In this document: positions 1 to 64,000 of the stretch, one piece after another
Layout: each line of letters starts with the position of its first letter
How positions within the stretch are numbered: position 1 is the first letter of the stretch
DNA from: Paenibacillus sp.
GTDB lineage: Bacteria > Bacillota > Bacilli > Paenibacillales > YIM-B00363
Assembly: GCF_035645195.1 (NCBI RefSeq)
Contig: NZ_DASQNA010000046.1
Coordinates: 1-64,000, forward strand
Direction of reading: 5' to 3'
DNA: 64,000 bases
Program-made: the position numbers and the translations under genes
The notes under the pieces: model-generated
The model's input: the letters and a program-made list of their open reading frames with translations, nothing else
Database searches by the model: none
What the model was told of the DNA's origin: nothing

Positions 1-17
1 ATCAAACTCTCCAAAAA
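1..17 (-). rRNA. rrs: 16S rRNA, first bases of the 5' end (partial)
   Basis: Read on the minus strand, the first bases of the window give TTTTTGGAGAGTTTGAT, the conserved 5' end of bacterial 16S rRNA (followed in all relatives by CCTGGCTCAG, which lies outside the window). The rest of the rRNA operon therefore continues to the left. The exact mature end is placed by analogy with Bacillus and Paenibacillus. Confidence 0.85.
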
Positions 18-165
18 GGGTAGTTCGTCTATGCTCATTACAAGCTAGCTTTAAAACTTTGCTGTGATTGCTCACAGCGCGTATGCGCTCGTTGTTCAGT
101 TTTCAAGGAGCAAGCTTGTCTTGCCTTCTTGCTTGTCCGATGCGTTTTTTCGCGACCGGAATTAG
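18..165 (-). other. 16S rRNA leader with antitermination-like box
   Basis: This is the transcribed leader between the proximal rRNA promoter and the 16S gene. At 92-113 it carries, on the minus strand, TTGCTCCTTGAAAACTGAAC, a sequence found in leaders and spacers of Bacillus and Paenibacillus rRNA operons. Two small hairpins follow: CTGTGA/TCACAG at 62-77 and AGCGC/GCGCT at 76-89. No protein gene is seen. Confidence 0.6.
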
Positions 166-195
166 AATATATCACGAATCGGAACCGCGTTTCAA
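166..195 (-). promoter_or_regulatory. rRNA promoter P2 (proximal)
   Basis: On the minus strand TTGAAA (190-195) is followed after 18 bp by TATATT (166-171), a SigA-type promoter directed at the 16S gene. It lies 70 to 80 bp inside the upstream promoter, the tandem arrangement usual for Bacillota rRNA operons. Confidence 0.6.
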
Positions 196-248
196 CAGGT
201 AATTGTTAACAGCTCGTTTCGACCGCCGCCGCAATCGGGCGGATTCAT

Positions 249-277
249 AATATACCACCGCAGGCGAGTCGACACAA
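249..277 (-). promoter_or_regulatory. rRNA promoter P1 (distal)
   Basis: On the minus strand TTGTGT (272-277) is followed by exactly 17 bp and TATATT (249-254). It is the outer of two tandem SigA-type promoters driving the rRNA operon that leaves the window on the left. Confidence 0.6.
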
Positions 278-330
278 CCGCTGCTTTATGGCAACCTTAC
301 CAAAATACTGATAACGCTGCCCGAGGATCC

Positions 331-368
331 GCAAAACAAAAACACCGCAAGGCCGAAGCCTTGCGGTG
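331..368 (-). terminator. Rho-independent terminator after tRNA-Val
   Basis: A perfect 11-bp stem (CACCGCAAGGC at 343-353, partner at 358-368) with a four-base loop is followed on the minus strand by TTTTTGTTTT. It ends the nhaC/tRNA-Val transcription unit before the rRNA promoters. Confidence 0.85.
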
Positions 369-380
369 CTCTTCGTATTA

Positions 381-453
381 TGACCTGTAGTGGGCTCGAA
401 CCACTGACCCCCACCCTGTCAAGATGGTGCTCTCCCAGCTGAGCTAACAGGTC
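381..453 (-). tRNA. tRNA-Val (GAC)
   Basis: The minus strand folds as a complete 73-nt tRNA: acceptor GACCTGT/ACAGGTC, D stem GCTC/GAGC, anticodon loop CTTGACAG giving anticodon GAC, and T arm with TTCGAGCC. Discriminator is A and CCA is not encoded. It lies between nhaC and a terminator. Confidence 0.95.
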
Positions 454-496
454 TCATATTCGCGCCTGCATTTCAGCGGCGACAAATATGATATTA

Positions 497-1885
497 TCAG
501 CTTTCGAGATGAGTGTCAACCGGTTTTCGATCAAAAATTTGTCCGGCCGTCGCCCGCCGCGTCAACGCGCTGTAGCCGAGCGTCAGCAGCGGCGGGAGCC
601 ATAGAAACAGCGCATACGGGGCGAACCGCTCCGGTGCGACGCCGACGATCGTGCCGCAAAGCACTGCGATCATGTTCCAAGGAACGAGCGCGGCGAGCAG
701 CAGGCTGGTATCCGCGGTAACGCGGGCGAGCTGCTCGCGCGTAAAGCGCTCGGTCCATGCCGGGGCGAGGCTGCGCGCCGTCATCATGATCGGCAGCGTC
801 TGCGTGCACGAGACAAGGCCGAGGCCGAGGCCGAACGCGCCGGCTCGAATCGTGACGCCGGGCAGCGTCGGATTGTCGCCGATGAGCCGCGCGGCGATCG
901 GACGCACGATTCCCGTCTTCTCTAAGATGCCGTTATACGCGCCGGCCATGGCAATCAATAGGACCAGCTCGAACATGCTGGCGACGCCTTTGCCGCGGAC
1001 GAGCTCGCCTTCGGCCGACATCGTCGGATAGCCGGCCCACAGCCAGCCGAGCCATTCCCCCGCCGCTCCTCCTTGCGTCGCGGCGCCGACGGCGATGCCG
1101 GACGCGATGCCGATCAAGAAGGCGTACCGCGTCCGGATGCGGAGCACGATGGCGGCCAGCAGCAGCAGCGGCGGCAAGGCGAGCAGCCAAGACGACGTAT
1201 AGCCGCCGATCGCCGCCAGCTCCGCTCCCGCCGACGCGCCCTCGCCGGCTTCGCCCCAAGCGCCGAACCAATCGAACGCTGCGAAGACGGCGAGCGCGAG
1301 CGCGAACGCGGCGTACGTCGTCGGCTGCAGCAGGCGGTAGAGCGATCGCGGCGGCACTCCTGCGGAAGCGGCGACGAGCTGGTGCGCGCTCGACAGCGGC
1401 GACGTCCGGTCGCCGACGAACGCGCCCGAGACGAGCGCCCCGGCCATCAGCGGCAGCGGGACGCCGAGATGCGCCGCGATGCCCATCAGCGGAATGCCCG
1501 CTGCGCTCAACGTGCCCGTCGACGTGCCGAGCGTCATCGCGACGGCCGACGCGAATGCGAAGCCGAACGTCACGATCCACTCCGGGTGGAGCAAACGCAG
1601 CCCCGCATCGACCAAAAACGGGATGACCCCGCCCGCCGACCAAGCGGGAATGAGCAGCCCGACCAACAGTAAAATCCAAACGACTTCTTTCGTATGCGCG
1701 ACGCCCTCCCGCATCATTCCCCACAACGCGCGCGCATTCGGCGCCGCTCCGGTGCGGAGAGCCATGGCGACGAGCGCCGTCAAACCGGCGGTAAAGCCCG
1801 CCGCGAGCGGCAATTCGCGAACGTAAGCGACTGCCAAACCGGCGACCGTCACGGCGACAACGACGATGAATTGCGACATCTTCAT
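497..1885 (-). CDS. nhaC: Na+/H+ antiporter, NhaC family
   Basis: About 462-residue integral membrane protein, predicted to exchange cytoplasmic Na+ for external H+. It is hydrophobic throughout, with a dozen or so membrane segments. Conserved-looking patches typical of the NhaC family are a GTSTGTLSAAGIPLMG stretch near residue 120, GDRTSPLSSAHQL near 160 and a late SCTQTLPIMM patch. An upstream in-frame start nine codons earlier exists, but the ATG at 1885 is preferred because GGAAGAGG lies nine bases before it. The gene stops 44 bp upstream of tRNA-Val and may be cotranscribed with it. Substrate specificity (Na+ versus malate-lactate type exchange) is not decided by the sequence. Confidence 0.85.
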   Translation of the reverse strand: MKMSQFIVVVAVTVAGLAVAYVRELPLAAGFTAGLTALVAMALRTGAAPNARALWGMMREGVAHTKEVVWILLLVGLLIPAWSAGGVIPFLVDAGLRLLHPEWIVTFGFAFASAVAMTLGTSTGTLSAAGIPLMGIAAHLGVPLPLMAGALVSGAFVGDRTSPLSSAHQLVAASAGVPPRSLYRLLQPTTYAAFALALAVFAAFDWFGAWGEAGEGASAGAELAAIGGYTSSWLLALPPLLLLAAIVLRIRTRYAFLIGIASGIAVGAATQGGAAGEWLGWLWAGYPTMSAEGELVRGKGVASMFELVLLIAMAGAYNGILEKTGIVRPIAARLIGDNPTLPGVTIRAGAFGLGLGLVSCTQTLPIMMTARSLAPAWTERFTREQLARVTADTSLLLAALVPWNMIAVLCGTIVGVAPERFAPYALFLWLPPLLTLGYSALTRRATAGQIFDRKPVDTHLES

Positions 1886-2077
1886 GATGACATTCCTCTT
1901 CCCCTGCAACAACCAACGGCGCTGCTACGTTTAATAGTCGACTATCGAGCTCACGATAGAAGTACCGAATTCCCAGAAAAATAGGCGCATCGCTCTCGCA
2001 ACTTTGCGCCGGCATACGACGTTTAATAAGCACAATCAAAGACAAGGAAAATTTCATTAGAAGAAAGGTGAATCCAA

Positions 2078-3052
2078 ATGAAGAAAACCTGGTTCGCGGC
2101 CGCGGCGGCCGCAGCAATCTTGACCGGCTCCCTCGCATCCGGCGCGCACGCGTTCAACGACCTCGAGGGCGTCGCCCATGCCGATAAGATCGTAGAAATG
2201 CGCGAACGCGGCATCGTCAGCGGCACCGGCAACAACAAATTCGCTCCGCACGAGAAGCTGTCCGCGCAAACCGCGCTTCCGCTCATTGTCAAGACGTTAA
2301 ACCTCAGCCTCGCAGCGTACACGTTCATTAAAGAGCCGCAAGCGAGCGATTATTTTACCAAAATTCCGAACGACGCCTGGTATGCCGAAGCGTTCGTCAT
2401 CGCGCAAGTGAACGGTTTGCCGATCGATAAGGACATCATTCCGAACGAGCCGGTCACCCGCGAGCAATTCGTCCACTGGCTCATGCACGGTTTGCAGAAA
2501 ACCGGCGAATATGCGTTTACCGAGATCTATTACACGCTGAAAGACGAAAAACAAGTTTCCGAAGGCTTTATGAATTCGATCCAAACCGCGCTCAACGGCG
2601 GCATCGTCGAACTGAACCAAGACCAAGCGTTCCGCCCGCAGGAGCCGATCACCCGCGCGGAAGCCGTCGTCATGGCCCGCAACGCGCTGAAGATCGTCGA
2701 GAGCCAACAGCAGCCGCCTCGCCAAGATCCGATCCAAAGCGGCGAAGTGAACGTTTCGAAAGTCAAGGTGAACGCGGATATCCAAAAAATCGTGCTCGAC
2801 ATGGGCGAAAAGCCGCATCCGGGCTGGAAGATCGCCATCGTCGGCATCGATTTTACCGGCGAGTCGTCCGCGGTCGTGCGCTACAGCGTGCAATACCCGG
2901 ATCCGGCCGCGCTGTATCCGATGGTCATCTCGTATCCGAAGGCGGCAACGTACCTTAGCTCCGCCATTACCGACATTCGATACGAGCACGTGCTTACGGA
3001 CGCGGGCGCGGTCGACCCCGATACGCCGGTCTCCAGCGGTCCAGCCAACTAA
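2078..3052 (+). CDS. S-layer-homology domain exported protein
   Basis: A 324-residue protein with a signal peptide (MKKTW start, alanine-rich core, cleavage expected after AHA near residue 25). Three SLH-like modules follow at roughly residues 27-80, 85-145 and 150-205, so the protein is expected to bind secondary cell-wall polymer. The C-terminal 100 residues (from about 225) form a separate beta-rich domain containing GWKIAIVGIDF; it resembles small protease-complex or inhibitor-like domains, but I cannot name it securely. The ribosome site AAAGGTG precedes the ATG. The gene is divergent from nhaC and is followed by a strong terminator. Confidence 0.8.
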   Translation: MKKTWFAAAAAAAILTGSLASGAHAFNDLEGVAHADKIVEMRERGIVSGTGNNKFAPHEKLSAQTALPLIVKTLNLSLAAYTFIKEPQASDYFTKIPNDAWYAEAFVIAQVNGLPIDKDIIPNEPVTREQFVHWLMHGLQKTGEYAFTEIYYTLKDEKQVSEGFMNSIQTALNGGIVELNQDQAFRPQEPITRAEAVVMARNALKIVESQQQPPRQDPIQSGEVNVSKVKVNADIQKIVLDMGEKPHPGWKIAIVGIDFTGESSAVVRYSVQYPDPAALYPMVISYPKAATYLSSAITDIRYEHVLTDAGAVDPDTPVSSGPAN

Positions 3053-3060
3053 ACTCCCCG

Positions 3061-3093
3061 CCTGCGCTCCTGAAGGAGCGCAGGTTTTTTTTA
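3061..3093 (+). terminator. Rho-independent terminator of SLH gene
   Basis: The stem CCTGCGCTCC/GGAGCGCAGG with a three-base loop is followed by an eight-T run on the plus strand, nine bases after the SLH stop codon. Confidence 0.9.
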
Positions 3094-3492
3094 CGTTAAG
3101 AACTTATCCCGATATTCCGGCCGCATCAACATGCAGCGCTCGCTTTTGCCGAACCACCGGTACCGGTTGCGGGCTACGAACGTATAGAGCGGATCCCGAA
3201 GCGGACGCGGGACGATCCGGAGCGCGGACAACAGCGGCCATCCTGCGTTCAAATGCTTCATTAAACGGAGGGCGCCCTCCGACCGCGTATACGCGCGATC
3301 CCCTTCGATCAAGACGAACGTATCCAGCGCATCCCCGGACAATCCGTGCGCGGCGAGCAGACGCCGGCCGGCATCCGACTGCTGCGCGGCGTACCGCAGG
3401 CGGCCTCCGCGGTTGCGAACGATCGTAAACTGCACGACCGCGTTACACATATTGCACTCCCCGTCGTATAACACAATCGCGTGCTGCTTCAT
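3091..3492 (-). CDS. DCC-family thiol-disulfide oxidoreductase-like protein (DUF393)
   Basis: A 133-residue cytoplasmic protein opening with VLYDGECNMC, the YDGxCxxC signature of the DCC/DUF393 family, which has a thioredoxin-like fold with a CxxC-type motif. Members are predicted thiol-disulfide oxidoreductases, but their substrates are unknown. The ATG at 3492 has GGCGGTG six bases upstream; a GTG three codons earlier (3501) is the alternative start. It faces the SLH gene and has its own minus-strand TATAAT at about 3522-3527. Confidence 0.85.
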   Translation of the reverse strand: MKQHAIVLYDGECNMCNAVVQFTIVRNRGGRLRYAAQQSDAGRRLLAAHGLSGDALDTFVLIEGDRAYTRSEGALRLMKHLNAGWPLLSALRIVPRPLRDPLYTFVARNRYRWFGKSERCMLMRPEYRDKFLT

Positions 3493-3604
3493 CGAGTTCA
3501 CCGCCGTTCAACGTTTCCCTCTATTATAACGACTTTCCCATGGTATAAAAAAGCGTTCGTTGCAAACCCTAACCTTACATTGCAAACAAAGGAGGATTCC
3601 ACCA

Positions 3605-3823
3605 ATGATGACGATGAAACGTTGGGCGGCGGGTGCCGCGGCTGCGGCGCTTGCGCTCGGCCTTACGGCATGCGGGGGCGACGGCATGCGCCAGGAAATG
3701 CAGCAGGAGCGCCAAGAAGACATCATCGACGAGCGCGAAGACGAGCAGCTCAATACGCCGGGCACCGAATATCAGCAAGAGCAGCGCGAGGACCGGATGG
3801 ATGAAACGGAGGATGAACGATAA
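3605..3823 (+). CDS. Small acidic lipoprotein, unknown function
   Basis: A 72-residue protein. The N-terminal signal peptide ends in a lipobox (LGLTAC), so the mature protein should be lipid-anchored outside the membrane at the cysteine near residue 20. The rest is extremely rich in Gln, Glu, Asp and Arg (for example QEMQQERQED and EREDEQ) and is probably disordered or a single helix. AAAGGAGGA lies ten bases before the ATG at 3605; an ATG one codon later is equally possible. It is the first of four consecutive tiny genes on this strand. No family is recognised. Confidence 0.75.
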   Translation: MMTMKRWAAGAAAAALALGLTACGGDGMRQEMQQERQEDIIDEREDEQLNTPGTEYQQEQREDRMDETEDER

Positions 3824-3855
3824 CGAATCGTTCGCTGTATAGGAGGGCTTTCGTC

Positions 3856-4044
3856 ATGGAAAAAGAGCTGCGGGAGCAAACCGCGTTCGAAACCGGGGGC
3901 ATTCCCACGCCGGCCGGACAAGAGCATATGGGTGCTACGGACGGTCTCGCCGGTGCGGTGGAGGGCATTATGGACAACATCGAAGCCTCCTTCGCGGACG
4001 GCAAACCCGATGCGAAGTCCGCCGAAAAGCGGAAAAACTCCTAA
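3856..4044 (+). CDS. Hypothetical protein, 62 aa
   Basis: An acidic, soluble 62-residue protein with a Gly/Pro/Thr-rich centre (GGIPTPAGQE) and a basic tail (KSAEKRKNS). An AGGAGG site is ten bases upstream of the ATG. It follows the small lipoprotein by 32 bp and precedes two more tiny genes, so the four probably form one transcript ending at the terminator near 4480. I do not recognise a family. Confidence 0.65.
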   Translation: MEKELREQTAFETGGIPTPAGQEHMGATDGLAGAVEGIMDNIEASFADGKPDAKSAEKRKNS

Positions 4045-4088
4045 GCCGGCGCCGATGCGTTACGACCTAACGAGATAGGAGGCAAATC

Positions 4089-4256
4089 ATGAGCAACCGA
4101 ATCGAGTCGATCCGCGCCGATCAGCAAAACTTCCGGGATAAAACGGAAGACGAAGTGAAAGCCGTCCCGGCCTCGACGAACAAGGACGATGCCGTGGAAG
4201 CTATTACGGCGCACATCAACAAATACGACGAGCCGGAAGAAGACGAGCGGGACTAA
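4089..4256 (+). CDS. Hypothetical protein, 55 aa
   Basis: A 55-residue, highly charged protein (begins MSNRIESIRADQQNFRD, ends in an EPEEDERD tail) without signal peptide or membrane segment. AGGAGG lies seven bases before the ATG. The length of the open frame, the strong ribosome site and the position between similar small genes support it as real. Its function is unknown. Confidence 0.6.
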   Translation: MSNRIESIRADQQNFRDKTEDEVKAVPASTNKDDAVEAITAHINKYDEPEEDERD

Positions 4257-4282
4257 TCCGCGCGGCGAGCGAGGTGATTTCG

Positions 4283-4438
4283 ATGGCTGGCAAGCCCATT
4301 AAGGATGGAGAAGACGACCAAATCATGAACAACCGTCCGCCGGATTTGCGCAACGACTACGGCATCCCCGACGAAGAAGACCGTTTGGACCGGGAATTGA
4401 TGCCCGACGCCGGAACGGACACGAAGGCCAAAAAATAA
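4283..4438 (+). CDS. Hypothetical protein, 51 aa
   Basis: A 51-residue, very acidic protein (DGEDDQ, DEEDRLDREL) ending in a lysine tail (KAKK). GAGGTGA is seven bases upstream of the ATG. It is the last of four tandem micro-genes and is followed within 20 bp by a terminator. No known family is apparent; the composition resembles small spore or stress proteins only in a general way. Confidence 0.6.
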   Translation: MAGKPIKDGEDDQIMNNRPPDLRNDYGIPDEEDRLDRELMPDAGTDTKAKK

Positions 4439-4454
4439 GCGGGCCGCAAACGAA

Positions 4455-4486
4455 CGGCAGGATCGACGGATCCTGCCGTTTTCGTT
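4455..4486 (+). terminator. Terminator of the small-protein cluster
   Basis: A perfect 10-bp stem (CGGCAGGATC at 4455-4464 with its complement at 4469-4478) and a GACG loop are followed by TTTTCGTTCG on the plus strand. Confidence 0.8.
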
Positions 4487-4576
4487 CGTATTCAAGCGAC
4501 CCCCGCAAACCGCCGCCTGTCTCCGAAGGTTGTACAAGACGAATATTCAGAAAATTTATTCGGAGGTGCACTTCTT

Positions 4577-4771
4577 GTGAACGCGTTCTGCGTTTATTGC
4601 CGGCAATTGGTCCGACATGAGGAGGCATATCTCGTGTTTAAAACCGGTTTTTTCCGGAAAAGTCTTCCCCTATGCGTTTGCGTCCCTTGCCGTTCCGTGT
4701 CCGAGGCCGCTTCCGCGATCGGCTCGGAGCCCGCAGGGAAACCTCGCGCTCAAAACAATGTAGCCGTATGA
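4577..4771 (+). CDS. Small zinc-ribbon-like cysteine protein, 64 aa
   Basis: A 64-residue protein with two cysteine clusters, CVYC near residues 5-8 and CVCVPC near 33-38, a spacing suitable for one structural metal site. The tail is Ala/Ser-rich. The start is GTG at 4577 with GGAGGTG upstream. It converges on the corA gene, whose stop is 14 bp away. Function unknown. Confidence 0.6.
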   Translation: MNAFCVYCRQLVRHEEAYLVFKTGFFRKSLPLCVCVPCRSVSEAASAIGSEPAGKPRAQNNVAV

Positions 4772-4784
4772 ATCATGCCTCGCA

Positions 4785-5765
4785 TCACGGTCGGTCCCGT
4801 GCCTTCGCGCGAAGCAAATTTTCCGTCCAGCCTTGTCTTTTCAAATACCAGTAAATGACCCCCATAAATAGGAAAATGACAGCCAACGAGGCGAAATATC
4901 CCCACTTCCAGTCGGTTTCCGGCATGTACGAAAAATTCATACCCCAGATCGCCCCTAGCGCCGTCATCGGCGTTAGCAGCACCGTAAACACGGTCAACGT
5001 CTTCATGATGTCATTGGAACGATAATTGATCGTCATCTCGTCCAGCTTAAGCAGCGAATCGATCTCGCTTTCGTATTCGTCCTGCAGCATTTGCGCTCGT
5101 TCCAGACGCAGCCGGTACACCGAGAACGCTTCGCCGCTCCGCGCGTCGCGGAACGTCTCTTCGGCCGCGAAACGAATTTCGTTGAGCGGAATGAGCTGCG
5201 CGTTCCAGTGGAGCAGATCATAACGCAAATCCATAATGAACTGGAATAAATGCCCGCCGTTCGTATCTCTCATTTGCGATTTGGCTCGCGTCAATTGCCG
5301 TTCGAACCGATCCATCCAATCGAAGTACCGCTCGACGGCCAGCGACAGCACGAATAAGAGGGCATCGATGGGGGTTTCGCTTGCGAGGAGCCTCGTTCGG
5401 AACCGTTCTTCCCGCATCGTCCCGATAAAAAAACGCGACAACCCGGCCGTCACAAGCTCGCCGTTCGTCGCGAGGTAACGCAGGCCGTGCTTCGTCTCTT
5501 CGTCCCGCGGATCGGAGACGAGCACGAGGGTGCCGTGCAGCCTCGGAGCGCCCTCGTCGTACGCCGCGGTGCGCACCCGGTTGCGATCGGCGATGCGCCC
5601 TTGCTCGAGCCATTCGCGCAGCTCGGAGCGGAGCGAATCGTCCCCTTTGCCAGCCGTACCGTTCCCCGCCCGCGCCGCATCGTCCGCATCGTACCATACC
5701 CAGCGACCGTTGGCGCTGCGCGTCGAAGCTGCGTCCATCCTTCCGTTCCCCCTTGACGGCGTCAT
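4785..5765 (-). CDS. corA: CorA-family divalent cation channel
   Basis: A 326-residue CorA family Mg2+/divalent cation channel. The N-terminal ~250 residues form the cytoplasmic domain, with a long charged stalk helix around residues 150-250. Two C-terminal membrane helices follow, the first ending in the diagnostic GMN (GMNFSYMPE near 280), and a short basic tail. The Arg-rich N-terminus (residues 1-40) is longer than usual; a second start at 5738 would remove nine residues and also has a purine-rich site. GGAAAGG precedes the chosen ATG. The gene stands alone. Confidence 0.88.
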   Translation of the reverse strand: MTPSRGNGRMDAASTRSANGRWVWYDADDAARAGNGTAGKGDDSLRSELREWLEQGRIADRNRVRTAAYDEGAPRLHGTLVLVSDPRDEETKHGLRYLATNGELVTAGLSRFFIGTMREERFRTRLLASETPIDALLFVLSLAVERYFDWMDRFERQLTRAKSQMRDTNGGHLFQFIMDLRYDLLHWNAQLIPLNEIRFAAEETFRDARSGEAFSVYRLRLERAQMLQDEYESEIDSLLKLDEMTINYRSNDIMKTLTVFTVLLTPMTALGAIWGMNFSYMPETDWKWGYFASLAVIFLFMGVIYWYLKRQGWTENLLRAKARDRP

Positions 5766-5873
5766 CGTCTTAGCCTTTCCACAACGATCGCCGGGCTATT
5801 CCCCGCGCCAACGCAGAAACCCCGCCGCGATGGCGCTGTAGGCGCCTCGTCGACGAGGTTTCCTCGGTAACAT

Positions 5874-6428
5874 TTACTGGTTCGCTACGGCTTGTCGGAC
5901 CGCTTCGATTTCCGCTCTCGAAAATTTGGAGAACGCGATTTGTTTCAATTCCTGCTTTTCTTCGCTCGTTAACCCGTCGCTGGCCATTTTGCGGAACCGG
6001 TTAATTTCGGAGGCCGAGAACCGGCTCATCGCGAATTTCACGGCATCCTCTTTGCTTTTGAACGACGGTGCGGCCTCTGCGCTCTTCGGTTCGGCGGACT
6101 GATCGTTCGCGGACGTGCTGCCGCCGGTCGCCGAAACGGCGCCGGACGTCTCCTTTTGGCTGCTCGCCTCGGCGCCCGCCCCGGCGCTCGCCTCGCCGCT
6201 CGCCTTGCCGCTCGCGTTGCCCTCCGCAGCGGGGGCCTCGGATTCGCTGCCAGCTATCGGAACTACCGGAAGATCCGCTTCGAGCTCCTCGATCATGGCG
6301 AACGTTTCGTCCGAAAGCTGCTCCGCGATTTTTTCCGCCGCCAGATCTATTGCATATTGATAACCTATGTACCCCCCAGCCGTTAACAGAACGGCGGTCG
6401 CGCCGATAATGATCAACCGCTTTTTCAA
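5874..6428 (-). CDS. Membrane-anchored hypothetical protein with low-complexity linker
   Basis: A 184-residue protein. The start is TTG at 6428, preceded by AAGGTGGG eight bases away; longer frames would run into the tRNA genes and a terminator upstream. Residues 3-25 are a membrane segment (IIIGATAVLLTAGGYIGY). A charged helix and then a low-complexity Ala/Ser/Gly/Glu linker (about 65-120) follow. The last 65 residues are helical, with two similar motifs (FSASEINRFRKMA and FSRAEIEAVRQAV). No family is recognised; it is probably a surface or sporulation protein anchored at the N-terminus. Confidence 0.65.
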   Translation of the reverse strand: MKKRLIIIGATAVLLTAGGYIGYQYAIDLAAEKIAEQLSDETFAMIEELEADLPVVPIAGSESEAPAAEGNASGKASGEASAGAGAEASSQKETSGAVSATGGSTSANDQSAEPKSAEAAPSFKSKEDAVKFAMSRFSASEINRFRKMASDGLTSEEKQELKQIAFSKFSRAEIEAVRQAVANQ

Positions 6429-6498
6429 GTCGTCTCCCACCTTAGCTATTCTTTCATCTATTGTACTATAAACCATTGATACGATAAACGAAACCACG

Positions 6499-6543
6499 AA
6501 AAAACCCGCCGTCGGGAGCGAATTTCTCGCGCCTGACAGCGGG
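6499..6543 (-). terminator. Terminator of the tRNA-fMet/tRNA-Ile2 unit
   Basis: On the minus strand CCCGCTGTC pairs with GACGGCGGG (one G-T pair), followed by six T. It lies 47 bp downstream of tRNA-Ile2 and separates the tRNAs from the next gene. Confidence 0.85.
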
Positions 6544-6589
6544 TCGTATGATGCCGAATTCCCTTGCGGGACAAGGCTGTACGGGTTAG

Positions 6590-6663
6590 TGGGCCCTACA
6601 GGACTCGAACCTGTGACCAATCGGTTATGAGCCGACCGCTCTAACCAACTGAGCTAAAGGCCC
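6590..6663 (-). tRNA. tRNA-Ile2 (CAT, lysidine type)
   Basis: A 74-nt cloverleaf: acceptor GGGCCTT/AGGGCCC region, anticodon loop GCTCATAACC, T loop TTCGAGTC. The CAT anticodon could be read as Met, but the GGGCCTTTAGCTCAGTTGG body and CTCATAACC loop match the AUA-reading tRNA-Ile2 type, whose C34 is modified to lysidine by TilS, rather than elongator Met. CCA is not encoded. Confidence 0.85.
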
Positions 6664-6674
6664 GTACGATAAAT

Positions 6675-6751
<77 letters not shown>

Positions 6752-6778
6752 CCGTTAAAATAAAGCGAAGCAAATACT

Positions 6779-6808
6779 AATATAATAGATCGAAGTATAT
6801 GTTGTCAA
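6779..6808 (-). promoter_or_regulatory. Promoter of the tRNA pair
   Basis: On the minus strand a perfect TTGACA (6803-6808) precedes TATATT (6779-6784) by 18 bp, 28 bp upstream of the tRNA-fMet 5' end. Confidence 0.75.
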
Positions 6809-6823
6809 GATTACAATGCCCGA

Positions 6824-6988
6824 TTACAGCAAATATCGTACGCCGTAGCGGCCTTTTTTCGAGCAATAAATTTCTACGATTTGAGGGCATTCGTATCCGT
6901 AAATCCACCAGTCCTCTTCCATGCGTTTCGCCAAGCAGCTGGCCTGGAATTTCGTGTTGTACAGCCGGCCCCAGTATACCCATGCCAT
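6824..6988 (-). CDS. Hypothetical protein, 54 aa
   Basis: A 54-residue basic protein rich in aromatic residues (MAWVYWGRLYNTKF, WWIYGYECPQ). The start ATG at 6988 has AAGGAG ten bases upstream; longer frames exist upstream but overlap pgpA. It ends just before the tRNA promoter. No membrane segment or known domain is apparent. It may be read through from pgpA. Function unknown. Confidence 0.55.
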   Translation of the reverse strand: MAWVYWGRLYNTKFQASCLAKRMEEDWWIYGYECPQIVEIYCSKKGRYGVRYLL

Positions 6989-7067
6989 CCGAACACCGCT
7001 CCTTCGCAAAGAATTGTGTTCTAAGGATGCCCCCGGGGCCGCGGTTCCATTCATCGCTACGCCAGGA

Positions 7068-7616
7068 TTACTCTTCCAAGGCAGCGGCAGCGGCCGCTTC
7101 CGCATCCGCGATCCGCTCTTCTTCGTCGCGCGCTCGGTGAGCGATGCGCCCGGCCGCGGACGCAGCGACGCTGGCGACGAGATCGTCCAAGAACGTATGG
7201 ACGCCTTGCCCGATTTTCGTATCCAATTTTTTAATGATTCCTATTTTATGCTTGTCGAGATGACCGAACGTCGTCACAGCGATGCTGCCGTACCCGAGGA
7301 CGGATCCTAACGCGAGCGTTTCGTCGCAGCCGAACAGCCCCTCGTCGGAACGCACTAGCGACAGCAGCGGCTCGGACAGCTTTCCTTGCTCCGCCAGCTC
7401 GTCGAGCTCGATGCCGACCAGCAGGGCATGCTGCATTTCCCGCTTCTCGAGCACTTTGGCGACGCTTTCCAAACAAGCTTCAAGCTGCAGCGCCGGATGG
7501 TACGGCTTTTGCATCTCCAGGACGATTTCCGCGATATCCTCCAAACGAACGCCGCGGAGCGCCAGTTTCTCTAATACCGCTTCATGAATGATACGGCTGT
7601 GGACCTGTTTCCCCAT
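7068..7616 (-). CDS. pgpA: Phosphatidylglycerophosphatase A (YutG-like)
   Basis: A 182-residue PgpA-family protein, predicted to remove phosphate from phosphatidylglycerol phosphate in phospholipid synthesis. The family signature CDETLALGSVLGYGSIAVTTFG lies near residues 95-115, followed by GQGVHTFLDDLVASVAA near 138-152; the acidic residues of DET and LDD are the likely metal ligands. As in Bacillus YutG the protein has little obvious membrane sequence. The C-terminal 25 residues are Ala/Glu-rich. GAGAGGAGG precedes the ATG. Confidence 0.85.
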   Translation of the reverse strand: MGKQVHSRIIHEAVLEKLALRGVRLEDIAEIVLEMQKPYHPALQLEACLESVAKVLEKREMQHALLVGIELDELAEQGKLSEPLLSLVRSDEGLFGCDETLALGSVLGYGSIAVTTFGHLDKHKIGIIKKLDTKIGQGVHTFLDDLVASVAASAAGRIAHRARDEEERIADAEAAAAAALEE

Positions 7617-7672
7617 GCTGTCGTCCTCCTCTCAACCTCGCTCCATTATACCATGGGGCAAAAAATTTCTCC

Positions 7673-7700
7673 TTATGAAAGGATATGGATACGGTATAAT
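7673..7700 (+). promoter_or_regulatory. Promoter of the 2H phosphoesterase gene
   Basis: TTATGA (7673-7678) and TATAAT (7695-7700) are separated by 16 bp, 33 bp before the start codon. The -10 is perfect and the -35 is weak. Confidence 0.5.
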
Positions 7701-7733
7701 AAAACATAACTACTTACGAAGGAGGCGGCCGTC

Positions 7734-8249
7734 ATGAATTTCGGCATCGTCATCTTCCCTCCCAAAGACGTACAGGACGCGGCCAACAGCTATCGGAAAC
7801 GATTCGACCCCCATTACAGCCTCATTCCACCGCACCTGACGCTTCGGGAGGCGGAGCCGTGGGATCCGCCGACGCTCGAGCAGGCCGTGGAGCACTTGAA
7901 CGCCGTCGCCGAGGAACTTTCGCCCGCGGAAGTCACGCTGAACCGGTTTTCGACGTTCTACCCGGTGGCGAACGTCGTGTACATGGCGCTCGAGAACCCC
8001 GATCCGCTCATCCGCATGCACGAAGCGATATGCCGCGGCCCATTGAAGCCCAGGGAGTCGAAATACAACTTCACGCCGCATCTGACGGTTGCCCAGAACA
8101 TCGGCAACGATGAGATGCACGACATTTACGCGAGCCTCAGGCCGAAGCCGCTGTCGCTTTCGTTCCGGGTCGACCGCATTCACCTGCTGTACCAAACGGA
8201 GAACGGCGCCTGGACCGCGCATCAATCGTTTATGTTGAAGAGCAACTAA
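7734..8249 (+). CDS. 2H phosphoesterase / 2'-5' RNA ligase superfamily protein (YjcG-like)
   Basis: A 171-residue protein of the LigT-like 2H superfamily. The two catalytic HxT motifs are visible as HLTLREAE near residue 34 and HLTVAQN near residue 121. Length and sequence match Bacillus YjcG, a stand-alone family member whose substrate is not established. GAAGGAGG is seven bases before the ATG. Single-gene unit with its own promoter and a shared terminator. Confidence 0.85.
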   Translation: MNFGIVIFPPKDVQDAANSYRKRFDPHYSLIPPHLTLREAEPWDPPTLEQAVEHLNAVAEELSPAEVTLNRFSTFYPVANVVYMALENPDPLIRMHEAICRGPLKPRESKYNFTPHLTVAQNIGNDEMHDIYASLRPKPLSLSFRVDRIHLLYQTENGAWTAHQSFMLKSN

Positions 8250-8253
8250 TCAT

Positions 8254-8290
8254 AAAGAGGACGCGACGGCATATCGCCCGCGTCCTCTTT
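8254..8290. terminator. Bidirectional terminator
   Basis: A perfect 12-bp stem (AAAGAGGACGCG with CGCGTCCTCTTT at 8279-8290) sits between two convergent genes, with terminal A and T runs serving both strands. Confidence 0.8.
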
Positions 8291-8303
8291 CGTTCCGCCT
8301 GAA

Positions 8304-9824
8304 TTATTCCGCCTTCACTTCGACCGCTTCTTCGGTATCGATCGGCATCGGCATGCCCGGCTCGCCGAAGTTCGGCTGGAAGTTCGGATCCTCGCGCATT
8401 TGCTGCAGCATCGCGTCGCCTTCCGTTTGCCATTCCTTCAGTGCCTGACGCACTTCCTTCTTGCCGTCTAGCACCTCTTGGAACTTTTGCTGACCGATTT
8501 GGTGAACCATATAGATGTTCGGATATTTCCGATAAATTTCGGATTCGTCCAACACTGGAGCCGGCTTCAACTGATAGAACGCCTCGATGTTGTATTCGAG
8601 CCCTTCCTTCGGCTGCAGGTAGTTCTTGTTCGCGACGAGGGTGCCTTGGCTGCGCGACTTCAGACGCGCCCAATCGTCGCCGTTGACGAACTTCACGAAC
8701 TCCCATGCGTCTTTTTGGTTTTGCGCCTTCGCGTTGATGCCCATCATGCCCTGCAAATAAATTTGTCCGCCGATGCCCGGCGCGTCCTCATGCGTCGGCA
8801 GCGTCACGACGTCCCAATCGATTGGGTCGAGCCGATCGTCCGTTTCCGCTTGGCGGTTGGCGTTAATGAGTTCGTTAATATAATAATAGCTGGAGATCGC
8901 CATCGCCGTGCGGCCCGACAAGAAGTTATCCCATTCGAACGGACCCGGCTGCCGGTTATTTTGCTGTTCGAAATTCGGCGGTCCCGGAATGATCTGCTGC
9001 TCGCGCAAGTCGACCACCGTTTTCCATACGTTCTCCCACTGGTCCGTGTCGACCGTCATTTTGTCGCCGGACGGGTCGAAGTAGCTAAGCTGCAGCGGCT
9101 GCGTATACAGCTGCATTTCGTAGAACGAATCCCCGCCTTGGTACGTCGAGAACGAGAAGCCGTACTTCTGGTTTTCTCCCTCGCCGCCGGACAATTGACG
9201 AGCCAAGTCGAACACTTGATTCCACGTCATGCCGTCCGTCGGGAACGGTACGCCTTTCTCTGTAAAGATCGCTTTGTTGTAAAACAGCGCCGACGAGCTG
9301 AACAACGGAGCGAGGGCGTACAGCTTGCCGTCCGGAGCCGCTTCTTTGATGCCTTCGAGTACGGTCGGAACGATTTTCGACGTGTCGAATTTGTCGGCCG
9401 TAATGAGCGGATCGAGCGGCATCAGCAGGTTCTCGTTCACGAGATCGGGCAAATTGTTGAACTCGATCATGACGAGGTCGGGCGGGTTATCGCCCTGCAT
9501 CAGCTTCTTTAACTCTTCCATCGGATTCGGCTGTTCTTGCGGCGTCGTTCCGTCGGAATAACGGAATTTGCTGTAGTCGACCGCAGGAACGACTTCGATT
9601 TTGACGTTCGGGTTCGAGAATTCATAGAGTTCCGTAAATTGCTGCCGGAACCACTGATCGTCGTCGCCATAGCCTTGCAGCGTAGCGATGCGAAGCACGC
9701 GCTCCGTATCGTCCGACGGGGTCTCTCCTTGCGAGCAGGCGGCGAGCGTCGACATGCCGACCGCCGCGGTCAGCGTGACGGCCATGGTGCGGGCCATTTT
9801 CGATGTGCGTGTTGAAAGCTTCAT
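8304..9824 (-). CDS. Extracellular solute-binding lipoprotein (family 1)
   Basis: A 506-residue lipoprotein: a signal peptide with lipobox LAAC (Cys near residue 29), then a two-lobed family-1 periplasmic-binding-protein fold of the type usually serving sugar ABC importers. Motifs include GDNPPDLVMIEF, the GRTAMAISSYYYI segment and KDAWEFVKFVNG late in the protein. It is the last gene of a five-gene operon, and its start overlaps the stop of the preceding ATPase gene by four bases. That operon encodes FtsX/MacB-type, not sugar-importer, membrane components, so its role here is unclear; it may act as a sensor or adaptor. Confidence 0.85.
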   Translation of the reverse strand: MKLSTRTSKMARTMAVTLTAAVGMSTLAACSQGETPSDDTERVLRIATLQGYGDDDQWFRQQFTELYEFSNPNVKIEVVPAVDYSKFRYSDGTTPQEQPNPMEELKKLMQGDNPPDLVMIEFNNLPDLVNENLLMPLDPLITADKFDTSKIVPTVLEGIKEAAPDGKLYALAPLFSSSALFYNKAIFTEKGVPFPTDGMTWNQVFDLARQLSGGEGENQKYGFSFSTYQGGDSFYEMQLYTQPLQLSYFDPSGDKMTVDTDQWENVWKTVVDLREQQIIPGPPNFEQQNNRQPGPFEWDNFLSGRTAMAISSYYYINELINANRQAETDDRLDPIDWDVVTLPTHEDAPGIGGQIYLQGMMGINAKAQNQKDAWEFVKFVNGDDWARLKSRSQGTLVANKNYLQPKEGLEYNIEAFYQLKPAPVLDESEIYRKYPNIYMVHQIGQQKFQEVLDGKKEVRQALKEWQTEGDAMLQQMREDPNFQPNFGEPGMPMPIDTEEAVEVKAE

Positions 9825-10714
9825 GCTTTCCCCTCCAATGATTTTGGTGCTTGAATAATGATTTTCTCCCCGTCGAACTCGAGGGACGCTTTGTTCCCGA
9901 TTCCGAGCGCCTCCAGGTATTCCTTCGGAATTTGCAAACGACCGGCGCGATCGATGACCACATACGCCTCGTGTTCCTCTTTCACCGTACGTCTTCCGAC
10001 GGTTTCGCTATTATAGACGGCGGAATCGAGCTCAGGGTTGCGCTTAATAAATTCCGTGCTCGTTAAACCGTCGCGAATCGCGACGACCCGGTCCACTTTG
10101 CCCGCCAGCTCGAGATCGTGCGTCACGATGACGATCGTGACGCCGAATTCCCGGTTGAACGAACGGAATATGTCCATGATCCGATCCGACGTCGCCGAAT
10201 CGACGGAACCGGTCGGTTCGTCCGCCAGCAGCAGCGAAGGCCGATTAGCGAGCGAAATCGCGATGGCCACCCGCTGCTGCTCGCCGCCCGACAGCTGATG
10301 CAGCTTGTTGTTCATGCGGTCTTTGAGACCGACCATCTCGAGCAGCTGCTTCGCGTACGGGCGGTCCAGCTTGCCGCCGAGCATCATCGGCATTTCGACG
10401 TTTTCCAAGGCGGTCAAGTATGGAAGCAGGTTCCGGGCGTTGTTCTGCCACACGAACCCGACCGTACGCCGTTTGTACTCGACGAGCTGCTCGTCGCTGA
10501 TTTTCAGCAAGTCCCATTCGCCGACCCGGACCGTGCCGGCCGAAGGGCGATCGAGCCCGCCCAGGATGTTCATGAACGTCGATTTGCCGCTGCCGGAGTT
10601 GCCGATGATCGCCATCATTTCCCCGCGATCCACCGTCAGGTTAAGCCCCTGCAGCGCGACGACTTCGACTTCGTCCGTTTTGTAAATTTTCACGAGCCCT
10701 TCGCAAGTGATCAT
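9821..10714 (-). CDS. ABC transporter ATPase (LolD/MacB type) fused to an AbrB-like domain
   Basis: A 297-residue protein. Residues 1-225 are an ABC ATPase: Walker A GNSGSGKST at 38-46, signature LSGGEQQRVAIA near 138, Walker B LLLADEPTGSVD near 160 and the H-loop THD. This is the LolD/MacB/FtsE subtype that pairs with FtsX-like permeases. The C-terminal ~45 residues (VVIDRAGRLQIPKEYLEALG onward) match the SpoVT/AbrB swapped-hairpin fold, which normally binds DNA or mediates dimerisation. The fusion is unusual. It sits directly after the FtsX-like permease gene and is translationally coupled to the solute-binding lipoprotein. Confidence 0.88.
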   Translation of the reverse strand: MITCEGLVKIYKTDEVEVVALQGLNLTVDRGEMMAIIGNSGSGKSTFMNILGGLDRPSAGTVRVGEWDLLKISDEQLVEYKRRTVGFVWQNNARNLLPYLTALENVEMPMMLGGKLDRPYAKQLLEMVGLKDRMNNKLHQLSGGEQQRVAIAISLANRPSLLLADEPTGSVDSATSDRIMDIFRSFNREFGVTIVIVTHDLELAGKVDRVVAIRDGLTSTEFIKRNPELDSAVYNSETVGRRTVKEEHEAYVVIDRAGRLQIPKEYLEALGIGNKASLEFDGEKIIIQAPKSLEGKA

Positions 10715-10717
10715 CGG

Positions 10718-13618
10718 TTATCGCTCCTCTCCGAGTTTCACCGCTTGGTGCACCCGCAGCCTGCGAATATGCGTCAGGAGCAAGCCCGCGCCGAGCACGA
10801 TCATCACGACGACGACGCCGTACAGCTGCAGCGTGTCCCCCGCCGAGAAGACGACGCGGAACGGCGGCACCTGACTCGCGGCGCTCTCCGTCGTCTGCAG
10901 GAACGGCAGGAACAACAAGCTCGCAAGCCGCCCGATCGAAAGGCCGAGCACGATGGAGAGGCCGGCGGTGAACGCTTGCTCCAGCAGCAGCATGCCGGTG
11001 AGCCCTTTCCGGGACAGCCCCATCGCCCGCAGGACGCCGAACTGCACGACCCGGCTCGACAGGTTGAAAAACCAGTACAGCACATAGCCGATCAGCGAGA
11101 TCGCCACCGAGACGAGAAAGCCGAGGCTCAAAATGCCGAACACGCCGCCGCGCGCCGGGTGACGCTGCTGGACGATCAGTTCGTTGCGCACGTCCTTCAC
11201 CGAGGCGATGCCGATGCCCTTTTCTTGGAGCGTCTCGACGATCGGCGTCACTCGCGCGCCATCTTCCATGTCCAGCCACACCTCGTACGGGATGAGCGGG
11301 ATCTGATCGTAAATGTAGTCGATATTCGCGATGTAAAACGGCGTTTCGTCCGGGTACTGCGAAGGCCAATACGGCAGTATGCCGACAACGATGAATTCGA
11401 TCAACTGCCCTTGAATGCTGATGTTCGCCAAATCGCCCGGCTTTAACTGATACCTGTCGGCGACCTTCTGCGGAATGATGAGCGCCTGCTCGAAATCTCC
11501 CATCAAATCAAGGTATAAGTACGGGTGCACCGGGTACAAATCGCTTCGCCACCATGCGACCTCGGCGAACTTGTCGTTTTCGATGCCCATCACTTTGCCT
11601 TGGCCGATCGATTTGCCGGAGACGACGACGTTGCCTCTCGTCTGGAGCACGCGCGACGCTTGCACGACGCCGGGCAGCTCGCGAAACACCTCGAACGGCG
11701 GCTCGATGTAGAACACCTGCTGCGCCGGAGGCGCCCCTCCGCCAGGCTGGCCTCCGCCGCCCCCCGGTTGGCCGCCGGGCTGTCCTCCCGGCTGACCGCC
11801 CGGTTGACCGCCGGGCTGCCCGCCCGGGTTTTGCTGCGGCGGCGGCCCGCTCGACTCGACGAAGCCTTCCCACACCGTTTGGATAATGACGTCCGTCCCG
11901 TATTGGTACAGCGTGCGTTCGGTCGAGTTGAGATCGATCGTTCGCGCCGCAGCGGAGTTGTACATGCCTAGACCGAGCGTCAAAATGAGCAGCAGCATCA
12001 GCGGATAGTACGACTTCGACGAACGGGACAGCTGCGCCAAAGTCAGATACAGCGGCACCGGCAAGTACGACCGTCCAAGCCAATTCATAAGCCGCAAAAT
12101 AAGCGGGAAGATGCGCAAACAGAACAGGCCGACCGAGAAAATCGCGAGCGCCGGCACGAAAAACAGCGTCGGCTGCACCTGCAGCTGATCCGCGGTCAAT
12201 CCCGTCTGCATCGAAATCATTTGCCGTTCGCGGAACAAATACCAGCCGTAGCCGGCGACGCCGATCAGGACGACGTCCAAGTAAAACCGCTGCCAGATCG
12301 GCGGCTTGTTAGCCCTTGCCATCTGCTGCTTGAGGCCGACGATGGAGGATCGCGCGGTTTGAATCGCCGGCAGGACGGTCGACACGATCGCGATCAGCAC
12401 CGCCGCGGCGCCGTACAGCATCGCGTCCAACCCGAAGCCGACAGGGATCGACTTGCGATCGACGAACGTCAGGAAGCCGCTGGCCGAGCCAATGCTTTTC
12501 GCCATGAACCAGCCGAGCAGCGGACCGAGCACGAGCGCGATGCCGCCCAAAATGAGACCTTCGAGCACATACATCCAAATGATTTGCTTCGTTCCGGCCC
12601 CGCGGCTTCGCAGCACGGCGATGTCGCTTTTCTGCCGGTCCAGCGCCTGCTTGGCGTTCATCGATATGTAATAGAACACCATCGCGATCATCGGCGCCGC
12701 GAGCGTGAACAGCAGCAGTTGAAGCTGCAGGCTTTGGGAGCGGAACTCCCGCAGCATGTCTTGGAACGTGATGTCGACCTGCGTCCCCTGCAGCCGCTGG
12801 TACAGCTCGATATCGAGCCGCGACAGCGCCGAAGACAGAAGCGCCAGATCGCTCGCTTGAATGTCGGAAAGATCGAACGCATAGTACCAAGTGGCCATAT
12901 TGATCGCCAGCCCGCGCCGCTCGATCAATTCCTTCATCATGAGCTCTTCGTCGACGACGAGCGTGTTGACGAGCCCTTCGAGACCTTGATACCAATATGG
13001 GCTCGTATCGTCCTTCGGCACGTATGTGCCGACGACTTTTACTCGGAACCGCTCCGTGCTGCCTTGGACGGGATAATAAAATTCGTCCCCGACCCGGAAA
13101 TAATTGCGGAACGCGCCTTCCTCGAGCACCGCCGCTTCGATGACGCCGTCGACGATTTGGGAAGAAGGGAACCGTCCGTTAACGATTTCCGCGTTCCCCT
13201 CGAATTCGCTCATCGACGTGAGCGTCATTTGGCGGCGCTTGCTCGGGTCGACCGTCTGCGGATCGACGACGGCGAGCTGCGTCCCCCGGATCGACACCGT
13301 CTGCACGTAGGCGGCGAACGGAAAGCCGACCCGGCTCGGAATATCTTCCTCGATAAACTGCTTCACGTCCCCGAATGCGGTCAAATCCGCCTTGCCGCTG
13401 CCCACGGCTTGGTACCGCATCAGCAGCGATCCGGCCGGGAACCCGTCGCTTCGCTCCTTCAGCGAAGCGGAGACGACGCGTTTCAGCGCGCCGTCCGTAT
13501 ACATCGGGATGCTGGTCGTGAACGCGACCGCGACGACGAGCCCGATAAGCGTCGAGATCGTCAGCCAGCGGGTATTCCACATTTTGCGATACAGAAACCG
13601 AAGCAAAAGGAGACCCAT
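10718..13618 (-). CDS. FtsX-like ABC transporter permease, large
   Basis: A 966-residue membrane protein with an N-terminal anchor helix (about 18-38), an extracellular domain to about 290, a first FtsX-type four-helix core (about 290-440) and further membrane segments near 460-560. A second extracellular domain and a C-terminal FtsX core (about 820-950) follow. The two FtsX repeats in one chain fit a permease that can act as a pseudo-dimer. An extracytoplasmic linker near residues 595-625 is a tandem Gly-Gly-Gln-Pro repeat. The start overlaps the adaptor gene stop (TGATG). Confidence 0.85.
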   Translation of the reverse strand: MGLLLLRFLYRKMWNTRWLTISTLIGLVVAVAFTTSIPMYTDGALKRVVSASLKERSDGFPAGSLLMRYQAVGSGKADLTAFGDVKQFIEEDIPSRVGFPFAAYVQTVSIRGTQLAVVDPQTVDPSKRRQMTLTSMSEFEGNAEIVNGRFPSSQIVDGVIEAAVLEEGAFRNYFRVGDEFYYPVQGSTERFRVKVVGTYVPKDDTSPYWYQGLEGLVNTLVVDEELMMKELIERRGLAINMATWYYAFDLSDIQASDLALLSSALSRLDIELYQRLQGTQVDITFQDMLREFRSQSLQLQLLLFTLAAPMIAMVFYYISMNAKQALDRQKSDIAVLRSRGAGTKQIIWMYVLEGLILGGIALVLGPLLGWFMAKSIGSASGFLTFVDRKSIPVGFGLDAMLYGAAAVLIAIVSTVLPAIQTARSSIVGLKQQMARANKPPIWQRFYLDVVLIGVAGYGWYLFRERQMISMQTGLTADQLQVQPTLFFVPALAIFSVGLFCLRIFPLILRLMNWLGRSYLPVPLYLTLAQLSRSSKSYYPLMLLLILTLGLGMYNSAAARTIDLNSTERTLYQYGTDVIIQTVWEGFVESSGPPPQQNPGGQPGGQPGGQPGGQPGGQPGGGGGQPGGGAPPAQQVFYIEPPFEVFRELPGVVQASRVLQTRGNVVVSGKSIGQGKVMGIENDKFAEVAWWRSDLYPVHPYLYLDLMGDFEQALIIPQKVADRYQLKPGDLANISIQGQLIEFIVVGILPYWPSQYPDETPFYIANIDYIYDQIPLIPYEVWLDMEDGARVTPIVETLQEKGIGIASVKDVRNELIVQQRHPARGGVFGILSLGFLVSVAISLIGYVLYWFFNLSSRVVQFGVLRAMGLSRKGLTGMLLLEQAFTAGLSIVLGLSIGRLASLLFLPFLQTTESAASQVPPFRVVFSAGDTLQLYGVVVVMIVLGAGLLLTHIRRLRVHQAVKLGEER

Positions 13619-14721
13619 CAGCGACCCACTACTTTCTGCCCGGGCTCGAGTCCCTTCACGATTTCCACTTGCGTGGACGTCTGCATGCCGACCTCGACGT
13701 CGATTTCGGCCTTATTGCCCTCCGCGTCAACCACCTGCACGTAGCTTCGCCCGTTATACGACCGCAGCGCGGCCGGCGGAATGACGATTGCGTTGTCCTT
13801 CCGGTTCGTAATGACCGACACGCTGAGCGGCGTCCCCCGCGTGACGCCTTCCGGCCACGTCTCGAGCTCGACGAGCAAGAACTGCTCGATCGATTCTTCC
13901 GCCGGTTGGTTCGGGTTGCCTCCGCCGTTGTTGTTGTCGCTAGTTTCGGTCGGCAGCCGATCGACTTTGCCTTTGAACTCGCCGGCCGAGTTGATGTTGA
14001 CCACCGCGTCCATTCCGACGGCGATATCCTCCACATCGTCTTTGTCGAACTTAGCGGCCACGACGAGCTGCGTCAAATCGGCGAGCACCGCCACTTTGTC
14101 GTATGCCTTCACGGAGTCCCCTGGCTTCACGGCGACCGAAACGATCGTTCCCGCGAACGGAGCGGTCAATTGGGCGCCGGCGATCGATTCTTCCAGCTCG
14201 ACCAGCTCCGTGCGCTTCATTTCGAAATCCACCTTCAGCGCTTCGAGCTCCTCCGGTTCGTATTCGTCTGATTTTCGGAGAATTTCGATCATGTTGAGCT
14301 CTTCTTTGCGAAACTCCAGCTTTTTGCGACGCAGCTCGCGCTGTTTGTCCGCCACGTCGAGCTCGGCGATGAGCGCCCCCGCTTCGACGGCTTGTCCCGT
14401 TTCCACGTACACGTCTTTCACGCGGAACGTATCGGCCGAAGCGCTGCCGTTCCCCTCGAAGAACAACGTTTCTTCTTTTAAAGACATCAGCTTCCCGATC
14501 GCCTGCACTTTCTGCTCGATCGTGCCGGTTTTCACTTCGTACGTCGGCTTTTCCGACAGCTTCGGCGGCGTGATGACGGGGAGCACTTCTTCTTCGTCTT
14601 CCTTCGGCAGCAGCGAGCAGCCGGAAGTTACCGCGAGCGCGACAGTGAGGCAAGCGGCAACCGCAACCCGCAAGGAACGGTTAGGACGCTTTGAATCGTC
14701 CGTCCACCATTTCGTAAACAT
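13618..14721 (-). CDS. HlyD/MacA-type membrane fusion (adaptor) protein
   Basis: A 367-residue adaptor. The N-terminal hydrophobic segment ends in VTSGC, a possible lipobox (Cys near residue 35). A lipoyl-like barrel, a coiled-coil hairpin rich in Glu/Arg/Lys (about 125-175) and beta-barrel and membrane-proximal domains follow. The start ATG at 14721 has GGAGGT eight bases upstream; a TTG three codons earlier is less likely. It overlaps the upstream ATPase gene by 41 bp. In Gram-positive bacteria such adaptors pair with MacB-like ABC exporters of peptides, antibiotics or cell-envelope compounds. Confidence 0.85.
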   Translation of the reverse strand: MFTKWWTDDSKRPNRSLRVAVAACLTVALAVTSGCSLLPKEDEEEVLPVITPPKLSEKPTYEVKTGTIEQKVQAIGKLMSLKEETLFFEGNGSASADTFRVKDVYVETGQAVEAGALIAELDVADKQRELRRKKLEFRKEELNMIEILRKSDEYEPEELEALKVDFEMKRTELVELEESIAGAQLTAPFAGTIVSVAVKPGDSVKAYDKVAVLADLTQLVVAAKFDKDDVEDIAVGMDAVVNINSAGEFKGKVDRLPTETSDNNNGGGNPNQPAEESIEQFLLVELETWPEGVTRGTPLSVSVITNRKDNAIVIPPAALRSYNGRSYVQVVDAEGNKAEIDVEVGMQTSTQVEIVKGLEPGQKVVGR

Positions 14722-15388
14722 GGTCGGCAACCTCCAAAATCGTAGGATCGTGTGTAGTCATGCAAATCGTTACGCGTTCCGACGCGATGATCTCCCGGAA
14801 CACCGCCATCACCTGCGCGCCCATTTGGCTGTCGAGCTCCGCCGTCGGCTCGTCGGCCAGCAGCAGGGCGGGCCGATGGGCGATCGCCTTCGCGATCGCC
14901 ACGCGCTGCTGCTCCCCGCCGGATAACTCGTACGGCCGGTGATCCGCCCGCTTCGTTAGCCCGACGAGCTCGAGACAGTGCGCGACGCGATTCTTCCACT
15001 CCGCGCGGGGCGTTCCGGCCATCCGCAAGGACAGCTCGACGTTCTCCCAAGCGGACAGAAGCGGCATCAAGGCGTACGTTTGGAAAATAAACCCGATATC
15101 CCTCCTGCGAATCGCCGTTCGTTCGTCGTCGTCGAGCTGGTGGAACGGATAGTTTCGAAACGTGATTTCGCCCTTCGTCGGCACGTCAAGCCCGCCCAGC
15201 ATATTTAGAAGCGTCGTTTTCCCCGATCCGGAACGCCCTTTCAGCATGACGAGCTGATTCGGACGAAGCTCCATATCGATTCCCTTCAACACGTGGATCT
15301 TTTGCCCGCCGACCTGGAACGTCCGTTCCGCGCCGCGCACGGACAGCAGCGGGATTTCGGCCGGCTGCTCCGCAATATCCGCACTCAT
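14681..15388 (-). CDS. ABC transporter ATPase (LolD/MacB type)
   Basis: A 235-residue stand-alone ATPase with Walker A GRSGSGKTT near 52-60, signature LSGGEQQRVAIAKA near 155 and Walker B LLLADEPTAELD near 175, followed by the H-loop in TTHDP. It is the first gene of the five-gene operon (ATPase, adaptor, FtsX permease, AbrB-fused ATPase, solute-binding lipoprotein). Having two distinct ATPases for one large permease suggests a heterodimeric motor, which is inference. Confidence 0.88.
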   Translation of the reverse strand: MSADIAEQPAEIPLLSVRGAERTFQVGGQKIHVLKGIDMELRPNQLVMLKGRSGSGKTTLLNMLGGLDVPTKGEITFRNYPFHQLDDDERTAIRRRDIGFIFQTYALMPLLSAWENVELSLRMAGTPRAEWKNRVAHCLELVGLTKRADHRPYELSGGEQQRVAIAKAIAHRPALLLADEPTAELDSQMGAQVMAVFREIIASERVTICMTTHDPTILEVADHVYEMVDGRFKAS

Positions 15389-15483
15389 TCTCTCTCTTTC
15401 TCCTCCCCACGCCTATTGCACTACATCTAAGACGCAGCGTATACCCAAAAAGTTACACCTGATTAAAAAAATTGACCGGAAGC

Positions 15484-15511
15484 AAAAAAAGGACGTCCGA
15501 AGACGCCCTTT
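15484..15511 (-). terminator. Terminator of the kdu operon
   Basis: On the minus strand GGGCGTC and GACGTCC pair (one G-T) around TTCG, followed by seven T. It lies 24 bp after the kduD stop. Confidence 0.85.
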
Positions 15512-15534
15512 GCTCGTGTTTTCGTATTTTGATT

Positions 15535-16293
15535 TTAACGCGTCATCCAACCGCCGTCTACGCAAAGTACGTGGCCGCTCATATAATCCGAGGCGCCCGA
15601 CGCGAGGAAAACGACAGGACCCTTCAAGTCCTCCGGCGTTCCCCAACGCCCCGCCGGAATGCGCTCCAAAATTTGCCGATTGCGCGTCTCGTCGTTGCGC
15701 AGCGCTTCGGTATTGTCGGTGGACATATACCCGGGCGCGATAGCGTTCACGTTGATGCCCTTGCCCGCCCATTCGTTCGCGAGCGCCTTCGTGAGGCCCG
15801 CCACGGCATGCTTGCTCGCCGTATAGCCAGGCACAGTGATACCGCCTTGGAACGAAAGCATCGAAGCGATGTTGATAATTTTGCCGCCGCCCTGCTTCAG
15901 CATTTCGCGACCGAACGACTGGCACAGCAAGAAGACGGAGTTCAAGTTGACGTCAAGCACCTCTTGCCAGTCGGCGTACGGATGATCCGCCGCCGGCGCC
16001 CGGCGAATGATGCCGGCGTTATTCACGAGAATATCCGCTTTGCCAAACGCTTTAAGCGTCTCTTGTACGACGCTGGACGCCCCCGCCTCGGTCGAAAGAT
16101 CGGCTTGTACGACGACCGCCTTCCGCCCGAGCGCCTCCACCTTGCTTACCGTTTCGTCGGGCGCCGTCCGGTTGACGACGAGCGCGACGTCCGCGCCCGC
16201 TTCCGCCAGTCCGAGCGCCAACCCTTGTCCGAGGCCGCGACCGGCTCCCGTGACGACGGCGACCCGACCCGATAAATCAAACAAAGAACTCAT
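15535..16293 (-). CDS. kduD: 2-dehydro-3-deoxy-D-gluconate 5-dehydrogenase (KduD), SDR family
   Basis: A 252-residue classical short-chain dehydrogenase. It has the NAD(P)-binding TGAGRGLG near residue 15, NNAG near 90, catalytic Ser near 142 (NIASMLSFQG), YTASK near 155-160 and the closing SGHVLCVDGGW. It is assigned KduD from close resemblance to that subfamily and from the operon with KduI, which makes its substrate in breakdown of pectin- or glycan-derived uronates. The start overlaps the regulator gene by four bases. Confidence 0.88.
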   Translation of the reverse strand: MSSLFDLSGRVAVVTGAGRGLGQGLALGLAEAGADVALVVNRTAPDETVSKVEALGRKAVVVQADLSTEAGASSVVQETLKAFGKADILVNNAGIIRRAPAADHPYADWQEVLDVNLNSVFLLCQSFGREMLKQGGGKIINIASMLSFQGGITVPGYTASKHAVAGLTKALANEWAGKGINVNAIAPGYMSTDNTEALRNDETRNRQILERIPAGRWGTPEDLKGPVVFLASGASDYMSGHVLCVDGGWMTR

Positions 16294-17069
16294 GCATGTT
16301 CCTCCTCTTCCGAATGACCCGCATCGACGACGACTCCGCGTTCCCGATATTCGGCCGCGACTTCCGGCGGGAGCCTTTCGTCCGTAAAAATCGTATCGAT
16401 TTCCGACAGCTGCGCGAACGTGACGAGGGCGCTTCGACCGAATTTACTACGATCGGCTACGCAATGCACGACGCGCGAGCTTTCGACCAGCGCCCGTTTC
16501 ATCGGGAGCTGCGCGCCCGTGAAAATCGTAAGGCCGAACGCCGGATGTATGCCCGTAGCCGACATGAACGCCTTATGGATGTTGACGCTGCGGATAAAGT
16601 CGACCGCCTCCGGCCCGACCAGCAAATTCATCTCGCGGTATCCCCCGGGAACGACGAGCCGAATTCGATCCTTCCGGGCGAGCTCCGCGATAATGAACAG
16701 ATCGTTCGTAATTACCGTCAGCGGTTCGTTCGGGAGCAGCTTCGCCATTTCCAGCGTCGTGCTTCCCCCGTCCAACGCCACGATTTCCTCGGGCTGGATC
16801 GACTGCACCGCGCGCGCGGCGATGCGCTGCTTCTCGTGCGGAAATTTATTGTTTTGCGCCGGCGTCGGCAGCAGCGGCTCTTCATGGTCCGAGATCGCTA
16901 CCGCCCCGCCGTGAATGCGGCGGAGCAGCCCCTTCTCCTCAAGCTTCTCCAAGTCTTCGCGGACCGTTTTCTCCGTGACGCCGAGCTCCGCGCTGAGCTC
17001 CGATACGCGGACGGTCCGTTCGCGTTCCAGCCTTCGCAAGATACGCTCATGACGTTGTACGGCCAGCAT
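16290..17069 (-). CDS. DeoR-family transcriptional regulator
   Basis: A 259-residue DeoR/GlpR-type repressor: N-terminal winged helix (ELSAELGVTEKTVREDLEKLEEKGLLRRIHGGA, about 20-55) and C-terminal sugar-phosphate sensor domain with the DGGSTT loop near 110. It lies between kduI and kduD and is likely to control them in response to a uronate intermediate. Repeated T-rich elements upstream of kduI are candidate operators. Confidence 0.88.
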   Translation of the reverse strand: MLAVQRHERILRRLERERTVRVSELSAELGVTEKTVREDLEKLEEKGLLRRIHGGAVAISDHEEPLLPTPAQNNKFPHEKQRIAARAVQSIQPEEIVALDGGSTTLEMAKLLPNEPLTVITNDLFIIAELARKDRIRLVVPGGYREMNLLVGPEAVDFIRSVNIHKAFMSATGIHPAFGLTIFTGAQLPMKRALVESSRVVHCVADRSKFGRSALVTFAQLSEIDTIFTDERLPPEVAAEYRERGVVVDAGHSEEEEHA

Positions 17070-17078
17070 GCGCCCGTA

Positions 17079-17912
17079 TTACCGGAGCTCCTTCATCGGA
17101 ATCATATCCATGTCGGAGAACGTTTGGTTTTCGCCGGCCATCGCCCAGATGAACGTGTAGTTGCTAGTGCCTACGCCCGAATGAATCGACCAGCTCGGCG
17201 AAATGACCGCTTCTTCGTTGCGCACGACAAGGTGGCGCGTTTCCTTCGGTTCGCCCATCATATGGAAAACGACGCCGTCTTCCGGCATATCGAAGTACAG
17301 GTACACTTCGGAACGACGCTCGTGCGTGTGCGACGGCATCGTGTTCCACATGTTGCCCGGCTTCAGCAGCGTCATGCCGAGCGTCAGCTGGCAGCTCTTG
17401 ATGCCTTCTTCGTGAATGTATTTGTAGATCGTCCGTTCATTCGAGTTTGCGATGCTGCCGAGATGCGTCGGTGCCGCTTCGCTGATCGCCGCCTTCACGG
17501 TCGGATACGTCGTGTGCGCCGGCACCGACACGAGGTAATACTTCGCCGGGTTCGCCGCATCCGCGCTCGCGAACGACACTTCCTTGGTGCCGCGGCCGAT
17601 GTACAAGCAGTCTTTGCTATCCATCGCGTACGCGACGCCGTCCGCCGTGACCGTCCCCGCGCCGCCGATGTTCACGATGCCGATCTCGCGGCGCTCCAAG
17701 AAAAAGTTCGCGCCGATCAGCTTGCCTTCGACCTCAAGCGCTACCGCGGCCGATGTCGGCACGACGCCGCCAAGAATGTATCGATCGACATGGCTGTATA
17801 CGAGCTTCAATTCGCCCGGGACGAACAGCGACTCGATCAAATACTCCTTGCGCAGTCGTTCCGTATCGTACGATTTCGTCGCCTCGGCCGAAGCCGCTTG
17901 TCTAAATTCCAT
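17079..17912 (-). CDS. kduI: 5-dehydro-4-deoxy-D-glucuronate isomerase (KduI)
   Basis: A 277-residue cupin enzyme that converts 5-keto-4-deoxyuronate to 2,5-diketo-3-deoxygluconate, the step before KduD. Similarity to E. coli KduI extends over the full length, including LVYSHVDRYILGGVVP, the NIGGAGTVT strand and the metal-binding segment MPSHTHERRSEVYLYF near 195-210, with a later His in SWSIHSGVGT. It is the first gene of the kduI-deoR-kduD operon; GGGAGGAATGGAG precedes the ATG. Confidence 0.93.
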   Translation of the reverse strand: MEFRQAASAEATKSYDTERLRKEYLIESLFVPGELKLVYSHVDRYILGGVVPTSAAVALEVEGKLIGANFFLERREIGIVNIGGAGTVTADGVAYAMDSKDCLYIGRGTKEVSFASADAANPAKYYLVSVPAHTTYPTVKAAISEAAPTHLGSIANSNERTIYKYIHEEGIKSCQLTLGMTLLKPGNMWNTMPSHTHERRSEVYLYFDMPEDGVVFHMMGEPKETRHLVVRNEEAVISPSWSIHSGVGTSNYTFIWAMAGENQTFSDMDMIPMKELR

Positions 17913-17931
17913 TCTCCATTCCTCCCAGAAA

Positions 17932-17999
17932 GGTTTGTTTTTGTTTGATTCTATCCTACCGCAATTGTTCGTTTTTGTACAGTTGCGTTTGTTTGCATG
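17932..17999 (-). promoter_or_regulatory. Candidate promoter and DeoR-type operator of kduI
   Basis: The region upstream of kduI has a TAGAAT -10 candidate and three related A-rich direct elements on the minus strand: ACAAAAACAAACC, ACAAAAACGAACAATTG and AAACAAACGCAAC. Iterated short direct repeats of this kind are typical of DeoR-family operators. The match is by eye and the -35 is weak. Confidence 0.4.
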
Positions 18000-18022
18000 A
18001 AAAAAAGGAAGCTTTCGCTCCC
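18000..18022 (-). terminator. Terminator after mobB
   Basis: GGGAGC and GCTTCC pair (one G-T) around a short loop and are followed by seven T on the minus strand, 21 bp after the mobB stop. Confidence 0.75.
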
Positions 18023-18042
18023 TATTTTCCGAAATGATTGGA

Positions 18043-18561
18043 CTATGTGATTCGGATTTGCGCCTTAACGAAAGCGGCGATCGCTTCCGTTTCGTCGAAC
18101 GCGAATACCGGCACTGTGGCGAGACTTCTCATTTTGGGCAGCAGCTCCGAATTCCAAGTGACGATCGCCCCAAGATGCGCGAGCGCGGAAATCGTAAGCC
18201 AATGCTCCTCCTCCTGAATCATCGCTACCTTGCAAAATCGTTCTCGTTTCCAGCCCTCCACGAGAACGAGATCCGCTTCGCGCATACGCGCGATAAGCTC
18301 GTCCAGCGAGGCGGCGCGATTTTCGAAAAAGGCCGTGCGCTCGGGCGACGTCACCGCGCTCATGATCGCCCCCGCTTCTCGATGACGTCTCGAATCGGTG
18401 CCCGGCACGTCCGGTTCGAAATCGTGTCCGTCGTGCTTCACTGTACCGATTCGGTACCCGTCCGAAGCGAGCCGTTCGACGAGGCGGCACGTTAACGTCG
18501 TTTTGCCCGACTTTTTAAACCCAACGATCTGTACGACCGGCGGCCAGCATGTTTCCGTCAT
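18043..18561 (-). CDS. mobB: Molybdopterin-guanine dinucleotide biosynthesis adaptor MobB
   Basis: A 172-residue P-loop GTP-binding protein: IVGFKKSGKTT near residues 11-22 is the Walker A, and GTVKHDGHDFEPDVPGTDS is the MobB signature. It assists the MobA-dependent attachment of GMP to molybdopterin. It follows moeA by 19 bp in the order moaD-moeA-mobB. GGGGAG lies upstream of the ATG. Confidence 0.92.
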   Translation of the reverse strand: MTETCWPPVVQIVGFKKSGKTTLTCRLVERLASDGYRIGTVKHDGHDFEPDVPGTDSRRHREAGAIMSAVTSPERTAFFENRAASLDELIARMREADLVLVEGWKRERFCKVAMIQEEEHWLTISALAHLGAIVTWNSELLPKMRSLATVPVFAFDETEAIAAFVKAQIRIT

Positions 18562-18580
18562 TACGCGTTATCTCCCCTTG

Positions 18581-19837
18581 TCACGGCTCCAGCGGAAGGA
18601 CGGCGACAGGATCGCCCGCCTCCCATCCCCGCCCTCCCGGCGGGATGACGACGTAGCAGGCCGCCCCGAGCCCGGGGAGCATGCGGGCTGACTTATCTCC
18701 CGCCTCCGCCGCGGCCTTCAGCCGTCCCCCCTCGCTCCAATACGTCCCCCGCACATATCTCGGGTACGCATTCGTCTTCGGGAACGGCTCAGCCAGCTCC
18801 GCCTCGAACAATATCGGCTCTGGATTCGCGCAGCCTTGCAGCGCCTTGATTGCGGGACGCGCCAACAGCTCGAAGCCCGCCGCGCACGCCCCCGGGTTAC
18901 CCGAGAGCCCCAAAATCAGCTTCCCCCCGCGTACCGCCGCGGACGTGACGCTGCCAGGGCGCATCATCACTTTATTAAACAGCATCCGCTGCTCCGGCGC
19001 ACGCAAATAGTCCGCCATAATGTCGTAATCGCCGACAGAGACGCCCCCGGTCGTGAGAACTAGATCGCAGGCTTCCGCCGCCTCCCCGATCGCTTCGGCG
19101 AGCGCTTCCGCCGAATCCGGCACCGGCGCGAACGGCACCGGCGCGCCGCCGGCGCTCGCGGTGAGCGCCGCCAGCATATACGCGTTGCTGTTGCGTATTT
19201 TGCCGAGCTCGGCGGGCGATGCGATCGGCAGCAGCTCCGACCCCGTCGGCACGATGGCGATCCGCGGCTTGCGGAAGACGGCGACGTCCGCAGCGCCCGT
19301 CGCGGCCAGCAGCGCCGCTTCTGCTCCTCCGAGCCGCTCGCCTCTGCGCACGATGACCGTGCCCTCCGGCACGTCCGAGCCGACCTCGCTGACGTTCATG
19401 CCTGCCGCCGCGGCACGCCGAACGCGAATCGCCTCTCCCCCTTCGGCTGCCGGAACGATTTCCGTCATCTCCAGCATGACGACCGCATCCGCACCATCCG
19501 GCATCATCGCGCCGGTCATAATGCGCGCCGCTCCGCCCGGCGGCACCGCAAACTTCGCCACCTCGCCGCAAGCGAGCTCGCCCACGACGCGAAGCGTCGC
19601 CGGCGCAGCCGGCGACGCCCCGGCCGTATCCGCCGCGCGCACGGCGTACCCGTCCATCCCCGAACGCCGAAAATGCGGCACCGGCTCGCGAGCGACGACG
19701 TCCTCTGCGGCGCGTCGGCCGTAGCATGCGTCTAACGCCGCCCGTTCCGCCCCGACCGGCGAGACGGCCTCCAGCACGCGGCGCAGCGCCTCGCTGACGG
19801 AGACGGCAGATCGGTCGAACTTGTCCGCCGACCTCAT
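18581..19837 (-). CDS. moeA: Molybdopterin molybdenumtransferase MoeA
   Basis: A 418-residue MoeA that inserts molybdate into adenylylated molybdopterin. Visible motifs are FRRSGMDGYAV near 57-66, the MTGAMMPDGADAVV segment near 106-120, PTGSEL near 203, TTGGVSVGDYD near 258 (MoCF/MogA-like domain) and LSGNPGA near 308. Its start overlaps moaD by four bases. It is highly Ala/Gly-rich, in line with the GC content. Confidence 0.93.
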   Translation of the reverse strand: MRSADKFDRSAVSVSEALRRVLEAVSPVGAERAALDACYGRRAAEDVVAREPVPHFRRSGMDGYAVRAADTAGASPAAPATLRVVGELACGEVAKFAVPPGGAARIMTGAMMPDGADAVVMLEMTEIVPAAEGGEAIRVRRAAAAGMNVSEVGSDVPEGTVIVRRGERLGGAEAALLAATGAADVAVFRKPRIAIVPTGSELLPIASPAELGKIRNSNAYMLAALTASAGGAPVPFAPVPDSAEALAEAIGEAAEACDLVLTTGGVSVGDYDIMADYLRAPEQRMLFNKVMMRPGSVTSAAVRGGKLILGLSGNPGACAAGFELLARPAIKALQGCANPEPILFEAELAEPFPKTNAYPRYVRGTYWSEGGRLKAAAEAGDKSARMLPGLGAACYVVIPPGGRGWEAGDPVAVLPLEP

Positions 19838-20073
19838 CCGCCGCTGACCGGCGGCAGGAACGCCACCTCGTCGCCCGGCCGTATGACGGCGTCATCGTTC
19901 GCATACGCATGGTTGATCGCCGCAAAGCAAGAATCAAGCAGCTTCGCCGCTTCGGGATACGCATCCGCCAACGCCTTCTTCGCGTCGGCCACGCTCGCCG
20001 GCAGCTCCACATTCAAACGAACCGTCGCCGCCCCCACCGCTTCGGCCAACCCGGCAAACAGCAAAATGTTCAA
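19834..20073 (-). CDS. moaD: Molybdopterin synthase sulfur carrier MoaD
   Basis: A 79-residue ubiquitin-fold protein ending in LPPVSGG; the C-terminal Gly-Gly is thiocarboxylated and donates sulfur to molybdopterin synthase. The start is TTG at 20073 with GGGGGCGG a few bases before it. First gene of moaD-moeA-mobB. MoaE, its usual partner, is not in this window. Confidence 0.9.
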   Translation of the reverse strand: MNILLFAGLAEAVGAATVRLNVELPASVADAKKALADAYPEAAKLLDSCFAAINHAYANDDAVIRPGDEVAFLPPVSGG

Positions 20074-20297
20074 CCCATCCGCCCCCGTTTCGTGTCCTCT
20101 GATTTATATACATTATACTATACCTCTTTCTCCCCGAATTTGGCATACCTGTTTCATCGCTGTTCTCTATGATGGTCCAACCATTCAACACGTTTATTCC
20201 ACCGGACTTCTACTCGGATTCATCCAAGCTGCGTCCTCTAGCCGCAGCGACTACGCCACTTGCTCCCGTCTCTGTTCCGTGAACCCTGCCGCCCGAA
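20074..20297. other. Intergenic stretch without recognisable gene
   Basis: Pyrimidine-rich sequence upstream of moaD. A moaD promoter is expected here (TATACT-like sequences occur near 20110-20120), but no convincing -35 is seen. The sequence leads into the repeat block. Confidence 0.4.
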
Positions 20298-20695
20298 CTT
20301 ACACGCTATCCCCGTCGCTCAGCATTCATCTCCAATTTTTGCTTCCCTCATTTCCCTCCGTCCTTTCATCTTCCGCTTCTGCACCTGCTATCCCCTTGCC
20401 TCAGGATGTCCCGCAAAAACCTCTTTTGAAATAAATCCTTACAAACGACGATCCCATCGACTCGACTGCCACTAATTACTACGATTACCACTAATCACTT
20501 CCATTACCACTAATCAATACCACTACCACTAATCAATACCATTACCACTGATCACTACCATTACCAGTACTCCTGCCACTGCCACCGCCAATGCCCGAAT
20601 GTCCGTCCCCTGCTTTTATTACACGTTATCCCATCCACTCAGCTTCCGCGCAATGAACCTAGCACGCCCGCTTGCGTGCTATCCCCTTCACTCAG
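20298..20695 (-). repeat. Inverted copies of the 25-bp core repeat (left side of locus 1)
   Basis: Four diverged copies of the core seen in the array to the right, but in opposite orientation: 20298-20322, 20380-20404, 20618-20642 and 20671-20695. Each reads CTTAC or a variant, then CTATCCC, then CTCAG on the plus strand. Spacing is irregular. Confidence 0.7.
20468..20581. repeat. 19-bp minisatellite
   Basis: Five to six imperfect tandem units of 19 bp with the core ACCACTAATCA (starts at 20468, 20487, 20506, 20525, 20544 and a degenerate 20563). The sequence is strand-asymmetric, poor in G, and has no coding potential. It lies between inverted copies of the 25-bp core repeat. Confidence 0.8.
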
Positions 20696-20760
20696 CAACG
20701 GTTTGACCACGATGACTTTGTTTTATATTTTTTTCTGTTTTCTTCCAGTTAACCGATATG

Positions 20761-21256
20761 CTGCTGAGTCGAAGGGAGAGCGTGTAAGGCTGAGGCAACC
20801 TGAGCCACGGGGATAGCGTGTAAGGAGGCGACAACTTGCTTAGCCAAGGGGATATCACGTAAGGAAGCGACAACTTGCTGCGTCAAGGGGATAACACGTA
20901 AGGAGGCGACAACTTGCTGAGCCAAGGGGATTTCACGTAAGGAAGCGGCAACCTGCTGAGCCAAGGGGATAGCGCGTAAGAAAGCGATAACTTACTGAAC
21001 CAAGGACATACCACAAAAGAAAGCGGCAACTTGCTGAGTCAAGGGGATACCACGTAAGAAAGCGACAACTTGCTGAGCCTAGGGGATTTCACGTAAGAAA
21101 GCGGCAACTTGCTGAGTCAAGGGGAGACCACGTAAGGAAGCGGCAACTAGCTGAGTCAAGGGGATACCAAGTAAGAAAGCGGCAACCTGCTGAACCAAGG
21201 GGATAACCACGTAAAGGAAGCGACAACTAGCTGAGCCAAGGGGATACCACGTAATA
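20761..21256 (+). repeat. 39-bp tandem array, 13 units, carrying the 25-bp core
   Basis: Thirteen units; the GTAAG at the end of each unit recurs at 20784, 20820, 20859, 20898, 20937, 20976, 21015 (degenerate), 21054, 21093, 21132, 21171, 21211 and 21251, i.e. almost exactly every 39 bp. Each unit has CTGAGYCAAGGGGATA, then CACGTAAG, then a purine-rich AAGCGGCAACTTG spacer. Because 39 is a multiple of three, open frames run through the array, but there is no ribosome site or domain and I regard it as non-coding. Confidence 0.9.
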
Positions 21257-21321
21257 TCCGAGGAAATGGAACAAAAAAAGGCCAGCGGACGTCGTCCAAA
21301 GGCCATTTTCGCTCACCTGTT

Positions 21322-22095
21322 TTAGAAACGAACGCTCAAGTTGCTCAACGTGCCGAACATGTAACTGCGGTGGATCGGTTCGGGCACGGCCGCAGGGTCG
21401 CCTGCTCCGAACGCGATGAAATAGGGCACGAAATGCTCCGCGCGCGGAACCGCGGCGCGAGCCATCGGGGCGAGCTCCTCGTAGCGGAACAGCTCGTCGA
21501 GCTGCCGGTTCACCGTGCGCTCAACCAGCCAGTCGTCGAACGCAACGGCCCAAGGCTCGGGCGTCGTCTGGCCCCATTTGACGATACGCAAATTGTGCAC
21601 CGTGACACCGCTGCCGATGACAAGGATACCGTCGTCGCCCAGTCCGCGCAGCGCGGCGCCGATTGCGAATTGCCGATCCGGCGGGACGTACGGATTGACC
21701 GAAATTTGGACGACCGGAACGTCCGCCTCCGGATACATCCGGTACAGCAGCGTCCAAGAGCCGTGATCCAATCCTCGCCGATAATCGCGCTCGGCCGGCA
21801 AGCCCGCCTTCGTCAGCCGCTCGGCCACGAGATCGGCGACGGCGGAGGAGCCCCGCGCGGGATATTTTACTTGATACAACTCATCCGGAAACCCGCCGAA
21901 GTCGTAAATCGTTTCGTACACGTCGTCGGAGGACGAAATGGTCGTCTCCTCTTCTTCCCAATGCGCCGTAAAAATGACGATCGTTTTCGGTTTGCCGATG
22001 TTTCCCGCCAATTGCCCCAAAAAATCCGCGTAAGGCGTCTGCTCGATCGCCAGCATCGGGGACCCGTGCGCTAAAAATAAAGAAGGCATCTTCAT
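21322..22095 (-). CDS. DODA-type extradiol dioxygenase (YgiD-like)
   Basis: A 257-residue class III (LigB-superfamily) extradiol dioxygenase of the 4,5-DOPA dioxygenase group. Metal-ligand candidates are His in LFLAHGSP near residue 10, TAHWE near 45, and the HGSW near 111 and HNL near 165 patches; the length matches stand-alone bacterial enzymes. Such enzymes cleave catecholic rings and in Bacillota often form quinone/catechol-responsive units. A perfect inverted repeat lies just upstream of the start, so regulation by a DUF24/HxlR- or MarR-type repressor is plausible. GGGAG precedes the ATG. Confidence 0.85.
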   Translation of the reverse strand: MKMPSLFLAHGSPMLAIEQTPYADFLGQLAGNIGKPKTIVIFTAHWEEEETTISSSDDVYETIYDFGGFPDELYQVKYPARGSSAVADLVAERLTKAGLPAERDYRRGLDHGSWTLLYRMYPEADVPVVQISVNPYVPPDRQFAIGAALRGLGDDGILVIGSGVTVHNLRIVKWGQTTPEPWAVAFDDWLVERTVNRQLDELFRYEELAPMARAAVPRAEHFVPYFIAFGAGDPAAVPEPIHRSYMFGTLSNLSVRF

Positions 22096-22108
22096 AGGAG
22101 CACTCCCT

Positions 22109-22129
22109 TTAGTTACTTATTGTAACTAA
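22109..22129. promoter_or_regulatory. Perfect dyad operator upstream of the dioxygenase gene
   Basis: TTAGTTAC and GTAACTAA form a perfect 8-bp inverted repeat around TTATT. The half-site with TTAC/GTAA resembles operators of DUF24-family quinone sensors such as YodB and CatR of Bacillus. It lies between the putative -10 and the ribosome site, as expected for a repressor. Confidence 0.65.
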
Positions 22130-22156
22130 GTTATCATCAGTAAAATTAGCTGTCAA
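22128..22156 (-). promoter_or_regulatory. Putative promoter of the dioxygenase gene
   Basis: On the minus strand a perfect TTGACA (22151-22156, inside the end of mobA) is followed after 17 bp by TAACTT (22128-22133), which abuts the dyad operator. Confidence 0.5.
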
Positions 22157-22769
22157 TCCATCTTCTAGCCTTCTCGTAATCCTCCGGCGTATTCATATTA
22201 AACAGCGCTCTTTCGTCCGGATCGAGCAGTGCGAAGCGGTCTTCCGGAACGATCGACGCCTGCAGCCGGTCGATCCAGCCCATCACCTTGCGGCCGCCTT
22301 CGGTCCGGTACGCCTGCAAAGCAGTCAGCGCATCCTTCCGATACACCGCGAACAATGGCTGCAGCCGGCCGCCGCGCACGGGCACCGCCGCCTGTACGCC
22401 CTCCTTCTCGCAAATGTCGAACAGCAGCGACGCGATGTCCCATCGAGCGAACGGCATGTCGGCCGCGCATGCCAGGAAACAATCGCAATCGCTCCCCGAC
22501 ATCGCCGCTTCTATGCCGGCTAACGGGCCGGCCGATGGTTCCGCATCGGTCAGCCAGCGAATCTGAACACCGTCCGCGGCTTCTTCTGCGCGAGCTCGCA
22601 GCGCCCGATCCGCGCCGTACGGAAGCACGACGGCAAGATCGTCCGCCTTTCCGGCGAACGCGGATGCAAGTCTGCCCAGCACCGGCACGCCGCCGAGCGG
22701 CAGCAGCCATTTTTCGGCGCCCATGCGCCGGTTTTCCCCGCCTGCCAGCAGGATGACTCCTCTTTTCAT
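22146..22769 (-). CDS. mobA: Molybdenum cofactor guanylyltransferase MobA
   Basis: A 207-residue nucleotidyltransferase: LLAGGENRRMGAEKWLLPLGG near residues 6-27 is the GTP-binding signature (LAGGxxxRMGxxK), and the metal-binding ACAADMPF is near 102-109. It transfers GMP from GTP to molybdenum cofactor. It stands apart from moaD-moeA-mobB, separated by the repeat block and the dioxygenase gene. GGAGG lies six bases before the ATG. Confidence 0.92.
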   Translation of the reverse strand: MKRGVILLAGGENRRMGAEKWLLPLGGVPVLGRLASAFAGKADDLAVVLPYGADRALRARAEEAADGVQIRWLTDAEPSAGPLAGIEAAMSGSDCDCFLACAADMPFARWDIASLLFDICEKEGVQAAVPVRGGRLQPLFAVYRKDALTALQAYRTEGGRKVMGWIDRLQASIVPEDRFALLDPDERALFNMNTPEDYEKARRWIDS

Positions 22770-22823
22770 GTTCAGCCTCCGCCCATCATTCTTCGTTTAG
22801 CATATCACGATGCGCCGTTAATG

Positions 22824-22861
22824 AAAAAAAGCCCCGGGTCGACGCGAGGTCAACCCGGAGC
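22824..22861 (-). terminator. Terminator of the pyr operon
   Basis: A GC-rich stem, GCTCCGGGTTGAC with GTCGACCCGGGGC on the minus strand, is followed by seven T, 20 bp after pyrE. Confidence 0.88.
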
Positions 22862-22880
22862 TTCATGCTCAAGCCGTTAA

Positions 22881-23519
22881 TTAAGCGTAATACGTCTCCG
22901 GCTGCAGGCGCCAAGCCGACAACGCGGCGACGTCCTGTTCGCGGATACGGTTCGTCGAAAGCGCCGCGTCGATCAACGCGGTGTAGTTCGACAGCGTCCG
23001 CAGCGGAACGCCGGCCGAACGGAACGCCTCTTCCGCTTTCTCGAATTGATAGGAGAAAATCGCGAGCACGGCGAGCGCTTGTCCGCCCGCTTCGTTCACG
23101 GCTTGCGCAGCCTTCAGCGAGCTGCCGCCGGTCGAAATCAAGTCTTCGATGACGACGACCTTCTTCCCTGCGGGCACTTCGCCTTCGATCAAGTTTTGCT
23201 TGCCGTGGCCCTTCGCTTTGTCGCGCACATAGATCATCGGCAAGCTTAACTTCTGGGCGACCCACGCCGCATGCGGGATGCCGGCCGTCGCGGTGCCCGC
23301 GACGACCTCCGCCTGCGGGTAATGCTCGCGGATGAGCGACGCGAAGCCTTCCGCGATCGCATCCCGCACCTGCGGGTGCGACATCGTCAGCCGATTGTCG
23401 CAATAAATCGGCGATTTGATGCCGCTCGTCCACGTGAACGGCTGCTCCGGCCGCAGCGAAACGGCTCCGATGGATAACAGCGCTTCGGCGATTTGACGTT
23501 CCAACGATAAGGTCGTCAT
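22881..23519 (-). CDS. pyrE: Orotate phosphoribosyltransferase
   Basis: A 212-residue type I PRTase that makes OMP from orotate and PRPP. Motifs are [16 protein letters not shown] near 27-42 and the PRPP loop [14 protein letters not shown] near 125-138. The ATG at 23519 overlaps the pyrF stop by four bases; longer upstream frames lie inside pyrF. Last gene of the pyr operon, followed by a terminator. Confidence 0.95.
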
Positions 23520-24250
23520 GGACGAGCCTCTCCCTTCGCGTTCTCGATTTCTTCTACGATGCGCAGCAGCGCTTCCCGCGGATCCGGCGCTTTCGTGATC
23601 GGCCGGCCGATGACGAGATAGTCCGCGCCGTTCGCCAGCGCTTTCGCCGGCGTCATGACGCGCGCTTGATCGCCAACGTCGGCCCCGGCGGGGCGGATGC
23701 CCGGCGTTACCGTGACGAAGTCGGCGCCGCACGCCGCCTTCACCGCCGCCGCCTCGAGCGCCGAGGACACGACGCCGTGGAGGCCTGCGGCTTTCGCCAG
23801 CGCGGCGTAGCGGACGACGACGTCGGCGAGCGGCGCGTCGATACCGATCTCGCGGCGCATCGTCTCTTCCGTCGTCGACGTCAGCTGCGTGACGGCGATG
23901 ACGAGCGGCGTTTCGCCGGTCGTGCTCGCTTCGCCCGCCGCCTCGACCGCCGCGCGCATCATCGCGCTGCCGCCGGCTGCGTGCACGTTGAACATGTCGA
24001 CGCCGAGCTTCGACGCCGAACGGGCGGCGCCGGCCACCGTGTTCGGGATGTCATGAAATTTCAAGTCCAAGAAAATTCGGTGGCCCTGCGCCTTCAGCCG
24101 GCGAACGAGGTCGGGCCCCGCCGCGTAATACAGCTCCATCCCGACCTTCATCCAGCAAGGGATGCCCTCGAGGCGCGAGGCGAGCGCGAGCGCCGCCTCC
24201 GCATCGGGGACATCGAGCGCCACCATGATCGGATGGCTGCGTGCCGACAT
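23516..24250 (-). CDS. pyrF: Orotidine 5'-phosphate decarboxylase
   Basis: A 244-residue TIM-barrel enzyme converting OMP to UMP. The catalytic signature [12 protein letters not shown] is near residues 58-69, and the phosphate-binding [11 protein letters not shown] and LVIGRPIT stretches are near 182 and 217. The start overlaps the carB stop (TAATG). It follows carB directly, where pyrK and pyrD intervene in Bacillus subtilis. Confidence 0.95.
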
Positions 24251-27200
24251 TAGCGTACCTCGAGCGGCGTTTTATTTTTCGAGAAGCTGCCCGAGCTGAC
24301 GAAGCCCGGCATATGACCCGTCGAGAAGTGAATCGCCTGCAGCATGCCGAGCAGCGCGCGCACCGTATCGAGGGATGTCATACATACGACGCCGTTCTCG
24401 ACCGCTTCGCGGCGGATGCGGAAGCCGTCGCGCTCCGGCGTTTTGCCTTTTGTCAGCGTGTTGACGACGAACTGCGCTTCGCCGGTCCGAATCATGTCGA
24501 GAATGTTCGGGCTGCCTTCGCTCAGCTTGTGCACGTGATCGACCGGCATGCCGGCGTCCATCAGCGTTTGCGCCGTGCCGCCCGTCGCGTAGACGCGATA
24601 GCCGAGCTCGACGAAGCCGCGGAATACGTCGACCGCGTCGTCCTTGTCTTTGTCCGCGATCGTCGCGATGATGTTGCCGGAAAGCGGGATTTTCATGCCC
24701 GAACCGATCAACCCTTTGTACAACGCCTTCGAGAAGTTGAGGTCGCGGCCCATGACTTCGCCCGTCGACTTCATTTCAGGTCCGAGCGTCGTGTCGACGC
24801 GGCGCAGCTTCGCGAACGAGAATACCGGCACCTTGACCGACACATGGTCGTCTTCGGCCCACAGGCCGTTGTTGAAGCCGAGGTCCTTCAGTTTCGCGCC
24901 GAGGATGACCTTCGTCGCTACGTTCGCCATCGGCACGCCCGTCACTTTGCTAAGGAACGGAACCGTACGGGACGAACGCGGGTTCACTTCGATAATATAG
25001 ATTTTTCCTTTATAGATAACGAACTGAATGTTCACGAGACCGACAACCTTGAGCGCCTTCGCGATCGACGTCGTCATCTCGACGATTTGCGCCTTCATTT
25101 CCGCGGACAGCGTCTGCGGCGGGTACACTGCGATCGAGTCGCCGGAGTGAACGCCCGCGCGCTCGATATGCTCCATGATGCCCGGGACGAGCACCGTCTC
25201 GCCGTCGCAGATCGCGTCGACTTCGACTTCTTTGCCGAGCATGTAGCGGTCGATCAGAACCGGGTGCTCCGGATTGACCTTCACCGCTTCTTCCATATAA
25301 CGGAGCAGCTCTTCTTCCGAGTAGACGATCTCCATCGCGCGTCCGCCGAGGACGTACGACGGGCGCACGAGCACCGGATAACCGAGCTTCTCCGCCGTGC
25401 CGGCCGCTTCGTCCACGGACGTCACCGTGCTGCCCGGAGGCTGCGCGATGTCGAGCGAGCGGAGCAGCGCTTCGAATTTCTTCCGATCTTCCGCCGAGTC
25501 GATCGACTCGAGGTCGGAGCCGAGGATGCGTACGCCGGCGCGAGCGAGCGGACCGGCGAGGTTGATCGCCGTTTGGCCGCCGAACTGGACGATAACGCCG
25601 ACCGGCTTCTCCTGCTCGATGACGTTCATCACGTCTTCAAAGAAGAGCGGCTCGAAGTACAGGCGGTCGGACGTATTGAAGTCCGTCGACACCGTCTCCG
25701 GGTTGTTGTTGATGATGACCGCTTCGTAGCCTGCGTCTTGGATCGCCCAAACCGCATGCACGGTCGAGTAGTCGAACTCGATGCCTTGGCCGATCCGAAT
25801 CGGACCGGAGCCGAGCACGACGACCTTCGGCTTGTTCGATTCGACGACTTCGTTCTCGGTTTCGTACGTCGAGTAGTAGTACGGCGTGGACGCTTCGAAC
25901 TCGGCCGCGCACGTGTCGACCATTTTATAAACCGGCTTGAGCCCTTGCGACAAACGCAGCGTGCGGATGTCGGATTCGACCGTCAGCTCCGTATGGCCGC
26001 CTTCTTTGCGCAGCTCGGCGATCGCGCGGTCGGTGAACCCTTTGCGCTTCGCGGCTTTGAGCAGCTCCGGCGTCAATTCCTCGACGCGCAGCTTGTTCTC
26101 GAACGCGACGATCGATTGAATGCCGCGCAAGAACCACCAGTCGACCTTCGTCAGCTCCTGCAGATCGAGCAAGTCCCATCCGCGGCGCAATCCTTCCGCG
26201 ATCAAGAACAGGCGCTCGTCGTCCGGGCGAATGAGGCGGCTTTTCAGCGTTTCGTCGTCGAGCGTCGCGGCGTCCTTCAGGTGCAGGCGATGCACGCCGA
26301 TCTCGAGCGAGCGAACCGCTTTATGGATCGATTCCTCGAACGTGCGGCCGATCGCCATGACTTCGCCGGTCGCCTTCATCTGCGTGCCGAGCTTCCGGTT
26401 CGCGTGGATGAACTTATCGAACGGCCAGCGCGGAATTTTGGACACGATGTAGTCGAGCGTCGGCTCGAAGCAAGCGTACGTCTGGCCCGTGACCGGGTTG
26501 ACGAGCTCGTCAAGCGTATAGCCGACGGCGATTTTCGCGGCCATCTTCGCGATCGGGTAGCCCGTCGCCTTCGACGCGAGCGCCGAGGAACGGCTGACGC
26601 GCGGGTTCACTTCGATAACGTAATATTGGTACGAATGCGGGTCGAGCGCGAATTGCACGTTGCAGCCGCCTTCGATGTTGAGCGCGCGAATGATTTTGAG
26701 CGATGCCGTCCGCAGCATTTGGTACTCGCGGTCAGACAGCGTTTGGCTCGGCGCCACGACGATGCTGTCGCCCGTATGCACGCCGACCGGGTCGAAGTTT
26801 TCCATGTTGCAGACGACGATGCAGTTGTCGTTCGCGTCGCGCATAACTTCGTACTCGACTTCCTTCATGCCGGCGATGCTCTTCTCGACGAGACATTGCC
26901 CGATCGGCGAATAGCGCAGACCCGAGGACACAATTTCGACGAGCTCTTCTTCCGTGTGGCAAATGCCGCCGCCCGTGCCGCCGAGCGTGTACGCCGGGCG
27001 GACGATGATCGGGTAGCCGATTTCGTTCGCGAAGTCGAGCGCCTGCGGCACCGTCGTGACGATGACGCTCTCCGGCACCGGCTGCTCCAGCTCGCGCATC
27101 AAATCGCGGAACAGATCGCGGTCTTCCGCTTTCTCGATCGCCGTCAGCTGCGTGCCGAGCAGCTTGACGCCTTCCTTCTCCAGAATGCCGGCTTTCGCCA

Positions 27201-27504
27201 GCTCGACCGCCATGTTAAGGCCCGTCTGTCCGCCGAGCGTCGGCAGCAACCCGTCCGGGCGCTCTTTGCGAATGATGCTCGACACGAACTCCAGCGTGAT
27301 CGGTTCGATGTATACCCGGTCGGCCATGTTCGTATCGGTCATAATCGTCGCCGGGTTGCTATTAATCAGGATAACTTCGTAACCTTCTTCTTTCAGCGCC
27401 TGGCACGCCTGCGTGCCTGCATAGTCGAACTCCGCCGCCTGTCCGATGACGATCGGGCCGGAGCCGATAACCAATATCTTCTTAAGCTTCTCGTTTTTTG
27501 GCAT
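24250..27504 (-). CDS. carB: Carbamoyl-phosphate synthase large subunit
   Basis: A 1084-residue protein with two homologous ATP-grasp halves (about 1-400 and 550-935), an intervening oligomerisation domain and a C-terminal MGS-like regulatory domain from about 940. The N-terminus [20 protein letters not shown] and its internal repeat [19 protein letters not shown] mark the duplicated halves. It makes carbamoyl phosphate with CarA; in this operon the enzyme serves pyrimidine synthesis (equivalent to pyrAB). Confidence 0.96.
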
Positions 27505-27510
27505 TTTTCG

Positions 27511-28638
27511 TCATACCCCCCGTGCGAGCAACTCGAGCTCGGTTTGGCGCGCCTGCTTCGGGCGCTCCGCGTGAAATTTCCGTACCATCGTCAGGAAGTC
27601 GTCGAACAAGTAGCTCGAATCGAACGGACCCGGCGATGCTTCCGGATGGTACTGTACCGAAAACGCCGGCAGACTTTCGTGTTTCAAGCCTTCGATCGTG
27701 CCGTCGTTGTTGTTGATGTGCGTCTTCACGAGACCCGTGCCCGCGAGCGATTCCTCTTTCACGGTGTAGCCGTGGTTTTGCGAAGTGATGTAGCAGCGGC
27801 CGGATTCGAGATCTTTGACCGGATGGTTGCCGCCGCGGTGACCGAACTTCAGCTTCTCCGTGTCGGCGCCGCAAGCGAGCGCGAACAACTGGTGGCCGAG
27901 GCAGATACCGAAAATCGGAAGCTTGCCGAGCAGCGCTTTGATCGTTTCGACCGCGTGCGGCACGTCCTTCGGATCCCCAGGACCGTTGGAGAGCAAAATG
28001 CCGTCCGGACGGAGGCGCAAAATTTGCTCAGCGGTCGTATCATGCGGCACGACGACGACGTCGCAGTCGCGGCGCGTCAAGTCGCGCAGGATGCCGCTCT
28101 TCGAGCCGAAGTCGACGAGCACGATGCGCTGGTCTTTGCCCGGCGAGTTGTAGACGCTCTTCGTGGAGACGCGGGACACTTGGTCGCGCAGCAGTTCCGA
28201 CGCGCCGAGACGCTCGCGCAGCTCTTCCACGCGAATGTCGCCCGTGGCGATGATGCCTTTCATCGTGCCGTGGCTGCGGATTTTGCGCGTCAGCATCCGG
28301 GTGTCGATGTCGCTGATGCCGACGATGCCGTACTCCTTCAGCATATCGCCGAGCGAGTACTGCGCGCGCCAGTTGCTCGGCACTTCCTCATGCCGGCGAA
28401 CGACGAAGCCGTGCACGAACGGACGGACCGCTTCGAAATCGTCGCGCGTAATGCCGTAGTTCCCGATCAGCGGGAACGTCATCGTGACGATTTGTCCGCA
28501 GTAAGACGGATCGCTGAGCACTTCCTGGTAACCCGTGATCCCCGTATTGAAAACGACCTCGCCGACCTGCTGGCCTTCTCCGCCGAATGACGTTCCTTCG
28601 AACAATGTTCCGTCTTCCAAGTACAATTTAGCCAACAA
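27511..28638 (-). CDS. carA: Carbamoyl-phosphate synthase small subunit
   Basis: About 375 residues. The N-terminal CarA-specific domain is followed by a class I glutamine amidotransferase with nucleophile Cys in FGICLGHQLFALACG near 237 and His/Glu in QYHPEASPGP near 320. The start is uncertain: a GTG at 28647 sits almost on the ribosome site, whereas the TTG at 28638 has GGGGAG eight bases upstream and gives a normal N-terminus (MLAKLYLEDG). It overlaps pyrC by 11 bp. Confidence 0.94.
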   Translation of the reverse strand: MLAKLYLEDGTLFEGTSFGGEGQQVGEVVFNTGITGYQEVLSDPSYCGQIVTMTFPLIGNYGITRDDFEAVRPFVHGFVVRRHEEVPSNWRAQYSLGDMLKEYGIVGISDIDTRMLTRKIRSHGTMKGIIATGDIRVEELRERLGASELLRDQVSRVSTKSVYNSPGKDQRIVLVDFGSKSGILRDLTRRDCDVVVVPHDTTAEQILRLRPDGILLSNGPGDPKDVPHAVETIKALLGKLPIFGICLGHQLFALACGADTEKLKFGHRGGNHPVKDLESGRCYITSQNHGYTVKEESLAGTGLVKTHINNNDGTIEGLKHESLPAFSVQYHPEASPGPFDSSYLFDDFLTMVRKFHAERPKQARQTELELLARGV

Positions 28639-29938
28639 TTTCGCCACTCCCCTTTTCAGCTAGCTCTGACCATACTATGTTGCCGCCAAGCATTGTGAGC
28701 TTCGGCCAACCTTTCAATTTCCAACCCGTAAACGGGGTGTTTTTCCCTTTGCTCGCGAACGTGGACGGATCGACCGCGCGCTCTTCTTCGAGATCGATGA
28801 TCGTGATATCCGCCGGCGCGCCGACTTCGAGGCGTCCCGTCGGGAGACCGAACAGCTCCGCAGGCTTCGACGTAAGCCGCTCGAGCACGAACGGCAGCGA
28901 CCATCGTCCCGTCGCGACGAACTTCGTGTACAGCAGCGGGAAACACGTTTCGAGACCGACGATGCCGAACGGCGCCCGCTCGATGCCGCGGGCCTTCTCT
29001 TCTTCGCTGTGCGGCGCGTGGTCGGTGACGAAAATGTCGATCGTTCCGTCCTCCACCGCCGCGATCATCGCTTCGACGTCCCGCGGCGAACGGAGCGGCG
29101 GATTCATTTTCCAGTTGGCGTCCATCGAATCCGGAATGTCTTCGTCGCTAAGCAGCAAATGGTGCGGGCACACCTCGGCGGTCACCTTGACGCCGACCTG
29201 CTTGCCGAGCTTGATGAGCCGCGCCGATTGCTCCGTCGAAACGTGGCATACGTGGTAGTGAACGCCCGTCGCTTCCGCGAGCAAAATGTCGCGGCCGACA
29301 TGGATCGCTTCCGATTCGTTCGGAATGCCCGGAAGACCGTGCCGCTTCGCGAACGCGCCGTCCGTGAACGCCGCCCCGCCCGGCAGCACCGAGTCGTCCT
29401 CGCAATGCGCGATGATCGGCATGCCGAGCGCCGCCGCGCGCTTCATCGCTTCCTTCATCATGCCGGCGCTCTGCACGCCGACGCCGTCGTCGGTAAAGCC
29501 GATCGCGCCCGCCTCGCGGAGCGCCTCGAAATCCGTCAGCTCGCGGCCGAGCTCGCCGACCGTGATGCAGCCGTACGGCAGCACGCGCGTCATGCCGACG
29601 CTTTGCGCGCGATCGACAACTTTGCGCACCGTCTCCGCTTTGTCGAGCACCGGGCGCGTGTTCGGCATCGCGGCGACCGTCGTGAAGCCGCCTTTCGCCG
29701 CCGACTTCGATCCCGTCTCGATGTCTTCCTTATATTCGAAACCCGGTTCGCGAAAATGTACGTGCATATCGATAAGTCCTGCGGATACGAGTCTGCCGCC
29801 CGCGTCGACCGTCTCGTGGCCGTTCGTGCCTTCCTCCGGCGCCGCCCCGTCGACGATGCGGACGATCGCGCCGCCCTCCGACAATATCGCCACGTCTTTC
29901 CCTTCGGCCGTTCGACCGTTAACGATCCAAATTCCCAT
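28628..29938 (-). CDS. pyrC: Dihydroorotase
   Basis: A 436-residue amidohydrolase that closes carbamoyl-aspartate to dihydroorotate. Zinc ligands are seen in DMHVHFREPG near residues 57-66, in IIAHCEDD near 175, VCHVSTE near 228 and TDHAPHSEEEKA near 300. The ATG at 29938 is chosen because AAGGGAG lies seven bases upstream; a GTG twelve codons earlier lacks this. Confidence 0.95.
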   Translation of the reverse strand: MGIWIVNGRTAEGKDVAILSEGGAIVRIVDGAAPEEGTNGHETVDAGGRLVSAGLIDMHVHFREPGFEYKEDIETGSKSAAKGGFTTVAAMPNTRPVLDKAETVRKVVDRAQSVGMTRVLPYGCITVGELGRELTDFEALREAGAIGFTDDGVGVQSAGMMKEAMKRAAALGMPIIAHCEDDSVLPGGAAFTDGAFAKRHGLPGIPNESEAIHVGRDILLAEATGVHYHVCHVSTEQSARLIKLGKQVGVKVTAEVCPHHLLLSDEDIPDSMDANWKMNPPLRSPRDVEAMIAAVEDGTIDIFVTDHAPHSEEEKARGIERAPFGIVGLETCFPLLYTKFVATGRWSLPFVLERLTSKPAELFGLPTGRLEVGAPADITIIDLEEERAVDPSTFASKGKNTPFTGWKLKGWPKLTMLGGNIVWSELAEKGSGEIVG

Positions 29939-29987
29939 CCCGGTTCTCCCTTCGATTGTTGCTGCAAGTTTCACCCAAGGCGGGCGA

Positions 29988-31720
<1,733 letters not shown>

Positions 31721-31751
31721 GTTGTTACTTTGTGTAGGCAGGTGTCGATTT

Positions 31752-32912
31752 ATGTTAGAGCATTTAGTACGCGGCGACATTCGGGACATCGCGATTTCCG
31801 GCATTCGCCAAATGGCGAACCGGGTCGCCCAGTATAAAGACGTTCTGTCGCTGACGATCGGACAGCCCGATTTCCCGACGCCGCAGCATATCGTGGACGC
31901 GGCGTCGCGCGCCGCGAACGCGGGCAAAACCGTATACACCCCGAACGCGGGCCTGCCGGAGCTGCGAGACGCCGCGGCGGCGTTCGTTCGGACGAAGTAC
32001 GGTCTCGACTACCGCGGGGCGGACGAGACGCTCGTCACCGTCGGAGCGAGCCAGGCGATTGATATGGCGCTGCGCACCATTCTCGAGCCCGGCGTCGAGG
32101 TCGTGCTGCCCGGCCCCGTATACCCGGGCTACGAGCCGCTCATCCGGATGTGCGGCGCCGTCCCCGTGTACGTCGACGTGACCGGGAGCGGCTTCAAGCT
32201 GACCGCCGAGCTGCTCGAGCCGGCGCTGACCGACAAGACGCGCTGCGTCATTCTGGCGTCGCCGTCGAACCCGACAGGCGCGGCGCTGTCGCCCGAGGAG
32301 CTGTCGGCGCTCGCCGAGCTGCTCTCGCGCCGGGATCTATTCGTCATCTCCGACGAAATCTACAGCGAGCTCGTATACGATCGTCCGCACGCGTCCATCG
32401 CCGCCTTCCCCGGCATGCGGGATCGCACGATCGTCGTCAACGGGCTGTCGAAGTCGCATTCGATGACGGGGTGGCGCATCGGCTTTACGTTCGCGCCGGC
32501 GTACCTCACCCAGCACATGGTCAAAGTGCTGCAATACAACGTCACCTGCGCGGCGTCGGTGAGCCAATACGCGGCGCTCGAGGCGCTGACGGCGGGCATC
32601 GACGACGCGCTCCCGATGCGCGAGGCGTACATCGCCCGCCGCGATTACGCGTACGAGCGGCTCGCCGCGATCGGCTTCGACGTCGCGAAGCCGGAGGGCG
32701 CGTTTTACATCTTCCCGTCGATCCGCCGGTTCGGCCTCGATTCGACGACGTTCGCCTATCGGCTGCTCGACGAACAGCGCGTCGCCGTCGTGCCCGGCAG
32801 CGCCTTTACCGCGCTCGGCGAAGGCTACATCCGCCTATCGTACGCCTGCTCGATGGAAACGCTCGGCGCCGCGCTCGACCGCCTCGAAGCTTTCGTAAAT
32901 TCTTTGCGGTAA
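31752..32912 (+). CDS. patA: N-acetyl-LL-diaminopimelate aminotransferase (PatA)
   Basis: A 386-residue class I/II PLP aminotransferase that closely follows Bacillus PatA along its length (ISGIRQMANRVAQYKDVLSL, IGQPDFPTP, YTPNAGLPELR). PLP-lysine lies in GLSKSHSMTGWRIGF near residue 233, with ASPSNPTGA near 172. It makes or uses N-acetyl-diaminopimelate in the acetylated lysine/DAP pathway; partners dapH and dapL are convergent next to it. The ATG at 31752 has AGGTG upstream; frames reading in from further upstream cross the pyr control region. Confidence 0.92.
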   Translation: MLEHLVRGDIRDIAISGIRQMANRVAQYKDVLSLTIGQPDFPTPQHIVDAASRAANAGKTVYTPNAGLPELRDAAAAFVRTKYGLDYRGADETLVTVGASQAIDMALRTILEPGVEVVLPGPVYPGYEPLIRMCGAVPVYVDVTGSGFKLTAELLEPALTDKTRCVILASPSNPTGAALSPEELSALAELLSRRDLFVISDEIYSELVYDRPHASIAAFPGMRDRTIVVNGLSKSHSMTGWRIGFTFAPAYLTQHMVKVLQYNVTCAASVSQYAALEALTAGIDDALPMREAYIARRDYAYERLAAIGFDVAKPEGAFYIFPSIRRFGLDSTTFAYRLLDEQRVAVVPGSAFTALGEGYIRLSYACSMETLGAALDRLEAFVNSLR

Positions 32913-32942
32913 TGTACCGATCATCCACCCTCATCTCATGCG

Positions 32943-32976
32943 AAAAAACCTCCGCGCGACTTGCGTCACGCGGAGG
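32943..32976 (-). terminator. Terminator overlapping the 3' end of dapL
   Basis: CCTCCGCG and CGCGGAGG form the stem and six T follow on the minus strand. The stop codon of dapL lies in the loop, so the last codons are part of the hairpin. It also lies downstream of the convergent patA and may serve both. Confidence 0.75.
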
Positions 32977-34108
32977 TTCCTATTTTCCGAATGTATTCGC
33001 TCATAAGCCGGATCGCCACGTCGATCGCGCCTTCGCTCGGCTCGATCTTCGCATGATGCAGCCCGTACGGCGTGTCGACGCCGAGCCAAAACATAAAGCC
33101 CGGAATCTCCTTCAGGAAGTACCCGAAGTCCTCCCCCGTCATCGCCGCGTCACATTCGATCAGCTTCACGTCCGGCTGCTCGGCTCGCACCCAGTCCATG
33201 AACGCAGCCGTTTCCGCCTCATGATTATACACTTGGTAATAATTAGAGCCGTAATCGAGCTCCGCTTTGACGCCGAAGCCAGCTTCGAGCCCGTCGAGCA
33301 GCGCTTCGATGCGCGACTTCACTGCCGGCATCGAGCCTTCCGACAGCGTTCGGATCGTCCCTTCGAGGCGCACATGGTCGGCGATAATGTTCTGCCGCGT
33401 CCCGCCTTGGATGACGCCGAGCGTCACGACCGCGGATTCGAGCGGGTTGACGTTGCGCGCGACGATCGTCTGCAGCTGCATGACGAGCGAGGCGGCGGCG
33501 ACGATCGTGTCGTTCGTCTTATGCGGGAACGCCGCATGACCGCCGACGCCGCGCAGGTCGATGAACAGCTCGGACGTGTTCGCGAACAGTGTGCCGGCCC
33601 GGGTCGCGATCGTGCCGACCGGGTATTCCGGCGCGACGTGCAGCGCCATCATGAGGTCCGGCTTCCACGCCCGGAACTCCTCGCTCTCCATCATCGGCTT
33701 CGCGCCGCCCGGGCCTTCTTCCGCCGGCTGGAAGACGATCAGCACGTCGTCGTCGACCGGACGGTCCACGACGGCTGTCAAGACGCCGAGCGCGATCGCC
33801 ATGTGCATATCGTGGCCGCAGGCGTGCATGAAGCCGGGATGCTCCGAGCGGAATGGGTACGACGTGTCCTCCTCGATCGCGAGGCCGTCCATGTCCGCTC
33901 GGTACCCGATGCATCGGCTGCCGACGCGCCCCTTCACCCGCGCGAGCACGCCCGTCCGCCACGTCTTGACTTCAAGGCGGTCCTGCGGCAGCCGGGCGAT
34001 GTAGTCGAGCAAATACCGCTGCGTCTTGAACTCCTGGAAGCCCGGCTCCGGGATGCGGTGCAGCTCGCGCCGGACGGCGGCGAAATTGGTCGCAGCCCCC
34101 GCAGCCAT
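32966..34108 (-). CDS. dapL: N-acetyldiaminopimelate deacetylase (DapL/YkuR type, M20 family)
   Basis: A 380-residue M20 family zinc amidohydrolase with [14 protein letters not shown] near 92-105 (metal ligands and catalytic Asp), [13 protein letters not shown] near 126-138 and the dimerisation-domain [10 protein letters not shown] near 180. It removes acetyl from N-acetyl-LL-DAP. Name and role follow from the upstream dapH, to which it is coupled by TAATG. Confidence 0.9.
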
Positions 34109-34809
34109 TACTTCAGGTTCCGCAGCTCTTGGATAATTTCCGTCTTCGACTTCGTCTTCTCGTCGACCATCTTGATGACGCGAGCCGGTACGCCCGCGAC
34201 GACCGCGTTGGCCGGCACGTCTTCCACGACGACGGCGCCCGCCGCGACGACGGCGCCCGCGCCTACGCGCACGCCTTCGAGAATGACCGCGTTCGCGCCG
34301 ATCATGACGTTGTCTTCAATGACGACCGGCTGCGCGGACGGCGGCTCGATGACGCCGGCAAGGACGGCGCCTGCGCCCACGTGGCACATTTTACCGACCT
34401 GGACGCGGCCGCCGAGCGTCGCGTTCATGTCGATCATCGTGCCTTCGCCGATGACGCAGCCGATGTTGAGCAGCGCGCCCATCATGATGACGGCGTTGTC
34501 GCCGATCGTCACCATGTCGCGGATGATCGCGCCCGGCTCGATACGCGCGTTGACGTTTTTCAGATCGAGCAGCGGAATGGCCGAATTGCGGCGGTCGTTT
34601 TCGATTTCATAATACTCGATCGTCGACGCGTTCGCTTCGAGGATCGGCTTCACTTCCGCGAGGTCGCCGAACAATACGCCGCCGCCAGTGCCGAATTCGA
34701 ACACTTTCACGTTGCCGGCGTCGCCGGAAATGGAGCCTTTGTAATACACCTTTACCGGCGTAACTTTTTTGCTGTTCTTAATAAAGTTGATAATCTCCAT
34801 CGTATCCAT
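34108..34809 (-). CDS. dapH: Tetrahydrodipicolinate N-acetyltransferase
   Basis: A 233-residue left-handed beta-helix acetyltransferase. The hexapeptide-repeat region spans about residues 90-210 ([25 protein letters not shown] and following turns); the N-terminal ~85 residues are the DapH-specific domain. It transfers acetyl from acetyl-CoA to tetrahydrodipicolinate, opening the acetylase branch to lysine and meso-DAP. AGGAGGG lies nine bases before the ATG. Confidence 0.93.
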
Positions 34810-34875
34810 CGAATAAAGCCCTCCTAGAGAAATATAAGTAAAGTGTTCCGAGGAACACGTCTTACGAAAAACGGA

Positions 34876-35814
34876 TTACGACAACCTTAGATGCTCGATA
34901 AATTCCTGCATTTCGTCGGGAATCGGCGCCTCGAACGTCAGCCGTTCCCCCGTGCGCGGATGCGTAAAGCCGAGCACCGCCGCATGCAGGGCTTGTCCAG
35001 GAACGTTCATCGTACGGGTGCGCGAGCGGCCGTAGACGGGATCGCCGACAAGCGGGTGACCGATGAATTTCATATGTACGCGGATTTGATGCGTCCGGCC
35101 GGTCTCCAGCATCAGCTCGACGACCGTGTGCTCCGCGAACCGCTCGAGCACGACGAAATGCGTCACCGCATGTTTGCCGCCCCGATCCGTCACCGTAAAC
35201 AGCTTCCGATCCTGCGGATCGCGGCCGATCGGCGCGTCGATCGTGCCTTGGTCGTGCTGCAGCACGCCGTGCACGACGGCGACGTAGCGCCGCGTCACCG
35301 AATGCTCCTTGAGCTGCGCGGCAAGGGAATTGTGAGCGACGTCGTTCTTCGCCGCCATCAGCAGCCCGGACGTATCTTTGTCGATCCGGTGCACGATGCC
35401 GGGGCGAATTTCGCCGTTAATGCCCGACAAATCTTTGCAATGGTACATAAGCGCATTGACGAGCGTCCCGCTCCGGTGGCCGACCGCCGGGTGCACGACC
35501 ATGCCCCGCGGCTTGTTGACGACGATGACGTCCGAATCCTCGTACTTCACGTCGAGCGGAATCGGCTCCGGCACGAGCTCCGTCAGCTCCGGCTCCGGCG
35601 GCCGCACGACGACCTCGTCGCCAACCGACAATTTATAATTCGGCTTCACCGCCGCGCCGTTCACCGTGACGTGGCCGTCGCGAACCCAATCCTGCAGCTG
35701 CGACCGGGACACGTCCTCGAGCGCCTCCGCGAGCATTTTGTCGATTCGCTCTCCTGCCTCGTCCTCGCCGATCTCCAGCGCGAACGCTTCGAACTCATCC
35801 GTTGACGGAATCAT
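34876..35814 (-). CDS. rluD: RluA/RluD-family 23S rRNA pseudouridine synthase
   Basis: A 312-residue protein with an N-terminal S4 RNA-binding domain (about 18-80) and an RluA-type catalytic domain. HRIDKDTSGLL near 142-152 holds the catalytic Asp, and RTHQIRVHMKFIGHPLVGD is near 232. It probably modifies helix-69 uridines, but target assignment within the RluA/C/D group is inference (Bacillus YlyB is the likely equivalent). It overlaps lspA by 20 bp. Confidence 0.88.
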   Translation of the reverse strand: MIPSTDEFEAFALEIGEDEAGERIDKMLAEALEDVSRSQLQDWVRDGHVTVNGAAVKPNYKLSVGDEVVVRPPEPELTELVPEPIPLDVKYEDSDVIVVNKPRGMVVHPAVGHRSGTLVNALMYHCKDLSGINGEIRPGIVHRIDKDTSGLLMAAKNDVAHNSLAAQLKEHSVTRRYVAVVHGVLQHDQGTIDAPIGRDPQDRKLFTVTDRGGKHAVTHFVVLERFAEHTVVELMLETGRTHQIRVHMKFIGHPLVGDPVYGRSRTRTMNVPGQALHAAVLGFTHPRTGERLTFEAPIPDEMQEFIEHLRLS

Positions 35815-36307
35815 GCGACGTCCTCCGTTTCTCGCGTCTCGTTTCCAATAGCGTGTCCAAGATGACGAGCGCGATGCCGACGCAGATGCCGGAATCCGCT
35901 ACGTTAAAAATCGGAAAGTCGTACACGAATGGAATGCCGATGCCGCGGAAATCGAACTTGAAATCGAAAAAGTCGACGACTTCGCCGAGCCGGACCCGGT
36001 CGACGAAATTGCCGAGCGCTCCGCCAAGCAGCAGCGACAGCGCGAGCGGCATCAGCTTCCGCCCTTCGCGGATCGTCCGCAGCATATAGTACACGATGCC
36101 GATCACGACGATAATCGTGACGACGATAAAAAACACGCGTTGATCCTGCAAAATGCCCCACGCCGCTCCGCGATTGCGGTGAGACGTCAGCGAGAAAAAG
36201 TCGCCCCATACCGGGATGACTTCTCTGATCTCCATGCGCGTCACGACGAGCCATTTCGTCCATTGATCAAGCAGTAAAACGATGAGCGCTATTAGCCAAA
36301 AGATCAA
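35795..36307 (-). CDS. lspA: Lipoprotein signal peptidase (signal peptidase II)
   Basis: A 170-residue membrane protease with four membrane helices. The catalytic aspartates lie in NFVDRVRLGEVVDFF near 105 and IFNVADSGI near 135, and the conserved N-R-G-A-A-W patch is at about 45. The TTG at 36307 is chosen over an earlier frame start because AGGAGG is eight bases upstream. It releases signal peptides from prelipoproteins, of which several are encoded here. Confidence 0.93.
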   Translation of the reverse strand: MIFWLIALIVLLLDQWTKWLVVTRMEIREVIPVWGDFFSLTSHRNRGAAWGILQDQRVFFIVVTIIVVIGIVYYMLRTIREGRKLMPLALSLLLGGALGNFVDRVRLGEVVDFFDFKFDFRGIGIPFVYDFPIFNVADSGICVGIALVILDTLLETRREKRRTSHDSVNG

Positions 36308-36467
36308 CGTCTGTGCCTCCTGTCGGAATCGAAATTCCAACCGTCATTGTAACATAGCATTCCCCAGAACGTCCACGTTGTGCCCGTCCGCCTAGCAATT
36401 CCCGCTCGTAAAACATCTGATGCGGGCGAACCATAAGGTTACTACCTAGGGAAGGGGAGCCGCAACG

Positions 36468-37199
36468 ATGGACATGCTGCAGAAGCCGCAATTGAATCAA
36501 CTGCGGAACAACCTCATACGCGAGCGGGACGAGCTGACGAGCCGTCTTGAACATAGCGACAAGTTCGGCATGAACGAGCCGATGGGCATCGAGCTCGGCG
36601 AGTTGTCCCTCGTCGACAACCATCCGGGGGATATCGGCTCGGAGATGTTCGAACGCGGCAAAGACTTGGCCTTGACCGAGCTGTGGGAGCACCAGGTCGA
36701 AAAAATCGAAGCCGCGCTCGAGCGCATGGACAACGGCACGTACGGCCGCTGCCTCGAATGCGGGGAGCCGATTCCGCTCGAACGGCTAGAAGCGCTGCCT
36801 TCCGCCGAGTATTGCATCAAACACGTGCCTGACGACGACACGTCGTACCGCAGGCCGCGGGAAGAAAAGTTTCTCGCCCCGGCGATGCGCTCGGATATGG
36901 ACCATGACGACACGACCCAGTTCGACGGCGAAGACGCCTGGCAAATCGTCGAACGGTGGGGCACATCCAATACGCCGGCGCTGCAGGAAGGCCGCGAACT
37001 GACGGATTACAACGATATGTACATCGAGTCGGACGAAAACGAAGGCTACGTCGAGCCGCTCGAGAGCTTTTTAGCTACCGACATGTACGGCAACAACGTA
37101 ACCTTCATCCGCAACGACGAATATCAGCGTTATATGGAACAAGGGGAAGGCTACGGCCTGCTCGAGCCCGATCGGTACGAGGACGACGATCTGCGCTGA
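36468..37199 (+). CDS. yteA: TraR/DksA-type zinc finger protein, YteA family
   Basis: A 243-residue protein. The N-terminal helical hairpin (about 1-85) is followed by a DksA-like zinc finger, CLECG ... EYCIKH near 92-118, where the fourth ligand is His instead of Cys, as in Bacillus YteA. The C-terminal 120 residues are acidic and Tyr-rich, specific to the sporulation-associated YteA group. GAAGGGGAG precedes the ATG. Confidence 0.85.
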   Translation: MDMLQKPQLNQLRNNLIRERDELTSRLEHSDKFGMNEPMGIELGELSLVDNHPGDIGSEMFERGKDLALTELWEHQVEKIEAALERMDNGTYGRCLECGEPIPLERLEALPSAEYCIKHVPDDDTSYRRPREEKFLAPAMRSDMDHDDTTQFDGEDAWQIVERWGTSNTPALQEGRELTDYNDMYIESDENEGYVEPLESFLATDMYGNNVTFIRNDEYQRYMEQGEGYGLLEPDRYEDDDLR

Positions 37200-37217
37200 T
37201 CGACCGCCGCGCCTTCA

Positions 37218-37532
37218 TCAATAATACATTCCGCCCTTGTTCATATGCGCTTGCACCGACTCGACCAGATCGGCGATGTAATGCCCGATGATGGGCAGAT
37301 CGAGCGCGCCGATCTGGCGTAGTACATACACGATCGTCGCCGAAAAAACGGTGACGCCGATCGCGATGCCGACGCCTCTGGCCGCGCCGGCGATTAAATT
37401 TTGAATAATGAGCCGGCGCGGAGAGTTCAGGAGCTGCACGTATTCCGCCAGCTGTGCCCGTTCCAGATGATTCGCGATCGCTTCCACCTGAGATTTCAGC
37501 TTGTCGGGCGCTGCCGTCCCCTCGCTCGCCAT
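37218..37532 (-). CDS. DUF5665 membrane protein
   Basis: A 104-residue protein with an N-terminal helix, a conserved LNSPRRLIIQNLIAGAARGVGIAIG stretch near 40-64, one membrane segment (about 55-80) and a short extracytoplasmic tail. This pattern fits the small DUF5665 family of Bacillota, of unknown function. The ATG at 37532 follows AAGGAG by eight bases. It lies 20 bp upstream of nothing obvious and may be read through from ileS. Confidence 0.7.
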   Translation of the reverse strand: MASEGTAAPDKLKSQVEAIANHLERAQLAEYVQLLNSPRRLIIQNLIAGAARGVGIAIGVTVFSATIVYVLRQIGALDLPIIGHYIADLVESVQAHMNKGGMYY

Positions 37533-37552
37533 TCTCATCACTCCTTATCGCC

Positions 37553-40324
37553 TTAAAGAACTGTCAGCTGTTTGACCACTTCCGTGCAGCGGTCGCACAG
37601 CGTCGGATGATCCTCGTGCGTGCCAACCTCCGGCGTGACGATCCAGCATCGTTCGCACTTCTCGCCTTCCGCCGTTTCCACCTTCACCGCGACGCCTTTC
37701 AGCGCCAGGGCATCCGCAGGCGCAGCGTCTTCGCTGACGACCGCTTCCGAGACGATGAACAGCTTCTCGAGTTCGTCGAATTGCGAAAGCAGCGACGCCG
37801 TTTCCGCCGACGGGTACAACACGACCTTCGCGCTCAAGCTGTTGCCGATGCGCTTGTCTTTCCGCGCGACTTCGAGCGCTTTGAGCACTTCGTCGCGCAC
37901 GTCGATGAGCGCTTCCCACTTCTTCTCGAGCGCCGCGTCGAACCATTCCGAGCGAACCGGCGAGAACACGGTCGTCTGTACCGTCTTGCTATCGACGCCC
38001 GGAATGAACGCCCACACTTCGTCCGCCGTATGCGGCAGAATCGGCGCGATCAGCTGCGTGACCGTCAGCAGCGATTCGTGCATGACGAACTGCGTATGCT
38101 TTCTCGCCACGCTGTCGGCCGCGTCCGCGTACAAGCGATCCTTCATGATGTCGAGGTAGAAGGCGCTCATTTCGACCGCGAGGAAATGGTGCACCGCCTG
38201 ATATACGGTGTGGAACTCATACTTCTCGTACGCGTTCAGCACCTTCTCCTTCATCCGCTCGAGGCGGATGAGCGCGAACCGGTCGAGCTCCGACAGCTCG
38301 GCGATGTCGAATCGGTCGTTCGCCGGATCGAAGCCGGACAAGTTGCCGAGATAAAACCGCAGCGTGTTGCGGATTTTCCGGTACACTTCCGCCGTCTGCT
38401 GCAGGATCCCATCGGACAAACGCTGGTCGGACTGGTAATCGGTCGAAGAAACCCACAACCGTAGGATGTCCGCCCCCAGCTGGTTGCATACTTTCAGCGG
38501 ATCGACCGTGTTGCCGAGCGACTTGGACATTTTCCGGCCTTCGCCGTCGAGCGTAAAGCCGTGGCTTAGCACCGCTTTGTACGGCGCGCGGCCGTGGACG
38601 GCGGTCGACGTGATTAGCGACGAGTTAAACCAGCCGCGATATTGGTCCGAGCCCTCCAAATACAGGTCGGCCGGCGACTGCAGGTCTTCGCGCGCTTCGA
38701 GCACGGCCATATGGCTGGAGCCGGAATCGAACCAGACGTCCATGATGTCGGTTTCCTTCCGGAATTCGCCGTGGCCGCATTTGCCGCAAGCGGTGCCCGC
38801 CGGCAGCAGCTCCTGCTCCGTCTTCGCGAACCAAGCGTCCGAGCCTTCCTGCTCGAATACGTTCGCCACGTGCTCGATCGTCGCGTCGTTCACGAGCGGC
38901 TCGCCGCACGAACGGCAGTAGAAGATCGGGATCGGGACGCCCCACACCCGCTGACGGGAGATACACCAATCGCCCCGGTCGGCGATCATGTTATGCAGGC
39001 GCACTTCGCCCCAGTGCGGCGTCCACTCGACGTTCTTGATTTCGTCGAGCATCGTCTGCCGGAACGCGTCGATCGACGCGAACCACTGCTCGGTCGCCCG
39101 GTAGATGACCGGCTTCTTCGTCCGCCAATCGTGTGCGTACTGGTGCTTAATGAAGCCCATGTGCAGCAGATGGCCGCTTTCCTTCAGCTTCTCCGTGATG
39201 ACTTTGTTCGCGCTGTCGTAGAACAGCCCCTCGAAGCCCGGCGCTTCCGACGTGAAGTGGCCCTGGTCGTCGATCGGGCTCAGTACGCCGATGCCGTACT
39301 TTTGCCCGACGGCGAAGTCGTCTTCGCCGTGCCCCGGCGCCGTATGCACGCAGCCCGTGCCGGCTTCCAGCGTCACGTGCTCGCCGCACATGACCAGCGA
39401 TTCGCGGTCATAGAACGGATGCTGGCACGTGACATATTCCAGCTCGGAGCCGCGCACGCGGGAAACGACGTTCGCGTCCGCCCAGCCGAGCTCCTTCGCG
39501 ACGCTCTCCAGCAGCCCTTCGGCGACGACGAATTGGCGTCCTCCCGTTTCGACGACGACGTACGTGAACTCCGGATGGACGGAGATGCCGAGGTTGGCCG
39601 GCAGCGTCCAAGGCGTCGTCGTCCAGATGACGATTTCCGCGTCCGCCGGAAGCTTGCCCATCGCGTCCTTCACCTTGAACGCTACATAGATAGACGGCGA
39701 CGTTTTTTCGCGGTATTCGATTTCGGCTTCCGCCAGCGCGCTCTCCGAAGACGGAGACCAGTAGACCGGCTTCAAGCCTTTGTAGATATACCCTTTGTTC
39801 ACCATTGCGCCGAAAAGGCGGATTTGCTGCGCCTCGTACTTCGGCGTCAGCGTCACGTACGGGTTGCTCCAGTCGCCGCGGACGCCGAGCCGCTGGAACT
39901 GCTTTTTCTGCCGCTCGACCCACTCCCACGCGTATTCCGCGCACAGCTTGCGGAACTCGAGCGTCGTCATTTTTTTCCGATCGGCGCGGCCGCTGTTCGC
40001 GATCGCCTGCTCGATCGGCAAGCCGTGCGTATCCCAGCCCGGAACGAACGGCGCGTCATACCCTTGCAGCGATTTAAAGCGGACGACGATGTCCTTAAGC
40101 ACCTTGTTCAGCGCGTGGCCGATATGGATGTCGCCGTTCGCGTACGGCGGGCCGTCGTGCAGCACGAACTTCGGCCGCCCCTCCCGCGCTTTGCGCACCT
40201 CGTTGTACACGTCCATTTCGTCCCAACGCGCCTGCATCGCGGGCTCCGCCGTCGGCAGGTTGCCGCGCATCGGGAAATCGGTCTGCAGCAGATTCAGCGT
40301 TTTGCTGTAGTCCATTTTCTCCAT
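37553..40324 (-). CDS. ileS: Isoleucyl-tRNA synthetase
   Basis: A 923-residue class I aminoacyl-tRNA synthetase. The HIGH motif is at 67-70 ([11 protein letters not shown]), the CP1 editing domain lies about 200-400, KMSKS is in [10 protein letters not shown] near 600, and the C-terminal zinc finger has CERCW and LCDRC near 885-905. The ATG at 40324 follows GGGTGGAG by six bases, just after a T-box leader, so expression should respond to uncharged tRNA-Ile. It is of the bacterial type 1 class. Confidence 0.95.
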
Positions 40325-40349
40325 CTTGTTCTCCACCCTTCTGACGTAT

Positions 40350-40640
40350 CGTACATCGTTATGAAAACACAAAAAAACTTTCCGCCCAAGGGACGAAAAG
40401 TTTCGGTTTCGTGGTACCACCCTTCTGATTCGCCGCACGCACTGCTCCACCGCAGCGTCATGCCTTGCGAACCACTCTTGCCATCGGTAACGGAATGACC
40501 CGGCTCGGGCTACTGGCGGATTCCGCGTTCGGCCGAGCGCTCATGGATGATGTTCGGCCGTTCGTTCGACGCCGGGCTTTCACCTGTCCCCGGCTCTCTG
40601 GGAAGAACGCAAATACGGCGTACTCGTTCCATTCAACGCT
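40350..40640 (-). promoter_or_regulatory. T-box riboswitch (Ile) upstream of ileS
   Basis: The minus strand holds the canonical T-box AAGGGTGGTACCACG (40410-40424), able to pair in an antiterminator with the tRNA CCA end. Upstream are the stem I elements GAACGAGTACG (about 40620-40630), AGAGAG and the AGGTGAAAGCCC region. A candidate specifier ATC codon for Ile is at 40549-40551. Downstream, a hairpin (AAACTTTTCG with its partner) and seven T at about 40371-40404 form the terminator. Confidence 0.9.
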
Positions 40641-40689
40641 TTCAATATGACTTGAATTGCATATACAATAGCAAATTACCGAGCGAAAA

Positions 40690-41202
40690 TCAACGGAGGC
40701 TGTCGCCCGTCGCGTGCGAATTGGAAATCGACGGCGTAGAACTCGTATCGAGCGTATCCCAGCTGTCATGGTTCAGCATTTCGAGCTGCGCCTCGATCAG
40801 CGTCTTGAAGCGCGTCCGGTAAATCGAAGCCTGCTTCTTCAGCTCTTCGGTCTCGAGCGCGACTTTCCGCGATTTCGCCAAGGACTCGTTAATGATCCGA
40901 TCCGCGTTCTTCTCCGCCTCCCGGATGATAAGCTGCGCTTCCTTCTTCGCGTTCGATTTCACCTCGTCGGCCGCTTCCTGCGCCACGATGATCGTCTTCG
41001 ACAGCGTTTCCTCGATGTTCGAGAAATGGCCGAGCTTCTCCGTCATCGCCTGTACTTGGGCTTGGAGTTCTTTGTTTTCGCGAATGAGCGCCTCGTAATC
41101 TTTAATGATCTGATCAAGGAACTCGTTGACCTCGTCCTCGTCGTAACCGCGAAGTCTTCTGCTGAACTCCTTGTTGTGAATATCGAGCGGCGTTAACGGC
41201 AT
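40690..41202 (-). CDS. divIVA: Cell-division initiation protein DivIVA
   Basis: A 170-residue coiled-coil protein. The N-terminal lipid-binding domain (LTPLDIHNKEFSRRLRGYDEDEVNEFLDQI) is followed by two long heptad stretches (about 30-65 and 75-145) and a short disordered tail. It marks negatively curved membrane at poles and septa. GGAGGTG lies just before the ATG. It follows ylmH in the canonical ylm-divIVA-ileS order. Confidence 0.95.
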   Translation of the reverse strand: MPLTPLDIHNKEFSRRLRGYDEDEVNEFLDQIIKDYEALIRENKELQAQVQAMTEKLGHFSNIEETLSKTIIVAQEAADEVKSNAKKEAQLIIREAEKNADRIINESLAKSRKVALETEELKKQASIYRTRFKTLIEAQLEMLNHDSWDTLDTSSTPSISNSHATGDSLR

Positions 41203-41292
41203 AGGTGCACCTCCTGAATGCTTTGAACGATCCTATTTGGAAAAAGAGACTAGCAACATACTTTCGACACGAACCGGGGAATTCCTGCACGT

Positions 41293-42075
41293 TTATGCAA
41301 ATTTCCCGATTCTCAGGCGAATGCGTCCCTTTTTGGACAGCCCGTCCACAGATAAAATTTTGAATCGTCCGAAGCCCTGGAGCGACACGACGTCGCCTTC
41401 CTTCACCTGCCGCGACGGGTCTTCCTCGACCTTCCAATTCACCTTGCAGCGCCCCGCCTGGATCGGCCCCAGCACCTTCGCGCGGGACAACCGGGCCGCC
41501 TCGCTGACCACGCCGTCGAGCCGAAGCGACGCGACGGTGCAAAACATCTCCTCCAGCTCCTGTTTGGCGACGATGAGCCGGTCTGTCGGCAAAATTTCCG
41601 TAAACACGCGCGTTCGGCCGACCTGCGACAGATGCAAAGCGAAGAACGGCGCCATCTCTTCCGCCACGAGGATGTGTGAACCCCACCCGTGCACGTGGAT
41701 GTCGCCGATTTTGTCCCTTTTGACGCCGAGGCCGAGCATGGCGCCCAAATAATCGCCATGGTCCAGCTCGGCGATTCGCTCGTCCTCGCCCGTGATCGCC
41801 AACACCGAAATGCCAATCGGCTCGTAGGCCGGATCGAGAAAATCCGGGACGAAGATCGCCCGGCGGCGTTCGGCATCCGCATAGCCGCCGTCCGTTCGGA
41901 CTTCGGTCCCGTCCTGCCGGTTCGCCAGCGACTCGACGATGAACGCTTGCCGCGGGTCCAGAAAGTCGGTCCGTTTAACCTGTTTGCGTACGGCCGCGTC
42001 CTCCAACCATTCCGCCACTTTATCGATAAACGGCTTCTCTTCGGGTCGAAAATGCTCGTAGGGTATCGTTCTCAT
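41293..42075 (-). CDS. ylmH: RNA-binding S4-domain protein YlmH
   Basis: A 260-residue protein with an N-terminal YlmH-specific domain and a C-terminal S4 domain (about 180-255, LDGVVSEAARLSRAKVLGPIQAGRCKVN). Homologues bind RNA or ribosomes and belong to the division-associated ylm cluster. It lies 9 bp downstream of ylmG and upstream of divIVA. Confidence 0.88.
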   Translation of the reverse strand: MRTIPYEHFRPEEKPFIDKVAEWLEDAAVRKQVKRTDFLDPRQAFIVESLANRQDGTEVRTDGGYADAERRRAIFVPDFLDPAYEPIGISVLAITGEDERIAELDHGDYLGAMLGLGVKRDKIGDIHVHGWGSHILVAEEMAPFFALHLSQVGRTRVFTEILPTDRLIVAKQELEEMFCTVASLRLDGVVSEAARLSRAKVLGPIQAGRCKVNWKVEEDPSRQVKEGDVVSLQGFGRFKILSVDGLSKKGRIRLRIGKFA

Positions 42076-42084
42076 CGGGACGCC

Positions 42085-42357
42085 TTACGGAATGATGAAG
42101 CGGATGACCGTTTCCACGCCAAGGGAGATGAACTGCATCGCGATAATCGCGACGATCGGCGAAACGTCGATCACGCCGCCGATCGCCGGAATGAACCGCC
42201 GGAAGATCGACAAGTACGGCTCCACGAAACGACCGAGCAGCTGCCCGATGAAGCTGTCTCTAGCATTCGGCACCCACGAGAGCAGTACATAGGCGATAAT
42301 CATGTACGTATACACGCTCAACAACGTATTCACTAATGAAACTATCGAATTTTCCAA
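42085..42357 (-). CDS. ylmG: YggT-family membrane protein (YlmG)
   Basis: A 90-residue protein with two membrane helices (about 12-30 and 62-82) and the family motif LGRFVEPYLSIFRRFIPAIGGVIDVSPIV between them. The start is TTG at 42357 with GAGGTGG seven bases upstream. It belongs to the sepF-ylmG-ylmH division-associated cluster; its precise activity is unknown. Confidence 0.85.
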   Translation of the reverse strand: MENSIVSLVNTLLSVYTYMIIAYVLLSWVPNARDSFIGQLLGRFVEPYLSIFRRFIPAIGGVIDVSPIVAIIAMQFISLGVETVIRFIIP

Positions 42358-42377
42358 CGTCGGACCACCTCTTTACG

Positions 42378-42797
42378 TTATGTATTGTCGTTCATCATGT
42401 CGGTGATGACGCCTTGGATTTCTACCGAATCCGGCGTGCATACGAAAATGTTCGGCCCGACCTTGGAGATCGCGCCGTTCAGCGCGTAGACGGTGCCGCT
42501 CAAAAAATCGACGATGCGCATCGCCTGCTCCGGACGGACGCGCTGCAGATTCACCAAAATCGCCCGGCGCGACCGCAGGTGGTCGGCGATGTCCTGCGTC
42601 TCTTCGTAATTACGCGGCTCGCACAGCACAAGTTTCGAAGTTTTTTGCGCATGCAGCGAAACGACGTTGTTTTTTACTCGCCGAATTTCTCCGGGGTCGC
42701 GCTCCGGCTCTTCCGGCGTCTCGTAATGCTGCTCTCTCTCCGTTTCCACTTCTTCCTGCAAACCCAAGAAGTTAAAGATCCGGTTCATCACGCCCAT
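42378..42797 (-). CDS. sepF: Cell-division protein SepF
   Basis: A 139-residue FtsZ-binding membrane anchor. It has an N-terminal amphipathic helix (MGVMNRIFNFLGL), an acidic linker (about 15-45) and the SepF domain from about 55 (LVLCEPRNYEETQDIADHLRSRRAILVNL, FLSGTVYALNG). It polymerises into rings that align FtsZ filaments. GGGGAGGAG precedes the ATG. Confidence 0.94.
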   Translation of the reverse strand: MGVMNRIFNFLGLQEEVETEREQHYETPEEPERDPGEIRRVKNNVVSLHAQKTSKLVLCEPRNYEETQDIADHLRSRRAILVNLQRVRPEQAMRIVDFLSGTVYALNGAISKVGPNIFVCTPDSVEIQGVITDMMNDNT

Positions 42798-42816
42798 CTT
42801 CTCTCCTCCCCTTACG

Positions 42817-43515
42817 TTACCCTTCTTTGCCGACTAAGACGGAACCCAACCGAACCCAAGTCGCGCCTTCTTCGATCGCGATCTCGAAATCGTTCGACAT
42901 CCCCATCGACAGGTGCGCGATCGGCTTGCCGTACGCGCCTGCCGCATTGGCTTCCTCCCTTAACTCGCGCAAACGGCGAAATACGGGCCTAGTTTTTTCG
43001 GGATCTTCCTCGTGCGGCGCCATCGTCATCAGGCCGACGACGTCGATCGCGCTGCACGATTTCAGCCGCTCTAAGAAGGACATCAATTGGTCGGGCGGCA
43101 GTCCGTACTTCGTCTCTTCCCCGGACACGTTCAATTGAACGAAGCAAGGCACGACGAGGCCGAGCCGCTCGGCCTTCTTCTGAATTTCTTCGGCGAGCGA
43201 CCATCGGTCGAGCGAATGTACCGCCGCGAACCGGCCTAGCACGTCTTTCACCTTGTTCGTCTGCAAATGGCCGATAAAATGCCACTTGACGTCCTCCCGC
43301 TCCCGAAGCGCTTCCCATTTGTCCTTCGCGTCTTGCCAGCGATTTTCGCCGATATTCGAATATCCGGCCTCAATCACTTCGACAGTGCGTTCCAACGTCA
43401 CGTATTTGGTAACGGCGATCACGTTCACCTCGCCGCGTTCCCTGCCGCTTCTTTCGCAAGCGGCCGCTATGCGCCGTTCGACCCGACCCGCCGCGTCTCG
43501 CAGCGTCTCGTTCAC
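42817..43515 (-). CDS. ylmE: YggS-family PLP-homeostasis protein (YlmE)
   Basis: About 232 residues, alanine-racemase-like N-terminal fold. PLP-lysine lies in VIAVTKYV near 33-40, with IGENRWQDAKDKW near 53, WHFIGHLQTNKVK near 79-91 and LSMGMSNDFEIAIEEGATWVRLG near 205-227. It handles free PLP rather than catalysing a known reaction. Two GTG starts are possible; 43515 has GAGGTG six bases upstream and is preferred to 43524. Confidence 0.9.
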   Translation of the reverse strand: MNETLRDAAGRVERRIAAACERSGRERGEVNVIAVTKYVTLERTVEVIEAGYSNIGENRWQDAKDKWEALREREDVKWHFIGHLQTNKVKDVLGRFAAVHSLDRWSLAEEIQKKAERLGLVVPCFVQLNVSGEETKYGLPPDQLMSFLERLKSCSAIDVVGLMTMAPHEEDPEKTRPVFRRLRELREEANAAGAYGKPIAHLSMGMSNDFEIAIEEGATWVRLGSVLVGKEG

Positions 43516-43525
43516 GGGCGTCACC

Positions 43526-44362
43526 TCACTCTTTCCGCGCGATCCACGCTGTCATCCGTCCGGTGCGTCCTTGTTCTTTCCGATGCGAGAAGAACAAATC
43601 CGTCCGGCAGCTGGTGCAATACACAGATATTTCGATATGATTCGCCAAAACTCCTGCTTTTGTCAGCATTTGTCGATTGAATTTTGCTAAATCGAGCATA
43701 TAGCGTCCTGGAACCGCCGCCGGCTCGATTGAATCGCTCCCCTCGGGGATATGCCGCGCGACGGCTTCGTCCACCTCGTAGCAGCAGCCGCGGATGGACG
43801 GCCCGATCGCGGCCAGCACATCGGACGGTTTCGTGCCGAAGGCGCGGGTCATCGTCCGTACCGCCTCCCCGGCGACGTCGGCCACCGCCCCGCGCCAGCC
43901 GGCATGCGCGATCCCGACGGCGCGGCGCTCCGGATCGACGAGCCAGATCGGCACGCAATCGGCGTAGAACGCGTTCAACATGACGCCCGGTTCGATGGTC
44001 ACGAGCGCATCCTTCGCCTCGATCGCGTCGGATCGCGAAAGCCGTCCGGCGCCGGCGTCGACGGCCGTCACGACCGCGACGTCCCGCCCGTGCACCTGCT
44101 CCGCGCACGTCCAGCGGTCGAAGGCGAAGCCCGCGGCCGCAGCCACGCGGCGTCGGTTCTCGGCGACGTCCCCGTCGAGGTCGCCGACATGCAGCCCGCA
44201 GTTCAGGCTGCTCCAAGGCTCCGCGCTTACCCCGCCGAGGCGCGTCGAAAACCCGGCGCTCAGCCAAGGGAACCGCTCCTCCCATTCCTTGATTCGCAGC
44301 AGCGCCGTCCCGTCTTCCGCCGTGTACAGCTCGAACGGCTCCCGCTTCGCCGATTCGTTCAA
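43526..44362 (-). CDS. pgeF: Multicopper polyphenol oxidase / purine nucleosidase-like protein YlmD (PgeF)
   Basis: A 278-residue protein of the YfiH/PgeF (DUF152, laccase-domain) family. Conserved His/Cys pattern: CAEQVHGRDVA near 87-97, ADCVPIWL near 134 and IAHAGWRG near 152. E. coli homologues correct mis-incorporated peptidoglycan precursors, and others show purine nucleoside phosphorylase activity. The start is TTG at 44362 with GAGGAGGG upstream. Cotranscribed with ylmE. Confidence 0.88.
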   Translation of the reverse strand: MNESAKREPFELYTAEDGTALLRIKEWEERFPWLSAGFSTRLGGVSAEPWSSLNCGLHVGDLDGDVAENRRRVAAAAGFAFDRWTCAEQVHGRDVAVVTAVDAGAGRLSRSDAIEAKDALVTIEPGVMLNAFYADCVPIWLVDPERRAVGIAHAGWRGAVADVAGEAVRTMTRAFGTKPSDVLAAIGPSIRGCCYEVDEAVARHIPEGSDSIEPAAVPGRYMLDLAKFNRQMLTKAGVLANHIEISVYCTSCRTDLFFSHRKEQGRTGRMTAWIARKE

Positions 44363-44483
44363 GGCGATCCCTCCTCAACGGCTTCCTGACGACCATGATT
44401 TTACTCAGTGTACCATAAAACCGAACGGCATACGAACGAACCCCCTCGCTCTAGAGGGGTCCGTACGCATGCCGCTCGTGGGA

Positions 44484-44828
44484 TTACCTGTACTCGTCGT
44501 CCTCGGGGTCGTCCCGGTAACGGTCGCGCTCGCGGTCTCGGTCGCGGTAGTTCTTCGAGCCGTCTTTGACTCGCTCCTCGACGCGATACACCCTTGGATC
44601 GTCCAGCTTCACCAAAATGACGTCCGCGCCGATTTTCACGATCGATCGCCAAGGAATGACGATATCGTCGCCTCCGCCGAAAAAGCCGAAAAATCGTCCG
44701 GCGCTCGGCACGACGATCGATTCGATGCGGCCGACGCGCAGATCCAGCTCGATGTCGCTGATTTGTCCGAGCTTCCTGCCGTCAACGATATTGATGACGT
44801 CTTTCGTTTGAAAATCGGATATTTTCAT
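44484..44828 (-). CDS. ylmC: PRC-barrel protein, YlmC/YmxH family
   Basis: A 114-residue protein with a PRC-barrel (ISDFQTKDVINIVDGRKLGQISDIELD, about 1-80) and an Arg/Asp-rich tail (YRDRDRERDRYRDDPEDD). Bacillus homologues are sporulation-associated and lie in the same position after sigG. The ATG at 44828 has GGCGGGTG six bases upstream; a GTG three codons earlier is less likely. Followed by a separate ylmD-ylmE-sepF unit. Confidence 0.87.
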   Translation of the reverse strand: MKISDFQTKDVINIVDGRKLGQISDIELDLRVGRIESIVVPSAGRFFGFFGGGDDIVIPWRSIVKIGADVILVKLDDPRVYRVEERVKDGSKNYRDRDRERDRYRDDPEDDEYR

Positions 44829-44897
44829 CGAGGACACCCGCCTATCCCTACCACTATATGAAGAAGCGGCGGAAATGTGTCCTGATTTTTTCTCCTT

Positions 44898-44938
44898 AAT
44901 AAAACAAACGCCCCGTCCCGCTGCAAGGCGGAACGGAG
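44898..44938 (-). terminator. Terminator of sigG
   Basis: On the minus strand CTCCGTTCCG pairs with CGGGACGGGG (two G-T pairs), followed by a T-rich tract (GTTTGTTTTATT), nine bases after the sigG stop. Confidence 0.75.
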
Positions 44939-44946
44939 TTACGGCC

Positions 44947-45729
44947 TTACGTTTTTACGTGCTTCTGCATTTGGTTGATCGCTGACTTTTCGAGCCGCGA
45001 CACCTGCGCCTGGGAAATGCCGATCTCCTCGGCGACCTCCATTTGCGTCTTACCTTCGAAAAAGCGCATGGACAAAATCATCTTCTCGCGGTCGTTCAGC
45101 TTCCGCATCGCCTCGCGCAAAGCGATCTCCTCGATCCACGAGACGTCTTTGCTTTTTTCGTCGCTGATTTGATCCATGACGTAAATCGGGTCGCCCCCGT
45201 CTTGGTAAATCGGCTCGAACAGCGACACCGGATCTTGGATCGCGTCGAGCGCGAACACGACGTCCTCTTTCGGCACGCCGAGCTCGAACGAAATTTCGTT
45301 GATCGTCGGCTCTCGGGAATTGCGGTTCGTCAGCTGATCGCGGACTTGCAGCGCCTTGTACGCGATATCCCGCAGGCTTCGGGACACGCGAATCGGGTTG
45401 TTGTCCCGCAAATACCTCCGAATTTCGCCGATGATCATCGGCACGGCATACGTGGAGAATTTGACGTTTTGGCTTAAATCGAAATTGTCGATTGCCTTCA
45501 TCAGGCCGATGCATCCGACTTGGAACAGATCGTCGACGAATTCGCCCCGGTTGTTAAACCGTTGAATGACGCTTAACACCAGGCGCAAATTGCCGTTCAC
45601 CAATTTCTCCCTTGCGGACCGGTCTCCCATTTGTTGCAACGAGACGAACAATTCGCGCATTTCGGCATTGGTTAATACCGGTAGTTTCGAAGTATCCACA
45701 CCACAGATCTCGACTTTATTGCGGGTCAT
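44947..45729 (-). CDS. sigG: RNA polymerase sporulation sigma factor SigG
   Basis: A 260-residue sigma factor of the SigF/SigG/SigB group. It starts MTRNKVEICGVDTSKLPVLTN, which is diagnostic for SigG. Region 2 is EFVDDLFQVGCIGLMKAIDNFDL near 72-94 and region 4 holds the helix-turn-helix GKTQMEVAEEIGISQAQVSRLEK near 228-250. It drives late forespore transcription. The ATG at 45729 follows GGGAGGT by eight bases. It lies after sigE but is separated by a terminator, so it is transcribed from its own promoter as well. Confidence 0.96.
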   Translation of the reverse strand: MTRNKVEICGVDTSKLPVLTNAEMRELFVSLQQMGDRSAREKLVNGNLRLVLSVIQRFNNRGEFVDDLFQVGCIGLMKAIDNFDLSQNVKFSTYAVPMIIGEIRRYLRDNNPIRVSRSLRDIAYKALQVRDQLTNRNSREPTINEISFELGVPKEDVVFALDAIQDPVSLFEPIYQDGGDPIYVMDQISDEKSKDVSWIEEIALREAMRKLNDREKMILSMRFFEGKTQMEVAEEIGISQAQVSRLEKSAINQMQKHVKT

Positions 45730-45763
45730 GCGTAAATACCTCCCAAGGAGAGACATTAATGAT

Positions 45764-45792
45764 CATTATCTCCGAGAGGTGGGAGAATATTC
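45764..45792 (-). promoter_or_regulatory. Putative forespore (SigF/SigG) promoter of sigG
   Basis: On the minus strand GAATA (45788-45792) and GGAGATAATG (45764-45773) are separated by 14 bp, resembling SigF/SigG promoters (GYATA, about 15 bp, GG-A-A-T). It lies 35 bp before the sigG start and downstream of the sigE terminator. Confidence 0.4.
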
Positions 45793-45806
45793 TTGAACAA
45801 CTCCCG

Positions 45807-45837
45807 CAAAAAAGTCAAGCCCGCCGGGAGGCGGGCT
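45807..45837 (-). terminator. Terminator of spoIIGA-sigE
   Basis: AGCCCGCC and GGCGGGCT pair around a four-base loop and a T-rich tract follows on the minus strand. The sigE stop codon is at the start of the stem. Confidence 0.8.
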
Positions 45838-46558
45838 ACACCATCTTGTTGAACTCCTTGCGGAGCCTTTTAATAATGCGTTTTTCAAGCCGAGAAATGT
45901 AGGATTGGGATATACCGAGCAGATCCGCGACGTCCTTCTGCGTCTTCTCCTCTCCGTCCAACAACCCGAACCGCAGCTCCATAATGACGCGCTCCCGTTC
46001 GGTCAGCTTGTCGAGCGCCTTCTGCAACAGCTTTCGATCCACTTGCTCCTCGATGTTGCGGTAAATCGTGTCGTTTTCCGTGCCCAGGACATCGGAGAGC
46101 AGAAGCTCGTTCCCGTCCCAGTCGATGTTCAGCGGCTCGTCGAACGAAACCTCCGTCCGAATTTTGCTGTTTCTTCGCAAATACATTAAAATCTCATTTT
46201 CGATGCAGCGGGAAGCGTACGTGGCCAATTTGATCTTTTTGTCGGGATCGAACGTATTCACCGCTTTGATCAATCCGATCGTCCCGATCGATACCAAATC
46301 CTCGATATTGATGCCCGTATTCTCGAACTTGCGCGCGATGTAAACGACAAGGCGTAAATTGCGTTCGATCAGCATCGACCGAATGGCCGCGTCCCCCGTC
46401 GACAGCTTCGCCAGCAAATACTCCTCTTCTTCCCGCGTCAGCGGCGGAGGCAGCGCTTCGCTTCCCCCGATATAGTAGATTTCCTCGCTCTTTAACCGAA
46501 GCAGGAACAACAAGCGGTAATACCATATCGTCATCGTCAATTTCCATCGCAGCAGCAT
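45836..46558 (-). CDS. sigE: RNA polymerase sporulation sigma factor SigE (precursor)
   Basis: A 240-residue mother-cell sigma factor made as a precursor. The hydrophobic N-terminal pro-sequence (residues 1-30, [14 protein letters not shown]) tethers it until SpoIIGA cleaves it. Region 2 is [23 protein letters not shown] near 82-104; region 4 is [22 protein letters not shown] near 210. Directly downstream of spoIIGA and probably cotranscribed from the spoIIG promoter. Confidence 0.97.
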
Positions 46559-46603
46559 AAGCCTTCCTCCTCGGTATTCTAGGTTGCGGGAACGTTTTTC
46601 CGT

Positions 46604-47548
46604 TTAAGGTACCATTGCGGGATGAATGATCGCTTGGTACGCGCCGTCGGCGCTCAAGGTTCCCCCGTCGATGCCGATCAGCACCTTCGTAACGTCCGTC
46701 TGTTGTCCGTCGCGAACGATAGTAACCCCGTCGGGCTTCATCGCCAGCATGAACGTCGTGTTGCCGTTGATGCCGCGGTACGGCACCAGCCGAAGTCGCT
46801 CCCTCCAGGGGAACGTTTCCTCCGCGCCCGCTTCCGCGCCGGCCGCCGTCTCGCCGAGCCACTGGAGCACGCGGTCCGCTTCGCGGGCGCGAATCGCCTC
46901 CAGCCAACGCTCCGGGATCGCGTCCTTCCATACGGCGGCTTCCATGACCATCACAGGTGTCCGAGTCAAAGGATCGTACAAATGATTGCCGGTATCGATC
47001 AAACCGGTGCAGCGATACGACGCTTCCCCGACGTTGACGACGACCTCTGCCAAAAATTCGGCCTTTTTTTCCTTCCGTTTCGCCCCGGCGTTCACCCTTC
47101 GGAAAGCCATGACGCCGACAGCGCCGGCGGCGACGACCGACCACAACGATACGCCAAGCGCGTATTGGAAACCGCCCGTGCTCGTGAACAAAATGCCGTT
47201 CCACACGTCGTGCGAAGACTGCAGCATGTAATGAACGCCTACGATCGTCCCGGCCGCCGCCGCATTCACGACGTAAAACGCCGCCAGCAATCCCGCGAAC
47301 CGGGCGAAACTTTTGTAGCCGAATGCTGTCATAATCATCATCGCTGAAAATAAACATTTAACTACAAATGAGTAGAAGACCGTCATCGCCGGAACGAACA
47401 TCATTAACACATACGACGCGCCGATGGCCGACGACAGTCCGACCCGCCATAGGGCCGGTTTGACGCTGCGCACTTTCGCTGCGGCAAGGAGCATCGCGAA
47501 ATCGAGCGCGAAATTGGTGAGAAATACGACGTCCAGGTACACGACCAT
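46604..47548 (-). CDS. spoIIGA: Sporulation sigma-E factor processing peptidase SpoIIGA
   Basis: A 314-residue protease. The N-terminal half has five membrane helices (about 5-150), the C-terminal half a retropepsin-like aspartic protease domain with the active-site triad in GLIDTGNHLYDP near 182. It cleaves pro-SigE at the asymmetric septum. The ATG overlaps the expected ribosome site region CGGAGGATG. The promoter upstream resembles the Spo0A-activated spoIIG promoter. Confidence 0.95.
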   Translation of the reverse strand: MVVYLDVVFLTNFALDFAMLLAAAKVRSVKPALWRVGLSSAIGASYVLMMFVPAMTVFYSFVVKCLFSAMMIMTAFGYKSFARFAGLLAAFYVVNAAAAGTIVGVHYMLQSSHDVWNGILFTSTGGFQYALGVSLWSVVAAGAVGVMAFRRVNAGAKRKEKKAEFLAEVVVNVGEASYRCTGLIDTGNHLYDPLTRTPVMVMEAAVWKDAIPERWLEAIRAREADRVLQWLGETAAGAEAGAEETFPWRERLRLVPYRGINGNTTFMLAMKPDGVTIVRDGQQTDVTKVLIGIDGGTLSADGAYQAIIHPAMVP

Positions 47549-47607
47549 GCGTTCATCCTCCGTTGCTGCCGGTCGGCGGGACGTGCGTGATATCGTCCAC
47601 GGAAGCT

Positions 47608-47641
47608 AGTATACCTGAACCCCGCTTCGAAAGTCTGTCTA
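47608..47641 (-). promoter_or_regulatory. spoIIG-type promoter with 22-bp spacer
   Basis: On the minus strand TAGACA (47636-47641) and TATACT (47608-47613) are separated by 22 bp. The long spacer and the TATACT match the unusual Spo0A-dependent spoIIG promoter of Bacillus subtilis. A Spo0A-box-like TGTCTAA lies across the -35. Confidence 0.7.
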
Positions 47642-47666
47642 AACCCGCTGTAAAAACGGCGCTTTT

Positions 47667-47690
47667 TTTGTCGACCGCATTTGTCGAACG
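47667..47690 (+). promoter_or_regulatory. Two Spo0A boxes upstream of spoIIGA
   Basis: TTTGTCGACCG (47667-47677) and TTTGTCGAACG (47680-47690) both contain the TGTCGA heart of the 0A box and lie 13 bp apart, about 65-90 bp upstream of the expected spoIIG start. This is where the upstream activating sites lie in Bacillus. Confidence 0.65.
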
Positions 47691-47968
47691 CCTCTCTCCT
47701 TTAGACGCCCTTGCAAGCTCTGCAACAATAGTGCTTTCCCCGAATTGTCCGCAATCGCGCATTTCGGCATGGACGCTTACCTCCCGCCCCCTTCTTCATC
47801 GTTTTACACGCCCCCTTTTTCGCCGTCGACATCCCAGTCCGTATGAATCACACCTTTACCCTAGCTTTTAACTGCCGATCTTCTAGCTTCATCGAATCGC
47901 TTTGAAACTTCGTGTTTTCACCGCGCGCAGCACCTTCCCGGCTCTTCCGGGTTGTACTTACCTCCCGT
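47691..47968. other. Intergenic stretch, no gene seen
   Basis: Pyrimidine-rich sequence between the Spo0A boxes and the first inverted core repeat. Short open frames exist but none has a ribosome site with matching composition or a recognisable domain. It probably belongs to the insertion that separates spoIIGA from ftsZ. Confidence 0.5.
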
Positions 47969-48092
47969 CTTACGCGCTATCCCATCGGCTCAGCCGTCAC
48001 CCTTCGAACCTCCCCGACGCATTTCTTACGTGATATCCCATCGACTCAGCAAACCAATGCAACTTCACTTACGCGATATCCCTGCGGCTCAG
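47969..48092 (-). repeat. Three inverted copies of the 25-bp core (left of transposase-like gene)
   Basis: Copies at 47969-47993, 48025-48049 and 48068-48092, each reading CTTACG, then TATCCC and GGCTCAG or a close variant on the plus strand; these are reverse complements of the copies to the right of the gene. Spacing is 56 and 43 bp. Confidence 0.85.
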
Positions 48093-48138
48093 CAAATACT
48101 TATCGCAGCATTTGTTTGCAGCCATTTACCATCAATCA

Positions 48139-48167
48139 TTGAAATGCGAACATTTGTTTGGTATAAT
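48139..48167 (+). promoter_or_regulatory. Promoter of the transposase-like gene
   Basis: TTGAAA (48139-48144), a 17-bp spacer and a perfect TATAAT (48162-48167), 34 bp before the GTG start. This is one of the best SigA matches in the window and argues that the gene is expressed. Confidence 0.7.
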
Positions 48168-48201
48168 GAGGGAAAGTTTTTGGAAATCGGTGGGATTTCT
48201 T

Positions 48202-49023
48202 GTGGAGGATATCGTTCAATTCTTCTACCAAAGAAAATGGCCTGACGGGTTTCGTTGCCCCCGGTGCGGACATTCAATCGCTTATACCATTCATTCGGAA
48301 AAGCGCTCCCTGCCCTTATACCAGTGTCAGGCTTGTAAACATCAAACGACCCTAACCGCCGGTACCGCTCTGGAGCGAAGCCGTACGCCCCTCGAAAAAT
48401 GGGCAGTCGCGATCCAAGCCATGTCCCGCGACGAAAGCATTAATGCCGTTCAATTAATGGGCATCATCGCCGTTACATATAAAACAGCTTGGTCCATGCT
48501 GAGAAAACTTCGTCAATGCATCAACCAGTGGGATGCGGCACAACCGTTGGTCGGCCGACTGGCAGCGGGTGCCGCCACGTATGGTACCCCCGCTTTTCGG
48601 ACATGCCTGCGATATCCCCACGAACGTCCGGTTATCGTTGGCATTTCGTATGACCGAACTGGAAATCCGATCTATACGAAAATGAAACCCGGCGATGCCG
48701 AACTGCTGCGGAACGCCTCGAAACGCCGACACTGGGAAAACGAATTTGTTCGGAACCATGTCAGAAGCGAGTTCCCCGTTCAGATCTTACCGCGCATCCC
48801 TTTTCACAAAAATGAGGACTTGCGCAGTGCATACTATTCCGCCACATCTTGGATCCATCGAACATTTCGCGGCATCAGCTCCCGATATTTAGAGCTGTAT
48901 TTTGATGAATATTGCTTTAGAATCAATATGCGGCTCCATGGTCAAAATCCAATTGAGGTGCTGCTATCCGCCTGCATGCAGACGTCGTCACACACATCAA
49001 TACGGATGGCTGCTGCAGCATAA
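48202..49023 (+). CDS. IS1595/ISXO2-like transposase-related protein lacking the expected catalytic motif
   Basis: A 273-residue protein. Residues 1-60 hold the IS1595-type zinc ribbon (RCPRCGH ... YQCQACKHQTTLTAGT) after the typical RKWPDGF. A helical domain (about 65-110) and a region collinear with the ISXO2-like DDE domain follow, ending in LELYFDEYCFRINMRL. Where active relatives have a DE-containing strand, this protein reads PLVGRLAAGAATYGT, with no acidic residue, and no clear second Asp is seen. The start is GTG with GGTGGGA six bases upstream. The reading frame is intact, and local GC is lower than in neighbours. No terminal inverted repeats are evident. Possibly a domesticated or decayed transposase. 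Confidence 0.7.
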   Translation: MEDIVQFFYQRKWPDGFRCPRCGHSIAYTIHSEKRSLPLYQCQACKHQTTLTAGTALERSRTPLEKWAVAIQAMSRDESINAVQLMGIIAVTYKTAWSMLRKLRQCINQWDAAQPLVGRLAAGAATYGTPAFRTCLRYPHERPVIVGISYDRTGNPIYTKMKPGDAELLRNASKRRHWENEFVRNHVRSEFPVQILPRIPFHKNEDLRSAYYSATSWIHRTFRGISSRYLELYFDEYCFRINMRLHGQNPIEVLLSACMQTSSHTSIRMAAAA

Positions 49024-49591
49024 TTTATTCAAATATTTAACGAAATTAATAAGTTATCACAATCGTAGGACAAGAGCAGGTTCTTAAGCACAAATAACGG
49101 CGAAAGTTAACATAAATAAGTACTTTGGGAAAATTTCAAACTAGTAAGCATAAGTAATCCCAGCTATCGGATATCGATTTTAAACCTCTTAAAGTGTGGA
49201 GAGAAATTACCTCCAAACGAACTCTCGCTCCATCCTAATGCGATGCATGTAATTATCTGAACCAATGGGATAACACGTAAGGCATCGAAGCGCGTGGTAG
49301 CCCAACCCCCAAACCGTCATCGTTGTAAATGCAGCGCTCCTCGTTACCGTCTGGTTGCCGAATGGACTCTCTCATTCGCTGATTTTAGGGGACAACGTGT
49401 TATTAATGACGTATCTTTCATTGCAGCCGGAACAGATCCAGAGGAACACCCCCTTACCAACTCGCGGAAGTCGTTAGTAAAACGATTTGGGAACGTACTG
49501 AGCCAATGGGATAATGGGTAGGAATGTGGAGGCCGCGTGGAGATCTGCAGAGAAAGTAGGAGAACGGGATGGGCACAGCGAGGCTTCCCTT
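49024..49591. other. AT-rich intergenic stretch with two isolated core repeats
   Basis: Lower-GC sequence after the transposase-like gene with no supported gene. Single copies of the 25-bp core lie at 49257-49281 and 49498-49522, both in the same direction as the array that follows. An open frame of 75 codons at 49294-49521 lacks a ribosome site. Confidence 0.55.
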
Positions 49592-50040
49592 CTGAGTCGA
49601 TGGTATAGCGCGTAAGCGTGCGCGGAGAGGCTTTCTGCTGAGCCGATGGGATAGCGCGTAAGCGTGCGCGGAGAGGCTCACTGCCTGAGCCGAAGGGATA
49701 GCGCGCGTAAGCGTGCGCGGAGAGGCTCACTGCTGAGCCGATGGGATAGCGCGTAAGCGTGCGCGGAGAGGCTCACTGCCTGAGTCGATGGGATAGCGCG
49801 TAAGCGTGCGCGGAGAGGCTCGTTGCTGAGCCGAAGGGATAGCGCGCGTAGGCGTGCGCGGAGAGGCTCACTGCCTGAGTCGATGGGATAGCGCGTAAGC
49901 GTGTGCGGAGAGGCTTACTGCCTGAGCCGATGGGATAGCGTGTAAGCGTGCGCGGAGAGGCTTACTGCCTGAGCCGAAGGGATAGCGCGTAAGCGTGCGC
50001 GGAGAGGCTCACTGCCTGAGCCGATGGGATAGCGAGTAAG
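49592..50040 (+). repeat. 46-49-bp tandem array, 10 units, carrying the 25-bp core
   Basis: Ten units; the terminal GTAAG recurs at 49612, 49658, 49707, 49753, 49800, 49848 (GTAGG), 49895, 49942, 49989 and 50036, mostly 47 bp apart. Each unit has CTGAGCCGATGGGATAGCGC plus GTAAG, then a CGTGCGCGGAGAGGCTCACTG spacer, which differs from the spacer at the 20.8 kb array although the core is shared. The units are more alike here than in the other array, suggesting recent amplification. Confidence 0.92.
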
Positions 50041-50056
50041 AGTCCGAGAGCATGCA

Positions 50057-50092
50057 AGAAGCCCCATCCGCGCAAAAGGCGGGTGGGGCTTC
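50057..50092 (-). terminator. Hairpin terminator after ftsZ
   Basis: A 14-bp GC-rich stem (GAAGCCCCACCCGC with its partner on the minus strand) just downstream of ftsZ; the T tract (TTCTTG) is weak. It lies 16 bp from the end of the tandem array. Confidence 0.6.
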
Positions 50093-50118
50093 GTTCGCGT
50101 TGATTCGTGATGTGACGA

Positions 50119-51234
50119 TTAGTCGTCCATCAGGTTTTTGTTGCGGTTGCGCAGGAATGTCGGGATGTCCAACTGGTCGCTGCTCGGCGTGTTGCCGAAC
50201 GGGCGAATGTTCGGTTGGGTCCGCGGCTCCGCGCCGTCGGAAGCGACGCCAGGGCGGCGAGGCGGCTGCGGCGCGCTTGGCTTATGCTCGAAGCCGGTTG
50301 CGATGACGGTGACCTTGATTTCTTCCTTCAAGGATTCGTCGATAATCGCGCCGAAGATCATGTTAACTTCCGGATCGGCTGCCGCGATGACGATTTCCGC
50401 CGCTTCGTTAACCTCGTACAAGCTGAGGTCCGCGCCGCCGGTAATGTTCATGATGACGCCGCGAGCGCCGTCGATCGACGTTTCGAGAAGCGGGCTCATG
50501 ATAGCGCGCTTCGCGGCTTCCGCCGCGCGGTTTTCGCCGCTGGCGCGACCGATGCCCATCAGCGCGGAGCCGCGCTCTGTCATGATCGTCTTTACGTCGG
50601 CGAAGTCGAGGTTGATCAGACCCGGAACGGCGATCAAGTCGGAGATGCCCTGCACGCCTTGGCGCAATACGTTATCCGCTTCGCGGAACGCTTCGAGCAT
50701 CGGGGTTTTCTTGTCGACGATTTCAAGCAGTCGGTCGTTCGGGATTACGATCAGCGTGTCGACCTTCTCTTTCAAGGCCGCGATGCCAAGCTCCGCTTGC
50801 GCTTGACGCTTGCGTCCTTCGAACGTAAACGGACGAGTCACAACGCCGACGGTCAGCGCGCCGCATTCGCGCGCGATGTCCGCGATGACCGGGGCTGCTC
50901 CCGTACCGGTGCCGCCGCCCATACCCGCCGTAACGAACACCATGTCGGCGCCTTTGAGCGCGTTGACGATCAGATCTTTCGACTCCTCGGCCGCTTTCTT
51001 GCCGACCTCCGGATTCGCGCCGGCGCCAAGACCCCGCGTCAGCTTGTCCCCGATCTGAAGCTTCGTTTCCGATTTCGCCAAGTGAAGCGCTTGTGCATCC
51101 GTGTTGACTGTAATAAATTCGACACCTTTAACGCCGTTATCGATCATTCGGTTGACAGCATTGCTTCCGCCGCCGCCAACGCCGATCACTTTAATTTGCG
51201 CTAGTTGGTCCATGTCGAGATCGAATTCTAACAT
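50119..51234 (-). CDS. ftsZ: Cell-division GTPase FtsZ
   Basis: A 371-residue tubulin homologue that forms the Z ring. [12 protein letters not shown] is near 20, the tubulin signature [13 protein letters not shown] near 105-117, and the synergy-loop region [11 protein letters not shown] near 207. A Pro-rich linker follows, and the C-terminal tail [11 protein letters not shown] binds FtsA, SepF and others. GGGGGAG precedes the ATG; 18 bp downstream of ftsA. Confidence 0.97.
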
Positions 51235-51252
51235 GCAAGCTCCCCCTTGGCC

Positions 51253-52491
51253 CTAAATAAACTCATTAATCCAATTTTTGAACCGTTCGACAAGGCTCGG
51301 CTTGTTGGCGGAAGTTACCGCCTTGCGGCCGGCCGAGCTGCGGACGGAGACCGTGCTTCTCGTGCGCAGAAATTTAGCGACATAAGAGATTACGCCTACG
51401 CCGCTCGTGTAAGCCGGCTCTCGGACGCCGATGAAATCCGGTGAGGCGATGCGTACCGAAGTTTCGAGCACCGACTGCGCGACCGACAACAACGCCGGCA
51501 TGGAGACGGCGCCGCCAGTAAGCACATAGCCGCCAGCCAATTCGCCGGGCCTCATCCGTCTCACTTCGGCTTTGATGAGATCGAAGATTTCCTGCATGCG
51601 GGGCTCGATAATGCTTGCGAGATCGACTTGGGAGAACTCTTTCTCAACGTTGCTGCCAATGCGAGTCACCTTGAAGGTGGTGTCCGGAGCGGCGTCTTGA
51701 ATCGAGGCGCAACCGTATTTCAGCTTGATTTTTTCGGCGATCTCCACTTGCGTCCGAAGGCCGATCGTGATGTCGTTGGTCACGTATTCGCCGCCGATCG
51801 GCAGCGTAGAGGTAGCCGACAAAGTGCCGTTTTCGAAAATCGAAATCGTTGTGGCGCCTGCGCCGATGTCTACGAGCACGGTACCTAGGTTTTTCTCGTC
51901 CTTCGACAACGCCAGGTGACCTGCGGCAAGCGGCATGAGGATGAGACCCGCGACCTTGAGGTCCGCTTTCTCGACACAGCGGAGCAAGTTATGTATTGCG
52001 GTTTTGGCGCCTGTGATGACGATCGCTTCGACTTCCAAGCGAACGCCGATCATGCCTCTCGGATCGTGAATGCCTTCAAGGCCGTCCACGATGTACTGCT
52101 TCGGGACGATGCCGATAATCTCCCGTTCCGGAGGAAGGGCGATGACTTTGGCGGCCTGCAGCACGCGGTCGATATCGTCCCCGCCGATTTCGCGGTCTTC
52201 GTTGGAGACTGCGACGACGCCGTGGCTCGATTGCAGCTGGATATGATTGCCGGCAATCCCGACGTACACTTCCGATATCGTGACGCCGACCATCCGTTCC
52301 GAATGGTCGACGGCGCTCTTGATCGATTGCACCGTTTGATCTATATCAACGATGGCCCCTTTGCGAATACCTTCGGAATCGGCGGAGCCGACGCCTACGA
52401 TATTGATGGAGCCGCCTGTCACTTCTCCGATGATGGCGCGGACTTTGGACGTTCCGATGTCCAAGCTCACTATGATGTCGTTGCCGCTCAA
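51253..52491 (-). CDS. ftsA: Cell-division protein FtsA
   Basis: A 412-residue actin-fold membrane tether for FtsZ: phosphate-1 loop SLDIGTSKVRAIIGEV near 9-24, SHAQ-type insertion around 80-165, VLVDIGAGATTISIF near 203, and a C-terminal amphipathic helix (LVERFKNWINEFI). The start is TTG at 52491 with GGGAGGTG upstream. Transcribed with ftsZ. Confidence 0.96.
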   Translation of the reverse strand: MSGNDIIVSLDIGTSKVRAIIGEVTGGSINIVGVGSADSEGIRKGAIVDIDQTVQSIKSAVDHSERMVGVTISEVYVGIAGNHIQLQSSHGVVAVSNEDREIGGDDIDRVLQAAKVIALPPEREIIGIVPKQYIVDGLEGIHDPRGMIGVRLEVEAIVITGAKTAIHNLLRCVEKADLKVAGLILMPLAAGHLALSKDEKNLGTVLVDIGAGATTISIFENGTLSATSTLPIGGEYVTNDITIGLRTQVEIAEKIKLKYGCASIQDAAPDTTFKVTRIGSNVEKEFSQVDLASIIEPRMQEIFDLIKAEVRRMRPGELAGGYVLTGGAVSMPALLSVAQSVLETSVRIASPDFIGVREPAYTSGVGVISYVAKFLRTRSTVSVRSSAGRKAVTSANKPSLVERFKNWINEFI

Positions 52492-52673
52492 AGCGCTGGC
52501 ACCTCCCGAAATATTAAAGACTGTTTACGCAAGCACACAAGAACTTTATACATATTCAACACAAAAGTCAGATTCCCTCTTTTTTACCCATTCTTTTTGT
52601 TAATGTTGAAAATTATCAAAATCCATAAGGACAATTCTAACATGAGAACATGCGGTTGAATAGTGATTATTTG

Positions 52674-53456
52674 TCAAGGAGACAACCCAGAGCCGGGTTC
52701 CGCCTCCGGCGTTTCGAACGTTTCCGCGTAGTTCGTTTCCAGCAGCACGATGCGTCCCGTCGTTCTATCCTCGTTCTTCATATCATATACATAATCGTCA
52801 AGAAGAGAAATTTTTTCGGTAAGATAGGAGATCCTTGTCAGCACCTCGAAGTGGGATCTCGTGTACAAAACGATACGATCCGGATACCCCGTCGTCGGAC
52901 TGGGACGAATTTCGGAAACGTCCTGAAGCATTTCCGGCGGAATGGACGCAAGCGTTTCCGTCATGCGGCGTTTCAGCTCCGGGTCGTCCCAACCGGCCAA
53001 TATCGGCCGCGAAGCGGCATTTTCCACGTCGCCGTAAGGAACCGACGCTCCGTTCGACAAGAGCCCGGCGATATCGCCGTTTTCCGTTATTTCCAGGGCA
53101 ACGACCGGATATTCCTTCACCACGATCTTCACGACTCCAGGAAACGACTTTACCGTGTTCACCTGCTCCGCTGCGCCGAGACGCTTCACGCGCTCGTCGA
53201 GCTCCTCGCCGCTTACCGCGAAGAAATGATCTCCCACAGCTATGCCTGCGGCTTCGATAATTTGCTCGGTCGTCAGCAACCGATTGCCGGATACTTCGAT
53301 TACATGAATCTTGCTGAAGGACGATTGGAAAAACAGCACGCCGAGCAGCACGACAAAAAATAGAAACAAAAATATCAACAGCTTCCTGTTGCCTCTTCGG
53401 CGCGGCCGTTCGCCGCGTACGACGGGCATCGGCTCTTGACCCCGCAAAGATGTCAC
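52674..53456 (-). CDS. divIB: Cell-division protein DivIB/FtsQ
   Basis: A 260-residue bitopic protein: short basic cytoplasmic N-terminus, one membrane helix (about 24-45), a POTRA domain from about 50 (IHVIEVSGNRLLTTEQIIEAAGI) and a beta domain. It stabilises the divisome with FtsL and DivIC. The start is GTG at 53456 or, with better ribosome-site spacing, TTG at 53447. It lies between murA and ftsA. Confidence 0.92.
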   Translation of the reverse strand: MTSLRGQEPMPVVRGERPRRRGNRKLLIFLFLFFVVLLGVLFFQSSFSKIHVIEVSGNRLLTTEQIIEAAGIAVGDHFFAVSGEELDERVKRLGAAEQVNTVKSFPGVVKIVVKEYPVVALEITENGDIAGLLSNGASVPYGDVENAASRPILAGWDDPELKRRMTETLASIPPEMLQDVSEIRPSPTTGYPDRIVLYTRSHFEVLTRISYLTEKISLLDDYVYDMKNEDRTTGRIVLLETNYAETFETPEAEPGSGLSP

Positions 53457-53542
53457 CGCCTTCGTCGACAGTTTGTCTCATACCCTGCAATAAGACAGTC
53501 CCCCCCGAGCCCGGAAGGGACGTACGTTCGCATGCTATAACG

Positions 53543-54829
53543 TTACATCGAGCTGGCGATTCGATCCGCCAACACGTTCGACGTCCGCTCGATTCGGCCG
53601 CCCAGTCTTCGAAACATCGTTTCGATCGACTCGTAGCCGCGGTCGATATGATGGATTTGTTCGACGACCGTCCTGCCCGTCGCAGCTAAGCCCGCGATGA
53701 CGAGAGCCGCGCCCGCGCGCAGATCGGTCGCTTCCACGGTCGCGCCGTACAACCGGGGCACGCCGCGAATGAAGGCGGAGTTGAAATCGACACGAATGTC
53801 GGCGCCCATGACGGACAATTCGTGCACATGTTTGAACCGACCCTCGAACACGGTCTCCTTCATGACGCTCAATCCGTCCGCAAGCGACAGCAGCACCATC
53901 ATCTGCGCCTGCAAATCGGTCGGGAACGAAGGATACGGACTCGTGACGATCCGTTCGACTGCCCGCGGCCGCCCCACGCCGACTACGTTCATTATATCAT
54001 CGTCGATCGCGATTTGAACACCGGCGCGCCGCAGCGCGTGAATCACAGACGTCAAATGTGCGGGCACCACGCCTTCCAGCGCGACGCTGCCGCGCGTCGC
54101 TCCGGCCGCGACCATCAAAGTACCGGCGACGATCCGGTCGGGGATGACGCGGTGCTCGCAAGGGGATAACCGCTCGACGCCTTCGATCGTGATCGTGTCG
54201 GTGCCGGCTCCGATGATTTTGGCGCCCATCCGGTTCAAGAACAGCTGCAGATCGGAGATCTCCGGCTCGCGCGCCGCGTTCGAAATCGTCGTAATGCCTT
54301 CCGCCGTCACGGCCGCCATCATCAGGTTCTCCGTGGCGCCTACGCTCGGGAAGTCGAGCACGATGTCGGCGCCTTTCAATCGTTTCGCCTGACACACCAC
54401 TTTATTTTCCGTCTCCGTCACCAAGGCGCCGAGCGCCTTCAAACCGTTCAAATGTAAATCGATTTTCCGCTCTCCGATGGCGCATCCGCCCGGCTGATAG
54501 ATCGTTACTTCGCCGAATCTGGCGAGAAGCGGCCCCATCAAAAAGATGGAAGACCTCATTCTGCTCATTAATGTCTCGGGAATTTCCGAGGTGTTCACGT
54601 TTTGCGTATCTACGACCGCGCTTCTCCCGGTCAACGACGCGTCCGCGCCGAGCGAGCGCAAAATATCGAGCATGACGTGAATGTCGAGCAAGTTCGGCAC
54701 GTTCTCGATGACGACCTTGCCGCCTGCGAGAACGGAAGCGGCCAATATCGGAAGCGCCGCGTTCTTCGCCCCCTCGATCCGCACCGCGCCTTGGAGCGGC
54801 CGTCCACCGTCGATTACTAATTTCTCCAA
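53543..54829 (-). CDS. murA: UDP-N-acetylglucosamine 1-carboxyvinyltransferase
   Basis: A 428-residue EPSP-synthase-fold enzyme for the first committed step of peptidoglycan synthesis. The catalytic Cys lies in YQPGGCAIGERKIDLH near residue 106, with substrate-binding Lys-Asn in VRIEGAKNAALP near 18-29. The TTG at 54829 follows GGAGGT by six bases; longer frames overlap murB. Placed between murB and divIB. Confidence 0.95.
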   Translation of the reverse strand: MEKLVIDGGRPLQGAVRIEGAKNAALPILAASVLAGGKVVIENVPNLLDIHVMLDILRSLGADASLTGRSAVVDTQNVNTSEIPETLMSRMRSSIFLMGPLLARFGEVTIYQPGGCAIGERKIDLHLNGLKALGALVTETENKVVCQAKRLKGADIVLDFPSVGATENLMMAAVTAEGITTISNAAREPEISDLQLFLNRMGAKIIGAGTDTITIEGVERLSPCEHRVIPDRIVAGTLMVAAGATRGSVALEGVVPAHLTSVIHALRRAGVQIAIDDDIMNVVGVGRPRAVERIVTSPYPSFPTDLQAQMMVLLSLADGLSVMKETVFEGRFKHVHELSVMGADIRVDFNSAFIRGVPRLYGATVEATDLRAGAALVIAGLAATGRTVVEQIHHIDRGYESIETMFRRLGGRIERTSNVLADRIASSM

Positions 54830-54845
54830 AGTCCCACCTCCGGAA

Positions 54846-55751
54846 TTAGCGCTCACCGACCTCCAACACTTCCGGAACAAGCCGGATTCCTGTCTCGGCT
54901 TCCACCTTTTGTTGAATGCGCTTGATCAAGGTGAGCACGTCTTCCGCCGTCGCGTTGCCGGTATTCACGATGAAATTGGCATGCAGCGTCGATACTTCCG
55001 CGCCGCCGACCCGGTAGCCTTTGAGGCCCGCGGCCTCGATCAGCTTCGCGGCATGGGTGCCTTCCGGATTGCGGAAAACGCTGCCCGCGCATGCCGCGCT
55101 GAGCGGCTGAGTCCGCATGCGCCGGTCCTTGAACGCCGCCATCGCGGCGGCGATTTCCCTCCGGTCCCCGTAGGCGAGCTGGAAAGTCGCCTCCGTCACG
55201 ATCGCTTTGCGTTCGTGCAGCACGGAATGCCGGTACGCGAAACGGAAATCGTCGCGCGACCAAACTGCCAATTCCCCGTTCTCCAACACCACTTCGGCGG
55301 AGATCAAGATGCGTGAGACGTCGGATGCGTGCGCCCCGGCGTTCATGTAGACGGCGCCGCCGACGCTGCCCGGAATCCCCCCTGCAAATTCCAGGCCCGT
55401 CAAGCCTTCTTTGCCGGTCATGACGGACAGCTTAATGAACGAATACGCGCCGCCCGCCGTAACCTTGTCGCCGTCGAACCGAACGAAGTCGAACGCGTCG
55501 CCCAGTTTGATCACGACCCCGCGTACGCCGCGGTCGGACACGAGCACGTTGGAGCCGCGCCCGAGCGTCGTCCATGGGACGCCGTGCCGATGCAGCGTCG
55601 CGACCGTTTCCGCCAGCTCTCGCTTACCGGAAGGAATCACCAGTACGTCGGCCGGGCCGCCGATCTTCCAAGTCGTGTGCGATGCCAACGATTCGCCGGT
55701 CAATATGTTGCCGACGTGTTTGGCTCGCAGCTCGTCGATCCATTGTTCCAT
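54846..55751 (-). CDS. murB: UDP-N-acetylenolpyruvoylglucosamine reductase
   Basis: A 301-residue FAD enzyme that reduces enolpyruvyl-UDP-GlcNAc to UDP-MurNAc. FAD-binding TLGRGSNVLVSDRGVRGVVI near 61-80, GLEFAGGIPGSVGGAVYMNAGAH near 118-140 and the catalytic Ser in GSVFRNPEG near 222 mark a type II MurB. It is separated from the upstream ftsW/spoVE gene by only 107 bp, where murG usually lies. Confidence 0.95.
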   Translation of the reverse strand: MEQWIDELRAKHVGNILTGESLASHTTWKIGGPADVLVIPSGKRELAETVATLHRHGVPWTTLGRGSNVLVSDRGVRGVVIKLGDAFDFVRFDGDKVTAGGAYSFIKLSVMTGKEGLTGLEFAGGIPGSVGGAVYMNAGAHASDVSRILISAEVVLENGELAVWSRDDFRFAYRHSVLHERKAIVTEATFQLAYGDRREIAAAMAAFKDRRMRTQPLSAACAGSVFRNPEGTHAAKLIEAAGLKGYRVGGAEVSTLHANFIVNTGNATAEDVLTLIKRIQQKVEAETGIRLVPEVLEVGER

Positions 55752-55858
55752 TGGTCGTTCCTCCTTACTAGCAACAACGCGTGACTTGGGGAGCCCTCGC
55801 TCCCGACGTCACAGTCATACGATATGGTATGTTTTCCGCGCGGAAGTGTGACAAAAGC

Positions 55859-56956
55859 CTATCTGGCAAACCTCGAGATGTTTAAAAGAACCCCTAGCGC
55901 GGTAAGCAGCAGCGTCAAGGACGACCCGCCCGCGCTGATCAAGGGAAGCGTGATCCCGGTGACCGGGAGCAGCCCGATGACGACGCCGATGTTGATGAAC
56001 ACTTGGACGCCGAAGATGCCGACAATCCCGACCGCGAGCAAACTGCCGAACGAATCCGGCGCGGTGATCGCTGCGCGCATGCCCCGCCAAACGAGCAGCA
56101 GAAACAATAACAGCAGCAAAGCTCCGCCGATAAAGCCGAGCTCCTCCGCAACGATAGAAAAAATGAAGTCGGTCTGCGGCTCCGGCAAGTAGCTGTGCTT
56201 TTGCCGGCTTGCGCCGAGACCGAGTCCGACGAGGCCGCCCGGTCCGATCGCGAACAGCGACTGGATGATTTGATATCCGGAGCCGAGCGGATCGGACCAC
56301 GGATCGAGGTAACCGGTGATGCGCTGCATGCGGTACGGCGCCGCCAGAATCAGTCCGACGAAGCCGGCGGCGCCGACGGCGGCGAGACCCGCCAAATGTT
56401 TGATTTGCGCGCCGGCCGAGTAGATGACGATCAGGGACGCGCCGACGAGCACCGCCCCGGATCCGAGGTCGGGCTGGAGCATAATGAGGCCGAACGCGAG
56501 ACCGACGACGGCAAGCGGCGGCAGCAGCCCCGTCGTAAATTTAGCGAGGCGCTCCGGATGCTCGGACAGCAGCTTCGCCAAAAACACGATCATGGCCAGC
56601 TTCATAAACTCCGAAGGCTGGATGCCGAAGCTTCCGATGCCAAGCCAGCTTCGCGCCCCGCCGCGGACGACCCCGATGCCCGGAATCAGCACGATGACGA
56701 GCAGCGCGAAGCAAACGATAAGCCCGATTTTAGCATACTTCTTCCAAATCCAATAATCTACGTTCATCGTAAAATACATCGCTACGAGACCGAGGCCCGC
56801 GAAAATCAATTGGCGCTTCAAGTAATAGAGCGAATCGCCGAACTCGCGAAACGCCATGACCGCGCTCGCGCTGTAAACCATGACCACGCCAAGGCACAGC
56901 AGCCCGAGCGTCGCGATCAAAATATACACGTCAGGCGCGGAACGGACTTTGGACAT
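55859..56956 (-). CDS. spoVE: SEDS-family lipid II polymerase FtsW/SpoVE
   Basis: A 365-residue SEDS glycosyltransferase with ten membrane segments; GGARSWLGIGSFGIQPSEFMKLA near 100-122 and the late LPLISAGGSSL are family hallmarks. Position after murD and before murB matches spoVE of Bacillus, but whether it acts in vegetative division (FtsW) or cortex synthesis (SpoVE) cannot be told here. The ATG at 56956 has GGGTG six bases upstream. Confidence 0.9.
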   Translation of the reverse strand: MSKVRSAPDVYILIATLGLLCLGVVMVYSASAVMAFREFGDSLYYLKRQLIFAGLGLVAMYFTMNVDYWIWKKYAKIGLIVCFALLVIVLIPGIGVVRGGARSWLGIGSFGIQPSEFMKLAMIVFLAKLLSEHPERLAKFTTGLLPPLAVVGLAFGLIMLQPDLGSGAVLVGASLIVIYSAGAQIKHLAGLAAVGAAGFVGLILAAPYRMQRITGYLDPWSDPLGSGYQIIQSLFAIGPGGLVGLGLGASRQKHSYLPEPQTDFIFSIVAEELGFIGGALLLLLFLLLVWRGMRAAITAPDSFGSLLAVGIVGIFGVQVFINIGVVIGLLPVTGITLPLISAGGSSLTLLLTALGVLLNISRFAR

Positions 56957-56993
56957 ACGGGACACCCTTTCGCACTCGATAGTACAACCCTAT

Positions 56994-58382
56994 TTACAAG
57001 GTATGCACCGAATGCTTAAACATGCGTCCCCTGTCCTCGAACGACGGGAACATATCCCAGCTCGCGCACGCCGGCGACAGCAGCACGATGTCCCCGGGCT
57101 CGGCGAATTGCTCGGCGGCGGCCGCGGCGAGCCGCATCGCTTCTGCGGGTTCCGCCTCGTCGATCGCCCGCCGCTTGGCGACGCCGCCCAGCTCCGCTAC
57201 TCGCAGCAGCTTCTCCCGCGTCTGGCCGAGAGCGACGACCGCCTTCACGGATCGTTCGAACGCGGGCAGCAGCTCCATGTAGTCGGAGCCGCGGTCGAGG
57301 CCGCCGCAGACGAGCACGATCGGCTGCCCTTCGAACGCTTCGATCGATTTGACCGTCGCCGTCGGATTCGTCGCTTTCGAGTCGTTATAGTAGGCGACGC
57401 CCTCCTTCTCGAGCACGAATTCGAGCCGGTGCTCGACTCCCCGGAACGTCCGCAGGACGTTCCGAACGCTGTCCGGCGCGGCGCCGGCCGCGAGAGCTAC
57501 GGCCGCGGCGGCGATCGCGTTCTCGGCGTTGTGGCTCCCTTTCAGCGCGATGTCCGCGACCGGCATGAGCTCCTCCGTCCGCCCGTCGCCGCGCGCGATC
57601 ATCACTAGGCCGTCGGTTATGTAAACGCCGCTCTCCAGCGGTTGCTTCGAAGAGAACGGGAACCGCTTCGCTTTCAGCGTTGGGACGAGCGAGCGGCAGA
57701 AGGAATCGTCCCAGTTGAACACCGCCGTATCGTCCGGCGTCTGATTCGCGAACAGCTTCGCCTTCGAAGCGGCGTAGTCGTCCATCGTCCCGTGGTAATC
57801 GAGATGCGTTTCGTACAAATTGAGCAGGCAGGCGACGTTCGGGCGGTAATCGACGGTGCCTTTCAGCTGAAAGCTGCTGAGCTCCGTAACGAGCCATTCG
57901 TCCTCCTTCGCCTCGAGCGCCGCCTCGGTGAGCGCGCGGCCGATATTGCCGGCGATGACAGCCCCTTGGCCGTCCTCCCGCAGCATCAAATGGACGAGCG
58001 TTGTCGTCGTCGTTTTGCCGTTGGAGCCCGTGATGCCGATCATCGGCGATTTCGCGATGCGGGCGGCAACCTCCACCTCCGTGACGACTTCGATGCCGAG
58101 TTCGAGCGCTCTCCGGATCGGCGGGATGGAATACGGGATGCCGGGATTTTTCACGACCAACGCCGTATTCTCGTCGATGAGGTCGTCCGGATGATGTCCG
58201 CAAACAACAGAAATACCCAGAGCCGACAATGGGTCGGCCTCAGGGCATTGCGAGCGTTCTTTCTTATCGTTGACGACGACGTCCGCGCCGCGCTTGTGGA
58301 ACAATTCCGCCACGGCGACGCCGCTTCTCGCCAAACCGAGCACGACGACCCGGCGGCCTTGGTACCGGTCCGGATGCAGCAT
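56994..58382 (-). CDS. murD: UDP-N-acetylmuramoyl-L-alanine--D-glutamate ligase
   Basis: A 462-residue Mur ligase that adds D-Glu. Rossmann-like N-terminal GLARSGVAVAELF near 15-27, ATP-binding GITGSNGKTTTTTLVH near 108-123, and C-terminal YYNDSKATNPTATVKSIEAF near 318. The ATG at 58382 is chosen over a start 14 codons earlier because that would overlap mraY and GAGGGG precedes this one. Confidence 0.94.
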   Translation of the reverse strand: MLHPDRYQGRRVVVLGLARSGVAVAELFHKRGADVVVNDKKERSQCPEADPLSALGISVVCGHHPDDLIDENTALVVKNPGIPYSIPPIRRALELGIEVVTEVEVAARIAKSPMIGITGSNGKTTTTTLVHLMLREDGQGAVIAGNIGRALTEAALEAKEDEWLVTELSSFQLKGTVDYRPNVACLLNLYETHLDYHGTMDDYAASKAKLFANQTPDDTAVFNWDDSFCRSLVPTLKAKRFPFSSKQPLESGVYITDGLVMIARGDGRTEELMPVADIALKGSHNAENAIAAAAVALAAGAAPDSVRNVLRTFRGVEHRLEFVLEKEGVAYYNDSKATNPTATVKSIEAFEGQPIVLVCGGLDRGSDYMELLPAFERSVKAVVALGQTREKLLRVAELGGVAKRRAIDEAEPAEAMRLAAAAAEQFAEPGDIVLLSPACASWDMFPSFEDRGRMFKHSVHTL

Positions 58383-58386
58383 AGGC

Positions 58387-59349
58387 TTACAACCCCTCGT
58401 TGATATAAATGCCGAGCCCCGCAAGCACCAGACCCGTCAGCCAGAACGTAATGACGACGCGCCATTCGGACCAGCCGACCAGCTCGAAATGATGGTGAAT
58501 CGGGCTCATCTTGAAGACCCGCTTGCCTCGCGTTTTGAACGAAACGACTTGGATGATGACGGACAGCACTTCGACGACGAATACGCCGCCGATGAGCAGC
58601 AAGAGCAGCTCCGTCTTCGTCAGCGCAGCGACGGCGACGATGCCCCCGCCGATCCCGAGGCTGCCGGTGTCCCCCATGAACACTTTGGCGGGGTGCGCGT
58701 TGTACACCAAAAACCCGAGCACCGCCCCGATCATCGCCGCCGAGAAGAACGCCGCCTCGTGCTCGGTGCGCATCATCGCGATGACCGCGAAAGCGCCGAA
58801 CGCGACGGCGCTCGTCCCGGACAACAGGCCGTCGAGACCGTCGGTGAAATTGACGGCGTTGCTCATTCCCAGCATTAACAAAATGAGGAACGGATAGTAC
58901 AAGAAGCCGAGCGGAATCGTCCAATCGAGCCCTGGCACGTACACATTCGTGTCGTGGCCGCTCGCGTACAGCAACGCGCAGACCGCGATCGAGAACAAGA
59001 GCTGACCGAACAGCTTCTGCTTCGGGGTGAGACCGAGCGAGCGTTTGAAGGCGATTTTGATATAATCGTCCAAAAAGCCGACGAGTCCGAAGCCGAGCGA
59101 CGCGACGAGCAGCACGTACACGTCGAGCGATCGGTCGGAAAAGCGGAGAAACGCCAGCAGCAGCGCGAGCAAAATAATGATGCCGCCCATCGTCGGCGTG
59201 CCGGCTTTCTTTTGATGGCCTTGAGGTCCTTCTTGCCGAATTTGCTGACCGAATTTGAGCCGCCTCAGCAGCGGGATGCAAAGCGGTCCGAGAATGACGG
59301 CCAGCGCGAAGGAAACGCCCGTCGTGATTAATATCGGATTGAGTTCCAC
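58387..59349 (-). CDS. mraY: Phospho-N-acetylmuramoyl-pentapeptide transferase
   Basis: A 320-residue ten-helix membrane enzyme producing lipid I. GTPTMGG near 50, LGFGLVGFLDDYIK near 87 with catalytic Asp pair, NAVNFTDGLDGLLSG near 170 and MSPIHHHFELVGWSE near 287 are all present. The start is GTG at 59349 with AAGGGGGA upstream. Confidence 0.96.
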   Translation of the reverse strand: MELNPILITTGVSFALAVILGPLCIPLLRRLKFGQQIRQEGPQGHQKKAGTPTMGGIIILLALLLAFLRFSDRSLDVYVLLVASLGFGLVGFLDDYIKIAFKRSLGLTPKQKLFGQLLFSIAVCALLYASGHDTNVYVPGLDWTIPLGFLYYPFLILLMLGMSNAVNFTDGLDGLLSGTSAVAFGAFAVIAMMRTEHEAAFFSAAMIGAVLGFLVYNAHPAKVFMGDTGSLGIGGGIVAVAALTKTELLLLLIGGVFVVEVLSVIIQVVSFKTRGKRVFKMSPIHHHFELVGWSEWRVVITFWLTGLVLAGLGIYINEGL

Positions 59350-59362
59350 TGCCGTCCCCCTT

Positions 59363-60751
59363 CTACGGATGATTCCGCATTCGTTCGATAATCGTTTCCA
59401 TCTTCATGCCTCGCGACGCCTTGACGAGGATGAGATCCCCCGGCTGCGCGAGCCGCTCGAGCGCGTCCGCGAGCGCCTCTTTGTCGTCGAACGCCTGGAC
59501 GCGTTCTTCCGGATAATTCGGCGCCGCCGCGTCGGCGATCTCGCGCCCGAGCGCGCCGAACGTCAGCACGTAATCGATTCTTTCCGGCGCGAGCTCGCGG
59601 CCGACGCCGCGATGCAGCTCCCGTTCTTCGGGCCCGAGCTCGAGCATATCGCCGAGCACGGCGAATTTGCGGGCGTAACCGGTCGTCTCGCGTAGCAGCG
59701 CGAGCGCCGCGCGCATCGACGTCGGGCTCGCGTTGTACGCGTCGTTCCACAGCGTCGTGCCGTTCTTCCCGTCGACGCGTTCGATGCGCATGCCCGTCGG
59801 CGTAAAGCCGGCGAGCGCGGCGGCGATCCGCTCGTCGTCGAGGCCGAACGAGCGGCCGATCGCGAGCGCCGCCAGCGCGTTGGTCGCGTTGTGTCGGCCG
59901 AGCATCGGGATGCGGAAGACGACGGGCGAATCCGTCGTTCGGAACGACGTGCCGTTCGCCGACAGCTCGACCGACGCAAGGCGAATCTCGCAGGCGTCGC
60001 TTGCGCCGAAGCGGACGAGGCGGCATGCGGCCGGCCCCGGCGCTTCGCCGAGGTACCGGTCGATTAGCGGCTCGTCGCCCGGAACGACGAACGTGCCGCC
60101 CTCGGCGAGGCCCGCGCGAATTTCCAGCTTCGCCTTGGCGATTTCGTCGCGCGAGCCGAGCTGCAGCAAATGCGCGTCGCCGATGTTCGTAATGACCGCC
60201 GCGTCAGGCCGCGCGATCGTCGTCAGCAGCTCGATTTCGCCGCGTCCGCTCATGCCCATCTCGAGAACGGCGAATTCGGTGTCCGGCGTCAGCGACAGCA
60301 GCGTCAGCGGCAGGCCGATATGATTGTTATAATTGCCTTGCGTTTTGTATACGCGATAAGCGGCGGACAATACCGCCGCGGTCATGTCTTTCGTCGTCGT
60401 CTTGCCGTTGCTGCCGGTAATTCCGACGATGCGAACCGGCAGCGAGCGACGGTAGCTCGCGGCGAGCCGCTGCAGCGCGGCCAGCGTGTCGTCGACGACG
60501 ACGACGGGCCGGCCCGCCGGCGGCTCCCCTTGGTCCGCCTGCCACAGCATGGCGGCGGCTCCCCCCGCGAACGCGGCGTCCGCGTACGCGTGCCCGTTGA
60601 ACCGTTCGCCGATCAACGGCACGAACAAATTGCCCGCGGTAATCGTGCGGGTATCCGTAGACACGCCTCGGATGTCGACTTCTTTCCCGAGTCCGCCCGC
60701 GACGGAGCCTCCGGCATATGTCGCAATGGTGTCAAGCTTCGCCTGTATCAT
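59363..60751 (-). CDS. murF: UDP-N-acetylmuramoyl-tripeptide--D-alanyl-D-alanine ligase
   Basis: A 462-residue Mur ligase adding D-Ala-D-Ala. N-terminal GVSTDTRTITAGNLFVPLIGERFNGH, P-loop GITGSNGKTTTKDMT near 108-122, AVLEMGMSGRGEIELL near 166 and NDAYNASPTSMRAAL near 335 are MurF hallmarks. Its start overlaps murE by four bases. Confidence 0.95.
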   Translation of the reverse strand: MIQAKLDTIATYAGGSVAGGLGKEVDIRGVSTDTRTITAGNLFVPLIGERFNGHAYADAAFAGGAAAMLWQADQGEPPAGRPVVVVDDTLAALQRLAASYRRSLPVRIVGITGSNGKTTTKDMTAAVLSAAYRVYKTQGNYNNHIGLPLTLLSLTPDTEFAVLEMGMSGRGEIELLTTIARPDAAVITNIGDAHLLQLGSRDEIAKAKLEIRAGLAEGGTFVVPGDEPLIDRYLGEAPGPAACRLVRFGASDACEIRLASVELSANGTSFRTTDSPVVFRIPMLGRHNATNALAALAIGRSFGLDDERIAAALAGFTPTGMRIERVDGKNGTTLWNDAYNASPTSMRAALALLRETTGYARKFAVLGDMLELGPEERELHRGVGRELAPERIDYVLTFGALGREIADAAAPNYPEERVQAFDDKEALADALERLAQPGDLILVKASRGMKMETIIERMRNHP

Positions 60752-62238
60752 GCCTTCGTCCTCCCGAGAATCGCTTCCTTCGCGACGAGCCTGTCGTCGA
60801 AGGGGAGCGTCGCGCCGCCGATAATTTGGTACGTTTCGTGTCCTTTGCCCGCAATCAATACTACATCGTCAGGCTCGGCCATTTCAACCGCTTTTTGGAT
60901 GGCGCGCTTCCGATCGACGACGACCTCGTATCGCGTATGGTCCGCGCCCGCTTCGCGCACGCCCGCTTCGATGTCGCGCAATATCGCTTCCGGCGCCTCC
61001 GAACGCGGGTTGTCGGATGTCAGGATCGCGTAATCGCTCCGCTCCGCCGCGATGCGTCCCATGATCGGCCGTTTGCCGCGGTCGCGGTCGCCGCCGCAGC
61101 CGAATACGGTGATGACCCGTCCGCGCGCGAGCTCCTTCACGGTGTCGAGCACGTTGAGCAGGCCGTCCGGCGTATGCGCGTAATCGACGAGCACCGTGAA
61201 CGGCTGCCCCGCGCTGACCGGCTCGACCCGGCCTTCGACGCCGGGCAGGCGCTCCAGCGCCTCCTTTATTACCGTTAACGGGATCCCCTCCGCCAAAGTT
61301 GCGGCGATCGCGCCCAAAACGTTATAAACGTTGAATTTGCCCACCATGTTGACGGTGAGCTCCGTTTCGCCCGCGAACGTGGACACCAACATCTTCGTCC
61401 CTTTCGAGGTCAAACGAATGTCGCTCGCCTTCACATCCGCGTCCGCCTCGATGCCGTACAAAATCGTCTCCGCGGCGGTAATGGCTTTATATTTCGCATG
61501 CACGGGATCGTCCGCGTTCAGCACCGCGTATTTGCGCGCCGCCTCCCCGGGCTCCGCCGCGTTGCCGAGACGGGCGAAAAACAGCCCCTTCGCCTCGGCA
61601 TATTTCTCCATCGTTCCGTGATAATCGAGGTGATCCTGAGTCAGGTTCGTGAATACCGCGGTCCGGAAATCGACGCCGATCGTCCGCCCCTGGTCGAGCG
61701 CGTGGCTCGACACCTCCATGACGCAATAGTCGACGCCGGCATCGGCCATGCGCCGCAGCGTCCGCTGCAGCGACACGGCGTCGGCCGTCGTGCGCTCCGC
61801 CGGCTCCGCGAGCTCGCCGATTTTCACCTGAATCGTGCCCATCAGGCCGGTCGTATGCCCCGCCTGCGACAAAATCGCCTCGATGAGCGTCGTCGTCGTC
61901 GTCTTCCCGTTCGTGCCGGTGACGCCGATCGTCCGCACCCGCTTGCTCGGATCGCCGTAGAAATGGCGCGCGATAATGGCCGATGCGTACCGGGCGTCAG
62001 GGACGATCAGCTGCGGCACCGGAAGCGGCAGCTCCCGCTCCGCGACGAGCGCCGCCGCGCCGTTCGCGACGGCCGCCGCCGCGAAATCGTGGCCGTCGTT
62101 CGTAAAGCCGGGAATGCATAAAAACAAATCGCCTGCCGCGGCGCGGCGGGAATCGACCGCGATGCCGGAGACGTCGACGCGGCCGTCCCCGCGAATGTCG
62201 GCTTTCAGGAATAGCGATGCGAGCTCTTGCAGCAACAA
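60748..62238 (-). CDS. murE: UDP-MurNAc-L-Ala-D-Glu:meso-diaminopimelate ligase
   Basis: A 496-residue Mur ligase. P-loop GVTGTNGKTTTTTLIEA near 109-125; the C-terminal DNPR motif (TSDNPRSEAPEAI near 405) selects meso-DAP rather than lysine. This agrees with the DAP pathway genes in this window and implies a DAP-type wall. The start is TTG at 62238 with GGAGGGG six bases upstream. A TATAAT at 62273-62278 may be part of its own promoter. Confidence 0.95.
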   Translation of the reverse strand: MLLQELASLFLKADIRGDGRVDVSGIAVDSRRAAAGDLFLCIPGFTNDGHDFAAAAVANGAAALVAERELPLPVPQLIVPDARYASAIIARHFYGDPSKRVRTIGVTGTNGKTTTTTLIEAILSQAGHTTGLMGTIQVKIGELAEPAERTTADAVSLQRTLRRMADAGVDYCVMEVSSHALDQGRTIGVDFRTAVFTNLTQDHLDYHGTMEKYAEAKGLFFARLGNAAEPGEAARKYAVLNADDPVHAKYKAITAAETILYGIEADADVKASDIRLTSKGTKMLVSTFAGETELTVNMVGKFNVYNVLGAIAATLAEGIPLTVIKEALERLPGVEGRVEPVSAGQPFTVLVDYAHTPDGLLNVLDTVKELARGRVITVFGCGGDRDRGKRPIMGRIAAERSDYAILTSDNPRSEAPEAILRDIEAGVREAGADHTRYEVVVDRKRAIQKAVEMAEPDDVVLIAGKGHETYQIIGGATLPFDDRLVAKEAILGRTKA

Positions 62239-62331
62239 GGGATTCCCCTCCGTTCAGAAAGGTTGAATTTTTATTATAGACAAAAAAGCGCGGCCGCAAC
62301 GGAAATTACCGGAAAAGGAGTCCTCCGGCGG

Positions 62332-64000
62332 TCAATTCCCCGGCGGAGGCGACGCCTTGTCGGACAAATAAATTTGAATGGTGGAGCCCATCGGCACCTT
62401 CGTCCCCGCCTTCGGCTCCTGCATCACGACCGTATTCCCGGCCCCGTATTTCGCGAGCGTGAAGTTCATGTTGAGACTCTGATAAATTTCGGTCGTCGTC
62501 CGGCCGACGAGGTCCGGCACCTCGACCATCATCACGTCGAGGCCGTACCGGTATTCGGGCTCGAGCTGCTCCTTGCGCGGAGGGATGCCCATGTAGCGCA
62601 AGCTGTCCTCCATAATGTTCTGGACGATCGGAGCGGCGATCAAGCCGCCGAACTGCAAGCCCTTCGGATTGTCGACGGCCGTGTAAATCAGAATCTTCGG
62701 ATCGTCCGCCGGCGCGAAGCCGATGAAGGAAACGATGTGCTCGGTCGGCGAGTAGCGGCCGTTCACGACCTTCTGCGCCGTGCCGGTTTTGCCGCCGACG
62801 CGGTAGCCCTCGATGAAAGCGTTCCGGCCGGTCCCTTTCGCGACGACGCTTTCGAGCGCCATGCGCACCTTTTGCGACGTTTCCTCGGAGATGATGTTGT
62901 CGCGCACGAGCGTCGGTTCGATCGCGTCGACGACCTCTCCGGTTTCCGGATCGACCCACGCCTTCGCGACATGCGGCCGATACAGCTTGCCGCCGTTGAT
63001 CGCGGCGGAAATCGCCATCACCTGCTGGATCGGCGTCACCGACACCCCTTGCCCGAACGACGTCGTCGCCAGTTCCACCGGGCCGACCCGCTCCGGCTTG
63101 AACAGAATGCCGTTCTCCTCGCCGCCGAGGTCGATGCCCGTTTTGGCGCCGAACCCGAATTTCTTGATGTAATCGAACAGCGTCGTCGCGCCGAGCCGTT
63201 GGCCCATGACGACGAAGCCCGGGTTGCACGAATTTTCGACGACTTCGAGGAACGTCTCCGCGCCGTGTCCGCCGGGCTTCCAGCAGCGCAGCCGCGCCCC
63301 GCCGACTTCGATCGCGCCTTTATCGTAAAATTCTTCTTCGAAGGTAACTTTGCCTTCCTGGAGCGCGGCCGCGAGCGTCACGATTTTGAACGTAGACCCC
63401 GGCTCGTACGTCATCCAGATCGGCAGGTTGCGGTTGTACACTTCCGATGGGTATTGCTGGTAATCGCCAGGCTCGTAGCCGGGCCGGCTCGCCATCGCGA
63501 GCACTTCGCCCGTGTTCGGATCGACGGCGACCGAAATGATCCGGTCCGGCTGATAGCGGACCATCGCCTGGTCGAGCTCCCGCTCCATGATCGTCTGGAT
63601 TTGCCGATCGAGCGTCAGCTGCAGCGTCAGCCCGTCTTTCGGCGGTATGTATTCTTCCGAGGAATTCGGCATCTCCTCGCCTCTCGCGTTGGACAAATAG
63701 GCGATGCTCCCGCCGACGCCCCGCAGCAGCTCGTCGTACGACGCTTCGACCCCGGTCAGCCCTTGGTTGTCGATGCCGGTGAAGCCGAGCACATGCGCGG
63801 CGAGTCCGTCGTACGGGTAATAACGCTTATTGTCCTCCGCAACGAAAATGCCCGGCAGCTGCAAATCTCTCACCTGCTGGGCTTTGTCCTGCGAGATTTT
63901 CCGGCCGCCGGGCGACAGGCGCACGATGGAGACGCGCTTCGAGATCGCCTCGAGCACTTTCTTCTCCGTCATGCCAAGCACCGGCGCAAGCCGCTTGGCC
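62332..64000 (-). CDS. spoVD: Penicillin-binding transpeptidase SpoVD/FtsI type (partial, N-terminus beyond window)
   Basis: About 556 C-terminal residues of a class B PBP; the N-terminal membrane anchor lies beyond the right edge. The transpeptidase motifs are STFK (YEPGSTFKIVTL), SCN (VENSCNPGF) and KTG (VGGKTGTAQK). A single PASTA domain ends the protein (VEVPDLVGRTTTEIYQSLN to the end). One PASTA domain and the place upstream of murE fit SpoVD, the cortex/division PBP partner of SpoVE; the vegetative PBP2B usually lies just before it and has two PASTA domains. Confidence 0.9.
   Translation of the reverse strand, partial: AKRLAPVLGMTEKKVLEAISKRVSIVRLSPGGRKISQDKAQQVRDLQLPGIFVAEDNKRYYPYDGLAAHVLGFTGIDNQGLTGVEASYDELLRGVGGSIAYLSNARGEEMPNSSEEYIPPKDGLTLQLTLDRQIQTIMERELDQAMVRYQPDRIISVAVDPNTGEVLAMASRPGYEPGDYQQYPSEVYNRNLPIWMTYEPGSTFKIVTLAAALQEGKVTFEEEFYDKGAIEVGGARLRCWKPGGHGAETFLEVVENSCNPGFVVMGQRLGATTLFDYIKKFGFGAKTGIDLGGEENGILFKPERVGPVELATTSFGQGVSVTPIQQVMAISAAINGGKLYRPHVAKAWVDPETGEVVDAIEPTLVRDNIISEETSQKVRMALESVVAKGTGRNAFIEGYRVGGKTGTAQKVVNGRYSPTEHIVSFIGFAPADDPKILIYTAVDNPKGLQFGGLIAAPIVQNIMEDSLRYMGIPPRKEQLEPEYRYGLDVMMVEVPDLVGRTTTEIYQSLNMNFTLAKYGAGNTVVMQEPKAGTKVPMGSTIQIYLSDKASPPPGN

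Follow-up and report, generated by a model that had tools for sequence, protein, structure and literature searches.

A predicted catalytically dead IS1595-derived protein family and the outward-facing end repeats that diverge with it in Paenibacillus and its relatives

The window, by which the whole 64,000-nucleotide stretch of Paenibacillus sp. DNA analysed here is meant, carries a gene descended from an IS1595 transposase and flanked on both sides by copies of a 25-bp core. The gene belongs to a family in which a dead protein under purifying selection, a LexA-box promoter and outward-directed cores that diverge together with the protein are gained and lost jointly, a combination that was computed directly from the genomes compared and about which there is little doubt. 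The best overall explanation, favoured here with some reserve, is a dead IS1595-derived family in which the gene, its SOS promoter and its end sequences have been kept together and have co-diverged, with a protein that would bind and pair its own cores.

Organization of the locus

The features of the window are collected in Table 1. The original prediction had described the gene with inverted cores on its left and direct cores, including a ten-unit array, on its right; the gene and these cores all lie where it placed them, as read from the sequence and found by core pattern search, and the opposite facing of the cores on the two sides holds both here and order-wide, as an outward excess in two sets of loci. 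Its list of cores was incomplete, leaving out a second, gene-less cluster in which inverted cores are likewise followed by direct ones, so that they face outward, and its account included neither the LexA box, nor the loss of catalysis, nor the descent of the cores from the IS1595 terminal repeat.

Matches to the core with up to 3 mismatches number 26 in the window, against 0 in each of 100 dinucleotide-preserving shuffles. Pattern searches, from which the genome-wide core counts derive, found 26 matches in the whole 5.95-Mb genome, all within the window's two clusters and 0 elsewhere, and 0 matches for a control pattern. ACTACC-like simple repeats lie by the gene-less cluster, at 20469–20585. 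The outer right ends of the two clusters adjoin hairpins resembling intrinsic terminators of the neighbouring gene (50055–50092 and 21270–21315), and the right ends of five copies in the complete genome G008 (L134, L136, L140, L157 and L164) likewise abut terminator-like hairpins.

Table 1. Positions of the gene, its promoter and the two clusters of cores in the window
Feature	Position	Strand	Basis or remark
IS1595-derived gene, 273 aa, GTG start	48202–49023	+	Open frame, profile matches, alignment, structure model
Parts of gene product: zinc ribbon (Pfam PF12760), helix-turn-helix region, RNase H-like remnant			Remnant without catalytic residues
Promoter, TTGAAA (48139–48144), 17-bp spacer, TATAAT (48162–48167)	48139–48167	+	Sequence reading
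Putative LexA/SOS box, GAACATTTGTTT	48148–48159		Inside promoter spacer; kept upstream of homologues; motif also upstream of host lexA genes
Left core 3, outermost	47969–47993	-	Directed away from gene
Left core 2	48025–48049	-	
Left core 1	48068–48092	-	Nearest promoter
Right single core 1	49257–49281	+	
Right single core 2	49498–49522	+	3 mismatches
Right array, ten units	49592–50040	+	Period ~47 bp, core at start of each unit
Gene-less cluster, left arm	20298–20695	-	Inverted cores at 20298–20322, 20380–20404, 20618–20642 and 20671–20695
Gene-less cluster, right arm	20764–21255	+	Core at 20764–20788 and 39-bp-period direct array at 20800–21255

Lost catalysis and retained selection

The IS1595 zinc ribbon profile PF12760 matches the window protein (E 1.4e-9; 38.2 bits, cut-off 25.4), and the DDE_Tnp_IS1595 profile PF12762 (11.5 bits against a cut-off of 27) and NF033547 (58.4 against 75) stayed below their thresholds. 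No HUH/Y1 domain was found, the Pfam and NCBIfam matches being to the IS1595 zinc ribbon and IS1595 only, and a sequence search of solved structures gave no significant match. The structure model is confident (mean pLDDT 91.7) and its second half is RNase H-like; its closest structural neighbour is the ISCth4 transposase (Z 8.1 over 177 residues), followed by HIV integrase, a Z score this low denoting fold resemblance only.

In an alignment of 157 members with canonical relatives, the second catalytic Asp is present in 0 and the first in 8, the third residue is not conserved, and the 24-residue segment that holds the second Asp has shrunk to 9 residues in 134 members; the zinc cysteines are kept in 154–157 of the 157. 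The window gene had been described as an intact IS1595/ISXO2-like gene, which is correct for the reading frame but not for catalysis, as none of the three catalytic residues is left and the second-Asp segment is deleted. On the evidence of its aligned sequence, the window protein is a catalytically dead IS1595 derivative. The dN/dS ratio is 0.13–0.28 for orthologous pairs with unsaturated dS and 0.055–0.28 for within-genome copies of the dead family. Purifying selection combined with the loss of catalytic residues implies that selection maintains the protein for something other than DDE chemistry.

Beyond the zinc ribbon, K94, A96, W97, Y233 and E236 are among the residues that hardly vary; no acidic position in this near-invariant set is peculiar to the dead clade, E236 being common to canonical members. 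The data are consistent with a single origin of this clade but support it weakly (85/32), and such an origin is not claimed. One PHROG of unassigned function matches the N-terminal half of the protein. Two further roles were set aside: PADLOC gave no match that would point to anti-phage defence, and a tblastn search of 50,697 phage records gave none that would point to phage cargo. Plasmid records held distant IS1595 transposases only, with identities of no more than about 30% in the best rows.

Outward polarity and co-divergence of the cores

The gene has homologues in 44 of the 121 relatives compared, among them Paenibacillus, Cohnella and Ammoniphilus. The first set of loci consists of 81 neighbourhoods (80 fetched, plus the window) and includes L144, later shown to be a canonical IS1595. 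The core pattern CTGA-N5/6-GG[GA]A, counted within 1.5 kb of the gene, gave 259 outward cores (137 left-inverted and 122 right-direct) against 14 inward ones (4 and 10), with at least one outward core at all 81 loci and outward cores on both sides at 67. A replication set was taken from a scan of species genomes with the pattern fixed beforehand, and 66 of its 80 named loci were kept after duplicates of the first set had been removed. These loci have 215 outward cores (126 and 89) against 12 inward (5 and 7), and sequence more than 2 kb from the gene gave 9, 5, 5 and 4 matches.

Homologues without nearby cores, which the original prediction had named as counting against a link, are rare (0 of 81 loci, and 3 of 66 with the fixed pattern); two of the three exceptions (L241 and L252) are canonical IS1595 elements with the catalytic Asp pair in place. 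Nor were repeats common in genomes lacking the gene, the other adverse outcome that it had named: CTGA-N6-GGGATA has 0 matches in 800 kb from four gene-negative genomes, where about 1.5 are expected by chance, and 12 matches in 300 kb of G008, a stretch not picked for known clusters.

The left flank of a locus matches its own right flank, in the inverted sense, with a median score of 20, against 13 between loci. Similarity between cores rises with similarity between the proteins (Mantel r 0.569; maximum over 2000 permutations, 0.104), and the left–right core match within one locus is 0.713, compared with 0.559 for divergent paralogues of the same genome. The specific tie between gene and repeat that had been proposed for the window is thus borne out across the order by flank matching, outward polarity and the tracking of protein by core.

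The window's genome encodes at least three other relatives of full length (L028, L029 and L030), 37–42% identical to the window protein, each of which sits among its own distinct repeats with the same core grammar, such as CTGAGGCAAGGGAAAGCGGG at L029 and CTGAGGAAAGGGAAGTTTTGCGG at L030; all 12 occurrences of the latter core are at the L030 locus. At contig ends of this genome (L031/L032 and L033/L034), halves of dead-family genes that are 95–98% identical stand beside quite different arrays; the near-identity of gene halves beside unlike arrays, which break the assembly, points to gene conversion or to recent copying from one locus to another. One of these halves lies next to a 34-bp-period array (L034, 879–1249; TCAGCGCAGCGACGCTTGCTCGGAGCTTACTGCA) that departs from the core grammar. 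Dead-type genes flanked by outward cores are also seen beyond the window's order, at five loci (L307, L321, L327, L330 and L334) of G248, a member of a different family of the class, with as many as six cores per side.

A putative SOS promoter older than the loss of catalysis

The box GAACNNNNGTTC is found upstream of the gene at 45 of the 81 loci of the first set in exact form and at 75 with at most 1 mismatch, against 0 and 4 in the downstream control. The corresponding counts in the replication set are 44 and 64 of 66, so that the two sets together carry the box, with at most 1 mismatch, at 139 of 147 loci. The same motif occurs 2–5 times upstream of lexA in six of these genomes, and because the lexA genes bear the same boxes, GAACNNNNGTTC is very probably the host LexA motif; LexA would accordingly be expected to bind the box in the promoter.

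Canonical IS1595 elements of the group also carry the LexA-box promoter, which indicates that the box is older than the loss of catalysis. Among these, L144 and L171–L176 of G075 combine this promoter with 8-bp target duplications and include several frame-disrupted copies; they form an active or recently active group, probably under SOS control.

Descent of the cores from IS1595 ends

Canonical IS1595 copies in the related genomes have intact DD residues and short terminal inverted repeats (TIRs). A core matrix built from the 264 nearest cores reads CTGA-N6-GGGATA, an A being favoured around position 25. When the flanks of seven canonical elements were scored with this matrix, the element's own left TIR was the top window in five cases and the second window in two; one terminal repeat matched in this way is CTGAGCTAACTGGAGAATCAAA in L241. 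As the top-scoring window is the element's own left TIR in five of the seven canonical elements, the cores evidently descend from the IS1595 terminal repeat.

Joint gain and loss, and multiplication

Some members of the family hold the same place across a genus. The window's element lies between ftsZ and spoIIGA, a site common to G000, G001 and G002 (protein identity 50–52% to G001 and G002), and is absent from this site in G003, G004 and G005 of the same genus. The ftsZ region was read in 17 other genomes, 16 of which have a spacer of 184–510 bp without the gene or paired cores; the seventeenth, G012, has no spoIIGA match and no cores in this region. Between G001 and G004 the flanks are 97% identical and enclose 1339 bp with gene and cores in G001 versus 130 unrelated bp in G004. 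Gene and cores therefore come or go together, and the difference most likely reflects loss of the whole element from the ftsZ site of G004.

The complete genome G008 contains 104 core sites in 33 clusters and G092 contains 29 sites, beside the 26 sites in two clusters of the window's genome. All 21 two-sense clusters among the 100 G008 sites listed face outward, 9 of them with the gene and 12 without. The twelve gene-less elements retain different parts of the gene, which points to separate deletions; a MITE or REPIN amplified from one ancestor, an idea that these gene-less clusters had raised, is therefore rejected. Together with the probable loss in G004, these remnants indicate that the element is dispensable. 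Similarity among the G008 copies runs past the outermost cores, so that the cores are not the exact ends of the element.

Close within-genome copies of dead-family genes occur at unrelated loci in G008, G092 and G073, and one genome holds up to about 14 intact copies in addition to 12 gene-less remnants. Something must have multiplied the copies at unrelated loci, and a protein that is wholly non-catalytic fails to account for this multiplication.

Proposed mechanism and alternative explanations

In the mechanism proposed here, DNA damage would lead to cleavage of LexA and production of the protein, a multimer of which would bind its own cores to the left and right of the gene and bring the two ends together, as a transposase does ahead of cleavage, though no cleavage would follow. 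The descent of the protein and the co-divergence of protein and core argue for this binding and pairing. Binding of the cores is, taken by itself, quite probable, and autoregulation and core bridging would be its likeliest consequences; that one or the other is the protein's main role is a tentative suggestion. Arrays would arise from slippage or unequal exchange of one end, and dispersal to other sites would require a further enzyme or recombination by the host.

The copies at unrelated loci would also be expected of an element that is still mobile through an unrecognised active site, its protein cutting or moving its own ends by altered chemistry, comparable to RAYTs but with a different fold. 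No hit in the G008 search qualified as a canonical IS1595 transposase, and purifying selection acts on all copies, both of which suit such an element. The same test for target duplications that found a perfect 8-bp duplication in 4 of 5 canonical copies, its positive control, found none at any offset in 130 dead loci, where insertion age could hide one, and the near-invariant residues offer no acidic candidate of the dead clade's own. Retained mobility of this kind is consequently rated unlikely. A self-spreading pair without DDE catalysis, in which the protein would bind the ends under SOS conditions and host repair or recombination enzymes would copy them to new sites by a route that bypasses transposase chemistry, is a doubtful proposal.

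A domesticated host gene, kept for the benefit of the cell and encoding an SOS-inducible DNA-organising or regulatory protein with the cores as its chromosomal operators, would accord with purifying selection, with the positions that some members keep across a genus and with the putative LexA control. This is improbable in view of the varying presence of the gene among close relatives, the numbers of intact copies and gene-less remnants reached in one genome, and the confinement of the cores almost entirely to the neighbourhood of the gene, rather than the dispersal expected of operators.

Hitchhiking, in which an active IS1595 transposase would mobilise the dead elements in trans and their own protein would be useless, draws on the relationship between the cores and canonical terminal repeats and on the coexistence of canonical and dead copies in at least one genome (G038; L141 and L147). 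It is very improbable, however, as canonical copies were found in only 5 of 61 relatives, their TIRs differ from the dead cores and form no tandem arrays, dead loci lack target duplications, and a useless protein would show neither a dN/dS of ~0.1–0.28 nor the tracking of its core. Chance insertion of an ordinary IS remnant beside an unrelated repeat family, in favour of which it can be said only that both are common, can be dismissed given the outward polarity in two locus sets, the core–protein tracking, the G008 clusters and the gene-negative sampling, and is refuted by the replication set.

The preferred explanation remains a dead family whose protein would bind and pair the ends with which it has diverged. 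As a second pairing of a transposase-derived protein with end repeats, in an unrelated enzyme class, the family suggests that such coupling arose more than once. With catalysis gone and selection and the SOS promoter remaining, it permits a direct test of what a transposase that only binds DNA is worth to an element or its host. It also accounts for puzzling tandem and inverted intergenic repeats in many Paenibacillus and Cohnella genomes, and would correct the annotation of dead-family genes as active IS1595 transposases.

Comparison with known systems

The IS1595 family is usually characterized by 8-bp target site duplications, one transposase gene and an N-terminal zinc finger (PMC8101967). 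The canonical copies of the present genomes (L144, L147, L148, L171–L176, L241 and L252) resemble the dead family in the zinc ribbon, the helix-turn-helix region and the C-terminal sequence, as well as in the LexA-box promoter and in having a terminal repeat akin to the core. They have both Asp residues and 8-bp target duplications, whereas the dead family has neither, and its cores, often arrayed, can be as much as a few hundred bp distant from the gene.

RAYT genes are flanked by their own REP repeats, which form inverted pairs and tandem clusters and are matched in type to the protein (PMC3116915, PMC8266576), and RAYTs are the only prokaryotic domesticated transposases tied to a repeat family, as described in PMC8266576. 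The analogy with RAYT–REP that the original prediction had drawn is sound as regards layout, as both systems (REPtrons, in the case of RAYT–REP/REPIN) comprise a transposase-derived gene flanked by its own repeats, with repeat type following protein type and with inverted pairs and tandem clusters beside the gene. Beyond layout it fails. RAYTs are HUH/Y1 enzymes with palindromic REPs that carry a GTAG tetranucleotide, and are present in a single copy per type, whereas the dead family is of DDE descent, is predicted to be catalytically dead, and has non-palindromic cores and close within-genome copies. A REP-like hairpin was rejected, the folding energies of the cores being no better than those of shuffles, and the gene-less copies, unlike REPINs, are independent deletions of gene-bearing ones and not one amplified short element. 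No earlier report of such an IS1595-derived dead protein–repeat pairing was found in the literature searched, where most subscription papers were missing; what appears to be new here is an IS1595-derived protein–repeat pair whose protein is predicted to be catalytically dead and putatively SOS-controlled.

IS1 InsA and the Tn5 inhibitor are non-catalytic, end-binding derivatives of transposases that are made by an active element. The dead-family protein would likewise bind ends but leave them uncut, and might repress the promoter of its own gene, but here no active element encodes it. Control of a transposase gene by the SOS response is known from ISCR (PMC13393415), which resembles the present family in LexA control and differs from it in having an active enzyme of a different class.

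Follow-up and report, generated by a model that had tools for sequence, protein, structure and literature searches.

To our knowledge, few domesticated transposases are known in bacteria, and the known ones that are linked to repeats, the RAYTs, are HuH enzymes. RAYT (TnpA-REP) proteins are proposed domesticated transposases associated with short REP/REPIN repeats and belong to the HuH superfamily (PMC8266576). Insertion sequences of the IS1595 family produce an 8-bp target-site duplication (PMC8101967), and the mobile elements under LexA control include prophages, ICEs and integrons (reviewed in PMC9578287). Here we analyze a gene in a 64,000-nucleotide stretch of Paenibacillus sp. DNA (hereafter, the window) whose product descends from an IS1595-family (ISXO2-like) transposase and has lost its catalytic residues. 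A large bacterial protein family of such dead IS1595 descendants has apparently not been described so far. Our literature search found no description of one, but it left the subscription literature largely uncovered, and absence from it is not proof.

Loss of the catalytic residues in an intact gene

The gene and the parts of its product are as follows.

48202-49023, + strand: gene of the dead IS1595-like protein, 273 aa; GTG start, stop codon ending at 49023
Protein residues: zinc ribbon C19/C22/C42/C45; helical region 64-112; degenerate RNase H core 117-248

The initial annotation of the window, made from the sequence alone, had read this gene as an intact frame for an apparently non-catalytic protein that keeps the zinc ribbon and a C-terminal region of ISXO2-like transposases. 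The frame is indeed uninterrupted, and the zinc ribbon and the C-terminal helices are retained. PF12760 (Zn_ribbon_IS1595) matches residues 3-48 of the window protein with an E of 1.2e-9. Of the DDE domain PF12762, only the last 28 positions (profile 126-153) match, and this match is below the cut-off. The match to the NCBIfam IS1595 model is likewise below the cut-off. The PF12760 zinc ribbon is present in 45/45 members of the clade to which the protein belongs, and the only families that match clade members at E <= 0.001 are the IS1595 zinc-ribbon and DDE families.

In catalytic relatives (Oscillospiraceae, Desulfovibrionaceae and others), the three catalytic positions read VELDD, TDG and N. 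The window protein has PLVGRLAAGAATYG in the position of GVVELDDSYFGG, which confirms the substitution claimed for the first catalytic acidic strand, and neither of the other catalytic positions is retained. A search for homologues with the same loss found them across the clade. Among 83 aligned members (79 distinct), the first Asp is replaced in all except one that keeps D and one that has E, the block around the second Asp is deleted, and the Asn of the third position is retained only once. Members found later in genome G423 have an Asp near the first position (VHDACYG), and the other two catalytic positions are absent. Because the same losses mark the whole clade, the loss of the triad goes far beyond chance. 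An alternative acidic triad was considered and rejected on conservation, since E236 alone among the acidic residues is nearly invariant across 45 homologues; it sits in the YLDEF helix, which is common to the catalytic members. The clade-wide loss of all three positions and the lack of another conserved acid support the view that the protein is non-catalytic. Neither outcome that would have refuted it, an alternative complete DDE triad or homologues full of stop codons, was met.

The structure prediction proposed in the initial annotation was carried out, and it recovered a DDE/integrase-like core. The AF2 model of the window protein was confident (mean pLDDT 91.1), and its region 117-248 aligned with ISCth4 (Z 8.5, rmsd 4.2 over 169 residues) and with HIV integrase cores (Z ~6.7, rmsd ~3 over ~105 residues). 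The statement on the fold is based on VIA-align, which gave Z values of only moderate size (6-9), and a plain Foldseek search of the PDB was weak (best E 6e-4, low TM). The AF2 model of one catalytic relative was poor (pLDDT 62.6), which prohibited superposition of the window protein on it. As judged from the predicted model, the DDE/integrase-like fold is retained and the active site is lost.

In a profile search (E <= 1e-30), the family was found in 93 of the 296 genomes sampled from the order of the window's genome, often as several divergent copies per genome, and members also occur outside the order in some other Bacilli (G423, G371). The dead proteins lie on one side of a branch with an SH-aLRT of 100 and form a monophyletic clade, within which the window gene groups with L142 (G002) and L147 (G001) at a support of 98-99. 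The inner branching order is unsure because the trees come from quick searches and have long branches. Besides the window gene, the window's genome has three more full copies (37-42% identity) and one additional pair (47%) that is interrupted by contig ends. This pair (L005-L008, at the ends of contigs C37, C43 and C14 of G000) consists of near-identical paralogues, which implies that the duplication was recent; the arrays that flank the two copies are different.

Purifying selection at fixed chromosomal sites

The window gene is located between ftsZ and spoIIGA, and its closest relatives in two congeneric genomes, L142 and L147, occupy the same site. The site lacks the gene in G003, G004, G005, G007 and G008, and the occupancy of individual sites is patchy. 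Many copies in the family are orthologous at matching chromosomal sites, flanking genes included, some of them between Cohnella and other genera. A divergent member, L069 of Cohnella rhizosphaerae, is found in the ftsZ-spoIIGA interval in the opposite orientation, for which reason the interval may be a preferred site.

To obtain dN/dS among homologues, as the initial annotation had proposed, the Nei-Gojobori method was used. The values were 0.08-0.26 in 15 pairs with one or both flanks in common, with dS of ~0.2-1.2 in most, which indicates purifying selection; in the multi-copy paralogues of G008 they were 0.05-0.24. For pairs that include the window gene, dS was saturated, and its own dN/dS (about 0.1) is therefore only indicative. 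The values for syntenic orthologues indicate that the protein is selected in place. Selection on a stationary copy requires a function at that site, and the case for domestication rests mainly on this point. Thus, the earlier suggestion that the gene is domesticated gains support from selection at fixed sites, with the reservation that dispersed copies in two genomes show some of the clade to be spreading as well.

Bipolar repeats that resemble transposon ends

CTGAG-N6-GGGATA repeats surround the window gene, with three inverted copies upstream and 12 copies downstream, so that the two arms face outward.

47978-47993, - strand: repeat CTGAGCCGATGGGATA, upstream arm copy 1; extended match CTTACGCGCTATCCCATCGGCTCAG from 47969
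48034-48049, - strand: end-derived repeat, upstream arm copy 2
48077-48092, - strand: end-derived repeat, upstream arm copy 3
49257-49272, + strand: repeat CTGAACCAATGGGATA, downstream arm, isolated copy
49498-49513, + strand: end-derived repeat, downstream arm, isolated copy
49592-50040, + strand: tandem array of ten downstream copies with a 47-bp period, closely followed by the ftsZ terminator hairpin (50058-50092)
20307-21246: another bipolar array of this repeat class, lacking a gene, with 4 minus-strand copies (20307-20695) and 13 plus-strand copies (20764-21246)

Paralogues show the same bipolar layout with repeat sequences and unit lengths of their own. Over 72 loci, 103 copies were upstream on the minus strand, 1 upstream on the plus strand, 118 downstream on the plus strand and 0 downstream on the minus strand, so that 221/222 fit the layout. 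Up to 144 of these copies are seeds that were chosen in the bipolar layout; the independent copies number ~77 versus 1. The inverted-arm score was 14.9, compared to 10.8 for direct arms and 11.1 for a distal control. The more similar two proteins are, the more similar are their repeats (Mantel rho 0.42, 0/2000), also below 45% identity (rho 0.23, 0/2000). This correlation shows co-inheritance of repeat and protein and is consistent with specific binding, for which there are no binding data.

The terminal inverted repeats (TIRs) of catalytic relatives have a similar core, for example GCTTACTAAAAGGGATAACC in L062 and CTGAGCAGAGTGCATAG in L231. L147 and L225 have a single inverted repeat pair. 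Since L147 has no more than one copy at either end, the arrays give the impression of transposon ends that were multiplied. The initial annotation had offered repeat binding as an example of a domesticated role; paralogue-specific, bipolar, TIR-derived repeats on both sides of the gene strongly suggest it, and the binding itself has not been shown. A genome-wide, global binding system in the window's host was rejected, since 27 of the 29 CTGAG-N(3-6)-GGGATA matches in that genome are confined to three loci. Repeat matches are far more widespread in G008 (193 versus 3 in the control).

The gene-less array in the window lies 27 kb from the gene, has a centre of ~70 bp and encloses another tandem repeat at 20469-20585. 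Five loci in G008 (L209, L210, L211, L215 and L216) are also bipolar arrays with no gene-like match between the arms and resemble REPIN units; in L211, 7 minus-strand copies are followed by 8 plus-strand copies around a 22-bp centre.

A LexA-type box in the promoter

The promoter of the window gene contains a palindrome in the spacer between its -35 and -10 elements.

48139-48167, + strand: sigma-A-type promoter TTGAAA-17-TATAAT (-35 at 48139-48144, -10 at 48162-48167)
48147-48160, + strand: LexA/SOS-box-like operator CGAACATTTGTTTG

The B. subtilis LexA box is CGAAC-N4-GTTCG (PMC9578287), from which CGAACATTTGTTTG differs by one half-site mismatch. Upstream of recA, the window's genome has AGAATGTATGTTCG and G008 has CGAATGTATGTTCG. 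A LexA-type box is present within 300 bp upstream in 83 of 92 homologous loci, compared to 2.0% of 1871 control windows, and the enrichment was also examined by a score-based test. In 59 loci the box is no more than 3 bp from a -10-like hexamer. The initial annotation had taken this promoter for a strong expression signal. The hexamers and spacing are exactly as claimed, but the spacer holds the box, and the promoter is probably LexA-repressed and inducible by DNA damage rather than constitutively strong; LexA binding and induction are inferred.

Some catalytic IS1595 relatives from other Bacilli also carry LexA-box-like palindromes upstream (L227, L228, L231, L233, L243-L245), and both terminal inverted repeats of L231 contain the LexA-like box. 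These findings suggest, as far as such palindromes can indicate it, SOS-timed transposition in the IS1595 family. No good box had been seen in the outgroup loci scanned, and LexA control was first held to be a novelty of the dead clade; the boxes of the catalytic Bacilli relatives led us to drop this idea. SOS control thus extends beyond the dead clade and may stem from a selfish phase, and it probably predates or parallels the catalytic loss, to judge from where the boxes occur.

Function in place or continued mobility

The reading that we favor, with a probability of about 0.62, is that the gene encodes an SOS-induced, non-cutting, end-binding protein that was domesticated from an IS1595-family transposase and coats or bridges its arrays. 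The sequences support the clade-wide loss of the triad, the purifying selection at fixed sites, the LexA-type operator and the TIR-like bipolar repeats. Beyond these, we infer that LexA would keep the gene off and that DNA damage would derepress it; that the zinc ribbon and the helices following it would bind the CTGAG-N6-GGGATA repeats; and that the protein, like a transposase holding both ends, would join the two inverted arrays or coat them without cutting. DNA damage would in this way lead to a nucleoprotein or loop complex at the locus. Nothing but inference stands behind the bridging of the two arms, and the benefit is also inferred: the complex might serve as a roadblock, in silencing, in local protection or in repression of related elements, and it is not known which.

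The family also appears to have spread. Nine dispersed full copies at 88-97% amino acid identity with unrelated flanks are found in G008, and eight dispersed copies at 68-95% DNA identity in G423. Both genomes thus appear to have gained copies once the triad had been lost, which suggests that the units also spread in this state. It is therefore conceivable, if unlikely, that the unit is still a selfish mobile element, in which the protein binds the ends, the unit moves by an unrecognized chemistry or by a catalytic enzyme supplied in trans, and the SOS response times the moves. The presence or absence of the gene at the same chromosomal site fits such an element, the gene-less bipolar arrays of G008 and the window resemble non-autonomous derivatives, and the SOS response is known to control mobile elements of other kinds (PMC9578287). 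However, there is no conserved acidic triad, no full-length PF12762 match was found in G008 or in the window's genome, and no clear target-site duplication was detected in the end alignments of G008 or at the ftsZ-spoIIGA site compared with G004. Selection for moving would also leave the purifying selection on stationary orthologues unexplained. In a related proposal, which we regard as doubtful and offer only as speculation, the triad-less DDE-fold family would drive, or be required for, the SOS-timed spread and upkeep of bipolar arrays in the manner of REPIN/RAYT systems, with a chemistry that is new or borrowed from the host.

A dead end-binder could also act as a dominant-negative repressor by occupying the TIRs of related active IS1595 elements. 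The retained end-recognition part and the TIR-like repeats agree with this role, and G003 has one catalytic IS1595-like gene. We nevertheless find it improbable: a full-length catalytic PF12762 match is absent from 7 of the 8 hosts searched, each paralogue in the window's genome has repeats of its own, which lie mostly near the gene, and multiplied sites beside the gene would titrate the repressor off its targets. Although gene-less arrays and gene fragments exist, an insertion sequence that is decaying and open merely by chance can hardly account for open frames with a dN/dS of 0.05-0.26 over dS up to ~1, for an operator conserved in 83/92 loci and for the same losses across a deep clade; plain decay is contradicted by the selection estimated from these alignments. 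The domesticated end-binder remains our preferred explanation, and how triad-less units still spread, as in the copy bursts of G008 and G423, is a sharp question and the main point left unexplained.

Comparison with known systems

With IS1595 insertion sequences (ISXO2-like, with DDN-type members such as L059-L073 of Oscillospiraceae and L231 of Bacilli), the dead clade shares the zinc ribbon, the C-terminal helices, the single gene and inverted ends with a similar core. It differs from them in that the triad is missing, the block of the second Asp is deleted, the ends are often multiplied into arrays and the copies reside at fixed sites over long terms. A LexA box is found in nearly all dead members and in some catalytic relatives of Bacilli, whereas it is absent from the Oscillospiraceae and proteobacterial ones. 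An SOS box over the promoter is likewise common to the LexA-controlled mobile elements, but these encode active recombinases or phage functions, while the product of the dead clade has no catalytic residues.

The likeness to RAYT/TnpA-REP consists of a proposed domesticated transposase, short repeats that flank the gene and are dispersed, and gene-less repeat units. In contrast to these HuH proteins, members of the dead clade have a DDE fold that lacks catalytic residues, occur as many divergent paralogues in a genome and have their repeats mostly arrayed beside the gene. The family makes it possible to test of what use to the cell a transposase is that binds ends without cutting. If our reading is true, a dead DDE family that is present in about one-third of the sampled genomes of an order, is under selection, is switched by LexA and is tied to its own TIR-derived repeats represents a second, independent route from an insertion sequence to a resident genome system.
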